The position numbers and the translations under genes are program-made. The notes beneath the pieces are model-generated. The model did not search any database, was not told the origin of the DNA, and saw only the letters and a list, made by a program, of their open reading frames with translations. 64,000 nt of DNA from Brevibacillus sedimenti (GTDB taxonomy: Bacteria > Bacillota > Bacilli > Brevibacillales > Brevibacillaceae): assembly GCF_020923495.1 (NCBI RefSeq), contig NZ_CP064048.1, forward strand, positions 1,142,501 through 1,206,500. Direction: 5' to 3'. How positions within the stretch are numbered: the stretch's first letter is position 1; each line of letters starts with the position of its first letter. This document shows positions 1 to 64,000 of this stretch, piece by piece.

Positions 1-829
1 AAATCAGGTAGTGGCTGGCCCAGGTTGGCAGAGGAAGTGTCTCCGGCGCACCGTTCCAGAAAAACAGGGAGCCGTGATGAAAAGAAAACAGCGGGTGCCT
101 TTCCCATTCCGAAAGAGCGGCCGAAGTGACAACCGCTTCCCTGCCGATGCTGTCTGCCCATTCAAACAGGAAAGCGTCGCAGCCGTCGGGAACAAGCCGT
201 CGAATATACTGTCGAAGCGTCTCGGGAGAATATGCCAGCGGCCCGTCAGAACCGGTGGGGAACGCTATTCGATACACGGTTCCCTGTTGGTCATCGTGTG
301 GCGTTACGATGCCCAGGTCAAGGCGGACCCACGGCGATTTTCTTCCGGTAACGACTGCATACGAACTGCTCAACTCCGACAAGGACGCAAACAGTTCATC
401 CAGCGAGTACCGATCATTGAGGGGCGTAGGAGCGAATAGACGGGCCAGGTGTGCGAACAATCCTTCCTTTTGCGGCCGAACTTCATCCTCCAACAGATGG
501 TATACTCCGCGCTTCCGCTTGCGCGTGGTCACGCCGTGCTGCAGCACGCGGCTGTTTTGCGGATAGTCAGGGTCGCAGGTAATCAGCCATCCTTTCAGCA
601 GATGCACATACCCGTAAAACAGCAGCAGCGGGCGAACCGAGAGCGAGGCGCCATGAGCCGTTTCGTAAAACTGCCGCGCCTGCTGCCAGGTGTATAAAAA
701 GCGGGTGCTCTGCTGGAACGCCAGGCGGTCGGGGTGCGGCAGCCCCCTAGATTGGTAGCAGTGGGACAAATACCTGCGCGCGGCTGGCTCCGTTTCCAGC
801 AAGCGCAGTGTGGTCCATGCATCCTGCAT
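1..829 (-). CDS. yaaC: YaaC family protein, partial (3' end outside window)
   Basis: An open frame runs on the reverse strand from the ATG at 829 to the window edge (276 codons, no stop), starting MQDAWTTLRLLETEPAARRY. YaaC is a conserved Bacillales protein of unknown biochemical function, usually a little over 300 residues, encoded divergently next to guaB, which is exactly this position. Two ATGs are available, at 835 and 829. The Shine-Dalgarno AAAGGTG abuts the first but is six bases from the second, so 829 is chosen. A WQQARQFYETAHGAS stretch near residue 50 and LLLFYGYVHLLKGWL near residue 70 read as a soluble helical protein. The frame is intact throughout. Identity rests on synteny plus the continuous frame. 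Confidence 0.8.
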   Translation of the reverse strand, partial: MQDAWTTLRLLETEPAARRYLSHCYQSRGLPHPDRLAFQQSTRFLYTWQQARQFYETAHGASLSVRPLLLFYGYVHLLKGWLITCDPDYPQNSRVLQHGVTTRKRKRGVYHLLEDEVRPQKEGLFAHLARLFAPTPLNDRYSLDELFASLSELSSSYAVVTGRKSPWVRLDLGIVTPHDDQQGTVYRIAFPTGSDGPLAYSPETLRQYIRRLVPDGCDAFLFEWADSIGREAVVTSAALSEWERHPLFSFHHGSLFFWNGAPETLPLPTWASHYLI

Positions 830-933
830 CGTCATCACCTTTGGTTAACTTTCGTAAAATGGTAACGCTTTCTTGGTATTTTTTTTGATTTATCTGGATA
901 ATTGACGGCATACCCGAACGATACAAGCTTTCC

Positions 934-963
934 TTGACAGTAAATTAAGCCGTTTGTTACACT
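934..963 (+). promoter_or_regulatory. guaB promoter
   Basis: TTGACA at 934-939 and TACACT at 958-963 are separated by 18 bases. They lie 35 bases upstream of the guaB start codon, with the Shine-Dalgarno AAAGGAG at 983-989. The -35 is perfect and the -10 matches four of six. No guanine riboswitch or long leader fits in the short interval. Confidence 0.65.
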
Positions 964-971
964 GGCGATAA

Positions 972-2459
<1,488 letters not shown>

Positions 2460-2491
2460 GGCGATTGACGAAAAACCCTTTCACGATTGTG

Positions 2492-2527
2492 AAATGCACC
2501 CCCTACAGCAGGGGGTGCATTTTTCTG
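2492..2527 (+). terminator. guaB terminator
   Basis: Ten-base stem ATGCACCCCC / GGGGGTGCAT (2494-2503 with 2511-2520) and a TTTTCT tail. Confidence 0.85.
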
Positions 2528-2650
2528 TGCAAACGAAACTGTGTAACCTATAAATCTGCCAATATTAAACAGATAATTTGGAAAACGTAAGCTCGAAAGC
2601 CAAACACCTGGGTGATTTGTCTAATTAAGTGTCGAAGGGAGTGAAACTGA

Positions 2651-2827
2651 ATGGACGTTGTTGCCTTCGTAAAACAGGCGCAGTCGGGCAATGATGCGGC
2701 TTACCTTGTCTTGTTTCAACAATACGAAGAAATGGTGTACCGGATCGCTTTCGGACAGAAAAAAGCAGACTCGCCTTTACAAATAGAAGGTGAGTGGAAC
2801 GTTGCTGTTTTTGTGAAGCGTTCATAA
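2651..2827 (+). pseudogene. Truncated ECF sigma factor remnant (region 2 only)
   Basis: A 58-codon frame with a good Shine-Dalgarno (GAAGGGAG, nine bases before the ATG) encodes MDVVAFVKQAQSGND followed by AAYLVLFQQYEEMVYRIAF. That is the usual start of sigma region 2.1 in ECF sigma factors. After YRIAF the similarity stops: where the D-A-E-D-L-V-Q-E-V-F segment should follow there is GQKKADSPLQIEGEW and a stop at codon 59. A normal ECF factor has about 170-190 residues, so region 2.2 onwards and all of region 4 are missing. The rest of the interval to dacA (2828-3007) holds no further sigma fragment. It is most likely a decayed gene. A regulatory micro-protein is a less likely alternative. 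Confidence 0.6.
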
Positions 2828-3007
2828 CCTTGCACCGCGATTTTTCGTCTATATAAGATTGGAGAGTGGGTTTTTTTCCAGTCTCCAACACGGACAAACA
2901 GGTCGAAACAACCTTCAAGGAAGCCCTGCTTGTATGGTACACTTACACTTGTGTGCTCATGCCAATCGTGGCGAAGAACGACAGAAACGGGAGAGTGAGT
3001 AAAGCAA

Positions 3008-4312
3008 ATGAAACAAAAAAGATGGACGAGGCGATTGATGGGACTGTTCCTTTCTGTCGCTGTGTTTTTGACCGCGTGGGGCGGCTTGTCTGACGGCGCA
3101 GGAGCTGCACAGCCCAACCTGCAGTTGGCGGTTAAATCGGCCATTCTGGTGGAAGCGTCCACGGGCAAGGTGCTGTACAGCAGCAATCCGGATGTACCGC
3201 TGCCGCCGGCCAGCATGAGCAAGATGATGACCGAGTACCTCGTGCTGGAAGCGATTAAACAAAAGAAAATCAAGTGGGACGAAAAGGTTCAGGTGAGCGA
3301 ATACGCCTTTTACATCGCCAAAATGCCGGACTCCGCAGGCGTCTACCTGAACATGGGCGAGTCTCATACCGTCAAGGATCTGTACAAGGCCATGGCGATC
3401 GTGTCCGCCAACGACGCAACCGTGCTGCTTGCGGAAAAAGTGGGCGGCAGCGAAGCCAACTTCGTGGCAATGATGAATAAAAAGGCCAAGGAACTGGGGA
3501 TGAAAAACACCTCGTTCGTGACGTCGACCGGTTTGCCCGTTGAAGATCTGGGGCCGTATGCACCGCAATCCGAACAAAAGGAAAACATGATGTCCGCACG
3601 GGACTCCGCGATCCTGGCCCGCGCGCTGATTCGCGATTTCCCGGAAGCGTTGGAATACTCCAAAATTCCGGAGCTGGCGTTCCGTGAAGGTATGCCAAAC
3701 GTGATCAAAAAGAAAAACTACAACTGGATGCTTCCCGGACTGCTCAGCTACTATCCGGGGGTAGATGGTTTGAAGACCGGCTATACGTCGGCGGCGGGAT
3801 ACTGTTTCACCGGTACGGCAACACGGGATGATATGCGCCTGATCAGCGTCGTCATGGGGACCAGCAGCGAGTTGAAGCGCTTTGAAGAAACCAAAAAGCT
3901 GTTTGACTACGGCTTCAGCAACTTCAAGCTGACCAAAAAGGTGGAGAAGGGAGCCGCAGTGAAAGGCTTTGAAACCGCGCCGGTGAAAAACGGTGTGGAC
4001 CTGACCGTACCAGCTGTAACAAGTAAAGAGGTAAACGTCCTGACCAAAATTGGCGAGGACACCAAGTTTACGCCGGTCGTGACCTTCCAGGATCTGAATG
4101 CGCCGCTGACGAAAGGACAGGTCATCGGGAAAGTGGTCTTTAAAGAAGAAGGAGAAAAGGACAGCGACTACCTGCAGCCGGAAGACGTGACCAAGGGGGG
4201 CGTCGACCTCGTGGCTGGACAAGACGTAGAGGAAGCAAGCTGGATTCGCCTGTTCTTCCGCAGCATCATCCAATTTATTAGTAACATTTTCAGCAGCGTC
4301 ACCGGCAAATAA
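3008..4312 (+). CDS. dacA: D-alanyl-D-alanine carboxypeptidase (PBP5 type)
   Basis: Removes the terminal D-Ala from peptidoglycan pentapeptides outside the membrane. The 434-residue protein has an N-terminal signal peptide (KRWTRR, then a hydrophobic stretch, cleavage near AGA-AQ at about residue 34). The serine-transpeptidase motifs are SMSK (Ser69 to Lys72), SAN (133-135) and KTG (256-258). A C-terminal beta domain follows, and an amphipathic membrane anchor ends the protein (WIRLFFRSIIQFISNIF). The ATG at 3008 follows GGGAGAGTGAG. Gene order guaB-dacA-pdxS matches B. subtilis, where dacA is the main vegetative enzyme. Confidence 0.96.
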   Translation: MKQKRWTRRLMGLFLSVAVFLTAWGGLSDGAGAAQPNLQLAVKSAILVEASTGKVLYSSNPDVPLPPASMSKMMTEYLVLEAIKQKKIKWDEKVQVSEYAFYIAKMPDSAGVYLNMGESHTVKDLYKAMAIVSANDATVLLAEKVGGSEANFVAMMNKKAKELGMKNTSFVTSTGLPVEDLGPYAPQSEQKENMMSARDSAILARALIRDFPEALEYSKIPELAFREGMPNVIKKKNYNWMLPGLLSYYPGVDGLKTGYTSAAGYCFTGTATRDDMRLISVVMGTSSELKRFEETKKLFDYGFSNFKLTKKVEKGAAVKGFETAPVKNGVDLTVPAVTSKEVNVLTKIGEDTKFTPVVTFQDLNAPLTKGQVIGKVVFKEEGEKDSDYLQPEDVTKGGVDLVAGQDVEEASWIRLFFRSIIQFISNIFSSVTGK

Positions 4313-4417
4313 GTGGTTGTGTCGAAAATCACACTTCGTTTACAATGGTGAATATTACGACAACGTTTGCACAAAAACGTGCAGATCTAGAGTCCACATG
4401 GGTAGGAGGCAAAAAGC

Positions 4418-5302
4418 ATGGTACAAGTAGGAACGTCCCGCGTTAAAAAAGGTATGGCTGAAATGCAAAAAGGCGGCGTCATCATGGACGTCGTAAATGC
4501 CGAACAAGCGAAGATCGCGGAAGCGGCCGGTGCCGTTGCCGTTATGGCACTGGAACGCGTACCGTCTGATATTCGCGCGGCCGGCGGAGTGGCGCGCATG
4601 GCTGACCTGGGCATCGTGGAAGAAGTGATGAAAGCGGTATCCATCCCGGTCATGGCCAAGGCACGGATTGGCCACTTCGTTGAAGCACGCGTGCTCGAGG
4701 CGATGGGCGTTGACTACATCGACGAGAGTGAAGTGCTCACTCCTGCCGACGACATGTTCCACATCAACAAAAAAGACTTTACGGTTCCGTTTGTCTGCGG
4801 TGCCCGCGATCTGGGCGAAGCGCTGCGCCGCATCGGTGAAGGCGCGTCCATGATCCGCACCAAAGGGGAGCCGGGTACGGGCAACATCGTGGAAGCGGTT
4901 CGCCACATGCGCACGATGCAGGCACAGATTCGCAAAGTGCAAAGCATGTCCTACGACGAACTGATGGCGGAAGCGAAAAACCTGGGTGCACCGTACGAAC
5001 TTCTGGAATACGTGCATAAAAACGGGAAGCTGCCGGTTGTCAACTTCGCAGCCGGTGGTGTGGCTACGCCGTCCGACGCTGCACTGATGATGCAGCTTGG
5101 GGCAGATGGCGTGTTCGTCGGCTCCGGTATCTTCAAATCGGAGAATCCGGAGAAATACGCCCGCGCCATCGTCGAAGCGACGACGCACTACACCGACTAC
5201 GATCTGATTGCCCGCGTCTCCAAAGGACTGGGTACGGCTATGCCGGGTATCGAAATCTCCAAACTGCGCGAAGCAGATCGCATGCAAGAGCGCGGCTGGT
5301 AA
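4418..5302 (+). CDS. pdxS: Pyridoxal 5'-phosphate synthase, lyase subunit PdxS
   Basis: Makes pyridoxal 5'-phosphate from ribose 5-phosphate, glyceraldehyde 3-phosphate and ammonia delivered by PdxT. The 294-residue TIM barrel carries both active-site lysines: Lys81 in MAKARIGHF and Lys149 in [12 protein letters not shown]. The ATG follows TAGGAGGC with seven bases between. The gene ends 10 bases before pdxT, so the two subunits of the 12+12 complex are made from one mRNA. No promoter stands out between dacA and pdxS beyond an AT-richer segment at 4313-4400. Confidence 0.97.
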
Positions 5303-5312
5303 GGTGAACAAC

Positions 5313-5903
5313 ATGAAAATTGGCGTACTTGCCCTGCAGGGAGCTGTAGCCGAACACATCCGCATGCTGGAACAAGTCGGTGCAACAGCGGTCCCGGTGA
5401 AAAAAGTGGAAGAGCTCAACGATCTGGACGGTCTGGTGATCCCCGGCGGGGAAAGCACCACAATCAGCAAGTTGATGCACAAATACGGCTTTATGGAAGC
5501 CATCCGCCAGTTTGGCCAAGCCAAAAAACCGATTTTTGGCACATGTGCCGGCGCCATCCTGCTGGCCAACCGCATCAACGGCCAGGATGACTGCCACCTC
5601 GGTCTGATGGACATGAAGGTGGAGCGCAACGCGTTTGGACGTCAAAAGGAGAGCTTTGAAGTCGATCTGCCCGTGGCGGGCATCGCTCCCGATTTTCCGG
5701 CTGTCTTTATTCGGGCGCCGTACATTATGGAACTGGGGGAAAACGGTCAGGTGCTGGCGAAGTACGAAGACAAAATTGTCGCCGCCCGCCAAGGCCATTA
5801 CCTCGCGGCTGCCTTCCACCCGGAACTGACGGAGGATGCGCGCATCCACAAATTCTTCTTTGACATGGTGAAGGAGTACCGGGCCGATAAAGTTCAGGCC
5901 TGA
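5313..5903 (+). CDS. pdxT: Pyridoxal 5'-phosphate synthase, glutaminase subunit PdxT
   Basis: Class I glutamine amidotransferase that supplies ammonia to PdxS. The 196-residue protein starts MKIGVLALQGAVAEH. The nucleophile is Cys78 in FGTCAGA, and the His169/Glu171 pair sits in HPELTED. The oxyanion loop VIPGGEST is near residue 42. A longer frame opens upstream inside pdxS, but the ATG at 5313 has AAGGTGA in front of it and matches the family start. The length is normal. Confidence 0.97.
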   Translation: MKIGVLALQGAVAEHIRMLEQVGATAVPVKKVEELNDLDGLVIPGGESTTISKLMHKYGFMEAIRQFGQAKKPIFGTCAGAILLANRINGQDDCHLGLMDMKVERNAFGRQKESFEVDLPVAGIAPDFPAVFIRAPYIMELGENGQVLAKYEDKIVAARQGHYLAAAFHPELTEDARIHKFFFDMVKEYRADKVQA

Positions 5904-5918
5904 TCCCGCACTCACACA

Positions 5919-5952
5919 AAAAACCGGTACCGCACGTGGTGCCGGTTTTTTT
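5919..5952 (+). terminator. pdxT terminator
   Basis: Stem ACCGGTACC / GGTGCCGGT (5923-5931 with 5938-5946) followed by seven T. Confidence 0.85.
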
Positions 5953-5965
5953 GTCAACCGCCTCC

Positions 5966-5995
5966 TTTACACAGGTATAGAACCTGTAGTACAGT
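5966..5995 (+). promoter_or_regulatory. Probable serS leader promoter
   Basis: TTTACA at 5966-5971 and TACAGT at 5990-5995 have an 18-base spacer. They lie directly upstream of the T-box leader, which is where a promoter is required. The -10 is weak. Confidence 0.45.
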
Positions 5996-6019
5996 TAACA
6001 ATAGATGTATCGAATATTG

Positions 6020-6268
6020 AATGCGATGATGAGGCCAGTACTTTGCATAAGCCAGGCCCAGAGAGTCGGTGGCGGGTGAAAACCGATCCGGCGTGCAAGG
6101 GAATCCACCTCGGAGTGGCAAAGCTTCAAACTTTGCCCGGTAACCGTCCCGTTACGACGGATGAGAGCGGGCAAATGCGGATGGAGACGGACAAACGCAT
6201 TTGCCAACAAGGGTGGCAACGCGGGTATACAGCACTCGTCCCTTACAGAGGGGACGAGTGTTTTTTAC
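6020..6268 (+). promoter_or_regulatory. T-box leader, Ser specific (UCC specifier)
   Basis: The transcript senses uncharged tRNA-Ser and then reads through into serS. The conserved parts are in order: the K-turn CAGAGAGTCGG at about 6059-6069; the specifier segment GAATCCACCTCGGAG with the codon TCC (Ser) at 6104-6106; and the T-box core AAGGGTGGCAACGCGGG at 6209-6225. The terminator stem ACTCGTCCC / GGGACGAGT (6234-6242 with 6251-6259) ends in six T. The core is one base off the usual GGTACCGCGGG form, with CAA in place of ACC. The left boundary is approximate. Confidence 0.93.
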
Positions 6269-6337
6269 TGTCCCGCAGGAACGCGCTTTCGCCATTCACA
6301 TCTGGACAACTATTCTTTCCAGAATAAGGAATCATAG

Positions 6338-7645
<1,308 letters not shown>

Positions 7646-7678
7646 CGACGTACAGCATACAGACAGTCAGCATAGAAA

Positions 7679-7722
7679 AAACCGGCTCTCACGTCCATTT
7701 GGATGGGGAGCCGGTTTTTTTA
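7679..7722 (+). terminator. serS terminator
   Basis: Long stem AAACCGGCTC / GAGCCGGTTT around a pyrimidine-rich loop, followed by seven T. Confidence 0.85.
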
Positions 7723-7757
7723 TGTAACAAAAACAGCGGAATTTTTTGAAAATGGTG

Positions 7758-7786
7758 TTGCGTTGTACGAACCACTGTTATATAAT
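7758..7786 (+). promoter_or_regulatory. Promoter of the CxxCxGxG mini-protein gene
   Basis: TTGCGT at 7758-7763, a 17-base spacer, and a perfect TATAAT at 7781-7786. Confidence 0.7.
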
Positions 7787-7837
7787 AACGGCAAGAAAGT
7801 TGATTATTGTATTAATACAGGAGTGGAGGGAACGGAA

Positions 7838-7990
7838 ATGAACTGCTTTCGGTGTGAAGGAAACGGCGAACAGAATTGTCCGCACTGCGGCGGAGCGGGC
7901 TATGACGAGCACGGGGTGGTGTGCCATCATTGCCAAGGTGACGGCTGTGTAAGCTGCAGCCACTGCAGCGGCAGCGGGTATCTGGATTAA
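7838..7990 (+). CDS. Small zinc-finger-like protein, DnaJ-type CxxCxGxG repeats
   Basis: The 50-residue protein starts MNCFRCEGNGEQNCPHCGG. Eleven of its 50 residues are cysteine, arranged as CxxCxGxG and CxxC repeats like the zinc-binding domain of DnaJ, the anti-TRAP protein RtpA and similar mini-proteins. It lacks a J domain and any membrane segment. GGAGTGGAGGG lies six bases before the ATG, and a strong promoter is 52 bases upstream, so it is an independent transcript. It is too short for anti-TRAP's C-terminal helix. It probably binds zinc and a protein or RNA partner; the actual role is unknown to me. Confidence 0.75.
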   Translation: MNCFRCEGNGEQNCPHCGGAGYDEHGVVCHHCQGDGCVSCSHCSGSGYLD

Positions 7991-8005
7991 GGCCATTTTT
8001 TTTGG

Positions 8006-8022
8006 TAGTACTGTACTATAAT
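8006..8022 (+). promoter_or_regulatory. aceB -10 region overlapped by a palindromic operator candidate
   Basis: TATAAT at 8017-8022 is a perfect -10; the -35 is only a T-run near 7994-7999. The palindrome TAGTAC-T-GTACTA (8006-8018) overlaps the spacer and the -10, a typical repressor position. No regulator is identified. Confidence 0.5.
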
Positions 8023-8085
8023 AGATTGATTAAATTTTCTTCTGTATCATAATAACGTTTTGGTTCAGGAGAGGAGGAACCTGTT

Positions 8086-9696
8086 TTGACTACGTTGCAC
8101 ACCAACCATTACCCAGCCGAAGTGACGATCACCGGCGCGCTGTCGCCGCAGTATGAGGAGATTCTCACTCCCGACGCGATCCGATTCTTGATCAAACTGG
8201 AGCGGGCCTTTGGCGAGCGGAGGCGGGATCTGTTGAAACAGCGGATCAAACGGCAGGAGGAGATTGACTGCGGGAAGCTGCCCGATTTTTTGCCTGAGAC
8301 CGCCCACATTCGCAAGGCTGATTGGACGGTGGCTCCCCTGCCGCCCGACCTGCAGGACCGCCGGGTGGAGATTACCGGTCCGGCCGGCGACCGCAAAATG
8401 GTGATCAACGCGCTCAACTCGGGAGCCCGGATGTTTATGGCCGACTTTGAAGACGCCAACTCGCCGACGTGGACCAACACGATCCAGGGACAAATCAACA
8501 TGCGCGATGCGGTGAGGCGCACCATTACCTACACCAGCCCGGAAGGCAAGCAGTACGCGCTGAAGGAAAAAACGGCTGTGCTGATCGTCCGTCCGCGCGG
8601 CTGGCATCTGGAAGAAAAACACGTGTTGTTGGATGGGCAGCCGCTCTCCGGCAGTCTGTTTGACTTCGGATTGTATTTCTTCCACAACGCCCATGTCTTG
8701 CTGGAAAAAGGCTCGGGCCCGTACTTTTACCTGCCCAAACTGGAGAACCACCTGGAAGCCCGTCTCTGGAACGACGTCTTCCTGTTTGCTCAGGACGAAT
8801 TGGGGATTCCGCGCGGCACGATCAAGGCGACAGTGTTGGTCGAAACGATTCTGGCCGCGTTTGAGATGGATGAAATCCTGTACGAGTTGCGTGAGCACAG
8901 CGCCGGACTCAACTGCGGCCGCTGGGACTACATTTTCAGCTACATCAAAAAACTGCGCAACCAGCCCGATGTCATCCTCCCCGACCGCGCTTTGGTGACG
9001 ATGACGGTGCCGTTCATGCGGGCGTATACCACGCTTGCGGTCAAGACGTGCCACAGGCGGCAGGCGCCCTGCATCGGGGGAATGGCGGCGCAAATTCCGG
9101 TCAAAAACGATCCGGTCAAAAACGAAGAAGCGCTGGCCAAGGTGCGGGCCGACAAGGAGCGGGAAGCCTACGACGGCCATGACGGCACCTGGGTGGCCCA
9201 TCCCGGATTGGTGCCGGTAGCGATGGAAGTGTTTGACCGCTTGATGCCGGAAGCCAATCAGATCTGGTACAAGCGGGAGGATGTGCAGGTCACGGCTGCC
9301 GACCTGCTGGCGGTGCCAGAAGGGCCGATTACGGAAGAGGGCGTGCGCACCAACATCAGCGTCGGCATCCAGTACATCGAAGCCTGGCTGCGCGGCCACG
9401 GCGCGGTGCCGATCAACAACCTGATGGAAGACGCGGCCACGGCGGAAATTTCCCGCGCCCAGGTCTGGCAGTGGATTCGCCACCGCCGGGGCGTGCTGCC
9501 GGACGGGCGGAAGATTACCGCCGGACTGGTCAAACAGTGGGTGAGTGAGGAACTGCAAGCCTTGAAACAAGCCATCGGCCAGGAACGGTACGAGAGCGGC
9601 AAATTCCAGCTGGCGGGCGAACTGTTTCTGCGGCTGGTGACAGCAGACGAATTCGAAGAGTTCTTGACCATCCCGGGCTATGGCTATCTTGAATAA
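8086..9696 (+). CDS. aceB: Malate synthase A
   Basis: Second step of the glyoxylate shunt: condenses glyoxylate with acetyl-CoA to malate. The 536-residue protein has the malate synthase A signature [18 protein letters not shown] near residues 267-284 and the substrate-loop segment [16 protein letters not shown]. The start is a TTG eight bases after GAGGAGG. The next gene is isocitrate lyase, 16 bases away, giving a complete two-gene shunt operon for growth on acetate or fatty acids. Length is normal for the A form. Confidence 0.96.
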
Positions 9697-9712
9697 AAAG
9701 GAGTGGAAGAGG

Positions 9713-10993
9713 ATGAACAAGCAAGAGGCAATCAGACAGGTGGAGGAAAGCTGGAAGGCGGAGCGTTGGAAGGGGATTGTCCGCCCGTATACGGCAGAGG
9801 ACGTCGTCCGGCTGCGCGGTTCGGTGCAGATTGAACATACGTTGGCACGGATGGGGGCAGAGCGGCTGTGGCATTTGCTCCACACGGAACACCACATCAA
9901 GGCGCTGGGTGCCCTCACCGGAAACCAGGCAATTCAGCAGGTGAAAGCCGGCTTGAAAGCCATCTACCTGAGCGGCTGGCAGGTAGCGGCTGACGCCAAC
10001 CTGGCCGGGCAGATGTACCCCGATCAGAGCTTGTATCCGGCCAACAGCGTTCCTCACGTGGTTAAGCGGATCAATCAGGCGTTCCAGCGCGCCGACCAGA
10101 TCCAGCAGGCGGAAGGGACAGGTGACATCTACTGGTTTGCGCCGATCGTGGCTGATGCGGAAGCTGGTTTTGGCGGACCGCTCAACGTGTTTGAACTGAT
10201 GAAAAGCATGATCGAAGCGGGAGCCGCCGGCGTTCACTTCGAAGACCAGCTGGCTTCGGAGAAAAAGTGCGGCCACATGGGCGGAAAAGTGCTGATTCCC
10301 ACGCAGTTGGCCATTCGCAATCTGATCGCAGCCCGCTTTGCCGCTGATGTGATGGGCGTACCGACCGTGATCATCGCTCGTACGGATGCCAACGGAGCCT
10401 TTTTGATCACCAGCGACATCGACGACCGCGACAAGCCGTTCCTCACCGGCGAGCGCACACCCGAAGGATTCTTCCGCATGCGCGGCGGGCTGGATGCGGC
10501 TATCGCGCGCGGCCTCAGCTACGCGCCGTACGCCGATTTGATCTGGTGCGAAACCTCGGAGCCCAATCTGGAGGAAGCGCGCCGGTTTGCTGAAGCCATT
10601 CACGCACAATTCCCGGGGAAATTGCTGGCGTACAACTGCTCCCCGTCGTTCAACTGGAAACGGAAGCTGGATGAAGCTGCGATCGCCCGTTTTCAGGATG
10701 AGCTGGGCGAGATGGGGTACAAGTTTCAATTCGTCACCCTGGCTGGCTTCCACTCGCTCAACCACAGCATGTTTGAGCTGGCCCGAGGCTACCGCGAGCG
10801 CGGCATGGCCGCCTACTCCGAGCTGCAGCAGGCGGAGTTTGCGAGCGAGCCATACGGATATACCGCGACCCGCCACCAGCGCGAGGTCGGCACCGGCTAC
10901 TTTGACGAAGTGGCCCAGGTGATCGCCGGCGGCACCTCGTCGACCACGGCCTTGAAAGGCTCCACGGAGGAAGAACAGTTTACCCATAGCTGA
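9713..10993 (+). CDS. aceA: Isocitrate lyase
   Basis: Splits isocitrate into glyoxylate and succinate, the first step of the glyoxylate shunt. The catalytic signature KKCGHMGGK is present with Cys186, and the barrel segment [18 protein letters not shown] is intact. The frame opens at 9680 inside aceB, but the ATG at 9713 has AAGGAG nine bases before it and gives the 426-residue length usual for Gram-positive enzymes. It is co-transcribed with aceB. Confidence 0.96.
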
Positions 10994-11002
10994 TGAAACG
11001 TC

Positions 11003-11028
11003 AGGACCAGGGCATCATCCCTGGTCCT
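11003..11028 (+). terminator. Hairpin after aceA
   Basis: Perfect ten-base stem AGGACCAGGG / CCCTGGTCCT with a CATCAT loop. No T-run follows, so it may stabilise the mRNA end rather than terminate efficiently. Confidence 0.5.
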
Positions 11029-11033
11029 CCCAA

Positions 11034-11062
11034 TTGCAAAAAATCGACTTCCCTCATATAAT
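11034..11062 (+). promoter_or_regulatory. tRNA-Arg promoter
   Basis: TTGCAA at 11034-11039, a 17-base spacer, and TATAAT at 11057-11062. The tRNA begins 21 bases later. Confidence 0.8.
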
Positions 11063-11083
11063 TAATTAGAGTAGGTGCAATAC

Positions 11084-11160
11084 GTCCTCGTAGCTCAGCT
11101 GGATAGAGCAGCAGTTTCCTAAACTGCGTGTCGGAGGTTCGAGTCCTCTCGGGGACGCCA
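11084..11160 (+). tRNA. tRNA-Arg (anticodon CCT)
   Basis: 77 bases including an encoded CCA. The acceptor stem GTCCTCG pairs with CGGGGAC, and the D arm is AGCTCAGCTGGATAGAGC. The anticodon stem CAGTT/AACTG encloses CCT. The T arm has GGTTCGAGTCC, and the discriminator base is G. It has its own promoter and terminator. Confidence 0.96.
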
Positions 11161-11166
11161 TTCCAT

Positions 11167-11200
11167 GAAAAACCTTGGGAATCCAAGGTTTTTTTCTTTT
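11167..11200 (+). terminator. tRNA-Arg terminator
   Basis: Stem AAAACCTTGG / CCAAGGTTTT with a GAAT loop and a T-rich tail. Confidence 0.85.
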
Positions 11201-11451
11201 TATGTGGAGAGTAAGACAGGAAATTGGTTCTTAGGCGTGGCACTGAGTATTATTCGCACTCTGAACTGTATGGAAAATATTATGAAACGATCGTAAAGCT
11301 GAATCGTCATATGTATAGATGGATCGGTAAATTCTGGGGATTCAGGATTCTTATGGGGCGCCGGAAGATCAGCAAAAACACTACAGGTGGTAGTTCAAGC
11401 GGATTTTCTGATGCCTCTTCAATTTAAAACAACAGTGTGGGGTGTCTGTTT
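11201..11451 (+). other. Intergenic, no supported gene
   Basis: A 67-codon frame (11224-11427, TTG start) exists but has no convincing Shine-Dalgarno and no recognisable protein pattern. The segment is AT-richer than its surroundings. I see nothing else in it. Confidence 0.5.
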
Positions 11452-11939
11452 GTGAAAAAGCGTGCATGGATGGTTGTCGGCTTGCTGGAGGGAGCTTCTA
11501 CGGAGCAGAAGACGCAAATGCATCGAAGATGACAGCAGACGTAAAGCAAGCAGACAAAATGAAAATACACCGCTCCAAAGAAACAAATGAAAAGATTGAG
11601 AAGGCCTGGAAGAGTGCCAAAGAGACTTTTACGTTTGATGATCGTGGTTGGACGCAGTATGACTATGCTGATCGCTCCAATTTTACAGCGACAATGAGTG
11701 AACAGGAAAAGAGCAGTTTTTACGAAGCATTGCTCTCGGCGATGTCTGAGCATCAAAAGGTTGGAGATATGATGCCAGTCTTGCTGGTAAATAGCGATAA
11801 GACCAAGGCGGTCATCCTATTCAAGCGAGATGAAGGGAAAGGTGCGTCCGTGAAAATCGAGTTGACGTTAGCGGAAGGAACGACGAAAAGTGACAAAGCG
11901 TCTAAAGTGTGGAAAGTGGACAGCGTAGAGGAAAAGTAA
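11452..11939 (+). pseudogene. Unknown secreted protein with an apparent N-terminal frameshift
   Basis: The GTG at 11452 has GGGGTG seven bases upstream and encodes a signal-peptide start, KKRAWMVVGLL, but this frame meets a stop about 27 codons in. The neighbouring -1 frame, open from 11442 to 11939, carries the logical continuation: a small-residue stretch GGSFYGAEDANA, like a signal-peptidase site, then a hydrophilic domain (KMTADVKQADKMKIH to SVEEK, about 140 residues). Read across, they make one exported protein. A single-base change near 11485-11495 would restore it. The domain resembles nothing I recognise. It could be a real mutation or a sequence error. Confidence 0.5.
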
Positions 11940-12027
11940 GATAGGCAGGAGCATAGGGGATGCAGCAGCGTCCTCCTCCTTTATGTGCTCTGTAGCCCAC
12001 TTGTGTAGACGGAACAGGAGGATGAAT

Positions 12028-12648
12028 ATGTTAGGAAATGGTCTCGGTTTACTGTTGTGTGTAATTCTGAGCACGTATGTACCCGCCAATTATGCAACCC
12101 AGGGTGAACCTTCTCCGACGAATATTCAGATCATCAGGGACGCAGAGGAAATGAGCCCAGGTCCCCTCGACAGAAGAAGTATATCGATTGCGGGAATTTA
12201 TCTGGATGATACGCAGGAAGAGGTGCTTAAAAAGCTAGGCGAACCCACGGAGAAAGGGATCGAACACTCCACCCCCTTTCCGCAATGGTATTATAAGGAT
12301 TTGAACATGTATGTTTCATTTTACTCCGATGGTTCTTCGGATGAGAAAGTGGGCGGGGTCGTGAGAATCTTAGTGATTGCCCCCACCGATAAAGAAAAGA
12401 CCAAGACCAACTACGGCTTTGGGATTGGCGATAAGGTAAGCAGCTTTGAAAAAAGGTTTCCAAAAATCTACGCGTATGAACCCCTTGAATACCCTGAAAC
12501 TCATGAAATCTCCCAAACATTTTATATAACCGGCCAAGAGATATATAAAATTACCGGTCCAAAGAGTGAATTCACTCAGTATCTTCCATACTTCAGGATC
12601 GATACTGTAAACGATGCAATAGAGGTTATGGAGCTAACAACTGAATAA
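12028..12648 (+). CDS. Unknown secreted protein, tandem paralogue 1
   Basis: The 206-residue protein starts with a hydrophobic export signal (MLGNGLGLLLCVILSTYV, cleavage near NYA-TQ). A domain follows whose first motif, IAGIYLDDTQEEVLKKLGEP, has the xLGxxxxEVxxxLGxP pattern seen in BamE/SmpA-like and related small extracytoplasmic domains. The segment FPQWYYKDLNMYVSF follows. Two ATGs lie six bases apart; AGGAGG abuts the first and is six bases from the second, so the second (12028) is chosen. The next gene is a near copy. Function is unknown; it is probably anchored or released at the cell surface. Confidence 0.75.
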   Translation: MLGNGLGLLLCVILSTYVPANYATQGEPSPTNIQIIRDAEEMSPGPLDRRSISIAGIYLDDTQEEVLKKLGEPTEKGIEHSTPFPQWYYKDLNMYVSFYSDGSSDEKVGGVVRILVIAPTDKEKTKTNYGFGIGDKVSSFEKRFPKIYAYEPLEYPETHEISQTFYITGQEIYKITGPKSEFTQYLPYFRIDTVNDAIEVMELTTE

Positions 12649-12698
12649 CACCAGTTGTAATCAGCATGTGGTCAGTTGGAACAAAAGGGAGGATAAAT

Positions 12699-13304
12699 AT
12701 GCTGGGCAATGGTCTCAGTTTACTCTTATGTGTAATCCTGGGCACGTATGTACCCGCCAATTATGCAACCCAGGGTGAACCTTCTCCGACGAATATTCAG
12801 ATCATCAGGGAAGCAGAGGAAATGGGGCCGGGTCCCCTCGACCGAAGAAGCATATCGATTGCGGGAATTTATCTGGATGATACGCAGGAAGAGGTGCTCA
12901 AAAAGTTAGGAGAACCCACGGAGAAAGGGATCGAACATTCTACCCCCTTTCCGCAATGGTATTATAAGGATCTGAACATGTATGTTTCATTTTTCTCCGA
13001 TGGCTCATCGGATGAGAAAGTGGGTGGGGTCGTTAGAATCAGCGTGACGGCCCCCACCGATAAAGAAAAAACCAAAACCAACTACGGGTTTGGGATTGGT
13101 GATAAGGTAAGCAGCTTTGAAAAAAGGTTTCCAAAAATCTACGCGTATAACCCCCATGAAGACCCTGAAACTCATGAAATATTACAAGCATTTTATATCA
13201 CCGGGAAAGAAACATTTCATATAACGTACACTCATTATCGTCCATCCTTCTGGATCGGTACCGTAAACGGTGTAATAGAGGGTATGGAACTAACGACTGA
13301 GTGA
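12699..13304 (+). CDS. Unknown secreted protein, tandem paralogue 2
   Basis: The 201-residue near copy of the preceding gene is nearly identical over the first 150 residues (same signal peptide, same LDDTQEEVLKKLGEP motif). It diverges at the C terminus, where a segment of about 9 residues (KITGPKSEF in copy 1) is missing. AAGGGAGG lies six bases before the ATG. Nucleotide identity stays high through the coding regions, including synonymous sites, which points to a recent tandem duplication. A long palindromic terminator closes the pair. Confidence 0.75.
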   Translation: MLGNGLSLLLCVILGTYVPANYATQGEPSPTNIQIIREAEEMGPGPLDRRSISIAGIYLDDTQEEVLKKLGEPTEKGIEHSTPFPQWYYKDLNMYVSFFSDGSSDEKVGGVVRISVTAPTDKEKTKTNYGFGIGDKVSSFEKRFPKIYAYNPHEDPETHEILQAFYITGKETFHITYTHYRPSFWIGTVNGVIEGMELTTE

Positions 13305-13342
13305 AGCCAATTGTCGCGATGAAACATGATTGATAACAAACG

Positions 13343-13375
13343 AAAGCTGGGTATACTCTCGGTATACCCAGCTTT
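13343..13375. terminator. Bidirectional terminator between convergent genes
   Basis: A 14-base perfect stem AAAGCTGGGTATAC / GTATACCCAGCTTT with a five-base loop. The T-run is within the stem ends. Confidence 0.65.
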
Positions 13376-13379
13376 CAGA

Positions 13380-13952
13380 TTATAACCAACCAGAGTTATT
13401 CAAGATGATATTGAGTCTGCGTCCGGGATAGGAATCGGTGGAGAGCATATAGTGGCCCGCATTCCATTTGGACGATCCCAGCATTTCGTTGACGGCATAT
13501 GCACCTGGGCTAAAGTTTTGACTGGTAACAGATTTAAGTGTTTTGCCATCATCTGTTTTTACATTGGAAGCCTTCAGGCCGCCTTTAAAACCATTTTCAT
13601 ATGCGCCTCTAAGATTTGTTTTTTCCCCAAAAATGTTATCGTATGCGTCTTTTCCCCCATTGTATCGTTTTTTGATTTGTTCATAGTATGCAATAGTACC
13701 CTCAGTCAGTGATGCAAAAATCGGGAATGAACCACAAGATTTATTTTTTTCAGTTGTTCGTCCCATAGTTGATGTCTGAAATGCAGGGTTATTAATTGGA
13801 ATTCCCCATTCCTGGAACCATTGGCACAAAACCACTTCTGTCGGAATGCCGATTTGATTTGCCGCTTCTTCAGCATATGATGCATAGCGGTCATAGAAAT
13901 CGGAATAATTCGGTTTTTTCGGATAACCTTTTTGTCCTGGGCAAACAGTCAT
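13380..13952 (-). CDS. Glucosaminidase-like (GH73-type) peptidoglycan hydrolase domain protein
   Basis: The 190-residue protein has a lysozyme-fold opening YASYAEEAANQIGIPTEVVL followed by CQWFQEWG. The glutamate (Glu48) sits where the catalytic Glu of GH73 glucosaminidases lies (usually ESGWG). The later segment FPIFASLTEGTIAYYEQIKK matches the F-x-x-Y/F-x-S-x-x-E-S-x-x-x-Y pattern of that family. No signal peptide is visible, so export would need a holin or other route, as in phage endolysins. The ATG follows AGGAGTG. It lies 6 bases downstream of the glutaredoxin-like frame and may be co-transcribed with it. Confidence 0.55.
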   Translation of the reverse strand: MTVCPGQKGYPKKPNYSDFYDRYASYAEEAANQIGIPTEVVLCQWFQEWGIPINNPAFQTSTMGRTTEKNKSCGSFPIFASLTEGTIAYYEQIKKRYNGGKDAYDNIFGEKTNLRGAYENGFKGGLKASNVKTDDGKTLKSVTSQNFSPGAYAVNEMLGSSKWNAGHYMLSTDSYPGRRLNIILNNSGWL

Positions 13953-13958
13953 AATGCT

Positions 13959-14252
13959 TCACACTCCTAAACCTAAAATTTTTGGTTGCGTAATTCTGGC
14001 AAACTCATCGTCCCAATGACGGTTGATTGGCATGATCACCTTCAAGTCTGAGGGCGGGACGGAAATGTGGAAATGTTGATGCAGCAATCGACTCCACAGG
14101 AAAGGGTTGTATCCGTCATACACTTTGCCGGCCAAGATGAACGACGGAACCAGGTTGAGTTTTAGCTGTTTGTAGTCGCGCAGCGCTTCCATGTCCCTGA
14201 TAATGTTCCTTTCGACAAAGGGTACAGCGTGTTCTTTGAACAGACAGATCAC
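13959..14252 (-). CDS. Degenerate glutaredoxin-fold protein, start uncertain
   Basis: The frame from the GTG at 14252 encodes ICLFKEHAVPFVERNIIRDM, then ALRDYKQLKLNLVPSFILAG, which follows the glutaredoxin/NrdH pattern (helix 1, beta 2, helix 2, cis-Pro strand). The same frame stays open upstream to about 14306. It encodes HVVEVFTDD, the expected first strand, but with no ATG, GTG or TTG before it; AGGGGGAG sits there, only three bases from an ATC. The CxxC active site is absent, replaced by DLSLIAFQVIC. It is therefore either a redox-dead relative or a decaying gene. A C-terminal extension (PSDLKVIMPINRHWDDEF) is unrecognised. Confidence 0.45.
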   Translation of the reverse strand: MICLFKEHAVPFVERNIIRDMEALRDYKQLKLNLVPSFILAGKVYDGYNPFLWSRLLHQHFHISVPPSDLKVIMPINRHWDDEFARITQPKILGLGV

Positions 14253-14555
14253 CTGAAAGGCAATTAACGATAGGTCATCCGTGAATACTTCTACAACATG
14301 TGTAAAGATGGTCTCCCCCTTTCTTTGCGGAATTCATGAGATCTCATTTCAACCATGTAGGAGGAAATTTGAGGGAAATAACAACCCCCATCCACGAATT
14401 AATTGAAAGGATCTACACCAATCCATTGTAAATAAATGGGAATAATACTTATTTAATAATTCACACAATTTTAACATCGAGCGGATTCATTTCCCCTCAT
14501 TATGGGATACAATGTCAATGACAATGACGACCGTGAGAAGAAAGGGGTATACTCA
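14253..14555. other. AT-rich divergent intergenic region
   Basis: Separates the reverse-strand hydrolase pair from the forward zinc-ribbon gene. It is notably AT-rich (14340-14500) compared with the window. I see no confident promoter pair or repeat. Confidence 0.5.
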
Positions 14556-14714
14556 TTGAATTTGGTATTAACCGAAAGACAATGTCGAGTATGTCGGGTT
14601 CGTCTGACGGAGTATGAAATTGAAAACAACAACGAGCTATGCATGGATTGTTATAAAGAAAAACGTGAAGATGCTGAAACGAAAGCGAACCTGGGCAAAA
14701 AGCCGTCTCTCTGA
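14556..14714 (+). CDS. Small four-cysteine zinc-ribbon-like protein
   Basis: The 52-residue protein has CRVC and, 21 residues on, CMDC: two CxxC knuckles that should bind one zinc, followed by a charged tail (KEKREDAETKANLGKK). The TTG at 14556 has AAAGGGG eight bases upstream. The upstream in-frame ATG at 14502 has no Shine-Dalgarno. The stop codon lies inside the stem of its own terminator, the hairpin later split by the palindromic element. No specific family is recognised. Confidence 0.6.
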   Translation: MNLVLTERQCRVCRVRLTEYEIENNNELCMDCYKEKREDAETKANLGKKPSL

Positions 14715-14726
14715 TGGGAGACGGCT
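14701..14726 (+). repeat. Left target duplication (terminator hairpin), element copy 1
   Basis: A 26-base stem-loop (AGCCGTCTC / GAGACGGCT arms), identical to 15065-15090. It keeps the upstream A-run but has lost the T-run, which is now on the right copy. Confidence 0.85.
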
Positions 14727-15064
14727 CAGCATGTAGACAAAGTCCGTGGCGCATGGGTGATCGGGCCCGCTCGCTCTCTTGACGCCCAGCAAAGAAGTGG
14801 ATGATGTCCGCTCCAAAACGCGACGCGGGCAGGGGGCAAACATCTGGGTGTTTCGACGAAGTGAGACTTGTGCCCCCTGTTTATCCCCGCGTCTTTCGTT
14901 TTTCCGCTGAGCAGGTCGTCAAAGGAGCTCGCTTGGCCCATCCCTCCATGCGATGTACGTTGTCTTCAGCTTCGGTTGATGAATGTGCAGGCCTTCCGGC
15001 CTGGAAATTATGAAAATCGTTTTCTTGTGGACGCTTACTAAATAAACAGTTTGTCTTCAATCTG
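14727..15064 (+). mobile_element. 338-bp palindromic non-autonomous element, copy 1
   Basis: The element is bounded by imperfect inverted repeats: CAGCATGTAGACAAAG at the left end and the reverse of CAGATTGAAGACAAAC at the right, matching at 12 of 16 positions. The first 225 bases differ from copy 2 (47052-47391) at only about ten positions. The inside is one long imperfect hairpin around the core GACGCGGGCAGGGGGCA / TGCCCCCTG...CCCGCGTC, then a smaller hairpin CAGGCCTTCCGGCCTG. Frames on both strands are shadows of the palindrome with no conserved coding. The 3' third is more diverged than in copy 2. Confidence 0.75.
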
Positions 15065-15090
15065 AGCCGTCTCTCTGATGGGAGACGGCT
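15065..15090 (+). repeat. Right target duplication with the functional T-run
   Basis: An exact copy of 14701-14726 followed by TTTTC. It is now the working terminator copy. Confidence 0.85.
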
Positions 15091-15168
15091 TTTTCATGGG
15101 TGCAACCCCTGTATGGGCGTATTTGTGCTTGAGACAGGCGGCAATCAGCCCTTTGCTGGCAGGCCGCT

Positions 15169-15960
15169 TTACGGAACAGGTGTCGAGGGATTGTGCGGAA
15201 CCAGCTGATCCAGGCTCTTGAATTCGTACCCCCGTTTGCGCGCCTCGTCGATGATTGCACCCAGCGCTTCTGCGTTGTCGCGGGAGACGGCGTGCAGCAG
15301 GATGACGGCACCCGGGTGAAGCTGTGAGATGACGCTGTCGTACGCGTACCGCCAGCCTCTTTGCACCTTGGTGTCCCAGTCTTTGTAGGCAATCGACCAG
15401 AAGATGCTGGTATAGCCCAGCTGCTTGCAGGCCGCAAGGGAGCGGTCACTGAAAATTCCCCTTGGCGGACGCAAAAAGCGCATCTCTTTTTGACCAGTGA
15501 TCCGGGCTACTTCCGTCTGTACCTTCTCCAGCTCTTCCCGGATGCGTTCGTTGGAAAGTTTCGTCATGTCGGGGTGGCTCCAGGAGTGGTTTCCGATCAG
15601 ATGCCCTTCGGCTGCCATCCGTTTGATGAGGTCGGGCTGGTCTTTTACGTAATGTCCGGTCACGAAAAAGATGGCCGGCACCTTTTTGGCCTTGAGCGTG
15701 TCCAATATTTGCGCGGTGTAGCCGTTTTCGTACCCGTTGTCAAAGGTCAGATACAGTTCTTTTTTGGTCGTATCTCCCAAAAAGATAGCCCCGTGCTTCT
15801 CCACAACGGATTTGAATCCTTCCTGGTCAATGGAAGGAAGTTTGCCGTCCCTGCTCTTTTTAAAGCCAAAGTGGTACGCCGTATCGGGATGGGCAGCCGC
15901 ATGCCCCAACACGATGGTTACGAGCAGCAAGACAGCGGACAAAATGGTAAGGCGCTTCAT
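15169..15960 (-). CDS. pdaA: Polysaccharide deacetylase PdaA (spore cortex muramic-lactam synthesis)
   Basis: De-N-acetylates muramic acid in cortex peptidoglycan so that muramic-delta-lactam, the germination recognition mark, can form. The 263-residue protein has a signal peptide (MKRLTILSAVLLLVTIVLG). The PdaA-type opening YHFGFKKSRDGKLPSID follows. The NodB-domain motifs are TFDNGYENG (with the D-N pair typical of PdaA), HSWSHPD (zinc histidines), RPPRGIFS and LLHAVS. It acts outside the forespore inner membrane. The ATG is preceded by AAAGGAGGG. It stands alone. A sigma-G promoter is expected, but I could not fix one by eye. Confidence 0.92.
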   Translation of the reverse strand: MKRLTILSAVLLLVTIVLGHAAAHPDTAYHFGFKKSRDGKLPSIDQEGFKSVVEKHGAIFLGDTTKKELYLTFDNGYENGYTAQILDTLKAKKVPAIFFVTGHYVKDQPDLIKRMAAEGHLIGNHSWSHPDMTKLSNERIREELEKVQTEVARITGQKEMRFLRPPRGIFSDRSLAACKQLGYTSIFWSIAYKDWDTKVQRGWRYAYDSVISQLHPGAVILLHAVSRDNAEALGAIIDEARKRGYEFKSLDQLVPHNPSTPVP

Positions 15961-16090
15961 GGTAACCTGCCCTCCTTTGTGACAATAGGCTTCCCTTTAC
16001 CTAGCGATATTGTCCCATCAACGTTGGCAAGTTATGTGCCTGCCGCGACCAGGCGCTTTTGGAAAAAACAGGTTGGCAACCCACACAAAA

Positions 16091-16126
16091 CGGCCTTTCC
16101 CTGCCACTATGGAGCGGGAAGGCCGG
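16091..16126 (-). terminator. Terminator of the 50-residue gene
   Basis: On the reverse strand, CGGCCTTCCC and GGGAAAGGCCG pair around a 14-base loop, followed by TTTTGTG. Confidence 0.7.
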
Positions 16127-16132
16127 ATGTGC

Positions 16133-16285
16133 TCAGGCCTCCTCCCAGGGGACGGGACGGGGGGCCGGAATGGGATATTGTTCGGAGCGATCGGGCATTT
16201 CGGCTCGGGTCTTGTCTATGGAACCGACCGGAATCTTGTCTTCCACTTCAAAAATGGCCATGGCTCTCTCTTTTTGATCGGGCAT
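16133..16285 (-). CDS. Small acidic proline-rich protein, 50 residues
   Basis: The frame starts MPDQKERAMAIFEVEDKIPV and ends in a proline-rich acidic tail (PIPAPRPVPWEEA). GGAGGTGA lies eight bases before the ATG, a near-perfect Shine-Dalgarno, and an intrinsic terminator follows 7 bases after the stop. Together they argue for a real gene. It has no cysteine and no membrane segment. It lies between pdaA and the divergent HxlR gene. I do not recognise a family. Confidence 0.65.
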   Translation of the reverse strand: MPDQKERAMAIFEVEDKIPVGSIDKTRAEMPDRSEQYPIPAPRPVPWEEA

Positions 16286-16390
16286 GCAGCACTCACCTCC
16301 GTATGTTTCCATTCACTAGGATGGTTGCGGGCCAGATTTTGATGCAAGGAAAAAAGAGCGATATACTGAATGGAGAATGGGGTGATTTCC

Positions 16391-16723
16391 ATGAAACAGT
16401 CTTCTCTGTGCCCGAAGTTTGAAAAAGCCATGCATCTGCTGAGCAAACGCTGGACAGGGCTGATCCTGCACCAGCTTCTTTTGGGACCGCAGCGTTTTTG
16501 TTCAATTGAAGAGGCGCTTCCGATCAGCGGCAGGCTTTTGTCGGAACGGCTGAAGGATCTGGAGAAGGAAGGACTGGTGCATCGGGAAGTCTATACGGAT
16601 TCCGCTCCGGTGAGGGTGGAATATTCGCTTACGGATAAAGGACGCGCACTGGAACCGATCATCAAAGGCATCGAGAAATGGGCACAAGAGTGGATCGAAC
16701 TGGATCAGAAAACAGTCAACTGA
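16391..16723 (+). CDS. HxlR-family transcriptional regulator
   Basis: The 110-residue winged-helix protein starts MKQSSLCPKFEKAMHLLSKR, then WTGLILHQLLLGPQRF. The family layout is complete: conserved Cys near the N terminus, helix-turn-helix around LPISGRLLSERLKDLEKEGL, and the wing ending YSLTDKGRALEPII. HxlR proteins often sense redox or electrophilic stress and control a divergent or adjacent gene; here the divergent neighbour is the 50-residue protein. The ATG at 16391 has GGGGTGA just upstream; an earlier ATG at 16370 lacks one. Confidence 0.88.
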   Translation: MKQSSLCPKFEKAMHLLSKRWTGLILHQLLLGPQRFCSIEEALPISGRLLSERLKDLEKEGLVHREVYTDSAPVRVEYSLTDKGRALEPIIKGIEKWAQEWIELDQKTVN

Positions 16724-16851
16724 ACGGACTTACGAACAAAGCGCCGGACATTGTGTACGGCGCTGATTTGCTTGGAAAGGACCGCATCGTTCAATGCGAG
16801 GCCGTTCCCTGCAAGGGACTGTTCGGACGTGCTTCGGCTGCGCCGCATATC

Positions 16852-17388
16852 TCAAGCCGGACGCGGGCCCCTGCCGTGGAGGCGGGCGACGAACTGGCGG
16901 TGCAGGCGTTCGCTGATGATGCGGCGGCGAATCTGAGCGAGCCGCTTTTCCGCCAGCTGCCGGGTTACGCCAAACTCCTGGGCCAGCAAGCAGGCCGGAT
17001 GAGTCTGGCAGTCGGTCAGTCTCAACCTGGATACCATGAAAAACGGCAGAGCCGCGTAAAGTTGAAACTGCGAAGCCTGGGCCTCCTGCAGGTCGCGGAA
17101 CGATTTTCTCATCTCCAGCTGTTTCCCGGTATGTCCGCGCAATATATGCCCCAGCTCATGAAAAAACTGCTCACGCTGGATTGGCCGGGGCAGGGCGGAA
17201 TTGATCGTGATGCAGCGATAGCCGCCGGCTTCGTACCGCATCGATGGACAAGGACGGTACACAAGCTCAATGCCGAGGGCTTCGGCGACCGTTTCCTCGC
17301 GCAAATCTCCCGCATGTCGCATCCCCAGTCTGGCATAAAAAGCGCCCACCCATTTTTCCAGTTCCGTTTGTTTGTAATCGCGGAGCAT
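16852..17388 (-). CDS. ImmA/IrrE-family metallopeptidase
   Basis: The 178-residue protein has the zinc protease motif FFHELGHILRGH (HExxH) near residues 78-89. ImmA-type proteases cleave their cognate Xre repressor and so derepress an integrative element or prophage. The repressor is the next gene upstream on the same strand. Of two ATGs six bases apart, 17388 has AAAGGAGG seven bases before it; the first ATG is too close. The C terminus is Arg-rich and otherwise unremarkable. Confidence 0.88.
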   Translation of the reverse strand: MLRDYKQTELEKWVGAFYARLGMRHAGDLREETVAEALGIELVYRPCPSMRYEAGGYRCITINSALPRPIQREQFFHELGHILRGHTGKQLEMRKSFRDLQEAQASQFQLYAALPFFMVSRLRLTDCQTHPACLLAQEFGVTRQLAEKRLAQIRRRIISERLHRQFVARLHGRGPRPA

Positions 17389-17493
17389 GTGCATTCCTCC
17401 TTTGCAAGAAATAGAACATATGTTCGGTATTGTGCGAAAAGAAAACGCCGTGCACGGGACAGTGTTTGGTAAGACACGTCCTGCCCCTGCCGG

Positions 17494-17850
17494 TCATGGT
17501 TTGTCCGACTGTCGGGCTTTCCACCGCAAATAGTCGATGTGCTTTTTCACTTCTTCAATCTCGGATGGGCTCAATCCCTCCAAGTCAAAGAACGAAATAT
17601 GCTCCTCCGGATTTTTCCGGGTTCCCCATGAGGGCGTCGGGTCATTCGTCTTGCCGAGAAGGAAATCGGCGGAGACGTTGAACACATCGGCAACTTTCGA
17701 GAGCAGATGGTTGTCCACACTCTTTTTCTCACCCGACTCAATCCGTGAGAGCACCGTGTTGTGAATTTGCAGTTTTTCGGCCAATTGGATTTGGGACCAC
17801 CGCTTTTGTTCCCGGAGCCATTTGATCCGTTGACCGACTGTTGACATCAT
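17494..17850 (-). CDS. Xre-family repressor (ImmR-like)
   Basis: The 118-residue protein starts MMSTVGQRIKWLREQKRWSQ. The N-terminal helix-turn-helix (residues 6-60) contains IQLAEKLQIHNTVLSRIESG and ends DVFNVSADFLLGKTND. The C-terminal tail LSPSEIEEVKKHIDYLRWKA is a helix of the kind found in ICE/phage repressors. With the ImmA gene downstream and a divergent small Xre gene upstream it makes the standard immunity switch of ICEBs1-type elements. Either of two adjacent ATGs may be the start. Confidence 0.88.
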   Translation of the reverse strand: MMSTVGQRIKWLREQKRWSQIQLAEKLQIHNTVLSRIESGEKKSVDNHLLSKVADVFNVSADFLLGKTNDPTPSWGTRKNPEEHISFFDLEGLSPSEIEEVKKHIDYLRWKARQSDKP

Positions 17851-17891
17851 TCGTCACAACCTTTCCGCTATGGCAATAATTATTCTAACAA

Positions 17892-17972
17892 TTTTCCATA
17901 ACGGAAAACACAATTTTTGTTAATTTAACAAAGAACGTGTTGACTTTGTGAAAATTGAAACGGTATTATAAT
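17892..17972. promoter_or_regulatory. Divergent operator/promoter region of the Xre switch
   Basis: Two palindromes lie between the divergent genes: TTTTCC-ATAAC-GGAAAA (17892-17908) and TTTGTTAA-T-TTAACAAA (17916-17932). The rightward promoter is TTGACT (17940-17945), an 18-base spacer, and TATTAT (17964-17969). The second palindrome ends eight bases before its -35, where a bound repressor could block RNA polymerase. Confidence 0.6.
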
Positions 17973-18014
17973 GGTTAAAGATTTGCTAATTTGGCAAATA
18001 AAGGGGGATGCTGA

Positions 18015-18233
18015 TTGAACAAAGTCAATCTGGGATTCATCGCAAGGCGACGGCTCGAAACGGGAATCACGTTGCAGGACATGGCGGAATCACTGGGCTT
18101 CAAGAACGCGTCTACCTATCTGAAATACGAAAAGGGCGAGTACGACTTCAAGGCGAATCACCTGCCGGTGTTGGCCAGAAAGCTGAAATGCGAACTGCGC
18201 GACTTGTTTCAGTGCTTGATTTTGCTGATATGA
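18015..18233 (+). CDS. Small Xre/Cro-like DNA-binding protein
   Basis: The 72-residue helix-turn-helix protein contains FIARRRLETGITLQDMAESL, then GFKNASTYLKYEKGEYDF, a single Cro/C1-type domain and little else. The TTG start has AAGGGGGA eight bases upstream. It is divergent from the ImmR-like repressor. It fits the Xis/Cro-type early gene of an integrative element or a small antagonist repressor. Confidence 0.8.
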   Translation: MNKVNLGFIARRRLETGITLQDMAESLGFKNASTYLKYEKGEYDFKANHLPVLARKLKCELRDLFQCLILLI

Positions 18234-18295
18234 CAAATACAGAGACAAACAGATCACAGAGCGATATGGCAAGAGATCGGTCAGGGGGGAAAGAG

Positions 18296-18490
18296 GTGGA
18301 AGTCCGGGAAGCCAACATGCGGCAGTTGGAAATCTGGAAAAGGACACTGGCATACGAGCTAGCGATGATGGAGCCCCAAAGCGTTTCTGCCTGTCAGGAT
18401 TTCCTTCGTCGCTTGGAGTCGTTTGAGCGGGAACTGCAAAGGGAGAGCGACGCGGCACTGACCGCCCCGATTGCCGGGCAGGTGCCGTGA
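18296..18490 (+). CDS. Small helical protein downstream of Cro-like gene
   Basis: The 64-residue frame from the GTG at 18296 (five bases after GGGGGGA) encodes a charged alpha-helical protein, with segments such as MRQLEIWKRTLAYELAMMEP and FLRRLESFERELQRES. The frame is also open from an ATG at 18230 that overlaps the stop of the preceding gene (ATGA), giving 86 residues by translational coupling. Function is unknown. It ends just before a bidirectional terminator. Confidence 0.55.
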   Translation: MEVREANMRQLEIWKRTLAYELAMMEPQSVSACQDFLRRLESFERELQRESDAALTAPIAGQVP

Positions 18491-18494
18491 GAAA

Positions 18495-18537
18495 AAGCGG
18501 TTTCCCCAAACGGACGAGCCCACGGGGGAAACCGCTT
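18495..18537. terminator. Bidirectional terminator
   Basis: A 13-base stem AAGCGGTTTCCCC / GGGGAAACCGCTT with a 17-base loop. The reverse strand continues in TTTCTC, serving the PTS locus. Confidence 0.8.
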
Positions 18538-18554
18538 CGTTGTGCTGTCTGGCG

Positions 18555-19469
18555 TTACCGCAGGACCGATGCGGCCATCCGCACATAGGTATGCCGTTTT
18601 CCGCGCACGGCGATGGAGTAGTGCATGATGTTTTCCGGGATAGCGATGCCATTGTAACCGGCGTCGCCGATGTGATACAGATCGGCCCCGGCCATTTTGC
18701 TGTTCAGCGCGATCTGGCGAATGGTCGCCTCGTCTGCCCCTTCCTGACTGGTGCCGGTGGCCAATAGGGCCAATGCGCCGTGGCGGTGGGCCAGATCGAC
18801 CATGGATTTGGCCGCATCAAGCGTGATGCCGGGAATTGTGCCGGGCGAGGGGAGCAGGATGATGTCCGCCCCTGCTTCGATAAACTGGACAATCGTCTGC
18901 TCTTCTATCAAATTGCCACCGGCTTCATCTGCTACGCCAGCGCCGTGCATTTTCCCGGCCATGATCAAGGCGTCTTTGCCCATGACTTCACGGGCGGTGC
19001 GGATCGCCTGCCTGATTTCCCGGTTGGTCACTCCGGTCTTGGGGTTGCCGGTCAGGCAGAGGAAGTCAAAACCGAGCCGTTTTGCCTCGACAAAGGTTTC
19101 CGCCGAGGCCAGCCGCCCTGGGGGCAGGGGGAGCAGTTGTTCTGCCGCTCTGGCCTGTGGGTCGACTGGTTCCAGGTTGAGGCCGACGGGCCGTCCGATG
19201 AGCCGTTTCAACTCATGTACCGTCTCATCGGGCGCAGCGGTCAGTCCTTCCACGTGCGGCTGAAACACGTCAAAGAGATTGAGCAGGATCATGTCGGCAC
19301 CAAAAGCGGCGGCCAATTCTGCATTGGTAACACTGGGGTAGAGTGGGGAGACGGAGGAGATCACTTCGGCTACCAGCACTCGCCCTTCAGAGGCCTTGAT
19401 TGCCCGCTTTACATCCTGCCCGGTCATCCGTGAGAAATCGGAAGCTGTGCAGTCCAACAATCGTTTCAT
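18555..19469 (-). CDS. TIM-barrel protein of unknown activity linked to PTS
   Basis: The 304-residue protein starts MKRLLDCTASDFSRMTGQDV. It alternates hydrophobic strands and helices as a (beta/alpha)8 barrel would: VLVAEVISSV, ADMILLNLFDV, PVGLNLEPVD, GFDFLCLTGNPKTGVTN, DALIMAGKMH, ADIILLPSPGTIPG, ADLYHIGDAGYNG. The phosphate-binding-like GNPKTGVTN and PSPGTIPG loops suggest a phosphorylated substrate. It is the last gene of the PTS cluster, 107 bases after the EIICB gene, so it may act on the imported sugar phosphate. The ATG follows GGGAGGAAGACG; an upstream in-frame start lacks a site. No defined enzyme family is recognised. Confidence 0.6.
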   Translation of the reverse strand: MKRLLDCTASDFSRMTGQDVKRAIKASEGRVLVAEVISSVSPLYPSVTNAELAAAFGADMILLNLFDVFQPHVEGLTAAPDETVHELKRLIGRPVGLNLEPVDPQARAAEQLLPLPPGRLASAETFVEAKRLGFDFLCLTGNPKTGVTNREIRQAIRTAREVMGKDALIMAGKMHGAGVADEAGGNLIEEQTIVQFIEAGADIILLPSPGTIPGITLDAAKSMVDLAHRHGALALLATGTSQEGADEATIRQIALNSKMAGADLYHIGDAGYNGIAIPENIMHYSIAVRGKRHTYVRMAASVLR

Positions 19470-19576
19470 CGTCTTCCTCCCAGTAACAAATATTGTGCCG
19501 TTATAAAGCAGTCCACCCGGCACGTCAGGGCGCTGCCGGGTGGAATCGTGCCGTCAGGCGAGCGGTGACGACAGGT

Positions 19577-21019
<1,443 letters not shown>

Positions 21020-21142
21020 GGATAAAACCTCCTTGGATGAAAGTGATATTCAGAAAGCCGCTCTCCGGAGTACGTTCAATTAGGAGCGATAATTAGGACA
21101 CGGCCGGAGAGTGACTCATCTGACGAAGGGAGAATCGCGGTT

Positions 21143-21156
21143 TGTAAGCGTTTGCA
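21143..21156. promoter_or_regulatory. cre site (CcpA operator) upstream of EIICB
   Basis: TGTAAGCGTTTGCA, with TT before it, matches the catabolite-responsive element consensus at 15 of 16 positions. It lies between the EIIA and EIICB genes, about 125 bases before the EIICB start, and implies glucose repression through CcpA. Confidence 0.75.
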
Positions 21157-21349
21157 ATTCGAAGCTGGCGAAACCTGTGATGCGGTTCTGCCTTCCCGCT
21201 GACGGGATGCCTCTGTTGCCGTGACAGAGTGCAATATGGGTTCAGCGTGACGGTCGAGCGGGACTGGGCGGAACAATTTACCAACAGGGGGCGGGCGTGC
21301 AGCCCGCCATTCCCCGTGATGCTTACCTGAAACTACATTATGCGGTGCC

Positions 21350-21847
21350 TCACTTTACTACGACGTTCATCACCGGTTCCTGACCGGCATGCACGTTGGG
21401 CGGAGCAATCACCTGTTTCTCGGCGACCACATCGCCGTTGGTGATGACAACAGGCGTCACTGTTGCGCAGCCTGCCTGCCGGATTGTATCCAGTTGAAAC
21501 TCGATCAGCTTGTCGCCGGCTTTTACCTGATCGCCGACAGACACGAACGGCGTAAATCCTTCTCCGTTCAACTTCACTGTATCAATGCCAATGTGGAGGA
21601 GAATTTCCAGACCGTTGTCGCTGGTCAGGGCAATCGCATGATGGGTGGGGAACAAATGGGTCACTTTCCCGTCTACGGGAGAGACGAGCACCCCTTCAGT
21701 CGGGTCGATTGCTACGCCGTCACCGACAACCTGCTGTGCGAAGACCGGGTCAGGCACTTCGCTCAACGGCACCATCACGCCCGTCAAGGGGGCCAGGATC
21801 GTCACTTCTTGCTGTTTTTTTTTGCGGGAAAACAAACTGCGTAACAT
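21350..21847 (-). CDS. crr: PTS EIIA component, glucose type
   Basis: The 165-residue single-domain protein starts MLRSLFSRKKKQQEVTILAP. The active-site His85 is in ILLHIGIDTVKLNG and the supporting His70 in THHAIAL. It receives phosphate from HPr and passes it to EIIB, here presumably the adjacent EIICB that lacks its own EIIA. The frame extends far upstream, but the ATG at 21847 follows AAAGGAGGAGC and matches the family start. It lies behind a GlcT-type antiterminator. A GC-rich hairpin (21287-21310) follows the gene. Confidence 0.9.
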   Translation of the reverse strand: MLRSLFSRKKKQQEVTILAPLTGVMVPLSEVPDPVFAQQVVGDGVAIDPTEGVLVSPVDGKVTHLFPTHHAIALTSDNGLEILLHIGIDTVKLNGEGFTPFVSVGDQVKAGDKLIEFQLDTIRQAGCATVTPVVITNGDVVAEKQVIAPPNVHAGQEPVMNVVVK

Positions 21848-21889
21848 AAGCTCCTCCTTTTGCGTCTGCTGTATAAAATAAGGTGTATG

Positions 21890-21978
21890 AAAAAAGGCAT
21901 GAACGGGGAAACAATGCGGCATCGTTTGCCATGTCCGCATGCTCTCACCGCTCATGCCTAGTCGAACTAGTAACACGC
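21890..21978 (-). promoter_or_regulatory. RNA antiterminator (GlcT type) and overlapping terminator before EIIA
   Basis: On the reverse strand, GCGTGTTACTAG, TTCGA and CTAGGCATGAGC (21950-21978) form the RAT stem, matching the GlcT target of ptsG leaders. The RAT 3' arm GGCATGA also pairs with TCATGCC (21952-21958 with 21896-21903) before six T, giving a mutually exclusive terminator. Unphosphorylated-active GlcT binding would allow transcription of the EIIA gene. Confidence 0.85.
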
Positions 21979-21994
21979 AGGTAAGGTATTCTGT

Positions 21995-22852
21995 TCATTC
22001 GTATGGTTGCTGGGTCAGCCGAAATACATGCATCGCCATGTAACCGATCTCATCGTCGGGCACGTTCATGTCCAGCCGCTTCGAGATGTGCCGGGCCAAT
22101 TTTTCGGCCACGGCGTAGGCCTCTGGAGCGGTCTCCTTCAACCGGTCCAACAGCGGATTGTAAATCGATTTCTGCTGCCGGATGCGCTCGCAGGCAAACC
22201 GCAGATGTGTGATGAGGCGGACGTAATCAATCGAGTTGCGATCGATGGATCTGCCCGTCTGCTCCTCGATGATGCCGACCAGCTCGGCGATGATGTTGGT
22301 AAATTGAACGGTTTTGCTCACCGGCATGGAGCTGACGGCCGAATGGATGTGCAGGGCCAGAAAGCCGATCTCGCTCTCCGGTATCTCTTGGGAAAACGCC
22401 GTTTTGATCATCTCGGCCGCTCGTTTGGCCAACGCGTATTCCTTGCTGTACAAGGTCTGGATCTCAAACAGGAACGGGTTGACGATATCCATGCCGTTGC
22501 GCAGGCGGTAGATGGCAAACTGGATGTGGTCCGGCAGGGCGACATGGACGTGTTCGTTTACGTGCGGCGTGATTTCCTTGGCAATCAGGGCGATGATTTC
22601 TTCTGCGATCCCCACTACGGCCGGGTCGATCTGGCTGAGCAGGGTTTGATACTGCTGCTGGTGGCTCTCATTTTCCAAGCGGAAGCGTTTTTCGACACGT
22701 GCATCGTGGGGAAGGATGGTGTTCCCAGGTTTGGTGCCGAAGCCGATGCCTTTTCCGAACAGCACAATCTCCTGGCCGGAGTCGGGTTCTTCGACGAGGA
22801 CCACGTTGTGGTTGAGGACGCGTGTGATCGTATACGGTTTTTCACGAGACAC
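21995..22852 (-). CDS. glcT: BglG/GlcT-family transcriptional antiterminator
   Basis: The 285-residue protein has the RNA-binding CAT domain (about 1-60, ITRVLNHNVVLVEE, FGKGIGFGTKPGN). Two PTS-regulation domains follow: PRD1 (about 65-170, NEHVHVALPDHIQFAIYRLR and GFLALHIHSAV) and PRD2 (about 175-285, IDYVRLITHLRFA and DEIGYMAMHVFRL). The conserved His residues that EIIs phosphorylate are present. The start is GTG after GGTGGGTGG. Antiterminator stems lie before its own gene and before EIIA, so it regulates both. Confidence 0.93.
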   Translation of the reverse strand: MSREKPYTITRVLNHNVVLVEEPDSGQEIVLFGKGIGFGTKPGNTILPHDARVEKRFRLENESHQQQYQTLLSQIDPAVVGIAEEIIALIAKEITPHVNEHVHVALPDHIQFAIYRLRNGMDIVNPFLFEIQTLYSKEYALAKRAAEMIKTAFSQEIPESEIGFLALHIHSAVSSMPVSKTVQFTNIIAELVGIIEEQTGRSIDRNSIDYVRLITHLRFACERIRQQKSIYNPLLDRLKETAPEAYAVAEKLARHISKRLDMNVPDDEIGYMAMHVFRLTQQPYE

Positions 22853-22874
22853 CCGTTACCACCCACCTTTACCA

Positions 22875-22952
22875 ACAAAAAAGAGCTGAAAAAACCTTTT
22901 TTGGGTGAAAAAAAGATCTTCTCAGCTCATGCCTGCATTACCAGTAACACGC
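22875..22952 (-). promoter_or_regulatory. RNA antiterminator and terminator in the glcT leader
   Basis: On the reverse strand GCGTGTTACTGG then AGGCATGAGC (22925-22952) form the RAT. GAGCTGA pairs with TCAGCTC (22922-22928 with 22883-22889) and a T-run follows. This implies autoregulation of glcT. A TTGACA at 22972-22977 (reverse strand) may be its -35. Confidence 0.82.
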
Positions 22953-23101
22953 TTATGTGAAAACGCTTCATTGTCAATTTCATGATAACGCACTGGCTTT
23001 CCGTTGTCAATCATGCAGGGAAAAGACGCGGGCGAAGCGAAATCGTTCCTGCCGTCCAAAAAAACGGCAAGGTTGGGGCAGCGTTCTGCAACAGATGTTT
23101 C

Positions 23102-23602
23102 TTATCTGGTAAACTTGTCTGCAATGGAGGAAGCGCAGTACGCGTATGGTTTGATTTCCGCCCGGAAGTGGTTTGATTTTGCCAGACTTAGCAAAGACTG
23201 GATAAACTTGCGGGTGGGACCGTTCTTGCCGATGTCGAAATGCAGGCTGATGGGGATGTCGATATTGCGTTCACGCAGATAGTGGCGCAGTTCGGAAGCC
23301 AACCCCACAGCGTAAATCGCCTCCTGGAAAATGCGCTGCTGCAGCGAAGCGTAATGTCGTTCCTGAAACGTGTGGTAAAAAAAATTGCCGCCGCGACCGT
23401 GACGGATCAGCGTGATGACGATGGCAAAGGACGTGCTGCGGTTCCGCAGTTTCGAGTCGGCGCCGACAATGATTTCGCACGTCCCGGCTGTCGAGGATAC
23501 GGTTTGCTCGATGTTGGAAAAAACGGCTGCCTTGTCCAGTAGGCCGATTGTTGGACTGTAAAATCGGTCGAACAGGACGGGGCTAACAGGGGTTACTCCC
23601 AC
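23102..23602 (-). CDS. ykuK: YkuK family RNase H-like protein
   Basis: The 166-residue protein is of the DUF458/YkuK type, predicted to have an RNase H fold. Visible are CEIIVGADSKLRNRSTSFAI (strand with the first acidic residue) and ISLHFDIGKNGPTRKFIQSL. The conserved end is YAYCASSIADKFTR. The start is GTG, five bases after GGGGGGA. No catalytic activity is demonstrated for the family. A promoter lies at 23625-23653 on the same strand. Confidence 0.82.
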   Translation of the reverse strand: MGVTPVSPVLFDRFYSPTIGLLDKAAVFSNIEQTVSSTAGTCEIIVGADSKLRNRSTSFAIVITLIRHGRGGNFFYHTFQERHYASLQQRIFQEAIYAVGLASELRHYLRERNIDIPISLHFDIGKNGPTRKFIQSLLSLAKSNHFRAEIKPYAYCASSIADKFTR

Positions 23603-23624
23603 TCACATCCCCCCTCACAGAGGT

Positions 23625-23653
23625 TGTATACATACGTGCGCTTACACTGTTAA
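23625..23653 (-). promoter_or_regulatory. ykuK promoter
   Basis: Reverse-strand TTAACA (23648-23653), a 17-base spacer, and TATACA (23625-23630). Confidence 0.5.
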
Positions 23654-23768
23654 TGTATGTAAACACGAAGAGAGTATGTGAATGGAAGAGACAAATCCTC
23701 GCGCGGAATGCTGCGTGCTTACCGAAACTGCCGAGTGAGACGGTCGAGGCGGCGGACTGAATGGGCGA

Positions 23769-24272
23769 TTACAGGGCAGGCGGCTCCATGCTCATATTGC
23801 TCCACTCTTCGCGAGCGGGTCCGTATGTGCCCGGCACACGCAGACCAGCTTGGCGCATGAGGACGGTCATTTGCCCGCGGTGATGGACCATGTGCAGGAT
23901 CAGCATTTGCAGCGTATAGCCGTTGGACCATTGCTCGCCGTACATCTCGCGCACTTCCTGCAGGGTGGCGTCACTCCATTGGGATCGGATGGCTTCGACA
24001 AAGGAAGTGCTGGTGTTGCGCCACGCTTCGGCAATGTCGCGCGCGGAGGACGGCACGGGCTGGTGCTCACTGACCGCTTCAAACTGCAGGCCGGTGCGGG
24101 ACATCATTTCGTGCACGGTGCACACGATGTGCCAAGCAATCCTGCCCAGCGTACGATCATCAGCGGAGACGCGCTGCTGCAGGGAATCGTCGGTACAGGC
24201 GTCGAGAATGCGCTGGGTCATCTGTGCCTCGTCTTCCCATACCTTTAGAAAAGTGGAAATGCTTGAAAACAT
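23769..24272 (-). CDS. DinB-family protein
   Basis: The 167-residue four-helix protein has the three metal-ligand histidines of the DinB/YfiT fold: His in RIAWHIVCTVHEMM and two in LHMVHHRGQMTVLM. DinB proteins include thiol-S-transferases (bacillithiol) and uncharacterised stress proteins; substrate cannot be told here. GGAGGGAGG lies seven bases before the ATG at 24272. Confidence 0.85.
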   Translation of the reverse strand: MFSSISTFLKVWEDEAQMTQRILDACTDDSLQQRVSADDRTLGRIAWHIVCTVHEMMSRTGLQFEAVSEHQPVPSSARDIAEAWRNTSTSFVEAIRSQWSDATLQEVREMYGEQWSNGYTLQMLILHMVHHRGQMTVLMRQAGLRVPGTYGPAREEWSNMSMEPPAL

Positions 24273-24399
24273 GAAAAACCCTCCCTCCAATAGTACTAGG
24301 AACATGTGTTCCCTTCAGTTCCCATTATACGCCAGGTTGGCTGATTTTATCCAGCCCTATTCTATAAAAATGAAAAACTATGAAGGAGGTTTGCGAACC

Positions 24400-26209
<1,810 letters not shown>

Positions 26210-26299
26210 TTGAATTCCCCGTTTCTGCTCGTTTTCGCTGTGCTGTTACTATATTGGCCCAACGCTGACGGCAAATCAAGGGGTGGTAGAGATTTACTC

Positions 26300-26328
26300 T
26301 TGCGCATTGGGCAATCTTTTGCTATAGT
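26300..26328 (+). promoter_or_regulatory. tRNA-Ser promoter
   Basis: TTGCGC at 26300-26305, a 17-base spacer, and TATAGT at 26323-26328. Confidence 0.75.
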
Positions 26329-26351
26329 TAATTTTGCTTCTAGCATACAGT

Positions 26352-26443
26352 GGAGAGATACCCAAGTGGTCATAAGGGGACGCACTCGAAATGCGTTAGG
26401 CGTCGTGAGGCGTGCGTGGGTTCGAATCCCACTCTCTCCGCCA
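26352..26443 (+). tRNA. tRNA-Ser (anticodon CGA)
   Basis: 92 bases with encoded CCA. The acceptor stem is GGAGAGA/TCTCTCC and the anticodon loop CTCGAAA reads UCG. A long variable arm (TAGGCGTCGTGAGGCGT region) is typical of tRNA-Ser. The T arm is GGGTTCGAATCCC and the discriminator is G. Confidence 0.96.
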
Positions 26444-26457
26444 TACAAATCGTACGC

Positions 26458-26490
26458 AAAGCACAGGTTGGCAGCCAGCCTGTGCTTTTT
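26458..26490 (+). terminator. tRNA-Ser terminator
   Basis: Stem AAAGCACAGG / CCTGTGCTTT, then T. The convergent amber-interrupted gene ends four bases beyond it. Confidence 0.8.
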
Positions 26491-26493
26491 GAT

Positions 26494-27057
26494 TTACTTG
26501 GCAGTGGAAGGTTTGTGGGCATCCGTTTTGATGACAAATGCATATTCCTGTGTGCGGTCTTCCCATTTGCATACCAGGCGAAAACCTCGGATGGTCCCGC
26601 CCGGTTGATAATCTTGACTGTTAGAACTTAAGAGGGCAAAGACGTTTTCATTCAGAGTAAATGTTGCTTCATTTTCATTATCATTAAAATTAAGCGTTAC
26701 TGGCTGTTGCTGCGCTGGTTGACGTTTATATTTAAAATCGCCATCCGTAAGAAGAATGCTCTCCCTTACTTCAAATGATTTTGGTTTTGGATGAAGCGAA
26801 ATATGTACGGTCTCACCAAGCTTGACCTATGGAATCGTTATCGCGGGATCATTCATGATCGCTCGGAACAGTGACGCATCTTCAAAATCTGCTGGATCTT
26901 CCAATGTTCTTGACTTTAATGTCGAGCTGATATCATCGTTTCCGACTTTCAATGTGATCTCTGGAACAACATGTGATTGCTTGCTGTTCATCATGATGAC
27001 AAGCAGGGAACAAACCAAGATGAACGCCATCAGTGTAAACCAATGAGCTTTTTTCAT
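26494..27057 (-). pseudogene. Unknown membrane-anchored/secreted protein, interrupted by one amber codon
   Basis: From the ATG at 27057 (after AGAGGTGG) the frame encodes MKKAHWFTLMAFILVCSLLV, a signal or anchor segment, then a hydrophilic domain. A single TAG at 26827-26829 (codon 77) interrupts it. The same frame then continues without any other stop for 110 codons: VKLGETVHISLHPKPKSFEV, later NFNDNENEATFTLNENVFAL and GGTIRGFRLVCKWEDRTQEY, to a TAA at 26494. The downstream half has normal coding character. Full length would be 187 residues. No family is recognised. It may be a recent nonsense mutation, a sequence error or a read-through codon. Confidence 0.65.
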
Positions 27058-27149
27058 GTTGATTCTTCCACCTCTTTTCCAACATGATTACATCACCAAA
27101 TATGTAATAATTATACAACAGGTCATTTGTTCGTTGCCGAGAACGAAGC

Positions 27150-27176
27150 GGCGGGAGTGAATTGCTCACTCCCGCC
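27150..27176 (-). terminator. Hairpin after the DUF4870 gene
   Basis: An 11-base perfect stem GGCGGGAGTGA / TCACTCCCGCC with a five-base loop. There is no strong T-run on either side. Confidence 0.55.
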
Positions 27177-27194
27177 TTGTGTTATGGTATTCGT

Positions 27195-27503
27195 CTACCC
27201 GATCAGCGATCCGATGACCGGATAGCGAAACGGTCTGTCCTGCAGCGCGTAAACGATCCCCTTGATCGGATAGTAGAGGATCATAAAGCCGAATACCAGC
27301 ACGAACGGAATGCCGATCACGAAAAACGACAGAAAGAGGGAAATGGAGAAAAGAATGCTCATGATGACATGAAACAGCAATGCCTGCAAGGCGATGTTTT
27401 TTACATGCCGGTCTTGAATCAGCAGCCAGACAACCAGCGGCACCAGGATTGGCGCGAAGAACAAACTGGCATGGGTGATCGCCTTGACTCCCTTGTGATC
27501 CAT
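27195..27503 (-). CDS. DUF4870/Tic20-like small membrane protein
   Basis: The 102-residue protein has three hydrophobic segments (HASLFFAPILVPLVVWLLIQ; LFHVIMSILFSISLFLSFFV; IPFVLVFGFMILYYPIKGIV). The amphipathic helix KNIALQALLFH between the first two is typical of DUF4870 proteins. The end PFRYPVIGSLIG is also characteristic. The function of the family is unknown. The ATG follows GGGAGGTAG. It is divergent from hmp. Confidence 0.8.
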   Translation of the reverse strand: MDHKGVKAITHASLFFAPILVPLVVWLLIQDRHVKNIALQALLFHVIMSILFSISLFLSFFVIGIPFVLVFGFMILYYPIKGIVYALQDRPFRYPVIGSLIG

Positions 27504-27678
27504 TCTGCTACCTCCCTGTATTGAGAAGCGTTATGACTGCCCCCATAATTATTGTACCTCATATTACCAAACCCTCCAACCGACGCAAGCGCGATCGGCA
27601 CGTCTGACCGCAGACGGAGGACAGCGCAGGACGGCTACACATGCTCGGTACAGGTGTTCACAAAACCTCCACCGGCGA

Positions 27679-27721
27679 TGTGATTGCAATCACAGTGAAC
27701 AAAATCACAGCGCCTTATACT
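27679..27721 (+). promoter_or_regulatory. hmp promoter with FNR/CRP-type operator
   Basis: A perfect 16-base palindrome TGTGATTG/CAATCACA (27679-27694) is followed by a second half-matched copy GTGA-ACAAAA-TCAC (27695-27708). The -10 TATACT is at 27716-27721, with no good -35. The first operator centre lies about 41.5 bases before the expected start point, the class II activation position. B. subtilis Fnr binds TGTGA-N6-TCACA. Confidence 0.7.
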
Positions 27722-27765
27722 AAAGGCGACACGAACCATCACGGTATCATCAAGGAGGAGCGAAC

Positions 27766-28986
27766 ATGCTGAGTCAACATACGATAGACATCATCAAGTC
27801 GACCGTTCCCGTCCTGAAGGAGCATGGCCGGACGATTACGACACGTTTTTACCAGTTGATGTTTACCAACCATCCGGAACTGCTGAACATTTTCAACCAC
27901 GCCAACCAAAAACAGGGGCGGCAGCAGACCGCGCTGGCCAACTCCGTCTATGCGGCGGCGGCCAACATTGAGAATTTGGAAGCCATCCTGCCGGTCGTCA
28001 AGCAAATTGCGCACAAACACCGCAGTTTGGGCATCAAGCCGGAACACTACCCGATCGTCGGGAAAAACCTGCTCGCGGCGATCAAGGACGTGCTCGGCGA
28101 CGCGGCGACTGACGAGATTATCAACGCGTGGGCGGAAGCGTACGGCGTTATTGCCGACGTGTTCATCAACGTGGAGGAGGAATTGTACCGGGAAGCGGAG
28201 CAGTTGCCCGGCGGCTGGCGGGATTTCCGCAACTTTGTCGTGGACCGAAAAGTAAAAGAGAGCGACGTGATTACCTCCTTCTACCTGAAACCGCAGGACG
28301 GCGGCCTTATTCCGCCATTCCAGCCAGGGCAGTACATCAGTGTGAAGTTGGATATCCCGGGTGAAACCTACACGCACATCCGTCAGTACAGCCTGTCGGA
28401 CAGCCCGGGCAAGGATTACTACCGGATCAGCGTCAAACGGGAAGATGCCGTAGATGGCAAGCCGGCGGGGATCGTCTCCACCTACCTGCACGACCACATT
28501 AAGGAGGGAGACGTGCTGCCGATCAGCGCGCCCGCAGGTGACTTCGTCCTGGATACGTCAAAAGAGACGCCGGTCGTCCTGTTGAGCGGAGGCGTTGGTC
28601 TCACGCCGATGATCAGCATGCTGAATACGCTGGTAGAGCGGCAGCCGCAGCGACGGGTTCACTTTATCCACGCTGCACGCAACAGCCGGGTGCACGCGAT
28701 GAAGGAGCACGTGGCCGCGCTGGCCGATAAGCACGAAGCGCTGACTTTCCATGCAGCATATTCGGAACCGACCGAAGAAGACCGGGCTGAGCGCCGTTTT
28801 GACAAGGAGGGCTTCATCGACCTGCCGTGGTTGCAGTCGATTCTGCCCGACAATAATGCCGATTTCTACTTCTGTGGACCGGTGCCGTTCATGAAAAACG
28901 TTTACCAGGCGCTGAAAGACTGGGGCGTGCCGGAAGAACGCATCCATTTTGAATTCTTCGGGCCAAAGGGCAGTCTGAGCGAGTAA
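27766..28986 (+). CDS. hmp: Flavohaemoglobin (nitric oxide dioxygenase)
   Basis: Detoxifies NO to nitrate with O2 and NAD(P)H. The 406-residue protein has a globin domain (1-140) with proximal haem His85 in [10 protein letters not shown]. The FAD domain (about 150-260) contains [12 protein letters not shown]. The NAD domain (about 265-406) contains [15 protein letters not shown] and [17 protein letters not shown]. It is monocistronic with a strong terminator. The FNR/CRP-type operator upstream suggests induction by oxygen limitation or nitrosative stress. Confidence 0.96.
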
Positions 28987-29001
28987 TCGAATATGATCGC
29001 C

Positions 29002-29032
29002 AAAATCCTCCGTATTTTACGGAGGATTTTTT
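29002..29032 (+). terminator. hmp terminator
   Basis: Stem AAAATCCTCCGT / ACGGAGGATTTT with a T-tail. Confidence 0.88.
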
Positions 29033-29233
29033 GCTGTGTGACTGCATGAAAGCATAGGGAGGAAACTTTTCTGCAAAAACCCCTGAAAGAGGTTTAGGCG
29101 CTGCTTCCCCGTGGTAGGTAAAGAATGTCATAGATATGGGCATTGTTCCCAGTCGGTTGGAGATTCACAGCGTGCACGAAGCAGGAGGGAGCTTGTGCCC
29201 GTCCACCTCGGGAAAGAAGCAAGGGGGAGGCCC

Positions 29234-30979
29234 GTGTTTACAAAGGTAAGAGACCGCTTATTTGCAGCACTGCTGTGCTTGTGCCTGATCCCGATACTCG
29301 TCGTCAGCTTTGTCAATTACGACGCGGCAAGAACGGTGGTGTACGAACAGTACGCCACCAGCATTCGCGAGCGTTTGCGTCACACGGACGAGCAGTTTTC
29401 GCTGTATGCCCAGCTCTTGCTGGACAGCGTCCAACGGCTGGCCAACGAACCAGCCGTGCGCAGCACGGAGGGACAGTTGGCGCTTTTGCCGCGCAGCGCA
29501 CAAACGGCTGCGGCGGAGAAGCTGTTCCGGGACTTTCAACGCAGAAATCCCTCTGTCCGCAATGTTCATCTGCTCGCCGTCGATGGTGGACGTCTCTCCC
29601 TGTTTACCGACGAGCAATGGATGGACGGAAATGTCCGCAGTCTGTCATGGTACCGCGACACACTGGAGGCGTGGCACATCGCTCCCCGGCTGCTGCTTGG
29701 AGCGGAAGCGGGGGCCGATCCGTCTCGGCTGTACGCGGTGCAGGCGGTAACGAACGAGCAGGGGCGGCCGTTCGCCGTGCTTGTGGCAGAATGGAAGCCC
29801 GATTTATTGGAAAGGTGGCTGAAAACAGACACCGAGCGGCACGACTGTACGCTTTTGGTGTTTACCTCCGACGGGCACCCGCTGATTCAGGTCGAACCGG
29901 AGTCCTCGGGTGCGCGGCTGCTGGTGGAGTCTTATGCAGATGTAAGAGAGGTGCACAATGCGGGCCTAACGGAGGAAGTGCGGTATGACAGCCGGCTGAA
30001 CGGGATGGTGCATCTCTTTCGATACGTCTCCCCGCATACGGGAAACACCTACGTGGAACTGCTGCCGGCCGAAGTGATTGACCGTCATCTCGGCCGTCTG
30101 GAGCTGATTTTGCTGATCGTCACGTTATTGGTGGTGCTGTTTGCCGCTATGGAGACCCGGCTGGTCGCCCGGTGGATGGACCGGCCGATTTCCACCCTTG
30201 TCGAAGCGACGGAGGCTTTGCAGAAAGGGGATTTTTCCATTCGCGTGCCGGTGGACGGAATGGAAGAGATGGCGCGCTTGGGAAACAAATTTAATCAGAT
30301 GGCCGAGCAGTTGGACACTCTGATCCGAAGGGAACGGGAGTACATGCAGAAGGGGATGGACCAGATTGTTCGCAGCTTTTACCTGGCTGTGGAGATGAAA
30401 GATCCGTACACGGCCGGCCACAGCGAGCGGGTTACCCGGTACGCGCTGCTTATCTACGATTATTTGGATGATGCGAAAAAGCAAACCATATCCCGGAACG
30501 ATCTGCGTTATGCCGGGCTGATGCACGATATCGGCAAGGTGGCCATTCCCGACCGGGTGCTGTTGAAGGAAGGCAAGCTGAATGACGAGGAGTACGAACT
30601 GATCAAGCTGCACACCACCATTGGAGCCGACATCGTGGAGAGGATCGAGAGCCTGGCCCACGTCAGTCCCGGTGTCCGTCATCATCACGAGCGCTGGGAC
30701 GGATACGGGTATCCGGACGGACTGAAAGGGGAGGATATCCCCCTGCTGGGGCGTATTTTGGCCGTCGCCGACACCTTTGACGCCATGACTTCAACGCGTT
30801 CCTACCGCAAGGCGATGACAGCAGAAGAAGCGTATGCGGAAATTGTCCGCTGCTCCGGCACTCAATTCGATCCGGAGATTGTCCGGGCGTTTTGCCGGGC
30901 GTATCAGGCGATTGCCGCCAGCATGATTTCATCCGACGCCGGGCATGAAGTGCAGAAAGCGGCAGCCCACGTCACGTGA
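29234..30979 (+). CDS. Membrane HD-GYP cyclic-di-GMP phosphodiesterase
   Basis: The 581-residue protein has transmembrane helix 1 (LFAALLCLCLIPILVVSF), an extracytoplasmic sensor domain of about 250 residues (Cache-like by position), and transmembrane helix 2 near LELILLIVTLLVVLFA. A HAMP linker (DRPISTLVEATEALQKGDFS) leads to an HD-GYP domain with His431-Asp432 in LMHDIGKVAIP and GYP at 492-494 in RWDGYGYPDGLKG. HD-GYP enzymes degrade c-di-GMP. The GTG at 29234 follows GGGGGAGG. The frame opens earlier, but that part is not protein-like. No GGDEF gene is nearby. Confidence 0.9.
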   Translation: MFTKVRDRLFAALLCLCLIPILVVSFVNYDAARTVVYEQYATSIRERLRHTDEQFSLYAQLLLDSVQRLANEPAVRSTEGQLALLPRSAQTAAAEKLFRDFQRRNPSVRNVHLLAVDGGRLSLFTDEQWMDGNVRSLSWYRDTLEAWHIAPRLLLGAEAGADPSRLYAVQAVTNEQGRPFAVLVAEWKPDLLERWLKTDTERHDCTLLVFTSDGHPLIQVEPESSGARLLVESYADVREVHNAGLTEEVRYDSRLNGMVHLFRYVSPHTGNTYVELLPAEVIDRHLGRLELILLIVTLLVVLFAAMETRLVARWMDRPISTLVEATEALQKGDFSIRVPVDGMEEMARLGNKFNQMAEQLDTLIRREREYMQKGMDQIVRSFYLAVEMKDPYTAGHSERVTRYALLIYDYLDDAKKQTISRNDLRYAGLMHDIGKVAIPDRVLLKEGKLNDEEYELIKLHTTIGADIVERIESLAHVSPGVRHHHERWDGYGYPDGLKGEDIPLLGRILAVADTFDAMTSTRSYRKAMTAEEAYAEIVRCSGTQFDPEIVRAFCRAYQAIAASMISSDAGHEVQKAAAHVT

Positions 30980-31013
30980 GGGGACGCTTTCCTGTTATGG
31001 ATGGCTTTTTGCC

Positions 31014-31042
31014 TTGCGATCATTCCGGTTCTTTGGTATGCT
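31014..31042 (+). promoter_or_regulatory. SRP RNA promoter
   Basis: TTGCGA (31014-31019), a 17-base spacer, and TATGCT (31037-31042), four bases before the mature RNA. Confidence 0.7.
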
Positions 31043-31045
31043 AAA

Positions 31046-31318
31046 TGTGCCGTGCTAGACGGGGAGGTTGCGGTGCCCTGTAACCTGCAATCCGCAATAG
31101 CAGGGTCGAATTCCTATCAGAGGTCTTCTCATGTAAGGCTGCCATATGGGCGGCGGTGTTGAGGATCGGGTCCTGTGCAACGCGAACCCATGAACCTGGT
31201 CAGGTCCGGAAGGAAGCAGCCATAAGTGGATCATCGCGTGTGCCGCAGGGGAGCCTGGTCTGAGCTGCCCCCATATGTAACGCTTGGATGGGGAGTATCG
31301 AAGATAGGTGCACGGTCT
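31046..31318 (+). ncRNA. ffs: Signal recognition particle RNA (large Bacillus type)
   Basis: About 270 nt with an Alu domain. The 5' part GTGCCGTGCTAGACGGGGAG and the 3' part AAGATAGGTGCACGGTCTT pair as in B. subtilis scRNA. The S-domain SRP54-binding apex reads TGAACCTGGTCAGGTCCGGA and then AGGAAGCAGCCATAAG. It partners Ffh (and HBsu) in co-translational targeting. Ends are estimated from pairing. Confidence 0.95.
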
Positions 31319-31335
31319 TCTCGAAGAACATCAAG

Positions 31336-31367
31336 TGGCCTGTTCATGAGGAACAGGCCATTTTTTG
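31336..31367 (+). terminator. SRP RNA terminator
   Basis: Stem TGGCCTGTTC / GAACAGGCCA with six T. Confidence 0.9.
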
Positions 31368-31514
31368 TTGATTTCTGACGATCTCTAGCGAAACATTTCC
31401 TTCCAGAATCATTCTGTACAGGCAGGGCATTCCTGATAGGGTGACGAATGTGTAGGAATGTGCAGAATGCGATGATTGCCTGTAAAAACGTCAAGGGTCA
31501 GGGGGGGACAAGCT

Positions 31515-32948
31515 GTGAGTGCATCATTCTCGTTACATCTCGCCGGTTCGTCCAAACGATTGACGAAATTTTTGCAATACTTCCCGACGGCCGTATTTCT
31601 GGTGACGCAAACGGGATGTATCGTGGAAGTGAATGAACAGCTTCTTCGCGTTACCGGATACCAACGCGGAGAACTCGTGAACCAGCCGTTTCACGTCCTG
31701 CTGCCGTACCGGGGCACGATCGAACAACTGTATCAGGATCTGCTGCGCCGGGAAGCGGAGACAGATATGCCCGCAGAAGTGGAATGGCGTGACAGGCAGG
31801 GCAGAAGCGGTAAAACACCGGCGATGATTTTGGGGCAGCAGACAGAGGAGGAGCTGCTGTATCTGGTTCACCTGTATCAGTTGACCAAAGAGACGGATTA
31901 CGGGCTGTCACAGCGGCTTGTGGAAAAACTGACTACCGATACCAGCCTGGGATTGTTCGTGCTCAACAAGCAGGGACAGATCGTCGAAGCCAGCCACGCG
32001 GCCTGTAAGCTCCTCGGAATGGAGCGGCTGCATGTGCTCAACCGGCACGTGGACGATGTGTTTGCCGGCATACCTGAAGAGCATCGCCTGATTAAGCGGG
32101 AACTGCTCGACGGGGTGAAGCTTCACAATATCGCCACGTCCTGGACAAACGACAACCAGCGCTACGAATTAATCGTGGACGCCCACACGCTTCAGGACGA
32201 GGCCGGCAATACCGTCGGCGCGTTCGTCTTGTTCAAGGATATTACCAACCTGCGCTCGTTTGAACAAAAAATCGAGCGCAACGAGCGACTGGCGATGATC
32301 GGACAGATTGCCGCCGGCACGGCTCACGAGATCCGCAACCCGCTCACGTCGATCAAGGGCTTTTTGCAGATGTTCCTGCAATCCTTCAGCGACAACGGCA
32401 TGGAGCGGGAGCGTACCTACACGGAAATCATGCTGACGGAGATCAATCGGATCAATTCGCTGGTCAGCGAATTTTTGCTGCTGAGCAAGCAGCGCGACGT
32501 CCAGTATTCCCTGGTCGATTTAAACACGGTGTTTGAGGAGATTCTCCCGATCGTGGAGTCGCAGGCGCTTCTGTTCGGCATCGACGTAAAGTTCTCCTCG
32601 CGGGGACAGCTTCCGCTGGTGGTGGGGGACACGGAACTGCTCAAACAGGTCTTCATCAACATCTGCAAAAACGGCATCGAGGCCATGGGGGAGAAGGGGA
32701 CGCTGCACATTTCCCATCACATCGATCCGGAAGGGGACAAGGTCAGCATCGACATCCACGATACGGGGCCGGGCATTCCGCTGTACATCATCGACAAAAT
32801 TTTTGATCCATTTTTTACGACCAAGGAGGAGGGAACGGGGCTGGGTCTTTCCGTATGTCAGAAAATCATTCACGACATTGGCGGCCAAATCCGCGTTTCG
32901 TCCAAAGGATATGGCACCACTTTTCACATCTTGCTCCCGTATCTCTGA
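31515..32948 (+). CDS. PAS-domain sensor histidine kinase (sporulation-kinase type)
   Basis: The 477-residue soluble kinase has PAS 1 (about 15-120, YFPTAVFLVTQTGCIVEVNE), PAS 2 (about 140-255, LGLFVLNKQGQIVEASHAAC), and HisKA with phospho-His271 in AAGTAHEIRNPLTSIKGFLQ. The HATPase has the N box FINICKNGIEAMGEKG, the G1 box DTGPGIP and the G2 box GTGLGLSVCQKI. There are no membrane segments. No response regulator is adjacent, as with the orphan kinases KinA-KinE that feed Spo0F/Spo0A. The GTG at 31515 follows GGGGGG; an earlier TTG in the frame is not convincing. Spo0 role is inferred. Confidence 0.88.
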   Translation: MSASFSLHLAGSSKRLTKFLQYFPTAVFLVTQTGCIVEVNEQLLRVTGYQRGELVNQPFHVLLPYRGTIEQLYQDLLRREAETDMPAEVEWRDRQGRSGKTPAMILGQQTEEELLYLVHLYQLTKETDYGLSQRLVEKLTTDTSLGLFVLNKQGQIVEASHAACKLLGMERLHVLNRHVDDVFAGIPEEHRLIKRELLDGVKLHNIATSWTNDNQRYELIVDAHTLQDEAGNTVGAFVLFKDITNLRSFEQKIERNERLAMIGQIAAGTAHEIRNPLTSIKGFLQMFLQSFSDNGMERERTYTEIMLTEINRINSLVSEFLLLSKQRDVQYSLVDLNTVFEEILPIVESQALLFGIDVKFSSRGQLPLVVGDTELLKQVFINICKNGIEAMGEKGTLHISHHIDPEGDKVSIDIHDTGPGIPLYIIDKIFDPFFTTKEEGTGLGLSVCQKIIHDIGGQIRVSSKGYGTTFHILLPYL

Positions 32949-33073
32949 CAACGGTTATCCGGCCCGGCGTCCCGTCATCCGTACGGGGCGTTTTCTTTGT
33001 AAGAGCAAGGGCGGATGGTGTATAATAGTTAGGATTCGGAAGAGGACTGTGCAGATTGGAGTGTCACACCATC

Positions 33074-34770
33074 ATGGCTTATACCGCGCTGTATCGCGTA
33101 TACCGACCGCAAACCTTTCAAGACGTGGTGGGACAAGAGCATGTGACGACCACTTTGCGCAACGCGTTGCGTGAAGGCAGGTTGTCCCACGCTTATTTGT
33201 TCAACGGTCCCCGTGGTACGGGCAAGACAAGTGCAGCCAAAATCATGGCCAAAGCGGTGAACTGCGAACAGCCGCAGGACGGAGAGCCGTGCAACCAGTG
33301 CCCCACCTGCCGGGCCATTACCGACGGTTCCGTTACCGACGTGCTGGAGATTGACGCCGCTTCCAACCGCGGTGTCGAGGAAATTCGCGACATCCGCGAC
33401 AAGGTCAGGTTCGCCCCCAGTGACGTCCGGTACAAGGTGTATATTATCGACGAAGTGCATATGCTGACGACGGAGGCGTTCAACGCGCTGTTGAAGACGC
33501 TGGAGGAACCGCCTTCCCACGTCATCTTTATTCTGGCTACCACCGAGCCCCACAAGTTGCCGGCGACGATTATCTCGCGCTGTCAGCGGTTTGATTTTCA
33601 CCGGATTCCCCTAAAGGAAATGGTGAAGCGGCTCACATACATCTGCGAGGCACAGGGAGTGCGGGTCGAACCGCAGGCCCTCCACCTGGTCGCCAAAATG
33701 GCCGAAGGGGGATGCGGGACGCACTCAGCCTGCTGGACCAGGCGATCAGCTACAGCAAAGACGAGGTTCGGGCTGCTGACATCATGCAGATTACCGGCAC
33801 CGTCTCACAGGGGCACTTTTCCGTTCTGGCCAAATACGTCGCTGAACGTGACGTGTCCCGGGTGATGGAGCATTTTGACCGGGTGATGGTGCAGGGAAAA
33901 GATCCCGAACAGTTTTTGCAGGATCTGCTCTACTACTACCGCGACATGTTGCTGTTCAAGACCGCGCCGCAGTTGGAAGAGATCGTCGAGCGGACGATGC
34001 TGGACGACCAGTTTGCCCAGGTGGCCGGGATGTACGCCCTGCCCGACGTGTACGCCGCGATCGAAATCTGCAATCAGGCGTTGGCCCAGTTGAAGTGGTC
34101 CACGTACGCCCGCGTACTGGTGGAGCTGACGCTGGTCAAACTGTGCCAGCCGGTCAAAGAGGCTGCCGCTGCGCCGGAGGCAGCCGCAGCCGGAGGAGCA
34201 GAGCTGGCCGCACTGGCCAACCGGGTCCGCACACTGGAAGAGCGGCTGGCCCAACTGATGCAGGGACAGGCGCACGTGAGCGCCCAGCCGCGAACGGAAG
34301 AGCCGCGCAGGGCGGAAACGCGCCGTCCGGCTGCGGCCGCGAGAAGTTCCCGCACGCCGATGAACAAGGTGCGGGAGGTGGCCAAGGCGGTGGACGAAGC
34401 GCTGACGCGGCAGGTGCGCGGGCAGTGGAGCCAGATTTTGGCCGATGTCAAAAAAATCAAGATTCAATACCAAGCCTGGTTGGTGAACGGCCAGCCCGCT
34501 GCTGCCGGCCGCGACGCTGTCGTCGTCACCTTTACCAGTCCCATTCACTGTGAGAAGACCATGGAGCCGGAATTGAAGGGCGTCGTGGAACGGGTGATGC
34601 TGGGTGTTCTGGGGCGGCCGCTGCAGCTGCTCTCCGTGATGGAGGAGGAGTGGCAGAGCGTGAGCCAGCAGGCCGGGCAGGAAGAACAGCCCGCCCAGGA
34701 AGAGCAGGACCCGTTTGTCGCCGAGGCGATTCGGCTGGTCGGTGAGGGACTGATTGAAGTGAAAGAATAA
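33074..34770 (+). CDS. dnaX: DNA polymerase III subunits gamma/tau, frame interrupted
   Basis: Clamp-loader ATPase. Frame 1 (33074 to a stop at 33865) covers Walker [13 protein letters not shown], the zinc module CNQCPTC, Walker B IIDEVHML and sensor 1. Frame 2 (open 33712-34770) continues with [15 protein letters not shown] to a normal tau C terminus. The change of frame falls in a five-G run (33707-33711). B. subtilis reads [15 protein letters not shown], so one base is missing there. Restoring it gives a 565-residue tau. As dnaX is essential, a homopolymer error is most likely; -1 slippage is possible. The ATG at 33074 is chosen by family start ([14 protein letters not shown]). Confidence 0.93.
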
Positions 34771-34803
34771 GCTGAACCGGCAAAAAAGAAGGAGGACACC
34801 CCG

Positions 34804-35115
34804 ATGAAAAACATGCAACAAATGATGCGACAAGTGAAAAAGATGCAGGAAGAAATGCAAAAGACGCAAGAGGCCCTGAAGGAAAAAGTGGTGGAAAGTT
34901 CTGCAGGGGGCGGTGCGATTACCGTTAAGGCAAACGGCCACAAGCAGATTGTCGACATCACGATCAAGCCGGAAGTGGTCGACCCGGATGACGTGGAAAT
35001 GCTGCAGGACCTCGTGCTGACCGCCGTCAACGATGCGTTGCGCCAGGCCGATGAGATGATCGCCAAGGAAATGGGCCGATTCACCGGAGGATTGAACATC
35101 CCGGGTCTGTTCTAA
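34804..35115 (+). CDS. ebfC: YbaB/EbfC nucleoid-associated protein
   Basis: The 103-residue protein has an N-terminal coiled coil of Met/Lys/Gln-rich helix ([20 protein letters not shown]) and the conserved core [20 protein letters not shown]. It forms a tweezer-shaped dimer that binds DNA. The position between dnaX and recR is universal. AAGGAGG precedes the ATG. Confidence 0.95.
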
Positions 35116-35128
35116 GGAGTACGAGCCG

Positions 35129-35725
35129 ATGTTTTATCCCGAACCGGTATCAAAACTGATCGAAGGCTTTATGAAACTGCCGGGCATCGGGCCGAAAACG
35201 GCCAGCCGTCTGGCGTTTTACGTGCTCAACATGAAAGAGGACGACGTTTTGGATCTGGCCAAAGCGCTGGTCAACGCCAAACGGCAGCTCCACTACTGCT
35301 CCGTCTGCAACAACATCACGGATATCGACCCCTGCCACATCTGCCGGGACAAGCGGCGTGACGCTTCCGTCATCTGCGTCGTGCAGGAGCCCAAGGACGT
35401 GGTGGCGATGGAAAAGACGCGGGAGTACGACGGGTACTACCACGTCCTGCACGGAGCGATTTCTCCCATGGACGGCATCGGGCCGGAGGACATCCGCATC
35501 CCTGACCTCTTGAAGCGGTTGAGCGACGATCAAGTAAAAGAAGTGATATTGGCGACCAACCCGAACATCGAGGGCGAGGCCACCGCCATGTACATCTCCC
35601 GGCTGATCAAGCCGTTCGGCATTCGCGTGACGCGGATTGCGCACGGACTGCCGGTGGGCGGCGATCTGGAGTACGCCGACGAGGTGACGCTGACAAAAGC
35701 CCTGGAAGGTCGCCGGGAATTGTAG
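35129..35725 (+). CDS. recR: Recombination mediator RecR
   Basis: The 198-residue protein has a helix-hairpin-helix ([20 protein letters not shown]), a zinc finger ([16 protein letters not shown]) and a Toprim domain ([32 protein letters not shown]). It works with RecF/RecO to load RecA on SSB-coated DNA. It is 13 bases after ebfC in the same operon. Confidence 0.97.
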
Positions 35726-35731
35726 GACAAG

Positions 35732-35760
35732 AAAAAGACGGGGACTCCCTGTCTTTTTTG
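35732..35760 (+). terminator. recR terminator
   Basis: Stem AAAAGACGGGG against CCCTGTCTTTT with one G-U pair, then T. Confidence 0.75.
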
Positions 35761-35833
35761 TGTTTGCAGGAGATGGGAGCAGGAGGACTTTTTTGTCCGG
35801 ACAAGACATAGATTGAAGTAGGAGTGTGAGGAG

Positions 35834-36808
35834 ATGCTGACAGGACCGGGGATGTCGCTGCGGGGCGGGACGGAGAAGCGCAGGTCTGCGCCTTGGGCGA
35901 TCCCGCTGTTTGTCGGATACTGGATCGTGTTTGCCGCCGAATTGATGATGCTCCGCTTTGATCGCGGACCGGATGGCCGGTGGATCGTGTCGACTGCGGA
36001 GGTTCCTGAACTGTGGCTGTCGCTGACGGTGCTGGCTGTGGTGGTCATCAGCTTTGTCGCGGCTATCGGCTTTGCTGTCAACGTCTGGCGGGACAGGCAG
36101 CGGACGGCCTGGCTGCTCAATGACGACGCACCGACGTGGTCGGATCTGCTGCATGTCGTCGCCTGGCTGCAGGTGTTTCACGCCTGCACGCTGCTGCTGT
36201 ACGGCCTGATACTGCCGTACCCTCTGTTTGTCGAGGGCTCGGTCGGCAGCTTTTTTGAGTCGGCGTCGCTTCAACTGTTTATCCTGATCGCGGTGCCGCT
36301 TTGGTTTCATGGCCGGATGGACGAGATCGGCGTGTGCCGTCCCCGCCGCATCGGGCGCATGATTGCCGTGCTGGCGGTGATGTTTCTGCTGATCATGTGG
36401 GTGCTGGATGCGGTCGTCACCACCCCGCTGGCTGACTGGTTCCACCTGTCGCTGGACTCGGAGCGGGAGCGGCAAATCGAACAGGGAATCATTCAGGCCA
36501 AAGACCGCGATATCTGGGCCGTCGCTGCATCCGTGCTGGTCATCGGCATCCTGGTGCCGATTGCCGAGGAACTGCTGTTCCGCGGTGTGTTTCAGACGAT
36601 TCTGGTTCAGCGTTTGGGAGCGTTTGTCGGCATTGTACTGAGCAGCCTCTGGTTTGCGTTGATGCATGTGGATGTCGCCCTGCTGGCTCCGCTGTTTGTC
36701 ATCGGCCTGTGTCTGGGCTACCTGCGGCATCGGTTTCAGTCCATCTGGGGGGCTGTCGTGCTGCATGTGATCAACAATCTGACCGGTGTGCTGCACTACT
36801 TTCACTGA
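35834..36808 (+). CDS. CPBP-family intramembrane metalloprotease (Abi/CAAX-like)
   Basis: The 324-residue protein has about eight membrane segments. The C-terminal CPBP signature is complete: motif 1 PIAEELLFRGVFQ (Glu-Glu and Arg), motif 2 SSLWFALMHVDV (His) and motif 3 AVVLHVINNLTGV (His...Asn). In Gram-positives such proteins are linked to bacteriocin immunity or to membrane-protein processing. The gene is inserted between recR and yaaL, which are adjacent in B. subtilis. The start is uncertain: the ATG at 35834 follows GAGGAG closely, and an ATG at 35852 is possible. Confidence 0.85.
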   Translation: MLTGPGMSLRGGTEKRRSAPWAIPLFVGYWIVFAAELMMLRFDRGPDGRWIVSTAEVPELWLSLTVLAVVVISFVAAIGFAVNVWRDRQRTAWLLNDDAPTWSDLLHVVAWLQVFHACTLLLYGLILPYPLFVEGSVGSFFESASLQLFILIAVPLWFHGRMDEIGVCRPRRIGRMIAVLAVMFLLIMWVLDAVVTTPLADWFHLSLDSERERQIEQGIIQAKDRDIWAVAASVLVIGILVPIAEELLFRGVFQTILVQRLGAFVGIVLSSLWFALMHVDVALLAPLFVIGLCLGYLRHRFQSIWGAVVLHVINNLTGVLHYFH

Positions 36809-36814
36809 AGGGGC

Positions 36815-37060
36815 GTGGGAGAAGTGAGATTGTGGGGAAAACCGCGAGCGGCCGTGCATTGGGGGCCGGAGGCGCTGGATAAAGCTGTCGACCGCGCGCG
36901 GTTGGATTGGCAGCACGCCCGTCATCTCATGGATATCAGCGAACCGGACGACGGGCTGGAGGATGCCATTTACTATCTGCAATTGACGGAAAAACGTTAC
37001 ATGTTCCTGCTCGCGCAAGCAAAACGGGAGCGGGAACGTCGGCACGCGCAGGGAGGATGA
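36815..37060 (+). CDS. yaaL: YaaL family protein (DUF2508)
   Basis: The 81-residue protein has two predicted helices: ALDKAVDRARLDWQHARHLM and AIYYLQLTEKRYMFLLAQAK. This is the DUF2508 pattern found between recR and bofA. Function is unknown. The GTG at 36815 is directly after AAGGGGC; GTG 36824 or TTG 36830 behind GGGAG are alternatives, so the first few residues are uncertain. Confidence 0.85.
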   Translation: MGEVRLWGKPRAAVHWGPEALDKAVDRARLDWQHARHLMDISEPDDGLEDAIYYLQLTEKRYMFLLAQAKRERERRHAQGG

Positions 37061-37063
37061 GTA

Positions 37064-37330
37064 ATGAATACGGGATGGGTCATCGCCTTGATTGTCACAG
37101 GTCTGTTGTTGGTGATTGCCGCCAGCAGGTCGGTCATGGGGCCGATCCGCTGGGCGGGGTTTGTCGCCATGCAGTTGGTCATTGGCGCGGTGCTGCTGTT
37201 TTTCGCCAATCTGGTCGGAGAACTGGCCGACTTCCACATCCCGATTAATCCGGTAACGGCGTTATTGACCGGGCTGCTGCGGCTGCCGGGTCTGGCCGCG
37301 CTGATCATCATCAAGCTGTGGGTGATGTAG
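37064..37330 (+). CDS. bofA: Pro-sigma-K processing inhibitor BofA
   Basis: The 88-residue membrane protein has two hydrophobic segments (VIALIVTGLLLVIAASRSVM; AMQLVIGAVLLFFANLVGEL). The conserved end is NPVTALLTGLLRLPGLAALI. With SpoIVFA it holds the SpoIVFB protease inactive in the outer forespore membrane until the sigma-G checkpoint passes. AGGGAGG precedes the ATG. Confidence 0.93.
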   Translation: MNTGWVIALIVTGLLLVIAASRSVMGPIRWAGFVAMQLVIGAVLLFFANLVGELADFHIPINPVTALLTGLLRLPGLAALIIIKLWVM

Positions 37331-37334
37331 GCGG

Positions 37335-37853
37335 TTAGCCGTCAGTCAGCAAAAAGGCGACACTGCCGCTTTCGTACTTGACCCGGCAGTGCAGAGGCTG
37401 GCGCAGTGAAGCGATAAGCGCCAGCAGCCGGGGCAAGCCCAGCACGGCTGTCCCCCAGAGCAGCGCCATTCCGTACGGCAGCGGCACCCAGACGAAGACA
37501 GCGGCGGCCAAAAACAGACTGCCGGCGAGGACGGTCGCCTCCGCTCCACGGTATGCCCGGAGCGGAACAGGATGGCGGGAACCGGCACCCCACCAGGGAG
37601 AGACGAGCAGGTCCGGCGTGGTATGCGGGTGGTGTGAGCGCAGGCCGGCGTAAAGCCGGAACAGGCAGAGATGACCTGCGGCGATGGCCGGAATTACGGC
37701 CAGCGTCACCACCAGGCGATCAGCCGGAATCTTCAGCCAGACAGAGGCGGCGAGCGGAAACAGGCAGATCAGCAGGAGCTGGAACAGCCAGCCCGCCAAT
37801 CGCCAGCGAAAGCGGCGAAGCAGTTTGTAGCTGTAAATGGTTTGCTCTTTCAT
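37335..37853 (-). CDS. Unknown multi-pass membrane protein
   Basis: The 172-residue protein has four hydrophobic segments: LAGWLFQLLLICLFPLAASV, RLVVTLAVIPAIAAGHLCLF, VLAGSLFLAAAVFVWVPLPY and GMALLWGTAVLGLPRLLALI. The extremities are basic. It is convergent with bofA, and only four bases separate the stops. The ATG has AGAGGT ten bases upstream. I recognise no family. Confidence 0.65.
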   Translation of the reverse strand: MKEQTIYSYKLLRRFRWRLAGWLFQLLLICLFPLAASVWLKIPADRLVVTLAVIPAIAAGHLCLFRLYAGLRSHHPHTTPDLLVSPWWGAGSRHPVPLRAYRGAEATVLAGSLFLAAAVFVWVPLPYGMALLWGTAVLGLPRLLALIASLRQPLHCRVKYESGSVAFLLTDG

Positions 37854-38271
37854 CTTGTCTATGACCTCTTGCGATTACATGTGTACAAGCGGGCTAGACC
37901 CGATCCGTGTCTGGGGAGAACCTGGCTTTGTCCAATGGACAGGGGCAGGGTTCTCCCTATGTTTTTCCCGCTGAGATGATTATCGCACAATCTACTGGCG
38001 CCGGAAAAGCTGTCAACCGGACGCGCGTTTGCCCGTGTGCGGCGATTCGCGACGCTGCCGGTGCGGAGAGCCCGTTACGTCATGGGCCCCTGATTTATGG
38101 GCACGATAAAAGGGAGGAACTGGAACCGCCGCCTTGGCAATTACCTGTTTACTGCGCTGCAGATGCTGACGCGCCGGCCGTCTCTCCCCGTCAGACTGAC
38201 GCGTAATCAAAAGGCATGGCCGGGGCTTACAGGCGCGGTCGAACAGGAGCAGGCGGCGAAAAGAGGAGGCA
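37854..38271. other. Long divergent intergenic region with a structured hairpin
   Basis: At 37913-37962 the sequence GGGAGAACCTG...CAGGGTTCTCCC forms a long stem with a nested TGTCC/GGACA hairpin. On the reverse strand it lies in the leader of the membrane protein gene, with a possible promoter TTGACA-N16-TAGATT further up (about 37990-38020). A 60-codon frame at 38097-38279 has no Shine-Dalgarno and is not called. The rest is GC-rich without clear features. Confidence 0.5.
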
Positions 38272-39291
38272 GTGCATGAGGTGTCCAGCACAGATGTGAA
38301 AGTGATCGTACAGGTGTCAGAGGCACCGTTCCCTGACACACTGGCGGGCGAATTGGAGGAAATCGGCATATCCGTCGTGCCGGCCAAAGACCGTAAACAA
38401 GCGGACGGGGCGTGCGGTTTTTTGATCGCAAGAGAGTCGGATACAGGACGGCTGTCGACGAGCCTGGCCGAGTGGGACCGTCCCGGACTGTTGCTCGTAT
38501 ACGGCGACCGGGTTGCGGGCACAGCGGCAGAAGCACTGGCTGCCCGGCATCCCGGCTGGGAAGTTGTCCGTCTGTATCGCTTTGCCGGCGGCGAGCGGGC
38601 GCTGGTCGGCGGTAATCTCCGCAGCCCCTGGACCCGCATCATCAGCCGCCAACTGGCGAAGCATGACGTGGTCGCGATGGTGTGCGGGATGCGCGAAGCG
38701 GAGGAGGTCATCCGCCAGCTGCCGCGGTATCTGGCCTGGAAGGAGCGGTTTTACCTCCGTCTGGGAGAGAGCTGTGACCGGCGCGGCGTCCGTCTGCAAA
38801 CGGTCGCGCGTGCGTTGGGCATGGACAGCCGCATCGGACAGGGTTGGTTGGACCCGCAGCGAATGGAGCGGGCAGCGCTGCGAAGATGGCTGGTCCGCCA
38901 GTGTCGCTTTGTCATGCGAAAGACGAACGTGCGCCGCGTCGCCTTGTGGGGGCCGCCGAGCCTGTGGAAGCAGATGCCGCCAGGCTGGATGGCGGACAAA
39001 GAGGTGCGGCTGTACGTTCCTCGGGACGAGCAAATTCCGAACGGTAAAGGTACCCTGGGGGAGCGGTGCACCACCTGGCAAACAGCGCTTGCCGAAGCCG
39101 ATCTGCTGGTCGTCGCTTCGCCTGACCCCGAACTCATGGAACTCCCCCTGTCCGAGTTGATCAGGCACATGCGCCAACCCATTGTCGTCGATGCCTGCGG
39201 CTGCTTTCCGCTGCCGGAAGCGGAGGCGCTGCAAATGATCTACCGAACCATCGGGGAAAAGACGAACGTTTGGGAATGGAGTGGATTATAA
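38272..39291 (+). CDS. Diverged nucleotide-sugar dehydrogenase-like protein
   Basis: The 339-residue protein resembles UDP-glucose/GDP-mannose dehydrogenase in its middle and C-terminal parts. GMDSRIGQGWLDPQRM stands where the family has D-x-R-I-G-x-x-x-L-x-P-G. The end ALAEADLLVVASPDPELMEL followed by IRHMRQPIVVDACGCFP matches the UDP-binding domain. The catalytic GGSC(F)P-K-D segment and the N-terminal GxGxxG NAD site are not visible, so catalysis is doubtful. The start is uncertain: GTG 38272 is close to GAGGAGG, and GTG 38281 is possible. It sits alone before csfB, without capsule genes. Confidence 0.5.
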   Translation: MHEVSSTDVKVIVQVSEAPFPDTLAGELEEIGISVVPAKDRKQADGACGFLIARESDTGRLSTSLAEWDRPGLLLVYGDRVAGTAAEALAARHPGWEVVRLYRFAGGERALVGGNLRSPWTRIISRQLAKHDVVAMVCGMREAEEVIRQLPRYLAWKERFYLRLGESCDRRGVRLQTVARALGMDSRIGQGWLDPQRMERAALRRWLVRQCRFVMRKTNVRRVALWGPPSLWKQMPPGWMADKEVRLYVPRDEQIPNGKGTLGERCTTWQTALAEADLLVVASPDPELMELPLSELIRHMRQPIVVDACGCFPLPEAEALQMIYRTIGEKTNVWEWSGL

Positions 39292-39339
39292 TGGGGTATA
39301 ATGGTTGGTAGATTGAGGAAAAGGGTAGGCGTTTGTACA

Positions 39340-39516
39340 ATGGAAAGAGTTGCTCAGCGATGTATCGTCTGTGAAGAAGAACGGACGGACGGAATCGCCA
39401 TCTGTGAGCAGTTTATCTGCCAGCAATGCGAACAGGAAATGGTCAACACGGATGTACAGGATAAAAAATACACGTTCTTTATTCATCAGATGCGGCGCAT
39501 CTGGCTCACGGATTAG
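39340..39516 (+). CDS. csfB: Sigma-factor inhibitor CsfB/Gin
   Basis: The 58-residue zinc protein has paired CxxC motifs, CIVCEEERTDGIAI and FICQQCEQEM. The conserved tail is VNTDVQDKKYTFFIHQMRRI. Gin inhibits sigma-G (and sigma-E) during sporulation so that sigma-G does not act early. Position before yaaO-tmk matches B. subtilis. The ATG at 39340 gives the family start; the frame extends to 39301. Two TATAAT-like boxes lie just upstream (39286-39300). Confidence 0.92.
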   Translation: MERVAQRCIVCEEERTDGIAICEQFICQQCEQEMVNTDVQDKKYTFFIHQMRRIWLTD

Positions 39517-39528
39517 ACACGTTCGGCC

Positions 39529-39558
39529 AAAAGGCATCGACACCCCCGATGCCTTTTT
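39529..39558 (+). terminator. csfB terminator
   Basis: Stem AAAAGGCATCG / CGATGCCTTTT with a T-tail. Confidence 0.85.
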
Positions 39559-39615
39559 CCGTTTTGCGGGTGCAAATCGTGTTACAATAAGAGGTACTCT
39601 GAAAAAAGGACGTGA

Positions 39616-41109
39616 ATGACCGTGCGGGAAAGAAGCGCCGACTTCTGGGAGAGGCAGCGGCAGGCACCCTTATACGAACAGTTGGTACGGCACGCCATGC
39701 GCCGTCCCCACCCGTTTCACGTGCCCGGTCACAAGATGGGTCGAAGTTTTGACCATCACGGCAGGGAGCGGTTCGGGCCTGTGCTCGAACTGGACATGAC
39801 GGAGATTACCGGCATGGACGACCTGCATCAGCCGGATGGTGTGATTGCCGAGGCGCAGGCGTTGGCAGCGGAAGCGTTTGGCGCGGAGGAGACGCGTTTT
39901 CTCGTCGGCGGAAGCACGGCGGGCAACATCGCGCTGATCATGACCGTCTGCCGTCCGGGAGACAAGATTCTCGTCCAGCGCAACTGCCACAAATCCGTAT
40001 TTCACGGCATCATCCTGGCCCGGGCAACGCCGGTGTACATCGTGCCGGCGGTGGACCCGGCGACCGGCACTGCCGTCGGACTGCGGCGGGAGGACGTGGA
40101 ACGCGCCCTGCAGGCCCATCCCGATGCCAAAGCGGTTTTTTTGACCAACCCCACCTACTACGGCATGGGGATTGATCTGGCCAAGATGGCGGCGACCGTC
40201 CACCGGTTTGGTGTGCCGCTTCTCGTCGATGAAGCACACGGGGCCCACTTCGGCTTTCATCCTGCGTTTCCCTGTTCGGCCATGCAGAGCGGAGCAGATG
40301 CCGCCGTGCAATCCACCCACAAAATGACCGGAGCGCTCACCATGTCGTCCATGCTGCATATCCAGGGCGAGCGGATCGACCGGGAACGTCTGGCGCGCAA
40401 TCTGGCGATGATCCAGTCGTCCAGCCCGTCCTATCTGCTGATGGCTTCGCTCGACCTGGCGCGCCGTCACCTGGTGATGGAAGCATCCCGGGAGTGGGAA
40501 CGGCTGCTGCTGCAGTTGGACAAGCTTCGCGAACGGCTGGATCGCGTCTCGTGGGTGGAGCTGGCGGGACCAGTGCCAAACAGCGTCTGTGCGACATGGG
40601 ACCCGCTCAAACTGCTGCTGGTGCTGCGCACCGCCGACGCGGACGGCTTTGAACTGATGCGGCTGATGGAAGAACAAGGCATCTATCCCGAACTGGCCGA
40701 GAACGGACTCGTGCTGTTGGCGGCTTCTGCCGGGACCTCAGCGGACGATCTCGACGCACTGGCCAGGCTGCTGGAATCCGTCTCCCCCGAGAGACGATCG
40801 GGAAAAGTGCGTATGGTGGAGCCGGGTGTGGTGGCTTCCAGCTTTTTGCGCGAACAGGCGATGCCGATGCACGCAGCGATAGACGCTCCCTGCGAGACGG
40901 TGGCACTGGAACAGGCGCTTGGCCGGATTGCCGCAGAAATGGTGATCCCCTATCCGCCGGGAATCCCGCTGCTGGTGCCAGGTGAGCGCATTGATGCCGA
41001 TTTGCTGGAGCTTTTGCTGGAGCTTCGCAAGGGACAGACCCGCTTCCACGGGGTGCAGGATGCCCGGCTGCAAACGATACGGGTAATTGATGAAAGACAA
41101 CAAGAGTGA
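39616..41109 (+). CDS. yaaO: PLP-dependent Orn/Lys/Arg decarboxylase
   Basis: The 497-residue fold-type I decarboxylase has the PLP Lys236 in [20 protein letters not shown]. The Asp of [13 protein letters not shown] contacts the pyridine nitrogen, and [11 protein letters not shown] opens the N-terminal part. A C-terminal decarboxylase domain follows. The short form without the wing domain is typical of Gram-positive SpeA/YaaO enzymes. Substrate (Arg or Lys) cannot be read from sequence. AAAGGA lies six bases before the ATG. It overlaps the upstream part of the tmk frame. Confidence 0.93.
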
Positions 41110-41122
41110 AAGGAGCATGTGT

Positions 41123-41758
41123 GTGGCTACGAAGGGAACAGGCCGGTTTATTACCGTCGAGGGAGGCGACGGAGCGGGCAAGTCTACCGTCATCGCCCGC
41201 CTCTGCGACGAACTGCGGGCACGGGGACGGGACGTGATCCTTACCCGCGAACCGGGCGGCATCGAGATCGCGGAGAAAATCCGGTCGATCATCCTCGATC
41301 CGGAGCACGTCACCATGGACAAGCGGACGGAGGCACTGCTGTACGCGGCGGCACGGCGGCAGCATTTGGTGGAAAAGGTGCTGCCGGCACTGGCAGCGGG
41401 GAAGCTCGTCTTGTGCGACCGCTTCATCGACAGCAGCCTGGCGTACCAGGGGTATGCACGCGGCCTGGGAATCGACGAAGTGTTTGCCATCAACCGCTTT
41501 GCCGTGGAGGACTGCATGCCGGACCTGACGCTGTTTTTCGACGTGCGGCCAGAAGTAGGCCTGGCCCGCATTAACGCGACCAAGGGGCGGGAGGTAAACC
41601 GGCTCGACATGGAAGACCTGCGGTTCCACGAAAAAGTGCGGGAAGGCTACCGGCTGGTGATGGAACGTTTTCCCGAGCGGTTTGTCGTCATTGACGCGGA
41701 ACAGCCGATGGAGCGCGTCTTTGAAGAGGCGCTGGCTGCGCTGGAGGCGCGTCTGTAA
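41123..41758 (+). CDS. tmk: Thymidylate kinase
   Basis: Phosphorylates dTMP to dTDP. The 211-residue protein has the P-loop [19 protein letters not shown], the DR(Y/F) motif [20 protein letters not shown], and the LID segment. The frame is open from 41087, but the GTG at 41123 has AAGGAG seven bases upstream; the ATG at 41117 is too close. Confidence 0.95.
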
Positions 41759-41898
41759 GGTTTAGGTACCGTCCGGGTACGTACATGCTGTATACTATGA
41801 TTAAGAAGAATATCGTTACACCGTCCAGCCTTCCTTCATACAATGAAGAAAGACAGGTACCCCCAGATACCATATGCGTGCGGAAAGGGTGAGAGCCG

Positions 41899-42228
41899 AT
41901 GAAGATGGTGGTTGCTGTTGTTCAGGACAAAGACAGTGGTCGTCTGTCGCAGCAGTTGGTGAAAAAAGGATTTCGCGCTACAAAGCTGGCCAGTACGGGA
42001 AGCTTTCTACGTGCCGGCAACACGACGTTTTTGATCGGAACGAGCGACGAAAACGTGCCGGAAGTGATCGAGATCATTCAGCAGCACTGCAAGTCCCGCA
42101 AACAGATGGTCACACCTGTCTCGCCGTTGAGCAATGCCGTCGATTCGTTTATGCCGTATCCGCTCGAGGTGCAGGTGGGCGGTGCCGCCGTGTTTGTGCT
42201 GGACGTCGAGCAATTCCATTCGTTCTAG
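41899..42228 (+). CDS. darA: Cyclic-di-AMP receptor DarA (PII-like)
   Basis: The 109-residue PII-like protein starts MKMVVAVVQDKDSGRLSQQL. The ligand-binding segment is RATKLASTGSFLRAGNTTFL. DarA trimers bind c-di-AMP; the downstream partner is not established. AAAGGGTGAG precedes the ATG. The 140 bases between tmk and darA contain TATACT (about 41791) as a possible -10. Confidence 0.93.
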   Translation: MKMVVAVVQDKDSGRLSQQLVKKGFRATKLASTGSFLRAGNTTFLIGTSDENVPEVIEIIQQHCKSRKQMVTPVSPLSNAVDSFMPYPLEVQVGGAAVFVLDVEQFHSF

Positions 42229-42318
42229 GCGTCAGATGGAGAGCCCCCTCCTTTTTCAGCCTGCTTTCGTTTATACTGTAAGGAAGAAACACGATCGGAC
42301 AGGGACGGAGGGAGCGGC

Positions 42319-42765
42319 ATGAAAATCGGAGAAGGGCTTAGGCCAAAGGTAGATCTGCTCAAAGCGGCCGACATGCGCAAAGGGCCGCAGGTGGAAAAGG
42401 CGAATTTCGGGGAATTGATCAAAGGCGAAGACCAACGCATGTCGCAGGAGCGGCTGACCCGGCTTTTGCAGGACATAGACAAACAGGGACAGATTCTGGC
42501 CCGTTCCCGCTCCATCCGCGACTTTTACCATTATAAAAATCTGGTCAAGCAGTTTATGGAAGAGGCCGTCAAGCACGGCATCGCGCTGGACGACAGACGG
42601 GGTGTAAACCGCCGGGGTCGCAGCCGGCTGTACAAGATTGTCAAGGAAGTGGACGCGGAACTGCTCAAGCTTGCCGACGAACTGTTGAGCGATCAGGCGC
42701 CAATGATCGACCTGTTGGCCCGCATCGGCGAAATTCGCGGCATGCTGATCAACTTGTACTTTTAG
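42319..42765 (+). CDS. yaaR: YaaR family protein (DUF327)
   Basis: The 148-residue, mainly helical protein contains LTRLLQDIDKQGQILARSRS, then IRDFYHYKNLVKQFMEEAVK and RGRSRLYKIVKEVDAELLKL, the DUF327 pattern. Function is unknown. It is always found between darA and holB. It ends ten bases before holB. Confidence 0.9.
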   Translation: MKIGEGLRPKVDLLKAADMRKGPQVEKANFGELIKGEDQRMSQERLTRLLQDIDKQGQILARSRSIRDFYHYKNLVKQFMEEAVKHGIALDDRRGVNRRGRSRLYKIVKEVDAELLKLADELLSDQAPMIDLLARIGEIRGMLINLYF

Positions 42766-42775
42766 GTGGAACAAG

Positions 42776-43756
42776 ATGACATGGGAGATGTTTGCGCAGC
42801 AGCCGCGTGCAGCGGAACTGCTGCATCATAGTCTGCAAAACGGGCGGCTGGCGCACGCCTACCTGTTCGCCGGCCCCAAAGGTGCAGGAAAAAAACGGAT
42901 GGCCCTGCATGTGGCGAAGTCTCTTTTTTGTCCAGAAAGGGAGGCGGACGCCTGCGGGGCCTGTCTCACATGCAGGCGCATCGAGGCAGGCAACCATCCC
43001 GACGTGCTGTTGATCGAGCCGGACGGGGCCTCGATCAAGATCGACCAGATCCGTGCCTTGCAAAAGGAAATGGCGATGCGGGCGGTGGAATCGACCCACA
43101 AAGTGTACATCGTCGAGCACGTGGACAGGATGACCGTCCAGGCTGCCAACAGTCTGCTCAAGTTTTTGGAAGAACCGCCGGCTGGAGTGGTCGCGCTGCT
43201 TTTGACGGAACACAGTCACGCCATGCTGCCGACCATTCTGTCGCGCTGCCAGATTGTCTCGTTTACGCCGCTGTCCGCAGACGTCATCGCCGAGCAGCTG
43301 CAAACAGAAGGCGTGCCGGCCGGGATCGCTCGGGCAGCTTCCTATATCACGACAAATCTGGAAGAAGCTCGTGCGCTCAGCCAGGCAGATTGGTTTGCAC
43401 AGCTGAGAAATGTAGTGATACAATTGGTGCAGGAGTGCAAACAGCGCAATGCTGCTGCACTCTATACCATTCATGATTTGTTGCAAAAAAGCGACAAAAT
43501 AAAGGAGGAACTGCCCCTCTTTTTGGATTTGCTCATCCTTTGGCTGCGCGATATCCTGTACGTGCAAGTAGACAGGCATGCCCATCTCATCAACAGCGAC
43601 CAACAGGATGTGCTGCAAGGACAAGCCCTGGTCTGGACGAAATCCGAGCTCTTGCATGGGATCGATCTGGTCATGGAAACGAAAAATCGGATAGAGCGAA
43701 ACGCCAACGCACAGTTGGCCCTTGAGCGGTTGGTTCTTCAAATCCAGGAGGGATAA
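42776..43756 (+). CDS. holB: DNA polymerase III delta' subunit
   Basis: The 326-residue clamp-loader subunit has a P-loop-like FAGPKGAGKKRMALHVAKSL, a zinc module (CPEREADACGACLTC) and sensor segment LLKFLEEPPAGVVALLLTEH. SRC motif (ILSRCQIVSF) follows; it supplies the arginine finger to the neighbouring gamma/tau subunit. It belongs to one operon with ricT three bases downstream. Confidence 0.94.
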   Translation: MTWEMFAQQPRAAELLHHSLQNGRLAHAYLFAGPKGAGKKRMALHVAKSLFCPEREADACGACLTCRRIEAGNHPDVLLIEPDGASIKIDQIRALQKEMAMRAVESTHKVYIVEHVDRMTVQAANSLLKFLEEPPAGVVALLLTEHSHAMLPTILSRCQIVSFTPLSADVIAEQLQTEGVPAGIARAASYITTNLEEARALSQADWFAQLRNVVIQLVQECKQRNAAALYTIHDLLQKSDKIKEELPLFLDLLILWLRDILYVQVDRHAHLINSDQQDVLQGQALVWTKSELLHGIDLVMETKNRIERNANAQLALERLVLQIQEG

Positions 43757-43759
43757 CCT

Positions 43760-44575
43760 TTGTACGAGGTTGTGGGCGTCCGCTTTAAAAAAGCGGGCAA
43801 AATATATTACTTCGACCCCGACCGACTGCCGATCGAAAAGGATTCGCATGTCATCGTGGAAACCGCGAGAGGGGTCGAATACGGCAAAGTGGTGATCGGC
43901 CGCAAGCAAGTGGCCGATAAGGATGTCGTACTGCCGCTGAAGAAGGTAATCCGGATGGCGAACGAGCGGGATGCCAAGCAGGTGGAGGAGAACAAACAGG
44001 CTGCCAAGAACGCGTTTTCCATCTGTCAGACCAAAATCAAGGAACACAATCTGGAGATGAAGCTGGTCGACGTGGAATACACGTTTGACCGCAACAAAAT
44101 CATCTTTTATTTTACTGCGGATGGGCGGGTGGATTTCCGCGAACTGGTCAAGGACCTGGCCTCTGTCTTCCGCACTCGTATCGAACTGCGCCAGATCGGC
44201 GTGCGCGACGAAGCGAAAATGCTGGGCGGCATCGGCCCGTGCGGACGGCTGCTCTGCTGCTCTACGTTTTTGGGCGACTTCGAGCCGGTGTCGATCAAGA
44301 TGGCAAAAGACCAAAACCTTTCGCTGAATCCGGCCAAAATCTCCGGTCTCTGCGGCCGGTTGATGTGCTGCTTGAAATACGAAAACGACAACTACGAAAG
44401 CACCCGGGATGAAATGCCGGACATTGGCGCGATGGTAACCACGCCGATGGGCGAGGGGCGTGTCGTTTCCGTCAACGTGCTCGACCAGTCCGTTCAGGTA
44501 GAGCTTTTGGAAAACAAGCACACCATCGAATTTGCGCTCGATGAGATTGTCGTAGGTCATCCGACGTTTGACTGA
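43760..44575 (+). CDS. ricT: RicT (YaaT), PSP1-domain protein
   Basis: The 271-residue protein has the PSP1 core PCGRLLCCSTFLGDF and ISGLCGRLMCCLKYENDNY. These cysteines help bind the [4Fe-4S] clusters of the RicA-RicF-RicT complex. That complex promotes RNase Y-dependent mRNA processing and, through Spo0A phosphorylation, sporulation and competence. The TTG start follows AGGAGGG at seven bases. RicA and RicF are not in this window. Confidence 0.95.
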   Translation: MYEVVGVRFKKAGKIYYFDPDRLPIEKDSHVIVETARGVEYGKVVIGRKQVADKDVVLPLKKVIRMANERDAKQVEENKQAAKNAFSICQTKIKEHNLEMKLVDVEYTFDRNKIIFYFTADGRVDFRELVKDLASVFRTRIELRQIGVRDEAKMLGGIGPCGRLLCCSTFLGDFEPVSIKMAKDQNLSLNPAKISGLCGRLMCCLKYENDNYESTRDEMPDIGAMVTTPMGEGRVVSVNVLDQSVQVELLENKHTIEFALDEIVVGHPTFD

Positions 44576-44624
44576 CGAGAGGACAGAGCAGGTTAGATTT
44601 GGGTAGCGGGGATGAGGTGAGCAA

Positions 44625-44990
44625 GTGGACAAACGGGAAATCTTCGTCAAGATGGCCAGCATCGAGGAACGAATTGGCGATCTGTATCGGGAAATTGGCG
44701 AACTGAAAGACGTCATTGTTGTCTTGATGGAGGAAAACGCCCAATTACTCGTGGAGAACCAACACCTTCGCAATCGGCTGGACAAGAAGCCAGCCAGTCC
44801 GCCGCCGAAACAAAAAGAAACACACAAGCAGGAAACCGCCAAAAAGAAAGTGGTCGGAGAAGGCTATGACAATCTGGCGCGGCTGTATGCGGAAGGTTTT
44901 CACATTTGCAACGTTCATTTCGGCAGCTTGCGCAAAGAAGGAGATTGCTTGTTCTGCCTCTCCTTCCTCAGCGGTGGTGTTCACAAATAA
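44625..44990 (+). CDS. yabA: Replication initiation control protein YabA
   Basis: The 121-residue protein has an N-terminal leucine-zipper tetramer ([20 protein letters not shown]) and a variable linker ([15 protein letters not shown]). The C-terminal zinc domain is [20 protein letters not shown]. It binds DnaA and DnaN to restrain re-initiation. The start is GTG after GAGGTGAG. A terminator follows 23 bases later. Confidence 0.95.
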
Positions 44991-45012
44991 CAGGATACAC
45001 GGCCTGTACCGA

Positions 45013-45044
45013 AGCGACCTGAGCATTGCGGCAGGTCGCTTTTT
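45013..45044 (+). terminator. yabA terminator
   Basis: Stem AGCGACCTG / CAGGTCGCT plus four T. Confidence 0.8.
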
Positions 45045-45104
45045 GCAGACAACGGGCAGAGGCCGTTTGAGACTGATAGTGAAAAAAGGAGTTTGGAACA
45101 ACGG

Positions 45105-45872
45105 ATGCAACCGGAAATCAACGTGCCGCTCTACGAGACGGAGCGCATTGACGACCTGCTCACCCATGAGATGAAAATCATCCAAAGCCGTGAAGTGTTT
45201 TGCTTTTCCATGGATGCGGTGCTGCTGGCCCGCTTTGCATCGGTGCCCAAACGGGGACGGGTGCTCGACATGTGCACGGGCAACGGCGCCATCCCGCTGA
45301 TCATGACGACGCGGTCGCCGGAAGCCGTATTTGAAGGCATCGAAATCCAGGAGCGGCTGTATGACATGGCCAGTCGAAACGTCAAGCTGAACAGGCTGGA
45401 ATCGCGCATTACGATGCACCACGGCGATGTGAAGGACGCCGTGCAGTTGTTCGGGCACGGCAAGTTTGACCTGATTACCTGCAATCCGCCGTACATGCCG
45501 GCCACCAGCGGCGAGAAAAACGTCAGCGAACATTTTGCCATCGCTCGCCACGAAATCTTGCTGTCGCTGGAAGACGTCATTCGGGTGGGCAGCCAATTGC
45601 TGAAAAACGGCGGGAAAATCGCCCTGGTGCACCGCTCGACGCGACTGGTGGACATTATCACACTGATGCGCCAGTACGGTATCGAGCCCAAACGGATGCG
45701 GCTGGTCTACCCGCGCCGCGACGCTGAGCCCAACATGCTGCTGATCGAGGGAATGCGCAACGGCAGACCGGAACTACGCATTCAGCCGCCGTTGATTGTC
45801 TACGAAAACGGAGAGGAATACTGTGAAGAACTGCAGGAAATCTATTTCGGAAAGCGAGATTCCCTCGCATAA
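45105..45872 (+). CDS. yabB: tRNA1(Val) A37 N6-methyltransferase family (YabB/TrmN6)
   Basis: The 255-residue Rossmann methyltransferase has SAM motif I VLDMCTGNGAIPLIM and motif IV LITCNPPYMPATSGEKN, the NPPY of N6-adenine methylases. The start is uncertain: the ATG at 45105 is 13 bases after AAGGAG, and a TTG at 45093 is one base after it. Its 3' end overlaps yazA by 50 bases. Confidence 0.9.
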   Translation: MQPEINVPLYETERIDDLLTHEMKIIQSREVFCFSMDAVLLARFASVPKRGRVLDMCTGNGAIPLIMTTRSPEAVFEGIEIQERLYDMASRNVKLNRLESRITMHHGDVKDAVQLFGHGKFDLITCNPPYMPATSGEKNVSEHFAIARHEILLSLEDVIRVGSQLLKNGGKIALVHRSTRLVDIITLMRQYGIEPKRMRLVYPRRDAEPNMLLIEGMRNGRPELRIQPPLIVYENGEEYCEELQEIYFGKRDSLA

Positions 45873-46128
45873 AAGCCACTTTGTCTACATCCTGCGCTGC
45901 GTGGACGGGACCTATTACACCGGGTATGCCACGGAATTGGCCCGCCGCATCCGGGAGCACAATGAGGGCAGAGGGGCCAAGTACACGCGGGGCCGAGGGC
46001 CGGTGGAGCTGATGTATTGGGAAGAAGGAACGGACCGCTCGTGGGGAATCAGGCGGGAGGAAGCGATCAAACGCCTGACCCGCTCGCAAAAGGAAGAACT
46101 GATCGAGGAAGGTGGTCGTACGTCATGA
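45823..46128 (+). CDS. yazA: GIY-YIG domain nuclease-like protein YazA
   Basis: The 101-residue protein has the GIY-YIG core FVYILRCVDGTYYTGYATEL and the catalytic Arg region RRIREHNEGRGAKYTRGRGP. Members are small and of unknown biological role. The GTG at 45823 has GGAGAGG six bases upstream. It overlaps yabB by 50 bases and rsmI by four (ATGA), giving a tightly coupled trio. Confidence 0.9.
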   Translation: MKNCRKSISESEIPSHKSHFVYILRCVDGTYYTGYATELARRIREHNEGRGAKYTRGRGPVELMYWEEGTDRSWGIRREEAIKRLTRSQKEELIEEGGRTS

Positions 46129-47009
46129 ACGTCCAGCGCAGTTTCACCGACGAACATACAGGGGTCCTCTACCTGGTGGCCACGCCCATCGGCAACCTGG
46201 ACGACATCACGGTTCGCTGTCTGGAAACGCTGCGGACTGTCGATGTGATCGCCTGCGAAGACACCCGGCAAACCCGCAAGCTGCTGAACCATTTTCAGAT
46301 TGAGAAGCGGACGGTCAGCTACCACGAGCACAACAAGGAGGCCAGCGGCAGCGGTCTCTTGCAATGGCTGGCGGAAGGAAAGCGGATTGCTCTGGTGAGT
46401 GACGCCGGACTGCCCGCCATCTCCGACCCGGGGGCCGATCTGGTGCGGGATGCTGTGGCGGCCGGCTTTCCCGTAATTCCTGTCCCCGGCGCAAACGCCG
46501 CGCTGACCGCGCTGATTGCTTCCGGCCTGCCGACAGACCGCTTCGTGTTTTGCGGTTTTTTGCCGCGCGAGAACAAAGCGCGCCGGGAAGAACTGCAGCG
46601 GTTGGAGCGCTATCCGGAGACGCTGCTGTTTTACGAAGCGCCCCATCGTATCGTGAAAACGCTCCAGGCCATCCGGGAAGCCTGGGGCGATCGCCGTGCC
46701 GTGCTGGCGCGGGAATTGACCAAGCGCTACGAAGAGTTTGCCCGCGGCACGCTGGGCGATCTGATTGACTTGCTGGCGGCGGGGGAGGCGCGAGGCGAGT
46801 ACTGCTTGATCGTGGAAGGATACCGCGGCGAGCCGGTCGTTCCGGAAGAAGAAGCGGCCTGGTGGCAGCCGCTTGACATCCGGGAGCATGTCGACCGCTA
46901 CTGCGAGCAAGGCATGAGCAAAAAGGAAGCGATCAAACAGGCAGCAGAGGATCGCGGCCTGTCAAAGCGGGACGTCTACAATGAATACCACCGCGATCCG
47001 CAAGCGTGA
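46125..47009 (+). CDS. rsmI: 16S rRNA C1402 2'-O-methyltransferase
   Basis: The 294-residue tetrapyrrole-methylase-fold protein contains LYLVATPIGNLDDITVRCLE, CEDTRQTRKLLNHF, SDAGLPAISDPGADLVRDAV and IPVPGANAALTALIASGL. It methylates the ribose of C1402 in the decoding centre. The ATG overlaps the yazA stop. Its terminator has been split by element copy 2. Confidence 0.95.
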   Translation: MNVQRSFTDEHTGVLYLVATPIGNLDDITVRCLETLRTVDVIACEDTRQTRKLLNHFQIEKRTVSYHEHNKEASGSGLLQWLAEGKRIALVSDAGLPAISDPGADLVRDAVAAGFPVIPVPGANAALTALIASGLPTDRFVFCGFLPRENKARREELQRLERYPETLLFYEAPHRIVKTLQAIREAWGDRRAVLARELTKRYEEFARGTLGDLIDLLAAGEARGEYCLIVEGYRGEPVVPEEEAAWWQPLDIREHVDRYCEQGMSKKEAIKQAAEDRGLSKRDVYNEYHRDPQA

Positions 47010-47021
47010 TCGCACGCATGA

Positions 47022-47051
47022 AAAAAGGCCGGGGGGTCATCCCCGACCTTT
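47022..47051 (+). repeat. Left target duplication (rsmI terminator hairpin), element copy 2
   Basis: A 30-base stem-loop with arms AAAGGCCGGGG and CCCCGACCTTT. It differs from 47392-47421 at two positions, one of which breaks a stem pair, so this copy is decaying. Confidence 0.8.
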
Positions 47052-47391
47052 CAGCGTGTAGACAAAGTCCGTGGCGCATGGGTGATCGGGCCCGCTCGCT
47101 CTCTTGACGACCAGCAAAGAAGTGGAAGATGTCCGCTCAAAAACGCGACGCGGGCAGGGGGCAAACATCTGGGTATTTCAATGAAGTGAGACTTGTGCCC
47201 CCTGTTTTTTCCCGCGTCTTTCGTTTTTCCGCTGAGCAGGTCGTCAAAGGAGCTCGCTTGGCCCATCACTCCATGCCTGTACTTTATCTCCACCTTCGGT
47301 TGATCAATATGCAGGCCTTTCGGCCTGACAATGATGGAATGGTTTCCTTGCGGAATCTCATTAATAACGAAGTACATTTTGTCTTCAGTCT
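47052..47391 (+). mobile_element. 340-bp palindromic non-autonomous element, copy 2
   Basis: It starts CAGCGTGTAGACAAAG and ends GTCTTCAGTCT, the same inverted ends as copy 1 (14727-15064). The outer arm ATGGGTGAT...ATCACTCCAT, the middle arm TTGACGACC...GGTCGTCAA and the inner arms AAAAACG...CGTTTTT and GACGCGGG...CCCGCGTC give a nearly continuous hairpin over about 47075-47280. The 3' part folds separately (TGTACTT...AAGTACA enclosing CAGGCCTTTCGGCCTG and GGTTTCC/GGAATC). There is no conserved open frame. Confidence 0.75.
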
Positions 47392-47421
47392 AAAAAGGCC
47401 GGGGAGTCATCCCCGGCCTTT
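47392..47421 (+). repeat. Right target duplication, working rsmI terminator
   Basis: Arms AAAGGCCGGGG / CCCCGGCCTTT pair perfectly and run into TTTTTC. The loop is the same as in the left copy. Confidence 0.8.
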
Positions 47422-47481
47422 TTCGTTTTTATGGCAGCAATCTGCTCAACGAAAAGCGGCGCTATATGGTTGAGCGGACGA

Positions 47482-47733
47482 TTAGCGCTTGACCGCAGGC
47501 AGTTCGTTCAGGCAGTCCTGGCAAATGATTTTGCCTTTGAAATAGGAAACACGGTCAGCGTTACCGCAGAAAATACAAGCAGGCTCGTACTTTTTCAGGA
47601 TGATGCGCTCTCCGTCCACGTAAATTTCCAACGCGTCTTTTTCGGCGATGCCCAGGGTGCGGCGCAGTTCGATCGGAATCACCACGCGGCCCAGCTCGTC
47701 CACCTTACGTACAATCCCCGTCGATTTCATCAT
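47482..47733 (-). CDS. abrB: Transition-state regulator AbrB with zinc-ribbon C terminus
   Basis: The 83-residue protein has an N-terminal swapped-hairpin DNA-binding domain almost identical to B. subtilis AbrB (MKSTGIVRKVDELGRVVIPI, then ELRRTLGIAEKDALEIYVDG). The C-terminal part is quite different from B. subtilis: CIFCGNADRVSYFKGKIICQ with a following DC gives two CxxC pairs that should bind zinc. AbrB represses post-exponential genes until Spo0A-P lowers it. The promoter and a Spo0A box are upstream. Confidence 0.95.
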   Translation of the reverse strand: MMKSTGIVRKVDELGRVVIPIELRRTLGIAEKDALEIYVDGERIILKKYEPACIFCGNADRVSYFKGKIICQDCLNELPAVKR

Positions 47734-47803
47734 AAATCGTCTCTCCTCTCACAATGTTGCCCAGTGTCGTTTATTGTGCAAATCGGATCATAAATCGTCA
47801 ATA

Positions 47804-47854
47804 TTCGACAATTTCCGTTGTTCCCATCATACCAGCGATTCCCAAAGGTGTCAA
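47804..47854 (-). promoter_or_regulatory. abrB promoter with downstream Spo0A box
   Basis: Reverse-strand TTGACA (47849-47854), a 17-base spacer, and TATGAT (47826-47831). A perfect 0A box TGTCGAA (47804-47810) falls at about +9 to +15, as in the Spo0A-repressed abrB promoter of B. subtilis. Confidence 0.78.
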
Positions 47855-47982
47855 TATGAATTTTACAATTCTTTGAATTTGCATCTGGTGCGAATTTAGT
47901 AGATATGACAGGACCATTGTTTGGGTGCGCTTTATCTTAATGTGCATCGAATTATTGGAAAAAAGTAACTGGAAGCATGGAA

Positions 47983-48029
47983 GGTCGAATTCGACACCTT
48001 ATGTCGAATGATAGAGAGGTGATTCGACA
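47983..48029. promoter_or_regulatory. Cluster of Spo0A boxes
   Basis: GGTCGAA (47983-47989, one mismatch), TTCGACA (47990-47996), TGTCGAA (48002-48008) and TTCGACA (48023-48029): three perfect 0A boxes and one near match in 47 bases. They lie about 130-175 bases beyond the abrB -35 and just upstream of the metG leader promoter. Confidence 0.6.
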
Positions 48030-48126
48030 AATGTGGCTTTTTTTTCTACCGATTCCTTTTTCCCCCTCAACCTGGTCCCGTCTATTCAAGCTCCGTCTGT
48101 CCTTCCGCAAAGTTGCAGGCGGGTGG

Positions 48127-48154
48127 TTTACAAAACGAGGCGGTTGTGTACAAT
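48127..48154 (+). promoter_or_regulatory. metG leader promoter
   Basis: TTTACA (48127-48132), a 16-base spacer, and TACAAT (48149-48154). Confidence 0.65.
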
Positions 48155-48159
48155 AGAGG

Positions 48160-50508
<2,349 letters not shown>

Positions 50509-50528
50509 GGGAAAGGAAGGTAGATCCC

Positions 50529-51308
50529 GTGTTATTCGATACGCACGCACACCTCAATGCCCGGGAGTTTGACGAGGATCGAGAAGAGGTGATTGCCCGC
50601 GCGCGGGAAAACGGCGTGAGCACCATCGTCAACATCGGCTTCAACGCCGAGACGATCCCCACCTGCCTGGAGCTGGCAGAGCGCTACGACTTCATCTATG
50701 CCGCGGTCGGCTGGCACCCGCAGGACGCCAAGGACATGAAAGACGAGCATCTGGAGTGGCTGGAGGAGCTGAGCCGCCACCCGAAAGTGGTCGGACTGGG
50801 AGAAATGGGTCTGGATTACTACTGGGACACCTCGCCGCGGGATGTGCAGGCGGAGGTGTTCCGCAAGCAGATTCGCCTGGCCAAAAAGCTGGGCCTGCCG
50901 ATCATCATTCACAACCGGGACGCTCATCAGGACGTCATCACGATTCTGAGGGAGGAGAAGGCGGCTGAAGTGGGCGGCATCATGCACTGCTTTTCCGGGA
51001 GCTGGGAGACGGCCAAAATGGCGCTCGACATGAACTTCTACATCTCGTTCGGCGGTCCGCTCACATTCAAGAACGCAAAGCAGCCGAAAGAGGTGGCGGC
51101 CAAGGTGCCGCTCGATCGGCTGTTGATCGAGACCGACTGCCCGTACCTGACCCCGCATCCGTATCGCGGCAAGCGAAACGAGAGCGGATACGTCCGCTAC
51201 GTCTGCGAGGCGATGGCCGACATCCACGGTCTGTCCTGCGAGGAAATGGCCCGGATCACGGCCGAGAACGCCCGCCGGCTGTTCCGGCTGGAAGCCCGTA
51301 CCGAATAG
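50529..51308 (+). CDS. tatD: TatD-family metal-dependent hydrolase
   Basis: The 259-residue TIM barrel has metal ligands in LFDTHAHLNAREFDEDRE (HxH), GLGEMGLDYYWD (Glu), IIIHNRDAHQD, MHCFSGSWE, and LLIETDCPYLTPHPYRGKRN (Asp). Family members have 3'-5' DNase activity and sometimes D-aminoacyl hydrolase activity. The start is GTG after GGAAGG. Order metS-tatD-yabE is as in B. subtilis (yabD). Confidence 0.94.
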   Translation: MLFDTHAHLNAREFDEDREEVIARARENGVSTIVNIGFNAETIPTCLELAERYDFIYAAVGWHPQDAKDMKDEHLEWLEELSRHPKVVGLGEMGLDYYWDTSPRDVQAEVFRKQIRLAKKLGLPIIIHNRDAHQDVITILREEKAAEVGGIMHCFSGSWETAKMALDMNFYISFGGPLTFKNAKQPKEVAAKVPLDRLLIETDCPYLTPHPYRGKRNESGYVRYVCEAMADIHGLSCEEMARITAENARRLFRLEARTE

Positions 51309-51333
51309 CGCCTTCAAAGCTCATTATTATGAC

Positions 51334-51383
51334 AAAAGCCCTTCTGTGAACGCGCATCAGCGCATCGCAAAAGGGCTTTTTTG
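51334..51383 (+). terminator. tatD terminator
   Basis: Arms AAAAGCCCTT / AAGGGCTTTT around a 27-base loop, then T. From 51384 to 51610 I see no gene or repeat. Confidence 0.8.
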
Positions 51384-51610
51384 CCAATTCCGGCTTGTTG
51401 ATTGCGCACATCCGGCGGCGTTTTTCCGGCAGGTGGCCGAGTATTTTCTGCCAAGCCAGGTTCTCCCGCAGTTTTCTCCTGCATACCATAGTCCATGTGT
51501 CGAACGATTCCATTTCTCTCGACAGAACTGCTCGACACAAACGTGCTTCCATTCGCCATGAGCTTTTTGCTAGGCTGGTAGCGATTATTTGGTTCTAGGA
51601 AGGGGGTAAT

Positions 51611-51639
51611 TTGACAAACCGGAGAAAGTAGCATACAAT
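51611..51639 (+). promoter_or_regulatory. yabE promoter (near consensus)
   Basis: TTGACA (51611-51616), a 17-base spacer, and TACAAT (51634-51639). A leader of about 110 bases follows; no riboswitch is recognised in it. Confidence 0.85.
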
Positions 51640-51755
51640 CAAGACCGACCTTGTTCAGAACTGGCCAATTTCCAAAATATTGGTGCGATTTCATCACCCT
51701 TGCCTGACCAGACGGGAAAAGCCTCGTGCTTTTCCAGGAAAAAGGAGTGTGGGAA

Positions 51756-52841
51756 ATGGAGTTACGCACGATATGGGAACGGCAAAAGAAGCGAGCAATT
51801 GCCATACTGGGCTGTCTCGCTCTGGTGCTGGTGCCCATGATTGGCTATTTATCTGCCCAAGCAAAGCAACCGAAGCAGGTCACGTTTACCTTGGACGGTG
51901 TCACCAAAAAGGTGGCGACCAAGGCGAAAACCGTTAAAGAGTTCTTGGAAGAACGACAGATTGCGGTGACAGATAACGATAACTTGCAGCCAGAAGCAGA
52001 CACCAAAATTTCCGACGGAATAAACATCACCTTACATACACGCTGGGCAATCCCTGTCCACGTGGACGGGCAGACAAAACTCGTGCAAACGCTCAGCCGT
52101 GATGTGGCCGGTGTCTTGAAGGACGCAGGCATTACACTGGGCAAACAGGACCGGGTGGAACCGGCACTGACAGCGTCTCTCTCCAAAGACTCGACGATCT
52201 TTGTCACGCGGGTCAGCGAACAGATCGTCAAGGTTAAGGAGCGCGTACCATATCAGGAAATTCGCAAAGGCGATGCTTCTCTGACAAAGGGACAGACCCG
52301 CGTACTGCAAAGCGGGCAGGAAGGGAAAGTCATCGCGCACTACAGACTGGTTACGGAAAACGGAAAACAAGTATCCCGTGAACTGGTAAAACGAGATGTC
52401 ATCACACCGAAAAAAGACCGTATTGTCGCGGTAGGAACGGCCGCATCCGTTCAAGCCGACACGTCAAAACGGGTCGTTGCCGCAGCGGGGTTGGTCTCCC
52501 GCGGTGGCAAAGTGTTCCGGCCGAAAAAGGTACTGAACGGGGTTACCTTGACCGCCTACTCTCCGGCAGGGGGAGGCAAGCCTGTCGGATCGCCGGGTTA
52601 TGGCCGCACGGCTACCGGTGTCAAGGCAGAAGCCGGGCATACCATAGCCGTCGATCCCAAAGTCATTCCGCTGGGATGGTGGGTGTATATCGACGGAATC
52701 GGGTATCGTCGCGCAGAGGACACAGGCGGTGCGATAAAAGGTCACAAGATTGACGTGTTTGTCAGCACAGAAGCGGAAGCGATCCGATTCGGCCGCAAGC
52801 GAAATCGCACGGTTTACATTATCGGACCACACAAGCCTTAA
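51756..52841 (+). CDS. yabE: Cell-wall protein YabE: DUF348, G5 and 3D domains
   Basis: The 361-residue protein has a basic N terminus and a membrane/signal segment (AIAILGCLALVLVPMIGYLS). Two DUF348 repeats follow (about 45-95, VTFTLDGVTKKVATKAKTVK; about 100-150). A G5 domain (about 160-235, TRVSEQIVKVKERVPYQEIR) and a C-terminal 3D domain with the DxxxD catalytic pattern (TAYSPAGGGK, DPKVIPLGWWVYI, AEDTGGAIKGHKIDVFV) complete it. This is the Sps/Rpf-like layout thought to cleave peptidoglycan strands. AAAGGAG lies eight bases before the ATG. Confidence 0.93.
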   Translation: MELRTIWERQKKRAIAILGCLALVLVPMIGYLSAQAKQPKQVTFTLDGVTKKVATKAKTVKEFLEERQIAVTDNDNLQPEADTKISDGINITLHTRWAIPVHVDGQTKLVQTLSRDVAGVLKDAGITLGKQDRVEPALTASLSKDSTIFVTRVSEQIVKVKERVPYQEIRKGDASLTKGQTRVLQSGQEGKVIAHYRLVTENGKQVSRELVKRDVITPKKDRIVAVGTAASVQADTSKRVVAAAGLVSRGGKVFRPKKVLNGVTLTAYSPAGGGKPVGSPGYGRTATGVKAEAGHTIAVDPKVIPLGWWVYIDGIGYRRAEDTGGAIKGHKIDVFVSTEAEAIRFGRKRNRTVYIIGPHKP

Positions 52842-52992
52842 TGGACAGGAGCCTGCGCTCCTGTCTTCTGTTTGCCGTCTTACCATTATGACGGGCGGGG
52901 AACGGAAACGTTTCAGCCGCACGCACAGAAACAGTACGTGATTTTGGTATACTAATACCATGTCAACACGGTAGGAAAGCGGGAGCAGCGAC

Positions 52993-54446
<1,454 letters not shown>

Positions 54447-54449
54447 GGA

Positions 54450-54485
54450 ACGCCCCTTGGATACAAGGGGCGTTTGGTATTTTTG
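54450..54485 (+). terminator. rsmA terminator
   Basis: Stem ACGCCCCTTG / CAAGGGGCGT with a GATA loop and a T-rich tail. Confidence 0.85.
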
Positions 54486-54614
54486 GGACAGTCTCAACCA
54501 TTTGGGAAAATGATAATCAGAGGACGAAAGCGGCTAGGAATTTTAGTAGCCGGACGTGGTTTTTTTGGACAAACCATGTGACAAAAATCTGCTGATTTCA
54601 CGAAAAAAACACCG

Positions 54615-54644
54615 TTGACAAGAGTTGATGTTGGTTGCTATAAT
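54615..54644 (+). promoter_or_regulatory. veg promoter P1
   Basis: Perfect TTGACA (54615-54620) and TATAAT (54639-54644) with an 18-base spacer. Confidence 0.85.
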
Positions 54645-54655
54645 TTTTTATTTCT

Positions 54656-54684
54656 TTGACAAAATAAGCATAGGCTGTTATAAT
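54656..54684 (+). promoter_or_regulatory. veg promoter P2
   Basis: Perfect TTGACA (54656-54661) and TATAAT (54679-54684) with a 17-base spacer, 25 bases before the veg start codon. This is a full sigma-A consensus. Confidence 0.9.
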
Positions 54685-54709
54685 GGAATCAAGCGAGGTG
54701 GATGAGATA

Positions 54710-54982
54710 ATGGCAAGAAACGCGTTACTTGACATTAAACGCAGTTTAGACGAGCACATTGGCGAACGCATCCTGCTGAAAGCCAATGGCGGTCGCCGCA
54801 AAACCGTCGAACGGACGGGCATCCTCGAAGAAACATACCCCTCTGTATTCGTAGTAAAGCTTGATGACGACCAATTGTTTGAGCGAGTTTCATACAGCTA
54901 TGCTGACATCTTGACGGAGACAGTAGAATTGACAGTGTGCCGTGACAACGAGCACATTCGTATTACTTTTGTACAGCAGTAG
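54710..54982 (+). CDS. veg: Veg protein
   Basis: The 90-residue protein of the Veg family contains [40 protein letters not shown] and [20 protein letters not shown]. In B. subtilis Veg affects biofilm gene expression and spore outgrowth. The ATG at 54710 is chosen; the frame extends upstream into the -10. Two consensus promoters in tandem predict very high expression, as for B. subtilis veg. Confidence 0.95.
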
Positions 54983-55153
54983 GGCCCTGGCGGCTCTGCT
55001 GTTTTGTTTTTTTCTCCTGCTGTTCCCTGGCTTGGTACTCGATATTATATCCATTCGGCGCCATCGTTGTGTCGGCTGAATCGAGAGGATGGCCGGGGTT
55101 TTTTTGTCCGACCTCGCGCATACTAAGGCTGTCAACGAGAAAGGGAGGATGTT

Positions 55154-55336
55154 ATGGGTCGCAGACGAGGCATCATGTCTGAAGCGTTCAAGATGGAGTT
55201 GGCCAAAGAGCTGGGGTTTTACGACACGGTAAAAACTGAAGGCTGGGGCGCCATCACCACGCGCGATGCCGGGAATCTGGTCAAACGCGCGATTCAGATT
55301 GCCGAGGAAGCGTTAGCCAAACAGAATGCCAAATAA
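55154..55336 (+). CDS. sspF: Small acid-soluble spore protein, alpha/beta type (SspF)
   Basis: The 60-residue DNA-coating spore protein contains [20 protein letters not shown] and the second motif [20 protein letters not shown]. It fits the SspF subgroup always found after veg. The germination-protease site is less obvious than in SspA/B. AGGGAGG precedes the ATG. Sigma-G control is expected but not readable. Confidence 0.93.
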
Positions 55337-55393
55337 ACTCGTTGACAGGCCGGGGAAACCCGGCTTCTTCCTGCGTTTTTGGTTTCGCGGCAG

Positions 55394-55422
55394 TTGCTCC
55401 GCATTGCCTATTATGATAGAAT
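55394..55422 (+). promoter_or_regulatory. Promoter upstream of the RAT-controlled DUF218 gene
   Basis: TTGCTC (55394-55399), a 17-base spacer, and TAGAAT (55417-55422). The expected start point is about 12 bases before the antiterminator. Confidence 0.6.
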
Positions 55423-55440
55423 ATTCAGAAAAATACACAC

Positions 55441-55522
55441 GCGTGTCACTAGGCGAACTAGGCATGAGCGAACGGAAGCGGCAAGGGGCGAGTCCCTCTG
55501 CTCTGGACGCTCATGCTTTTTT
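55441..55522 (+). promoter_or_regulatory. GlcT-type RNA antiterminator overlapping a terminator
   Basis: GCGTGTCACTAG, GCGAA and CTAGGCATGAGC (55441-55469) match the two RATs of the PTS locus in length, stem and flanks. GCATGAGCG (55462-55470) pairs with CGCTCATGC (55508-55516) before six T, so the RAT and the terminator compete. It lies 86 bases before the TPR-DUF218 gene. Confidence 0.72.
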
Positions 55523-55607
55523 CAGGAGGTGAAAGCGGGCAGCAGACCGGGAACAGGCGAGGGTTACGCACCAAACAGATCGATCAGCGACAGGAGGAAT
55601 GGGAAGT

Positions 55608-56765
55608 ATGTGGAAAAGCAAGGGAATCGTACGGGGAACAGTGGCCGCTTTTGTCATCTCTACGGCGCTCTATACACCAGTTCCGGCCCAAACGGAGGCG
55701 GTATCTCCCGAGCCGCCGCCATCAGCGTCTGCGGAAGCGCCGGCGAGCGTCATCCAAAACGACGAGCCCACATCCGTCCGCATCAATCAGTTGGTCGACA
55801 CGGCCATGTACTACTACTGGCACGGCGGCGACCTGCAGCAAGCGGAAAAGGAAATCTTCAAGGGCATCACCCTGAAAGGCAAATACGATGTGGTCGAACA
55901 CGCCTTTCGGGAAGCGACGATCCTCGATCCGTACAATCTGGATCTGAAGTTTTCGCTGGCGTCGACGCAGGTCATCCAGAAAAAGCTGCCCGAAGCCCTG
56001 CAGACGTACCGGCAGATCCTGCGCCTGGACCCTGACAATTTCAACGCCACCCTGCTGTTCGCCGTCTACTCCAAGGCGAACGGAGACGAGCGGGCGTTTC
56101 AGGAGGCCGTGTCCAGGCTGCGGACGATCGATCCGCAAAGGACGGCCGCCTATCTGGAAAAGCTGCGGGCGACAGACGAGATCCTGGCCGGCAGGCTCAA
56201 CACCGCGGTTCCGGCCGGGCTGCCGCAAACCCGGCACGCGATCGTGATCCTGGGCTACGCGCTGGCGGACGACGGTTCGATGCGCCAGCCGCTCGTGGAC
56301 CGGCTGAAAACGGGCCTGGCGGTCGCCAGACAATACCCGCAGGCCAACATCATCGTTACCGGCGGAGTGCCAAAGCAGGGCGTCACCGAAGCGGACGCGA
56401 TGAGCCGATGGCTGGTCTCCCAAGGGATTGACCAGGACCGCATCCTCCTGGAGAACAAGTCGACGGACACGGTGGAAAACGCCCTGTTTACGATGGCGAT
56501 CCTGGAGCGGGAAGGGATCCGCGACGTCACGCTGGTGACTAGCGCGAGCCATATGAGACGGGCATTGACCGTCTTTCGCGAAGCCGGCGAATTGTACGCG
56601 AAGATGAACGGCAGCAGCGGGAGCGTCAGATTTAGCCATGTGGCCAGCCTGGATTACCCGACGATCGAGGAGGCGCAGCAGGTGACGAAAGACGAGCGAC
56701 TGGTCACCTACCGTGACCTGTTGAGAGCTTCGGGCATCTGGGCGTATCCCGGAAAACAGCGATAG
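55608..56765 (+). CDS. TPR-containing DUF218 (ElyC/SanA/YdcF-like) envelope protein
   Basis: The 385-residue protein has an N-terminal signal segment (IVRGTVAAFVISTALYTPVP), a Pro/Ala-rich linker and TPR-like helices (about 85-180, FREATILDPYNLDLKFSLAS, LQTYRQILRLDPDNF). A C-terminal DUF218 domain follows (about 210-360, RHAIVILGYALADDGSMRQP, VTGGVPKQGVTEADAM, TSASHMRRALTVFR). DUF218 proteins are implicated in envelope biogenesis; the biochemical activity is unclear. The ATG at 55608 is ten bases after AGGAGG. Regulation by the upstream antiterminator links it to PTS sugar state. Confidence 0.85.
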   Translation: MWKSKGIVRGTVAAFVISTALYTPVPAQTEAVSPEPPPSASAEAPASVIQNDEPTSVRINQLVDTAMYYYWHGGDLQQAEKEIFKGITLKGKYDVVEHAFREATILDPYNLDLKFSLASTQVIQKKLPEALQTYRQILRLDPDNFNATLLFAVYSKANGDERAFQEAVSRLRTIDPQRTAAYLEKLRATDEILAGRLNTAVPAGLPQTRHAIVILGYALADDGSMRQPLVDRLKTGLAVARQYPQANIIVTGGVPKQGVTEADAMSRWLVSQGIDQDRILLENKSTDTVENALFTMAILEREGIRDVTLVTSASHMRRALTVFREAGELYAKMNGSSGSVRFSHVASLDYPTIEEAQQVTKDERLVTYRDLLRASGIWAYPGKQR

Positions 56766-56853
56766 GCTTTTCTTCCGTCCAACTGGCACGGCAGAGAACC
56801 CCTGTGCTACAATAAGAGACTAGAAAATCTGAACGTAGGCAGAGGTGAACAAC

Positions 56854-57732
56854 ATGCGTATCTCGGTCAAAGCGCCCGCCAAAATCAACCTGACTCTCGA
56901 CGTGCTGGCCAAACGGCCGGACGGTTATCACGAAGTGGAAATGGTGATGACCACAGTGGACTTGGCGGATCGCGTAGACCTGACCTTGCGCCAGGACGGC
57001 GCCATTACGCTGGACTGCTCTGCCAGTTTTGTACCGGACGACATACGCAACCACGCCTACAAGGCGGCGGTGCTGCTGCGTGAACGCTATCAGATACGTC
57101 AGGGCGTACATGTGCATATTGACAAACAGATTCCGGTAGCCGCCGGACTGGCCGGAGGAAGCAGTGACGCGGCAGCCGCCCTGCGCGGCCTAAACAAGCT
57201 TTGGAATCTCGGGCTGAGTCTGGACGAGCTGGCCGCCATCGGGGCGGAAATCGGGTCCGATGTGCCGTTTTGCGTCTACGGCGGCACGGCACTCGCCAGG
57301 GGGAGAGGCGAGCAGATCACCCATTTGCCGGCTCCCGCTCCTTGCTGGGTCATATTGGCGAAACCGCCGATCGGGGTCTCCACGGCTGACGTGTACGGCC
57401 GATTGCGCGTTCAGGAGATCGCCCGCCATCCTTCCACAGAGCAAATGATCAGGTCGATTCGCGAACAGGATTTTTCACTGATGTGCCGCTCCATGGGTAA
57501 CGTGCTGGAAGAGGTGACGTTGGACATGCACCCGCAGGTCCGGCAGATCAAGGAGCTGATGGAACAGTCGGGAGCGGACGGGGTGCTGATGTCGGGGAGC
57601 GGACCGACCGTGTTCGCCCTCGTGCAAAAGGAAGCGAAGGTCCACCGTATCTACAACGCGCTGCGCGGATTTGTCAAAGACGTGTTCGTGGCCCGCATGC
57701 TGGGGATGCCTGATGGGGAAATGCTTGCATGA
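56854..57732 (+). CDS. ispE: 4-diphosphocytidyl-2-C-methyl-D-erythritol kinase
   Basis: GHMP kinase of the MEP isoprenoid pathway. The 292-residue protein contains [20 protein letters not shown], the ATP loop [20 protein letters not shown] and motif 3 [14 protein letters not shown]. The ATG at 56854 follows AGAGGTGA; a GTG nine bases earlier is less likely. TACAAT at about 56808 may be the -10. Confidence 0.96.
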
Positions 57733-57790
57733 TCCCGTATGGAAATGATAAATTAGCACCATAATATTCGGTTTTTTTGGAGGAAGAATC

Positions 57791-58621
57791 ATGAAGAAAA
57801 TGCGCAGAAGTGCGCGTCTGGTCGACATGACGCAGCACTTGCTCGCCCATCCCCACACGCTGATTCCACTCACCATGTTTGCCGAACAGTACGGAGCGGC
57901 AAAGTCGTCCATCAGCGAAGACTTGTCCATTATCAAGGAAGCGTTTGAGAGCCAGGGTGTGGGTGCGCTGCGAACGGTAGCGGGAGCGGCTGGCGGCGTG
58001 AAGTACATTCCTCAGATGAAGACGGAACAGGCCCTTCACTTCATGCGCGAACTGATCGGCCATTTGGAAAATCCCGACCGCCTGCTGCCGGGCGGCTACC
58101 TGTACATGTCTGACATCCTCGGCCATCCGGCCACCATGGCCCGGATCGGCAAGCTGTTTGCCACCGCCTTTGCCGAAAAGAACGTGGAAGTGGTCATGAC
58201 GGTGGAAACCAAGGGGATTCCGCTCGCCTACGCAACGGCCGCCTATCTGAACGTGCCAGTTGTGATCGTTCGGCGCGACAACAAGGTGACGGAAGGATCC
58301 GTGGTCAGCATCAATTACGTGTCCGGCTCGAGCAAGCGCATTCAGACGATGTCGCTTGCCCGCCGCGCGCTGGCCGAACAGTCCCGTGTCCTGATCGTCG
58401 ACGATTTCATGAAGGCCGGCGGCACGATTCGCGGCATGATCGATCTCCTGCAGGAGTTCCGCGCCACTGTGGTGGGCTGCGGCGTGTTGGTGGAGACGGC
58501 TGACGTCACGGATCGTCTCGTGGACGAGTACGTTTCGCTGGCCAAGCTGCGCGATGTGGATGTGAAGGGCAAGCAAATCGAGATCGAGCTGGGCAGTTAT
58601 TTTCACAACAGAGAGGAGTAA
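57791..58621 (+). CDS. purR: Purine operon repressor PurR
   Basis: The 276-residue protein has a winged-helix domain (1-75, [40 protein letters not shown]) and a phosphoribosyltransferase-like domain with the PRPP loop [24 protein letters not shown] binding releases it from purine-gene operators. It has seven bases to ridA, the conserved pair. Confidence 0.96.
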
Positions 58622-58628
58622 TGAACAG

Positions 58629-59012
58629 ATGGCGATTTCATTTGTTTCGACGGACAAGGCGCCGGCGGCAATCGGTCCGTACAGCCAGGCGGTCAAGGCA
58701 GGCCCTTTTCTGTATGCATCCGGTCAAATCCCGCTGCGCCCGGACGGCACCCTGGTCGAAGGGGATATCGTGGACCAGGCGCACCAGGTGTTTGCCAACA
58801 TCAAGGCGATCCTGGCCGAAGCCGGGCTGTCGCTCGCTGATGTGGTGAAAGCGACTGTGTTTATCAAGGACATGAACGATTTTGGCCGGCTGAACGACGT
58901 GTACGCCGAATACTTTGGCGATCACAAACCGGCCCGTTCTACGGTGGAAGTGGCTCGTCTGCCGCGCGACGTCAAGGTGGAAATCGAAGTCATTGCGTAC
59001 GCAGGAGAATAA
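58629..59012 (+). CDS. ridA: Enamine/imine deaminase RidA (YabJ)
   Basis: The 127-residue YjgF/RidA trimer subunit contains [30 protein letters not shown], and the catalytic Arg in [20 protein letters not shown]. It hydrolyses reactive 2-aminoacrylate. In B. subtilis yabJ is needed with purR for purine repression. Confidence 0.96.
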
Positions 59013-59037
59013 TGGAGAATCGTGTAGAATAATCAAA

Positions 59038-59072
59038 AAGTCCGACACCAGGCCGTGTCGGACTTGTTTTTT
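59038..59072 (+). terminator. ridA terminator
   Basis: Stem AAGTCCGACAC / GTGTCGGACTT followed by GTTTTTT. Confidence 0.9.
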
Positions 59073-59137
59073 GCGCATTTGTCCCGCAGGGGAGAGAAAA
59101 ATTATCGTTTTTTTTTTCAAAAATTCGGTAACCCAGC

Positions 59138-59165
59138 AGGAATATTTACCCAGAGCGTGGAAATA
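59138..59165 (+). promoter_or_regulatory. spoVG sigma-H promoter
   Basis: AGGAATA (59138-59144), 12 bases, then GTGGAAATA (59157-59165), against the sigma-H consensus RnAGGAWWW and RnnGAATWW with one mismatch. spoVG of B. subtilis is the classic sigma-H gene. Confidence 0.75.
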
Positions 59166-59202
59166 ATCCTAAACGCTTTGATAGATAAAGGGAGTGAACT
59201 TA

Positions 59203-59490
59203 ATGGAAGTAACAGACGTAAGACTTCGCCGAGTGAATACGGATGGTAGAATGAAAGCCATTGCGTCCATTACGATTGACCATGAATTCGTGGTTCATGA
59301 TATTCGTGTCATTGACGGGAACAATGGCATGTTTGTTGCGATGCCCAGCAAACGCACCCCGGATGGGGAGTTCCGCGACATCGCACATCCGATCTCCTCT
59401 GCCACGCGCGAAAAGATTCAGGCTGCTGTGCTGGCTGAATACGAGCGCGTCGGTCAGGAAGAAGAGAACACCATCGAAGCAGGCGCTTGA
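59203..59490 (+). CDS. spoVG: SpoVG, site-specific RNA/DNA-binding regulator
   Basis: The 95-residue protein contains [40 protein letters not shown] and [20 protein letters not shown]. It influences septation in sporulation and virulence traits in relatives. The ATG at 59203 follows AAAGGGAGTGA. It is monocistronic with the sigma-H promoter and a close terminator. Confidence 0.97.
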
Positions 59491-59504
59491 TTCAAGTCCA
59501 GCAA

Positions 59505-59535
59505 AAAGCACCCGGTCTCGACGACTGGGTGCTTT
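59505..59535. terminator. spoVG terminator, possibly bidirectional
   Basis: Stem AAAGCACCC / GGGTGCTTT with an extended inner stem. Confidence 0.75.
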
Positions 59536-59611
59536 GTTCTTGCCGAAGCAGCCGGACGAAAAGCCAGGCGAGGCTGTTCCACCGGTCCCGGTCCTGTTGC
59601 CGTTTTCGCCG

Positions 59612-60637
59612 CTAATAGCAGGCCTCCAGATCGGCTATGATTTTTTCCCTGTCCAATCCTTCGCCGATAAAGACGGCTACCATCTTCGGACCGAAGTTTT
59701 CGAACGGAAACAGGTGCACCTGGTTTTCGGTGTGCTGAAATGAAATCAGTTCCTCCCTTCCTTTAAACAGCACGTACCCTTTGGCGCGGTAGACGTTTTT
59801 CGGCAGATCCCAGAGAAAATCCTCAAACTTGTCTGCGTCTACCGGTCCAGTAAAATGGTAGGAAAAGGTTTCGATGCTGTTGTACAGCGACGGCTGACCG
59901 GCTGAGAAGCCGAGCGATCGTTTTACTTTATCCAGGGTGGACATTCGTCCTATGCTTTTTTGCACAGGAGTGCCGGCCTTGTCCCGGGCCTGTATGGCTG
60001 CACTGCGTTCGGCGGCGCGTTTGATGTTCAACAGTTCCCGCAGGTCCATGTCGCTCTGGATCGTCTGGTGGATCGGAGCGTGCGGATTCAGCTCCAGCAG
60101 CTTGGCCTTTACTTTTTCCAACACATCCGGGGTGACCAGATCGATTTTATTTAATAGAAGCAAATCGGCGTACTTCACCTGGTTGCGGATCGTCTTGACC
60201 AGCGTGCTGCTCGACTGAAAACGGGAGATAAGGCTGCGGAAGCGGGACGCGTCCACGACGCTGATGATTCCCTTGAGCTCCAATCTGTCGTAAAGCTCCG
60301 GATGTGTCAGTGCGTCCACCACATCGACCGGATCGGCCACGCCGGTGGTTTCGATCAGGATGTGGTCAGGCTCAAAGGAAGCGAGAATGTCCTTCAGACC
60401 TTCCGTCAGCTCCCCGCGAATGGAGCAGCAGATGCAGCCGTCCAGAAGCTTTTTTACCGGAAAGCCAAAACCCTGAATCTGCTCGCCGTCGATGTCTTCC
60501 TCGCCCATCTCATTCATCAGGACCACGACCCGACCATCCTGGCTTTGCAGATAGGCCAGCAGTTTTTGTAACAGCGTCGTCTTTCCGCTGCCCAGATACC
60601 CGGTCAACATGTATACGCCAGCGCTCAACGCCACCAT
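59612..60637 (-). CDS. CobW/COG0523-family GTP-dependent metal chaperone
   Basis: The 341-residue protein has the G1 loop LTGYLGSGKTTLLQKLLAYL, the metal-binding GCICCSIRGEL (CxCC), G3 ETTGVADPVDV, G4 LLLNKIDLV, and the C-terminal CobW domain (AKGYVLFKGREELISFQHTE). Such proteins insert zinc or other metals into targets. No Zur box is visible, so zinc control is not supported here. The start may be the TTG at 60628, nine bases after AGGGGG, rather than the ATG at 60637. It is inserted between spoVG and glmU on the opposite strand. Confidence 0.9.
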   Translation of the reverse strand: MVALSAGVYMLTGYLGSGKTTLLQKLLAYLQSQDGRVVVLMNEMGEEDIDGEQIQGFGFPVKKLLDGCICCSIRGELTEGLKDILASFEPDHILIETTGVADPVDVVDALTHPELYDRLELKGIISVVDASRFRSLISRFQSSSTLVKTIRNQVKYADLLLLNKIDLVTPDVLEKVKAKLLELNPHAPIHQTIQSDMDLRELLNIKRAAERSAAIQARDKAGTPVQKSIGRMSTLDKVKRSLGFSAGQPSLYNSIETFSYHFTGPVDADKFEDFLWDLPKNVYRAKGYVLFKGREELISFQHTENQVHLFPFENFGPKMVAVFIGEGLDREKIIADLEACY

Positions 60638-60895
60638 CCCCCTTGCCTTGTCATGTAACGGTCAGAACACGGAGGGCGGAGTTGGGAAAAATGTCAAAAA
60701 TGTTACATTTATATTTTCGCAAGAGACTGACAATTCCCTTGAAGACCCGCTCTCGGTTCACTTCCCATCATAATCCAGGTGGGAAACAGGCGTCAAACGA
60801 CTAAAAATCGCCATGGGAAACCAGTGCCTACCGTCTTGAAATCACCATTTGATTAAGATATAGTCATTGTGGAACTTATACGTTGGAGGGTTGAC

Positions 60896-62278
60896 ATGTC
60901 TAAGATCCATGCCGTGGTACTGGCTGCCGGTCAGGGAACGCGGATGAAATCGAAGCTGTACAAAGTTCTTCACCCCGTCTGCGGCAAGCCCATGGTCCAG
61001 CATGTGGTGGACACGCTGGCTTCCATGCGGGTGGAGGATGTCATCGTCGTCGTAGGTCATGGTGCTGACGCTGTTCGTTCCAGATTGGGCGACCGCGTCA
61101 TGTACGCTTTGCAGAAGGAACAGTTGGGTACGGCTCATGCCGTACAGCAGGCGGTACCGTTTTTGCAGGCGAAAGAAGGAACTACGTTTATTTTGTACGG
61201 AGATGTACCCCTCCTGTCCGAGGAGACGCTCACTGCCCTCTTGCGCTATCACGAAGAGCAGCAGGCAGCTGCAACTGTACTGACTGCTGTCGTCCCGGAC
61301 CCGACCGGTTACGGACGCATCGTGCGCAGTGAAACAGGTGAGGTGCAGGCAATCGTCGAGCACAAGGACGCAACTCCAGAGGAACGGGCGATCAGAGAAA
61401 TCAACACAGGCATATACTGTTTTGACAATCAAAAATTATTGAAAGCCTTGGCACAAGTGAAAAATGACAACGCTCAAGGTGAATACTATGTGACGGATTG
61501 TATCGGCATTCTGCGGGAAGCAGGAGAAAAGGTGGCCGCGTTTGAAGCGGTTGACCCGGATGAAACGATGGGCGTCAACGACCGCTCGCAGCTGGCCGAA
61601 GCCGAAGCATACATGCGCAAACGCATCGCCGTGCGCCATATGAAAAACGGCGTGACCATTGTCGACCCCGCATCCACGTACATCGAAGCGGACGTGGTGA
61701 TCGGTGCGGATACGGTGATTCAGCCCGGAACGTATTTGCGCGCAGGGACAACCATCGGCGCCGATTGCGTGATTGGTCCGCAGGCGGATTTGAGCAATGT
61801 GCAGGTGGCAGACCGTGTCACCATCTCCTACTCCGTCATGGTCGACGCTCGTGTGGAAGCAGACTCCACGGTCGGACCGTTTGCTTATGTGCGGCCGGGA
61901 ACGGAAATTGGCCCGAGTGTCAAAATCGGCGACTTTGTCGAACTGAAAAATGCGAAAATCGGCAAAGGCACCAAGGTACCGCACCTCAGCTACGTAGGCG
62001 ACGCCGAGATTGGCGAGGGTGTCAACATCGGCTGCGGTACGATTACGGTCAACTATGACGGCGCCGTCAAACACAAAACAGTCGTAATGGACGGCTCTTT
62101 TATCGGCTGCAACACCAATCTCGTTGCGCCGGTTACTGTGGGACAACAAGCGTATGTAGCAGCGGGTTCCACCATTACACAGGACGTGCCGGACGAAGCG
62201 CTGGCCATTGCTCGAGAGCGTCAGATAAACAAGCCGGGTTATGCTAACAAACTGCCACGCAAAGGCAAGAAGGATTAA
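60896..62278 (+). CDS. glmU: Bifunctional UDP-GlcNAc pyrophosphorylase / GlcN-1-P acetyltransferase
   Basis: Makes UDP-GlcNAc for the cell wall. The 460-residue protein has an N-terminal nucleotidyltransferase ([20 protein letters not shown], 1-230). The left-handed beta-helix has hexapeptide repeats ([35 protein letters not shown]) and ends with the acetyltransferase site [16 protein letters not shown]. The ATG at 60896 follows TTGGAGGG. Confidence 0.97.
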
Positions 62279-62302
62279 CAACGGGGGGTTTTTTTAACTA
62301 TC

Positions 62303-63253
62303 ATGGCTAACTACCGCGATCCCAAACTGAAAGTCTTTACGTGCAACGCAAATCGCCAACTGGCAAAAGAGATTGCGGAGCACATCGGTGTACCGCTGGG
62401 CAATGCGGAAGCAGTCCGCTTCAGCGACGGCGAGTGTCAAATCAAATTGAACGAAAGCGTTCGCGGTTGTGACGTGTTTGTGATTCAGCCAACATGTGCT
62501 CCCGTTAACGAACACCTGATGGAACTGCTTGTGATGGTCGATGCGCTGAAACGCGCCTCTGCCAAGAGCATCAACGTCGTGATTCCGTATTACGGGTACG
62601 CCCGTCAGGACCGGAAAGCCCGCGCGCGCGATCCGATTACGGCCAAACTGGTCGCCAATCTGATCGAGACCGCAGGGGCGCACCGCGTCATCACGATGGA
62701 CCTGCACGCGACGCAAATCCAGGGCTTTTTCGACATCCCGGTCGACCACCTGTTGGGCGTACCGATTCTGGGGAAATACTTTGCCGAAAAAGGCCTGCAG
62801 GACATCGTCGTCGTCTCGCCTGACCACGGTGGCGTAACCCGTGCCCGCAGGCTGGCGGAGCGCCTGGAAGCGCCGATTGCGATCATCGACAAGCGCCGTC
62901 CGGAGCCAAATGTTGCAGAAGTGATGAACATCGTCGGGAACATCGAGGGTAAGACAGCAATCATCATTGACGACATCATCGATACGGCTGGCACGATTAC
63001 GCTGGCGGCCAACGCGCTGGTGGAAGCAGGTGCGCGTGACGTGTACGCGTGCTGCACGCATCCGGTGCTGTCCGGCCCGGCCATCCAGCGAATCAACGAT
63101 TCCAAGATTAGCGAATTGGTAGTGACCAACACCATCCCGTTGAGCCAGGATCGGATGATCGACAAGATCAAGGTGCTGTCTGTGGCACCGATTATCGGGG
63201 AAGCGATCATCCGCGTTCACGAAGAGCTGTCTGTCAGCAAGCTGTTTGATTAG
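62303..63253 (+). CDS. prs: Ribose-phosphate pyrophosphokinase
   Basis: Makes PRPP. The 316-residue protein contains [60 protein letters not shown], the PRPP loop [18 protein letters not shown] and the flexible loop Arg. It is paired with glmU 24 bases away, as in all Bacillales. Confidence 0.97.
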
Positions 63254-63287
63254 TACAACCCGGTCAGACGATTGAAATACGCCTCCG

Positions 63288-63329
63288 CTGGACAAGCTAG
63301 GGAGAAGGAAGAATCTGCTAGCTGTCCAG
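63288..63329 (+). promoter_or_regulatory. Leader hairpin before ctc
   Basis: CTGGACAAGCTAG (63288-63300) pairs with CTAGCTGTCCAG (63318-63329) with one bulged A. The purine-rich 17-base loop reads GGAGAAGGAAGAATCTG. The ctc Shine-Dalgarno AGAGGAGG begins at the stem base. Confidence 0.6.
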
Positions 63330-63342
63330 AGGAGGTTTTTTT

Positions 63343-63966
63343 GTGGAAACGATCAAGGCGATCATCCGCCGCAAGGGAGAACAGCCGACGAACAACGAAC
63401 TGCGACGCCAGGGCTGGGTCCCGGCTGTCGTCTACGGAAGCGACGTCCAGAATCTGGCGATCCAGGTGAATGGACGGGAACTGGATCAGGCCCTGCGCCA
63501 TCAGTCCACCAACAAGCCATTCAAGCTGGTGGTCAACGGCAACGAACACCCCGTGATGGTCTACGAACTGCAGCGTCATCCCGTGAAGGGCAACATTCTT
63601 CACGCTGACTTCAAAAAAATCAATATGAATGAAAAAGTGCACACCAGCGTCCCGGTGCTGCTGGAGGGTGACCCGGAACTGGGGGTGGCCACCTTGGTCC
63701 GCCACAGCGTGGAAATCTCCTGCCTGCCCGGCAGCATTCCCGAAGCGTTTACCGTCAATGTCGACGGCCTCAACATCGGGGACGTGGTGCTGGCCAAAGA
63801 TCTGGAGATTCCGCCCGACGTCGATCTCGGGATTGACGAGATGGAAGTGGTTGTAAGCATCCTGCCGGTGAAGGCCAAGTCGGACGAAGCAGTGGAGGCG
63901 GAACAGTCGGCCGAGGCTGTGGCCGAAGAGGCCGGATCGCCGCCAGAGAAAGCCAAAACCACATAG
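63343..63966 (+). CDS. ctc: Ribosomal protein L25, Ctc form
   Basis: The 207-residue protein has an N-terminal 5S rRNA-binding domain (about 1-92, RRKGEQPTNNELRRQGWVPA, VYGSDVQNLAIQVNGRELDQ). The CTC/TL5 C-terminal beta domain follows (about 95-180), then an acidic low-complexity tail (EAVEAEQSAEAVAEEAG). GTG follows AGAGGAGG and seven T. In B. subtilis ctc is a general-stress gene; a sigma-B promoter is not evident here. The window ends 34 bases later inside a probable terminator. Confidence 0.95.
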   Translation: METIKAIIRRKGEQPTNNELRRQGWVPAVVYGSDVQNLAIQVNGRELDQALRHQSTNKPFKLVVNGNEHPVMVYELQRHPVKGNILHADFKKINMNEKVHTSVPVLLEGDPELGVATLVRHSVEISCLPGSIPEAFTVNVDGLNIGDVVLAKDLEIPPDVDLGIDEMEVVVSILPVKAKSDEAVEAEQSAEAVAEEAGSPPEKAKTT

Positions 63967-64000
63967 AGTGGCTCCTGCCCCGGATGTTTGGGGCTCAGCG

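Follow-up and report, generated by a model that had tools for sequence, protein, structure and literature searches.

A small mobile element of 341 bp without a transposase gene (MITE) lies inside the terminator hairpin between rsmI and abrB in Brevibacillus sedimenti and is bordered on each side by a whole copy of that hairpin, an outcome which a published model of transposition had drawn as a possibility. The window analysed here is a stretch of 64,000 nucleotides (contig NZ_CP064048.1, positions 1,142,501 to 1,206,500, forward strand) from a single-contig genome of 3.93 Mb (referred to as G000). It contains two copies of the element and the first bases of a third. The observation of the first-pass annotation, i.e., a second copy of the same element, 32 kb from the first and with a different hairpin duplicated, was confirmed, with one correction: the right end is one base further than had been given, since most full copies end with ...CTTCAGTCTG, and here the last base reads A. 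The features of the window are as follows (window positions).

14701 to 14726, no strand assigned: left hairpin of copy 1 (26-bp direct repeat)
14727 to 15064, plus strand: MITE copy 1
15065 to 15090, no strand assigned: right hairpin of copy 1, followed by a T-run
46125 to 47009, plus strand: rsmI (name from the first-pass annotation; start approximate, open frame 46017-47009), whose terminator was hit
47023 to 47051, no strand assigned: left copy of the duplicated target hairpin, carrying both base changes
47052 to 47392, plus strand: MITE copy 2 (341 bp)
47052 to 47067, plus strand: left terminal inverted repeat CAGCGTGTAGACAAAG
47130 to 47234, plus strand: structured core, TGTCCGCT-stem-stem-AACATCTGGGTnnnTCnnnGnnGTGAGACT-stem-stem-CCGCTG
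47377 to 47392, minus strand: right terminal inverted repeat TAGACTGAAGACAAAA (most copies CAGACTGAAGACAAAC)
47393 to 47421, no strand assigned: right copy of the target hairpin, which keeps the T-run; terminator-like at 47392-47423
47482 to 47733, minus strand: abrB-like gene (83 aa), convergent with rsmI; named after the first-pass annotation and the AbrB N-terminus, without a family search
63976 to 63995, no strand assigned: left hairpin of the third copy (20-bp direct repeat, 19 of 20)
63996 to 64000, plus strand: first bases of a third copy of 169 bp (G000 1206496-1206664), running off the window

Copies 1 and 2 match at 215 of the first 225 bases (95.6%; about 95 percent had been counted by hand) and at 304 of 343 columns of the whole alignment. 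The stem-loops flanking copy 2 are 29–30 bp long and differ at two positions (28 of 30), and only the right one scores as terminator-like with a T-run. The hairpin of copy 1 is unrelated in sequence. Frames of 108 and 114 aa overlap copy 2, but were not searched against protein families.

A core pattern of 29 bases occurs 54 times in the genome with up to 3 mismatches, and not at all in the reversed control. A 19-mer of the left end was found at 81 places within 3 mismatches (2 in the reversed control), and a 17-mer of the right end at 53 places within 2 mismatches (1 in the reversed control). Ninety-one stretches around the core, left-end, right-end and similarity places were retrieved, and both ends were found for 50 copies, which range from 169 to 344 bp; 49 of 99 candidate rows with only one end were left out, some of these being chance matches or truncated copies. 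Copy numbers are lower bounds, since the whole-genome searches scored only the best candidates (40 of 106 in the similarity search of this genome). In 40 of the 50 copies the two flanks share a direct repeat of 18–38 bp, which was required to start within 5 bases of the right end and 2 bases of the left end, against 5 of 1522 when left and right flanks of different copies were paired. Of the 40 repeats, 36 score as palindromes at 0.8 or more, against 5.8% of 398 nearby 26-mers; the palindrome and T-run scores are simple measures devised for this analysis. A second measure, comparing the direct with the inverted match of the two flanks, gave 40 direct, 3 flipped and 7 with none or a tie, although the two sets of 40 differ by two copies (L117 and the 891466 copy of L061, among the stretches retrieved). 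In the three flipped cases, at G000 12898, 1732746 and 3292721 (the last by a slim margin), the left hairpin matches the reverse complement of the right one better than the right one itself. Tandem arrays of three elements (656356-657346) and two elements (891131-891830) share intervening hairpins, as expected when a duplicated hairpin is hit again. After 992574 and beside 891131 the same sequence (tggtcaagaccccattttgtagacac...) follows the right hairpin of two copies, in one case cutting the hairpin, and is perhaps another mobile element. Two elements of 299 and 303 bp, at 1685691 and 1732746, have the same ends but an unrelated interior and are also next to hairpins: a second type of MITE on the same mover.

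It had been stated beforehand, in the first-pass annotation, that a survey showing most copies outside of terminators would speak against target choice by structure. Such a survey was made and did not give this result: 32 of the 40 repeats have a T-run after the right copy, an A-run before the left copy, or both. Since 8 of 40 have neither, the target is better described as a stem-loop than as a terminator. A preference of orientation relative to the T-run did not hold; 18 T-only against 5 A-only cases among the MITEs (p 0.011) suggested a preference for the transcribed strand, but copies of related insertion sequences (see below) gave 2 against 7, and the pooled p is 0.22. Gene orientation judged by open-frame length was uninformative in this sequence.

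Unoccupied sites, which had also been proposed as a check for the rsmI-abrB interval, were found. A sister genome (G022), 94% identical over 511 bases of rsmI, has one hairpin in this interval. When the flanks of copy 2 were mapped to its contig C9, the left flank ended at 96670 and the right flank started at 96697, the overlap of 28 bases being the hairpin, which is identical to the right-hand copy in the window over these bases. Therefore, both base changes arose in the left hairpin of copy 2, as the first-pass annotation had guessed. Copies 1 and 3 also have a single hairpin in G022, with some base differences, so that there is an empty site for all three copies touching the window. The same interval was inspected by eye in the other 24 genomes of the genus, and none showed the element; in one (L217) no abrB was found at this place. 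A fourth case is provided by a prophage-like contig, where a copy flanked by a duplicated hairpin lies between a 182-aa frame and a 600-aa frame which looks like a tape-measure gene; it is present in two near-identical IMG/VR records (L240, L241; one event), whereas three relatives (L242-L244, two of them alike) have one hairpin there. The copy lies inside a phage-tail-like gene cluster, so that the element can travel with phage-like DNA. Searches of phage and plasmid collections gave no match for this MITE or for an element from genome G206 (see below), and an exact scan of genome contigs with a 25-mer of the element gave no hit, although records very near to the genome of the window may have been left out of that scan.

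With respect to the source of the transposase, a search with PF13751 found one broken transposase gene in this genome, in two frames at 1369199-1369554. This relic ends with ...GTTTGTCTTCAATCTG, as does copy 1 (16 bp), and is followed at once by a hairpin with a T-run. Its two pieces match the IS1182 transposase model NF033551 with 63.5 and 72.3 bits, each far below the whole-protein cut-off of 270 bits. Directly upstream, on the other strand, lies a 407-aa frame (L069, 761-1984) that looks like an IS21-type transposase gene. A protein with the PF13751 domain (L191) from G031 (Brevibacillus sp. SYP-B805) is ISNCY-like rather than IS1182 and was not used. Among 39 genomes of the family, matches over the cut-off were found in 10; no match at E 1e-20 is present in the genome of the window, and the mover is therefore inferred from a relic and from other genomes.

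In four genomes (G032, G160, G019 and G014) the ends of the IS1182-type elements, which are 1.53–1.55 kb long, are those of the MITE or close to them (CAGCSTGTAGACAAA, or CAGGCTGTCGAGAAAG in the last two). These genomes were chosen for further analysis because of their MITE-like ends. Elements of G032 and G160 exceed the NF033551 cut-off with an open transposase frame; those of G019 and G014 match below it, in two pieces with stops, and these 12 copies may be dead. Of 28 loci examined one (L353) was dropped, since its right end was not found; flush direct repeats of 15–31 bp were present in 22 of the remaining 27 (G032 7 of 12, G160 3 of 3, G019 6 of 6, G014 6 of 6), against 1 of 600 in the mispaired control, and 21 of the 22 repeats are hairpins. 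G032 and G160 alone account for 10 of 15. First and last base of the repeat are complementary in 16 of 22 cases. The MITEs share only 17–19 bp of identical left-end sequence with the closest of these elements (copies L350 and L352 of G032). A small inverted repeat followed by a T-run was seen by eye just inside the left ends of L332, L352 and L350, perhaps a terminator against outside transcription. Matches in G011, G009, G008 and G001 have different ends, and the two copies read in each (8 in all) showed no hairpin repeat by eye; they are a natural contrast, although the G001 match is below the IS1182 cut-off.

The interpretation given in the first-pass annotation, that the duplication belongs to the target and that the target is chosen by structure, is supported by these data, since the hairpins differ from site to site and empty sites hold one copy, and since 36 of the 40 MITE repeats and 21 of the 22 repeats around IS1182-type relatives score as hairpins; the link to IS1182 and the structured core had not been seen. 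The element is very likely a MITE moved in trans by an IS1182-family DDE transposase. The analysis itself demonstrates that it is far too short for a transposase gene, that it shares its left-end sequence with end-to-end IS1182-type elements of another genome of the family and its right end with a broken one in this genome, that it sits in one hairpin duplicated on both sides while the unoccupied site holds one, and that related IS1182-type elements show the same duplication. It is an inference that the transposase recognises a stem-loop (as a cruciform, or as a hairpin on a displaced strand) and joins the two element ends at the two 5' feet, and that gap repair copies the whole stem-loop, so that the target duplication would have the length of the hairpin (15–38 bp) and no fixed sequence; no reaction was observed, and formation of a cruciform or hairpin is not shown. 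The flipped hairpins, which are not predicted by the simple model, the copies without a repeat and the incomplete complementarity at the repeat ends are not explained; some may be due to later recombination or decay. In this view one hairpin with its T-run remains, termination is probably preserved and insertion probably nearly harmless, which would explain the high copy number.

The closest system is IS1272/TnSha1 of Staphylococcus (PMC4923244, PMC5678879), which has an IS1182-family transposase and targets inverted repeats without sequence preference, several of them being terminators confirmed by RNA-seq. IS1272 deletes or replaces the stem-loop and makes no target duplication; duplication corresponds to "pathway b" of the model of Wan et al. 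(PMC5678879), drawn as a possibility. The review of Siguier et al. 2015 is cited in these two papers as saying that some members of the IS1182 family target palindromes, without data for whole-hairpin duplication in the text consulted; ISfinder lists direct repeats of 0–60 bp for the family, and curators may thus have seen long repeats. Bacterial MITEs (PMC10969869) are likewise short, mostly intergenic and of high copy number, with terminal repeats of an autonomous relative and a stably folded transcript; the present element differs by a target duplication of variable length equal to a hairpin and by a structured core shared with elements of unrelated ends. Stem-loop repeat families such as bcr1 and Bhal-1 (PMC2267715) are interspersed, structured repeats in Bacilli; the text consulted says nothing on terminator hairpins. 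Families of this kind (Petrillo et al. 2008) were considered for the core, but no sequences were compared. Literature searches, which did not extend to most subscription journals or to ISfinder, listed no paper that by title or start of abstract describes this MITE or whole-hairpin duplication by IS1182-type elements.

Inside the MITE, positions 47130-47234 hold the structured core (100.9 bits). A model built from 16 cores found it in 20 of 299 genomes of Bacilli, including this one, at the scoring limit of 12 matches per genome or just so in 7 of them. On 64 aligned cores 18 of 18 modelled pairs show changes on both sides, 93.9% of cells pair, and the covariation score is 0.604, whereas slid controls reach at most 0.142. 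Since this alignment was fitted to a model of the same structure, an anchored test was carried out on 47 distinct P2 and 41 distinct P3 arms with a recognised loop out of the 64 cores; 33 of 47 and 37 of 41, respectively, reached the threshold in cis, against 4.9% and 16.2% in trans. The loop letters AACATCTGGGT and GAGAC and the flanking CCGCT mostly stay while the stems change. Rfam searches gave no match over the element at the curated score, only scores far below the cut-offs, and no core match in six loci of other genomes. In G027 and G031 the surrounding element is again of the kind with IS1182 ends, with hairpin repeats at several copies by eye. In G210 (L303-L311) it has 14-bp ends, TAGAAGCGTTGTGA with up to 3 differences, unrelated to the IS1182 ends and found on both sides in six of nine loci. 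In G216 and G206 (L278-L287, L294-L302) the elements have no clear inverted repeats, and many of the 19 loci end, on the right, beside an A-run and hairpin (by eye, not counted). Elsewhere in the survey of the core, the loci L152 and L170 were not inspected. The core is absent from the 18 IS1182-type loci and two relic loci searched. Whether the paired molecule is RNA or DNA is left undecided by the data: G.T and A.C cells number 22 and 19 in four helices (P3 alone 17 and 6, P2 alone 4 and 7), both strands of the element fold better than all 100 shuffles, and no transcription data were examined. In the favoured reading the core is a separate, conserved module within the MITE; its function is unknown.

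Other explanations appear much less likely for the insertion itself. Stem-loop replacement as in IS1272 would involve the same transposase family and kind of target, but the stem-loop is present twice in 40 of 50 MITE copies and 22 of 27 IS copies, and the empty sites read hold one; this reading is contradicted. The same applies to the notion that the hairpins, which are nearly always present, are the element's own ends, since their sequences differ from site to site (by eye) while the ends are constant, and a single hairpin of matching sequence lies at the empty sites. Group IIC introns insert beside terminators, and the core looks RNA-like, but an entry by such an RNA-based route is very improbable in view of terminal inverted repeats shared with a DDE transposon and flush target duplications around those relatives; intron structures were sought only by way of Rfam.

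For the core, it is possible, although rather unlikely, that it is a mere by-product, i.e., arms of long inverted repeats kept alike by copying at the DNA level, with loops conserved by common descent only. The lack of a clearly favoured strand and the absence of the core from the IS1182-type loci would be compatible with this; the constancy of loops and CCGCT flanks while stems change between genera, and the occurrence of the same core in elements with unrelated ends, argue against it. It is about as likely as not that the core is an undescribed, conserved structured module (RNA, or single-stranded or cruciform DNA), which has been taken up by several unrelated families of small mobile elements across Bacilli: with IS1182 ends in Brevibacillaceae, with TAGAAGCGTTGTGA ends in another family (G210), and in elements ending beside hairpins in a third (G206, G216). 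In that case, terminator-seeking MITEs are vehicles which place this module in 3' untranslated regions genome-wide.

The element supplies dozens of natural insertions, four of them with an empty site, for a form of structure-directed transposition, the duplication of a whole stem-loop, which the papers cited above propose only as a possible branch of the IS1272 model. The question whether the point of strand joining, at the 5' or the 3' feet of a cruciform, decides between duplicating and deleting a terminator thereby becomes testable. The covarying core is a candidate for a new class of structured element. The data also suggest how an element can reach high copy number harmlessly, by leaving a terminator behind.
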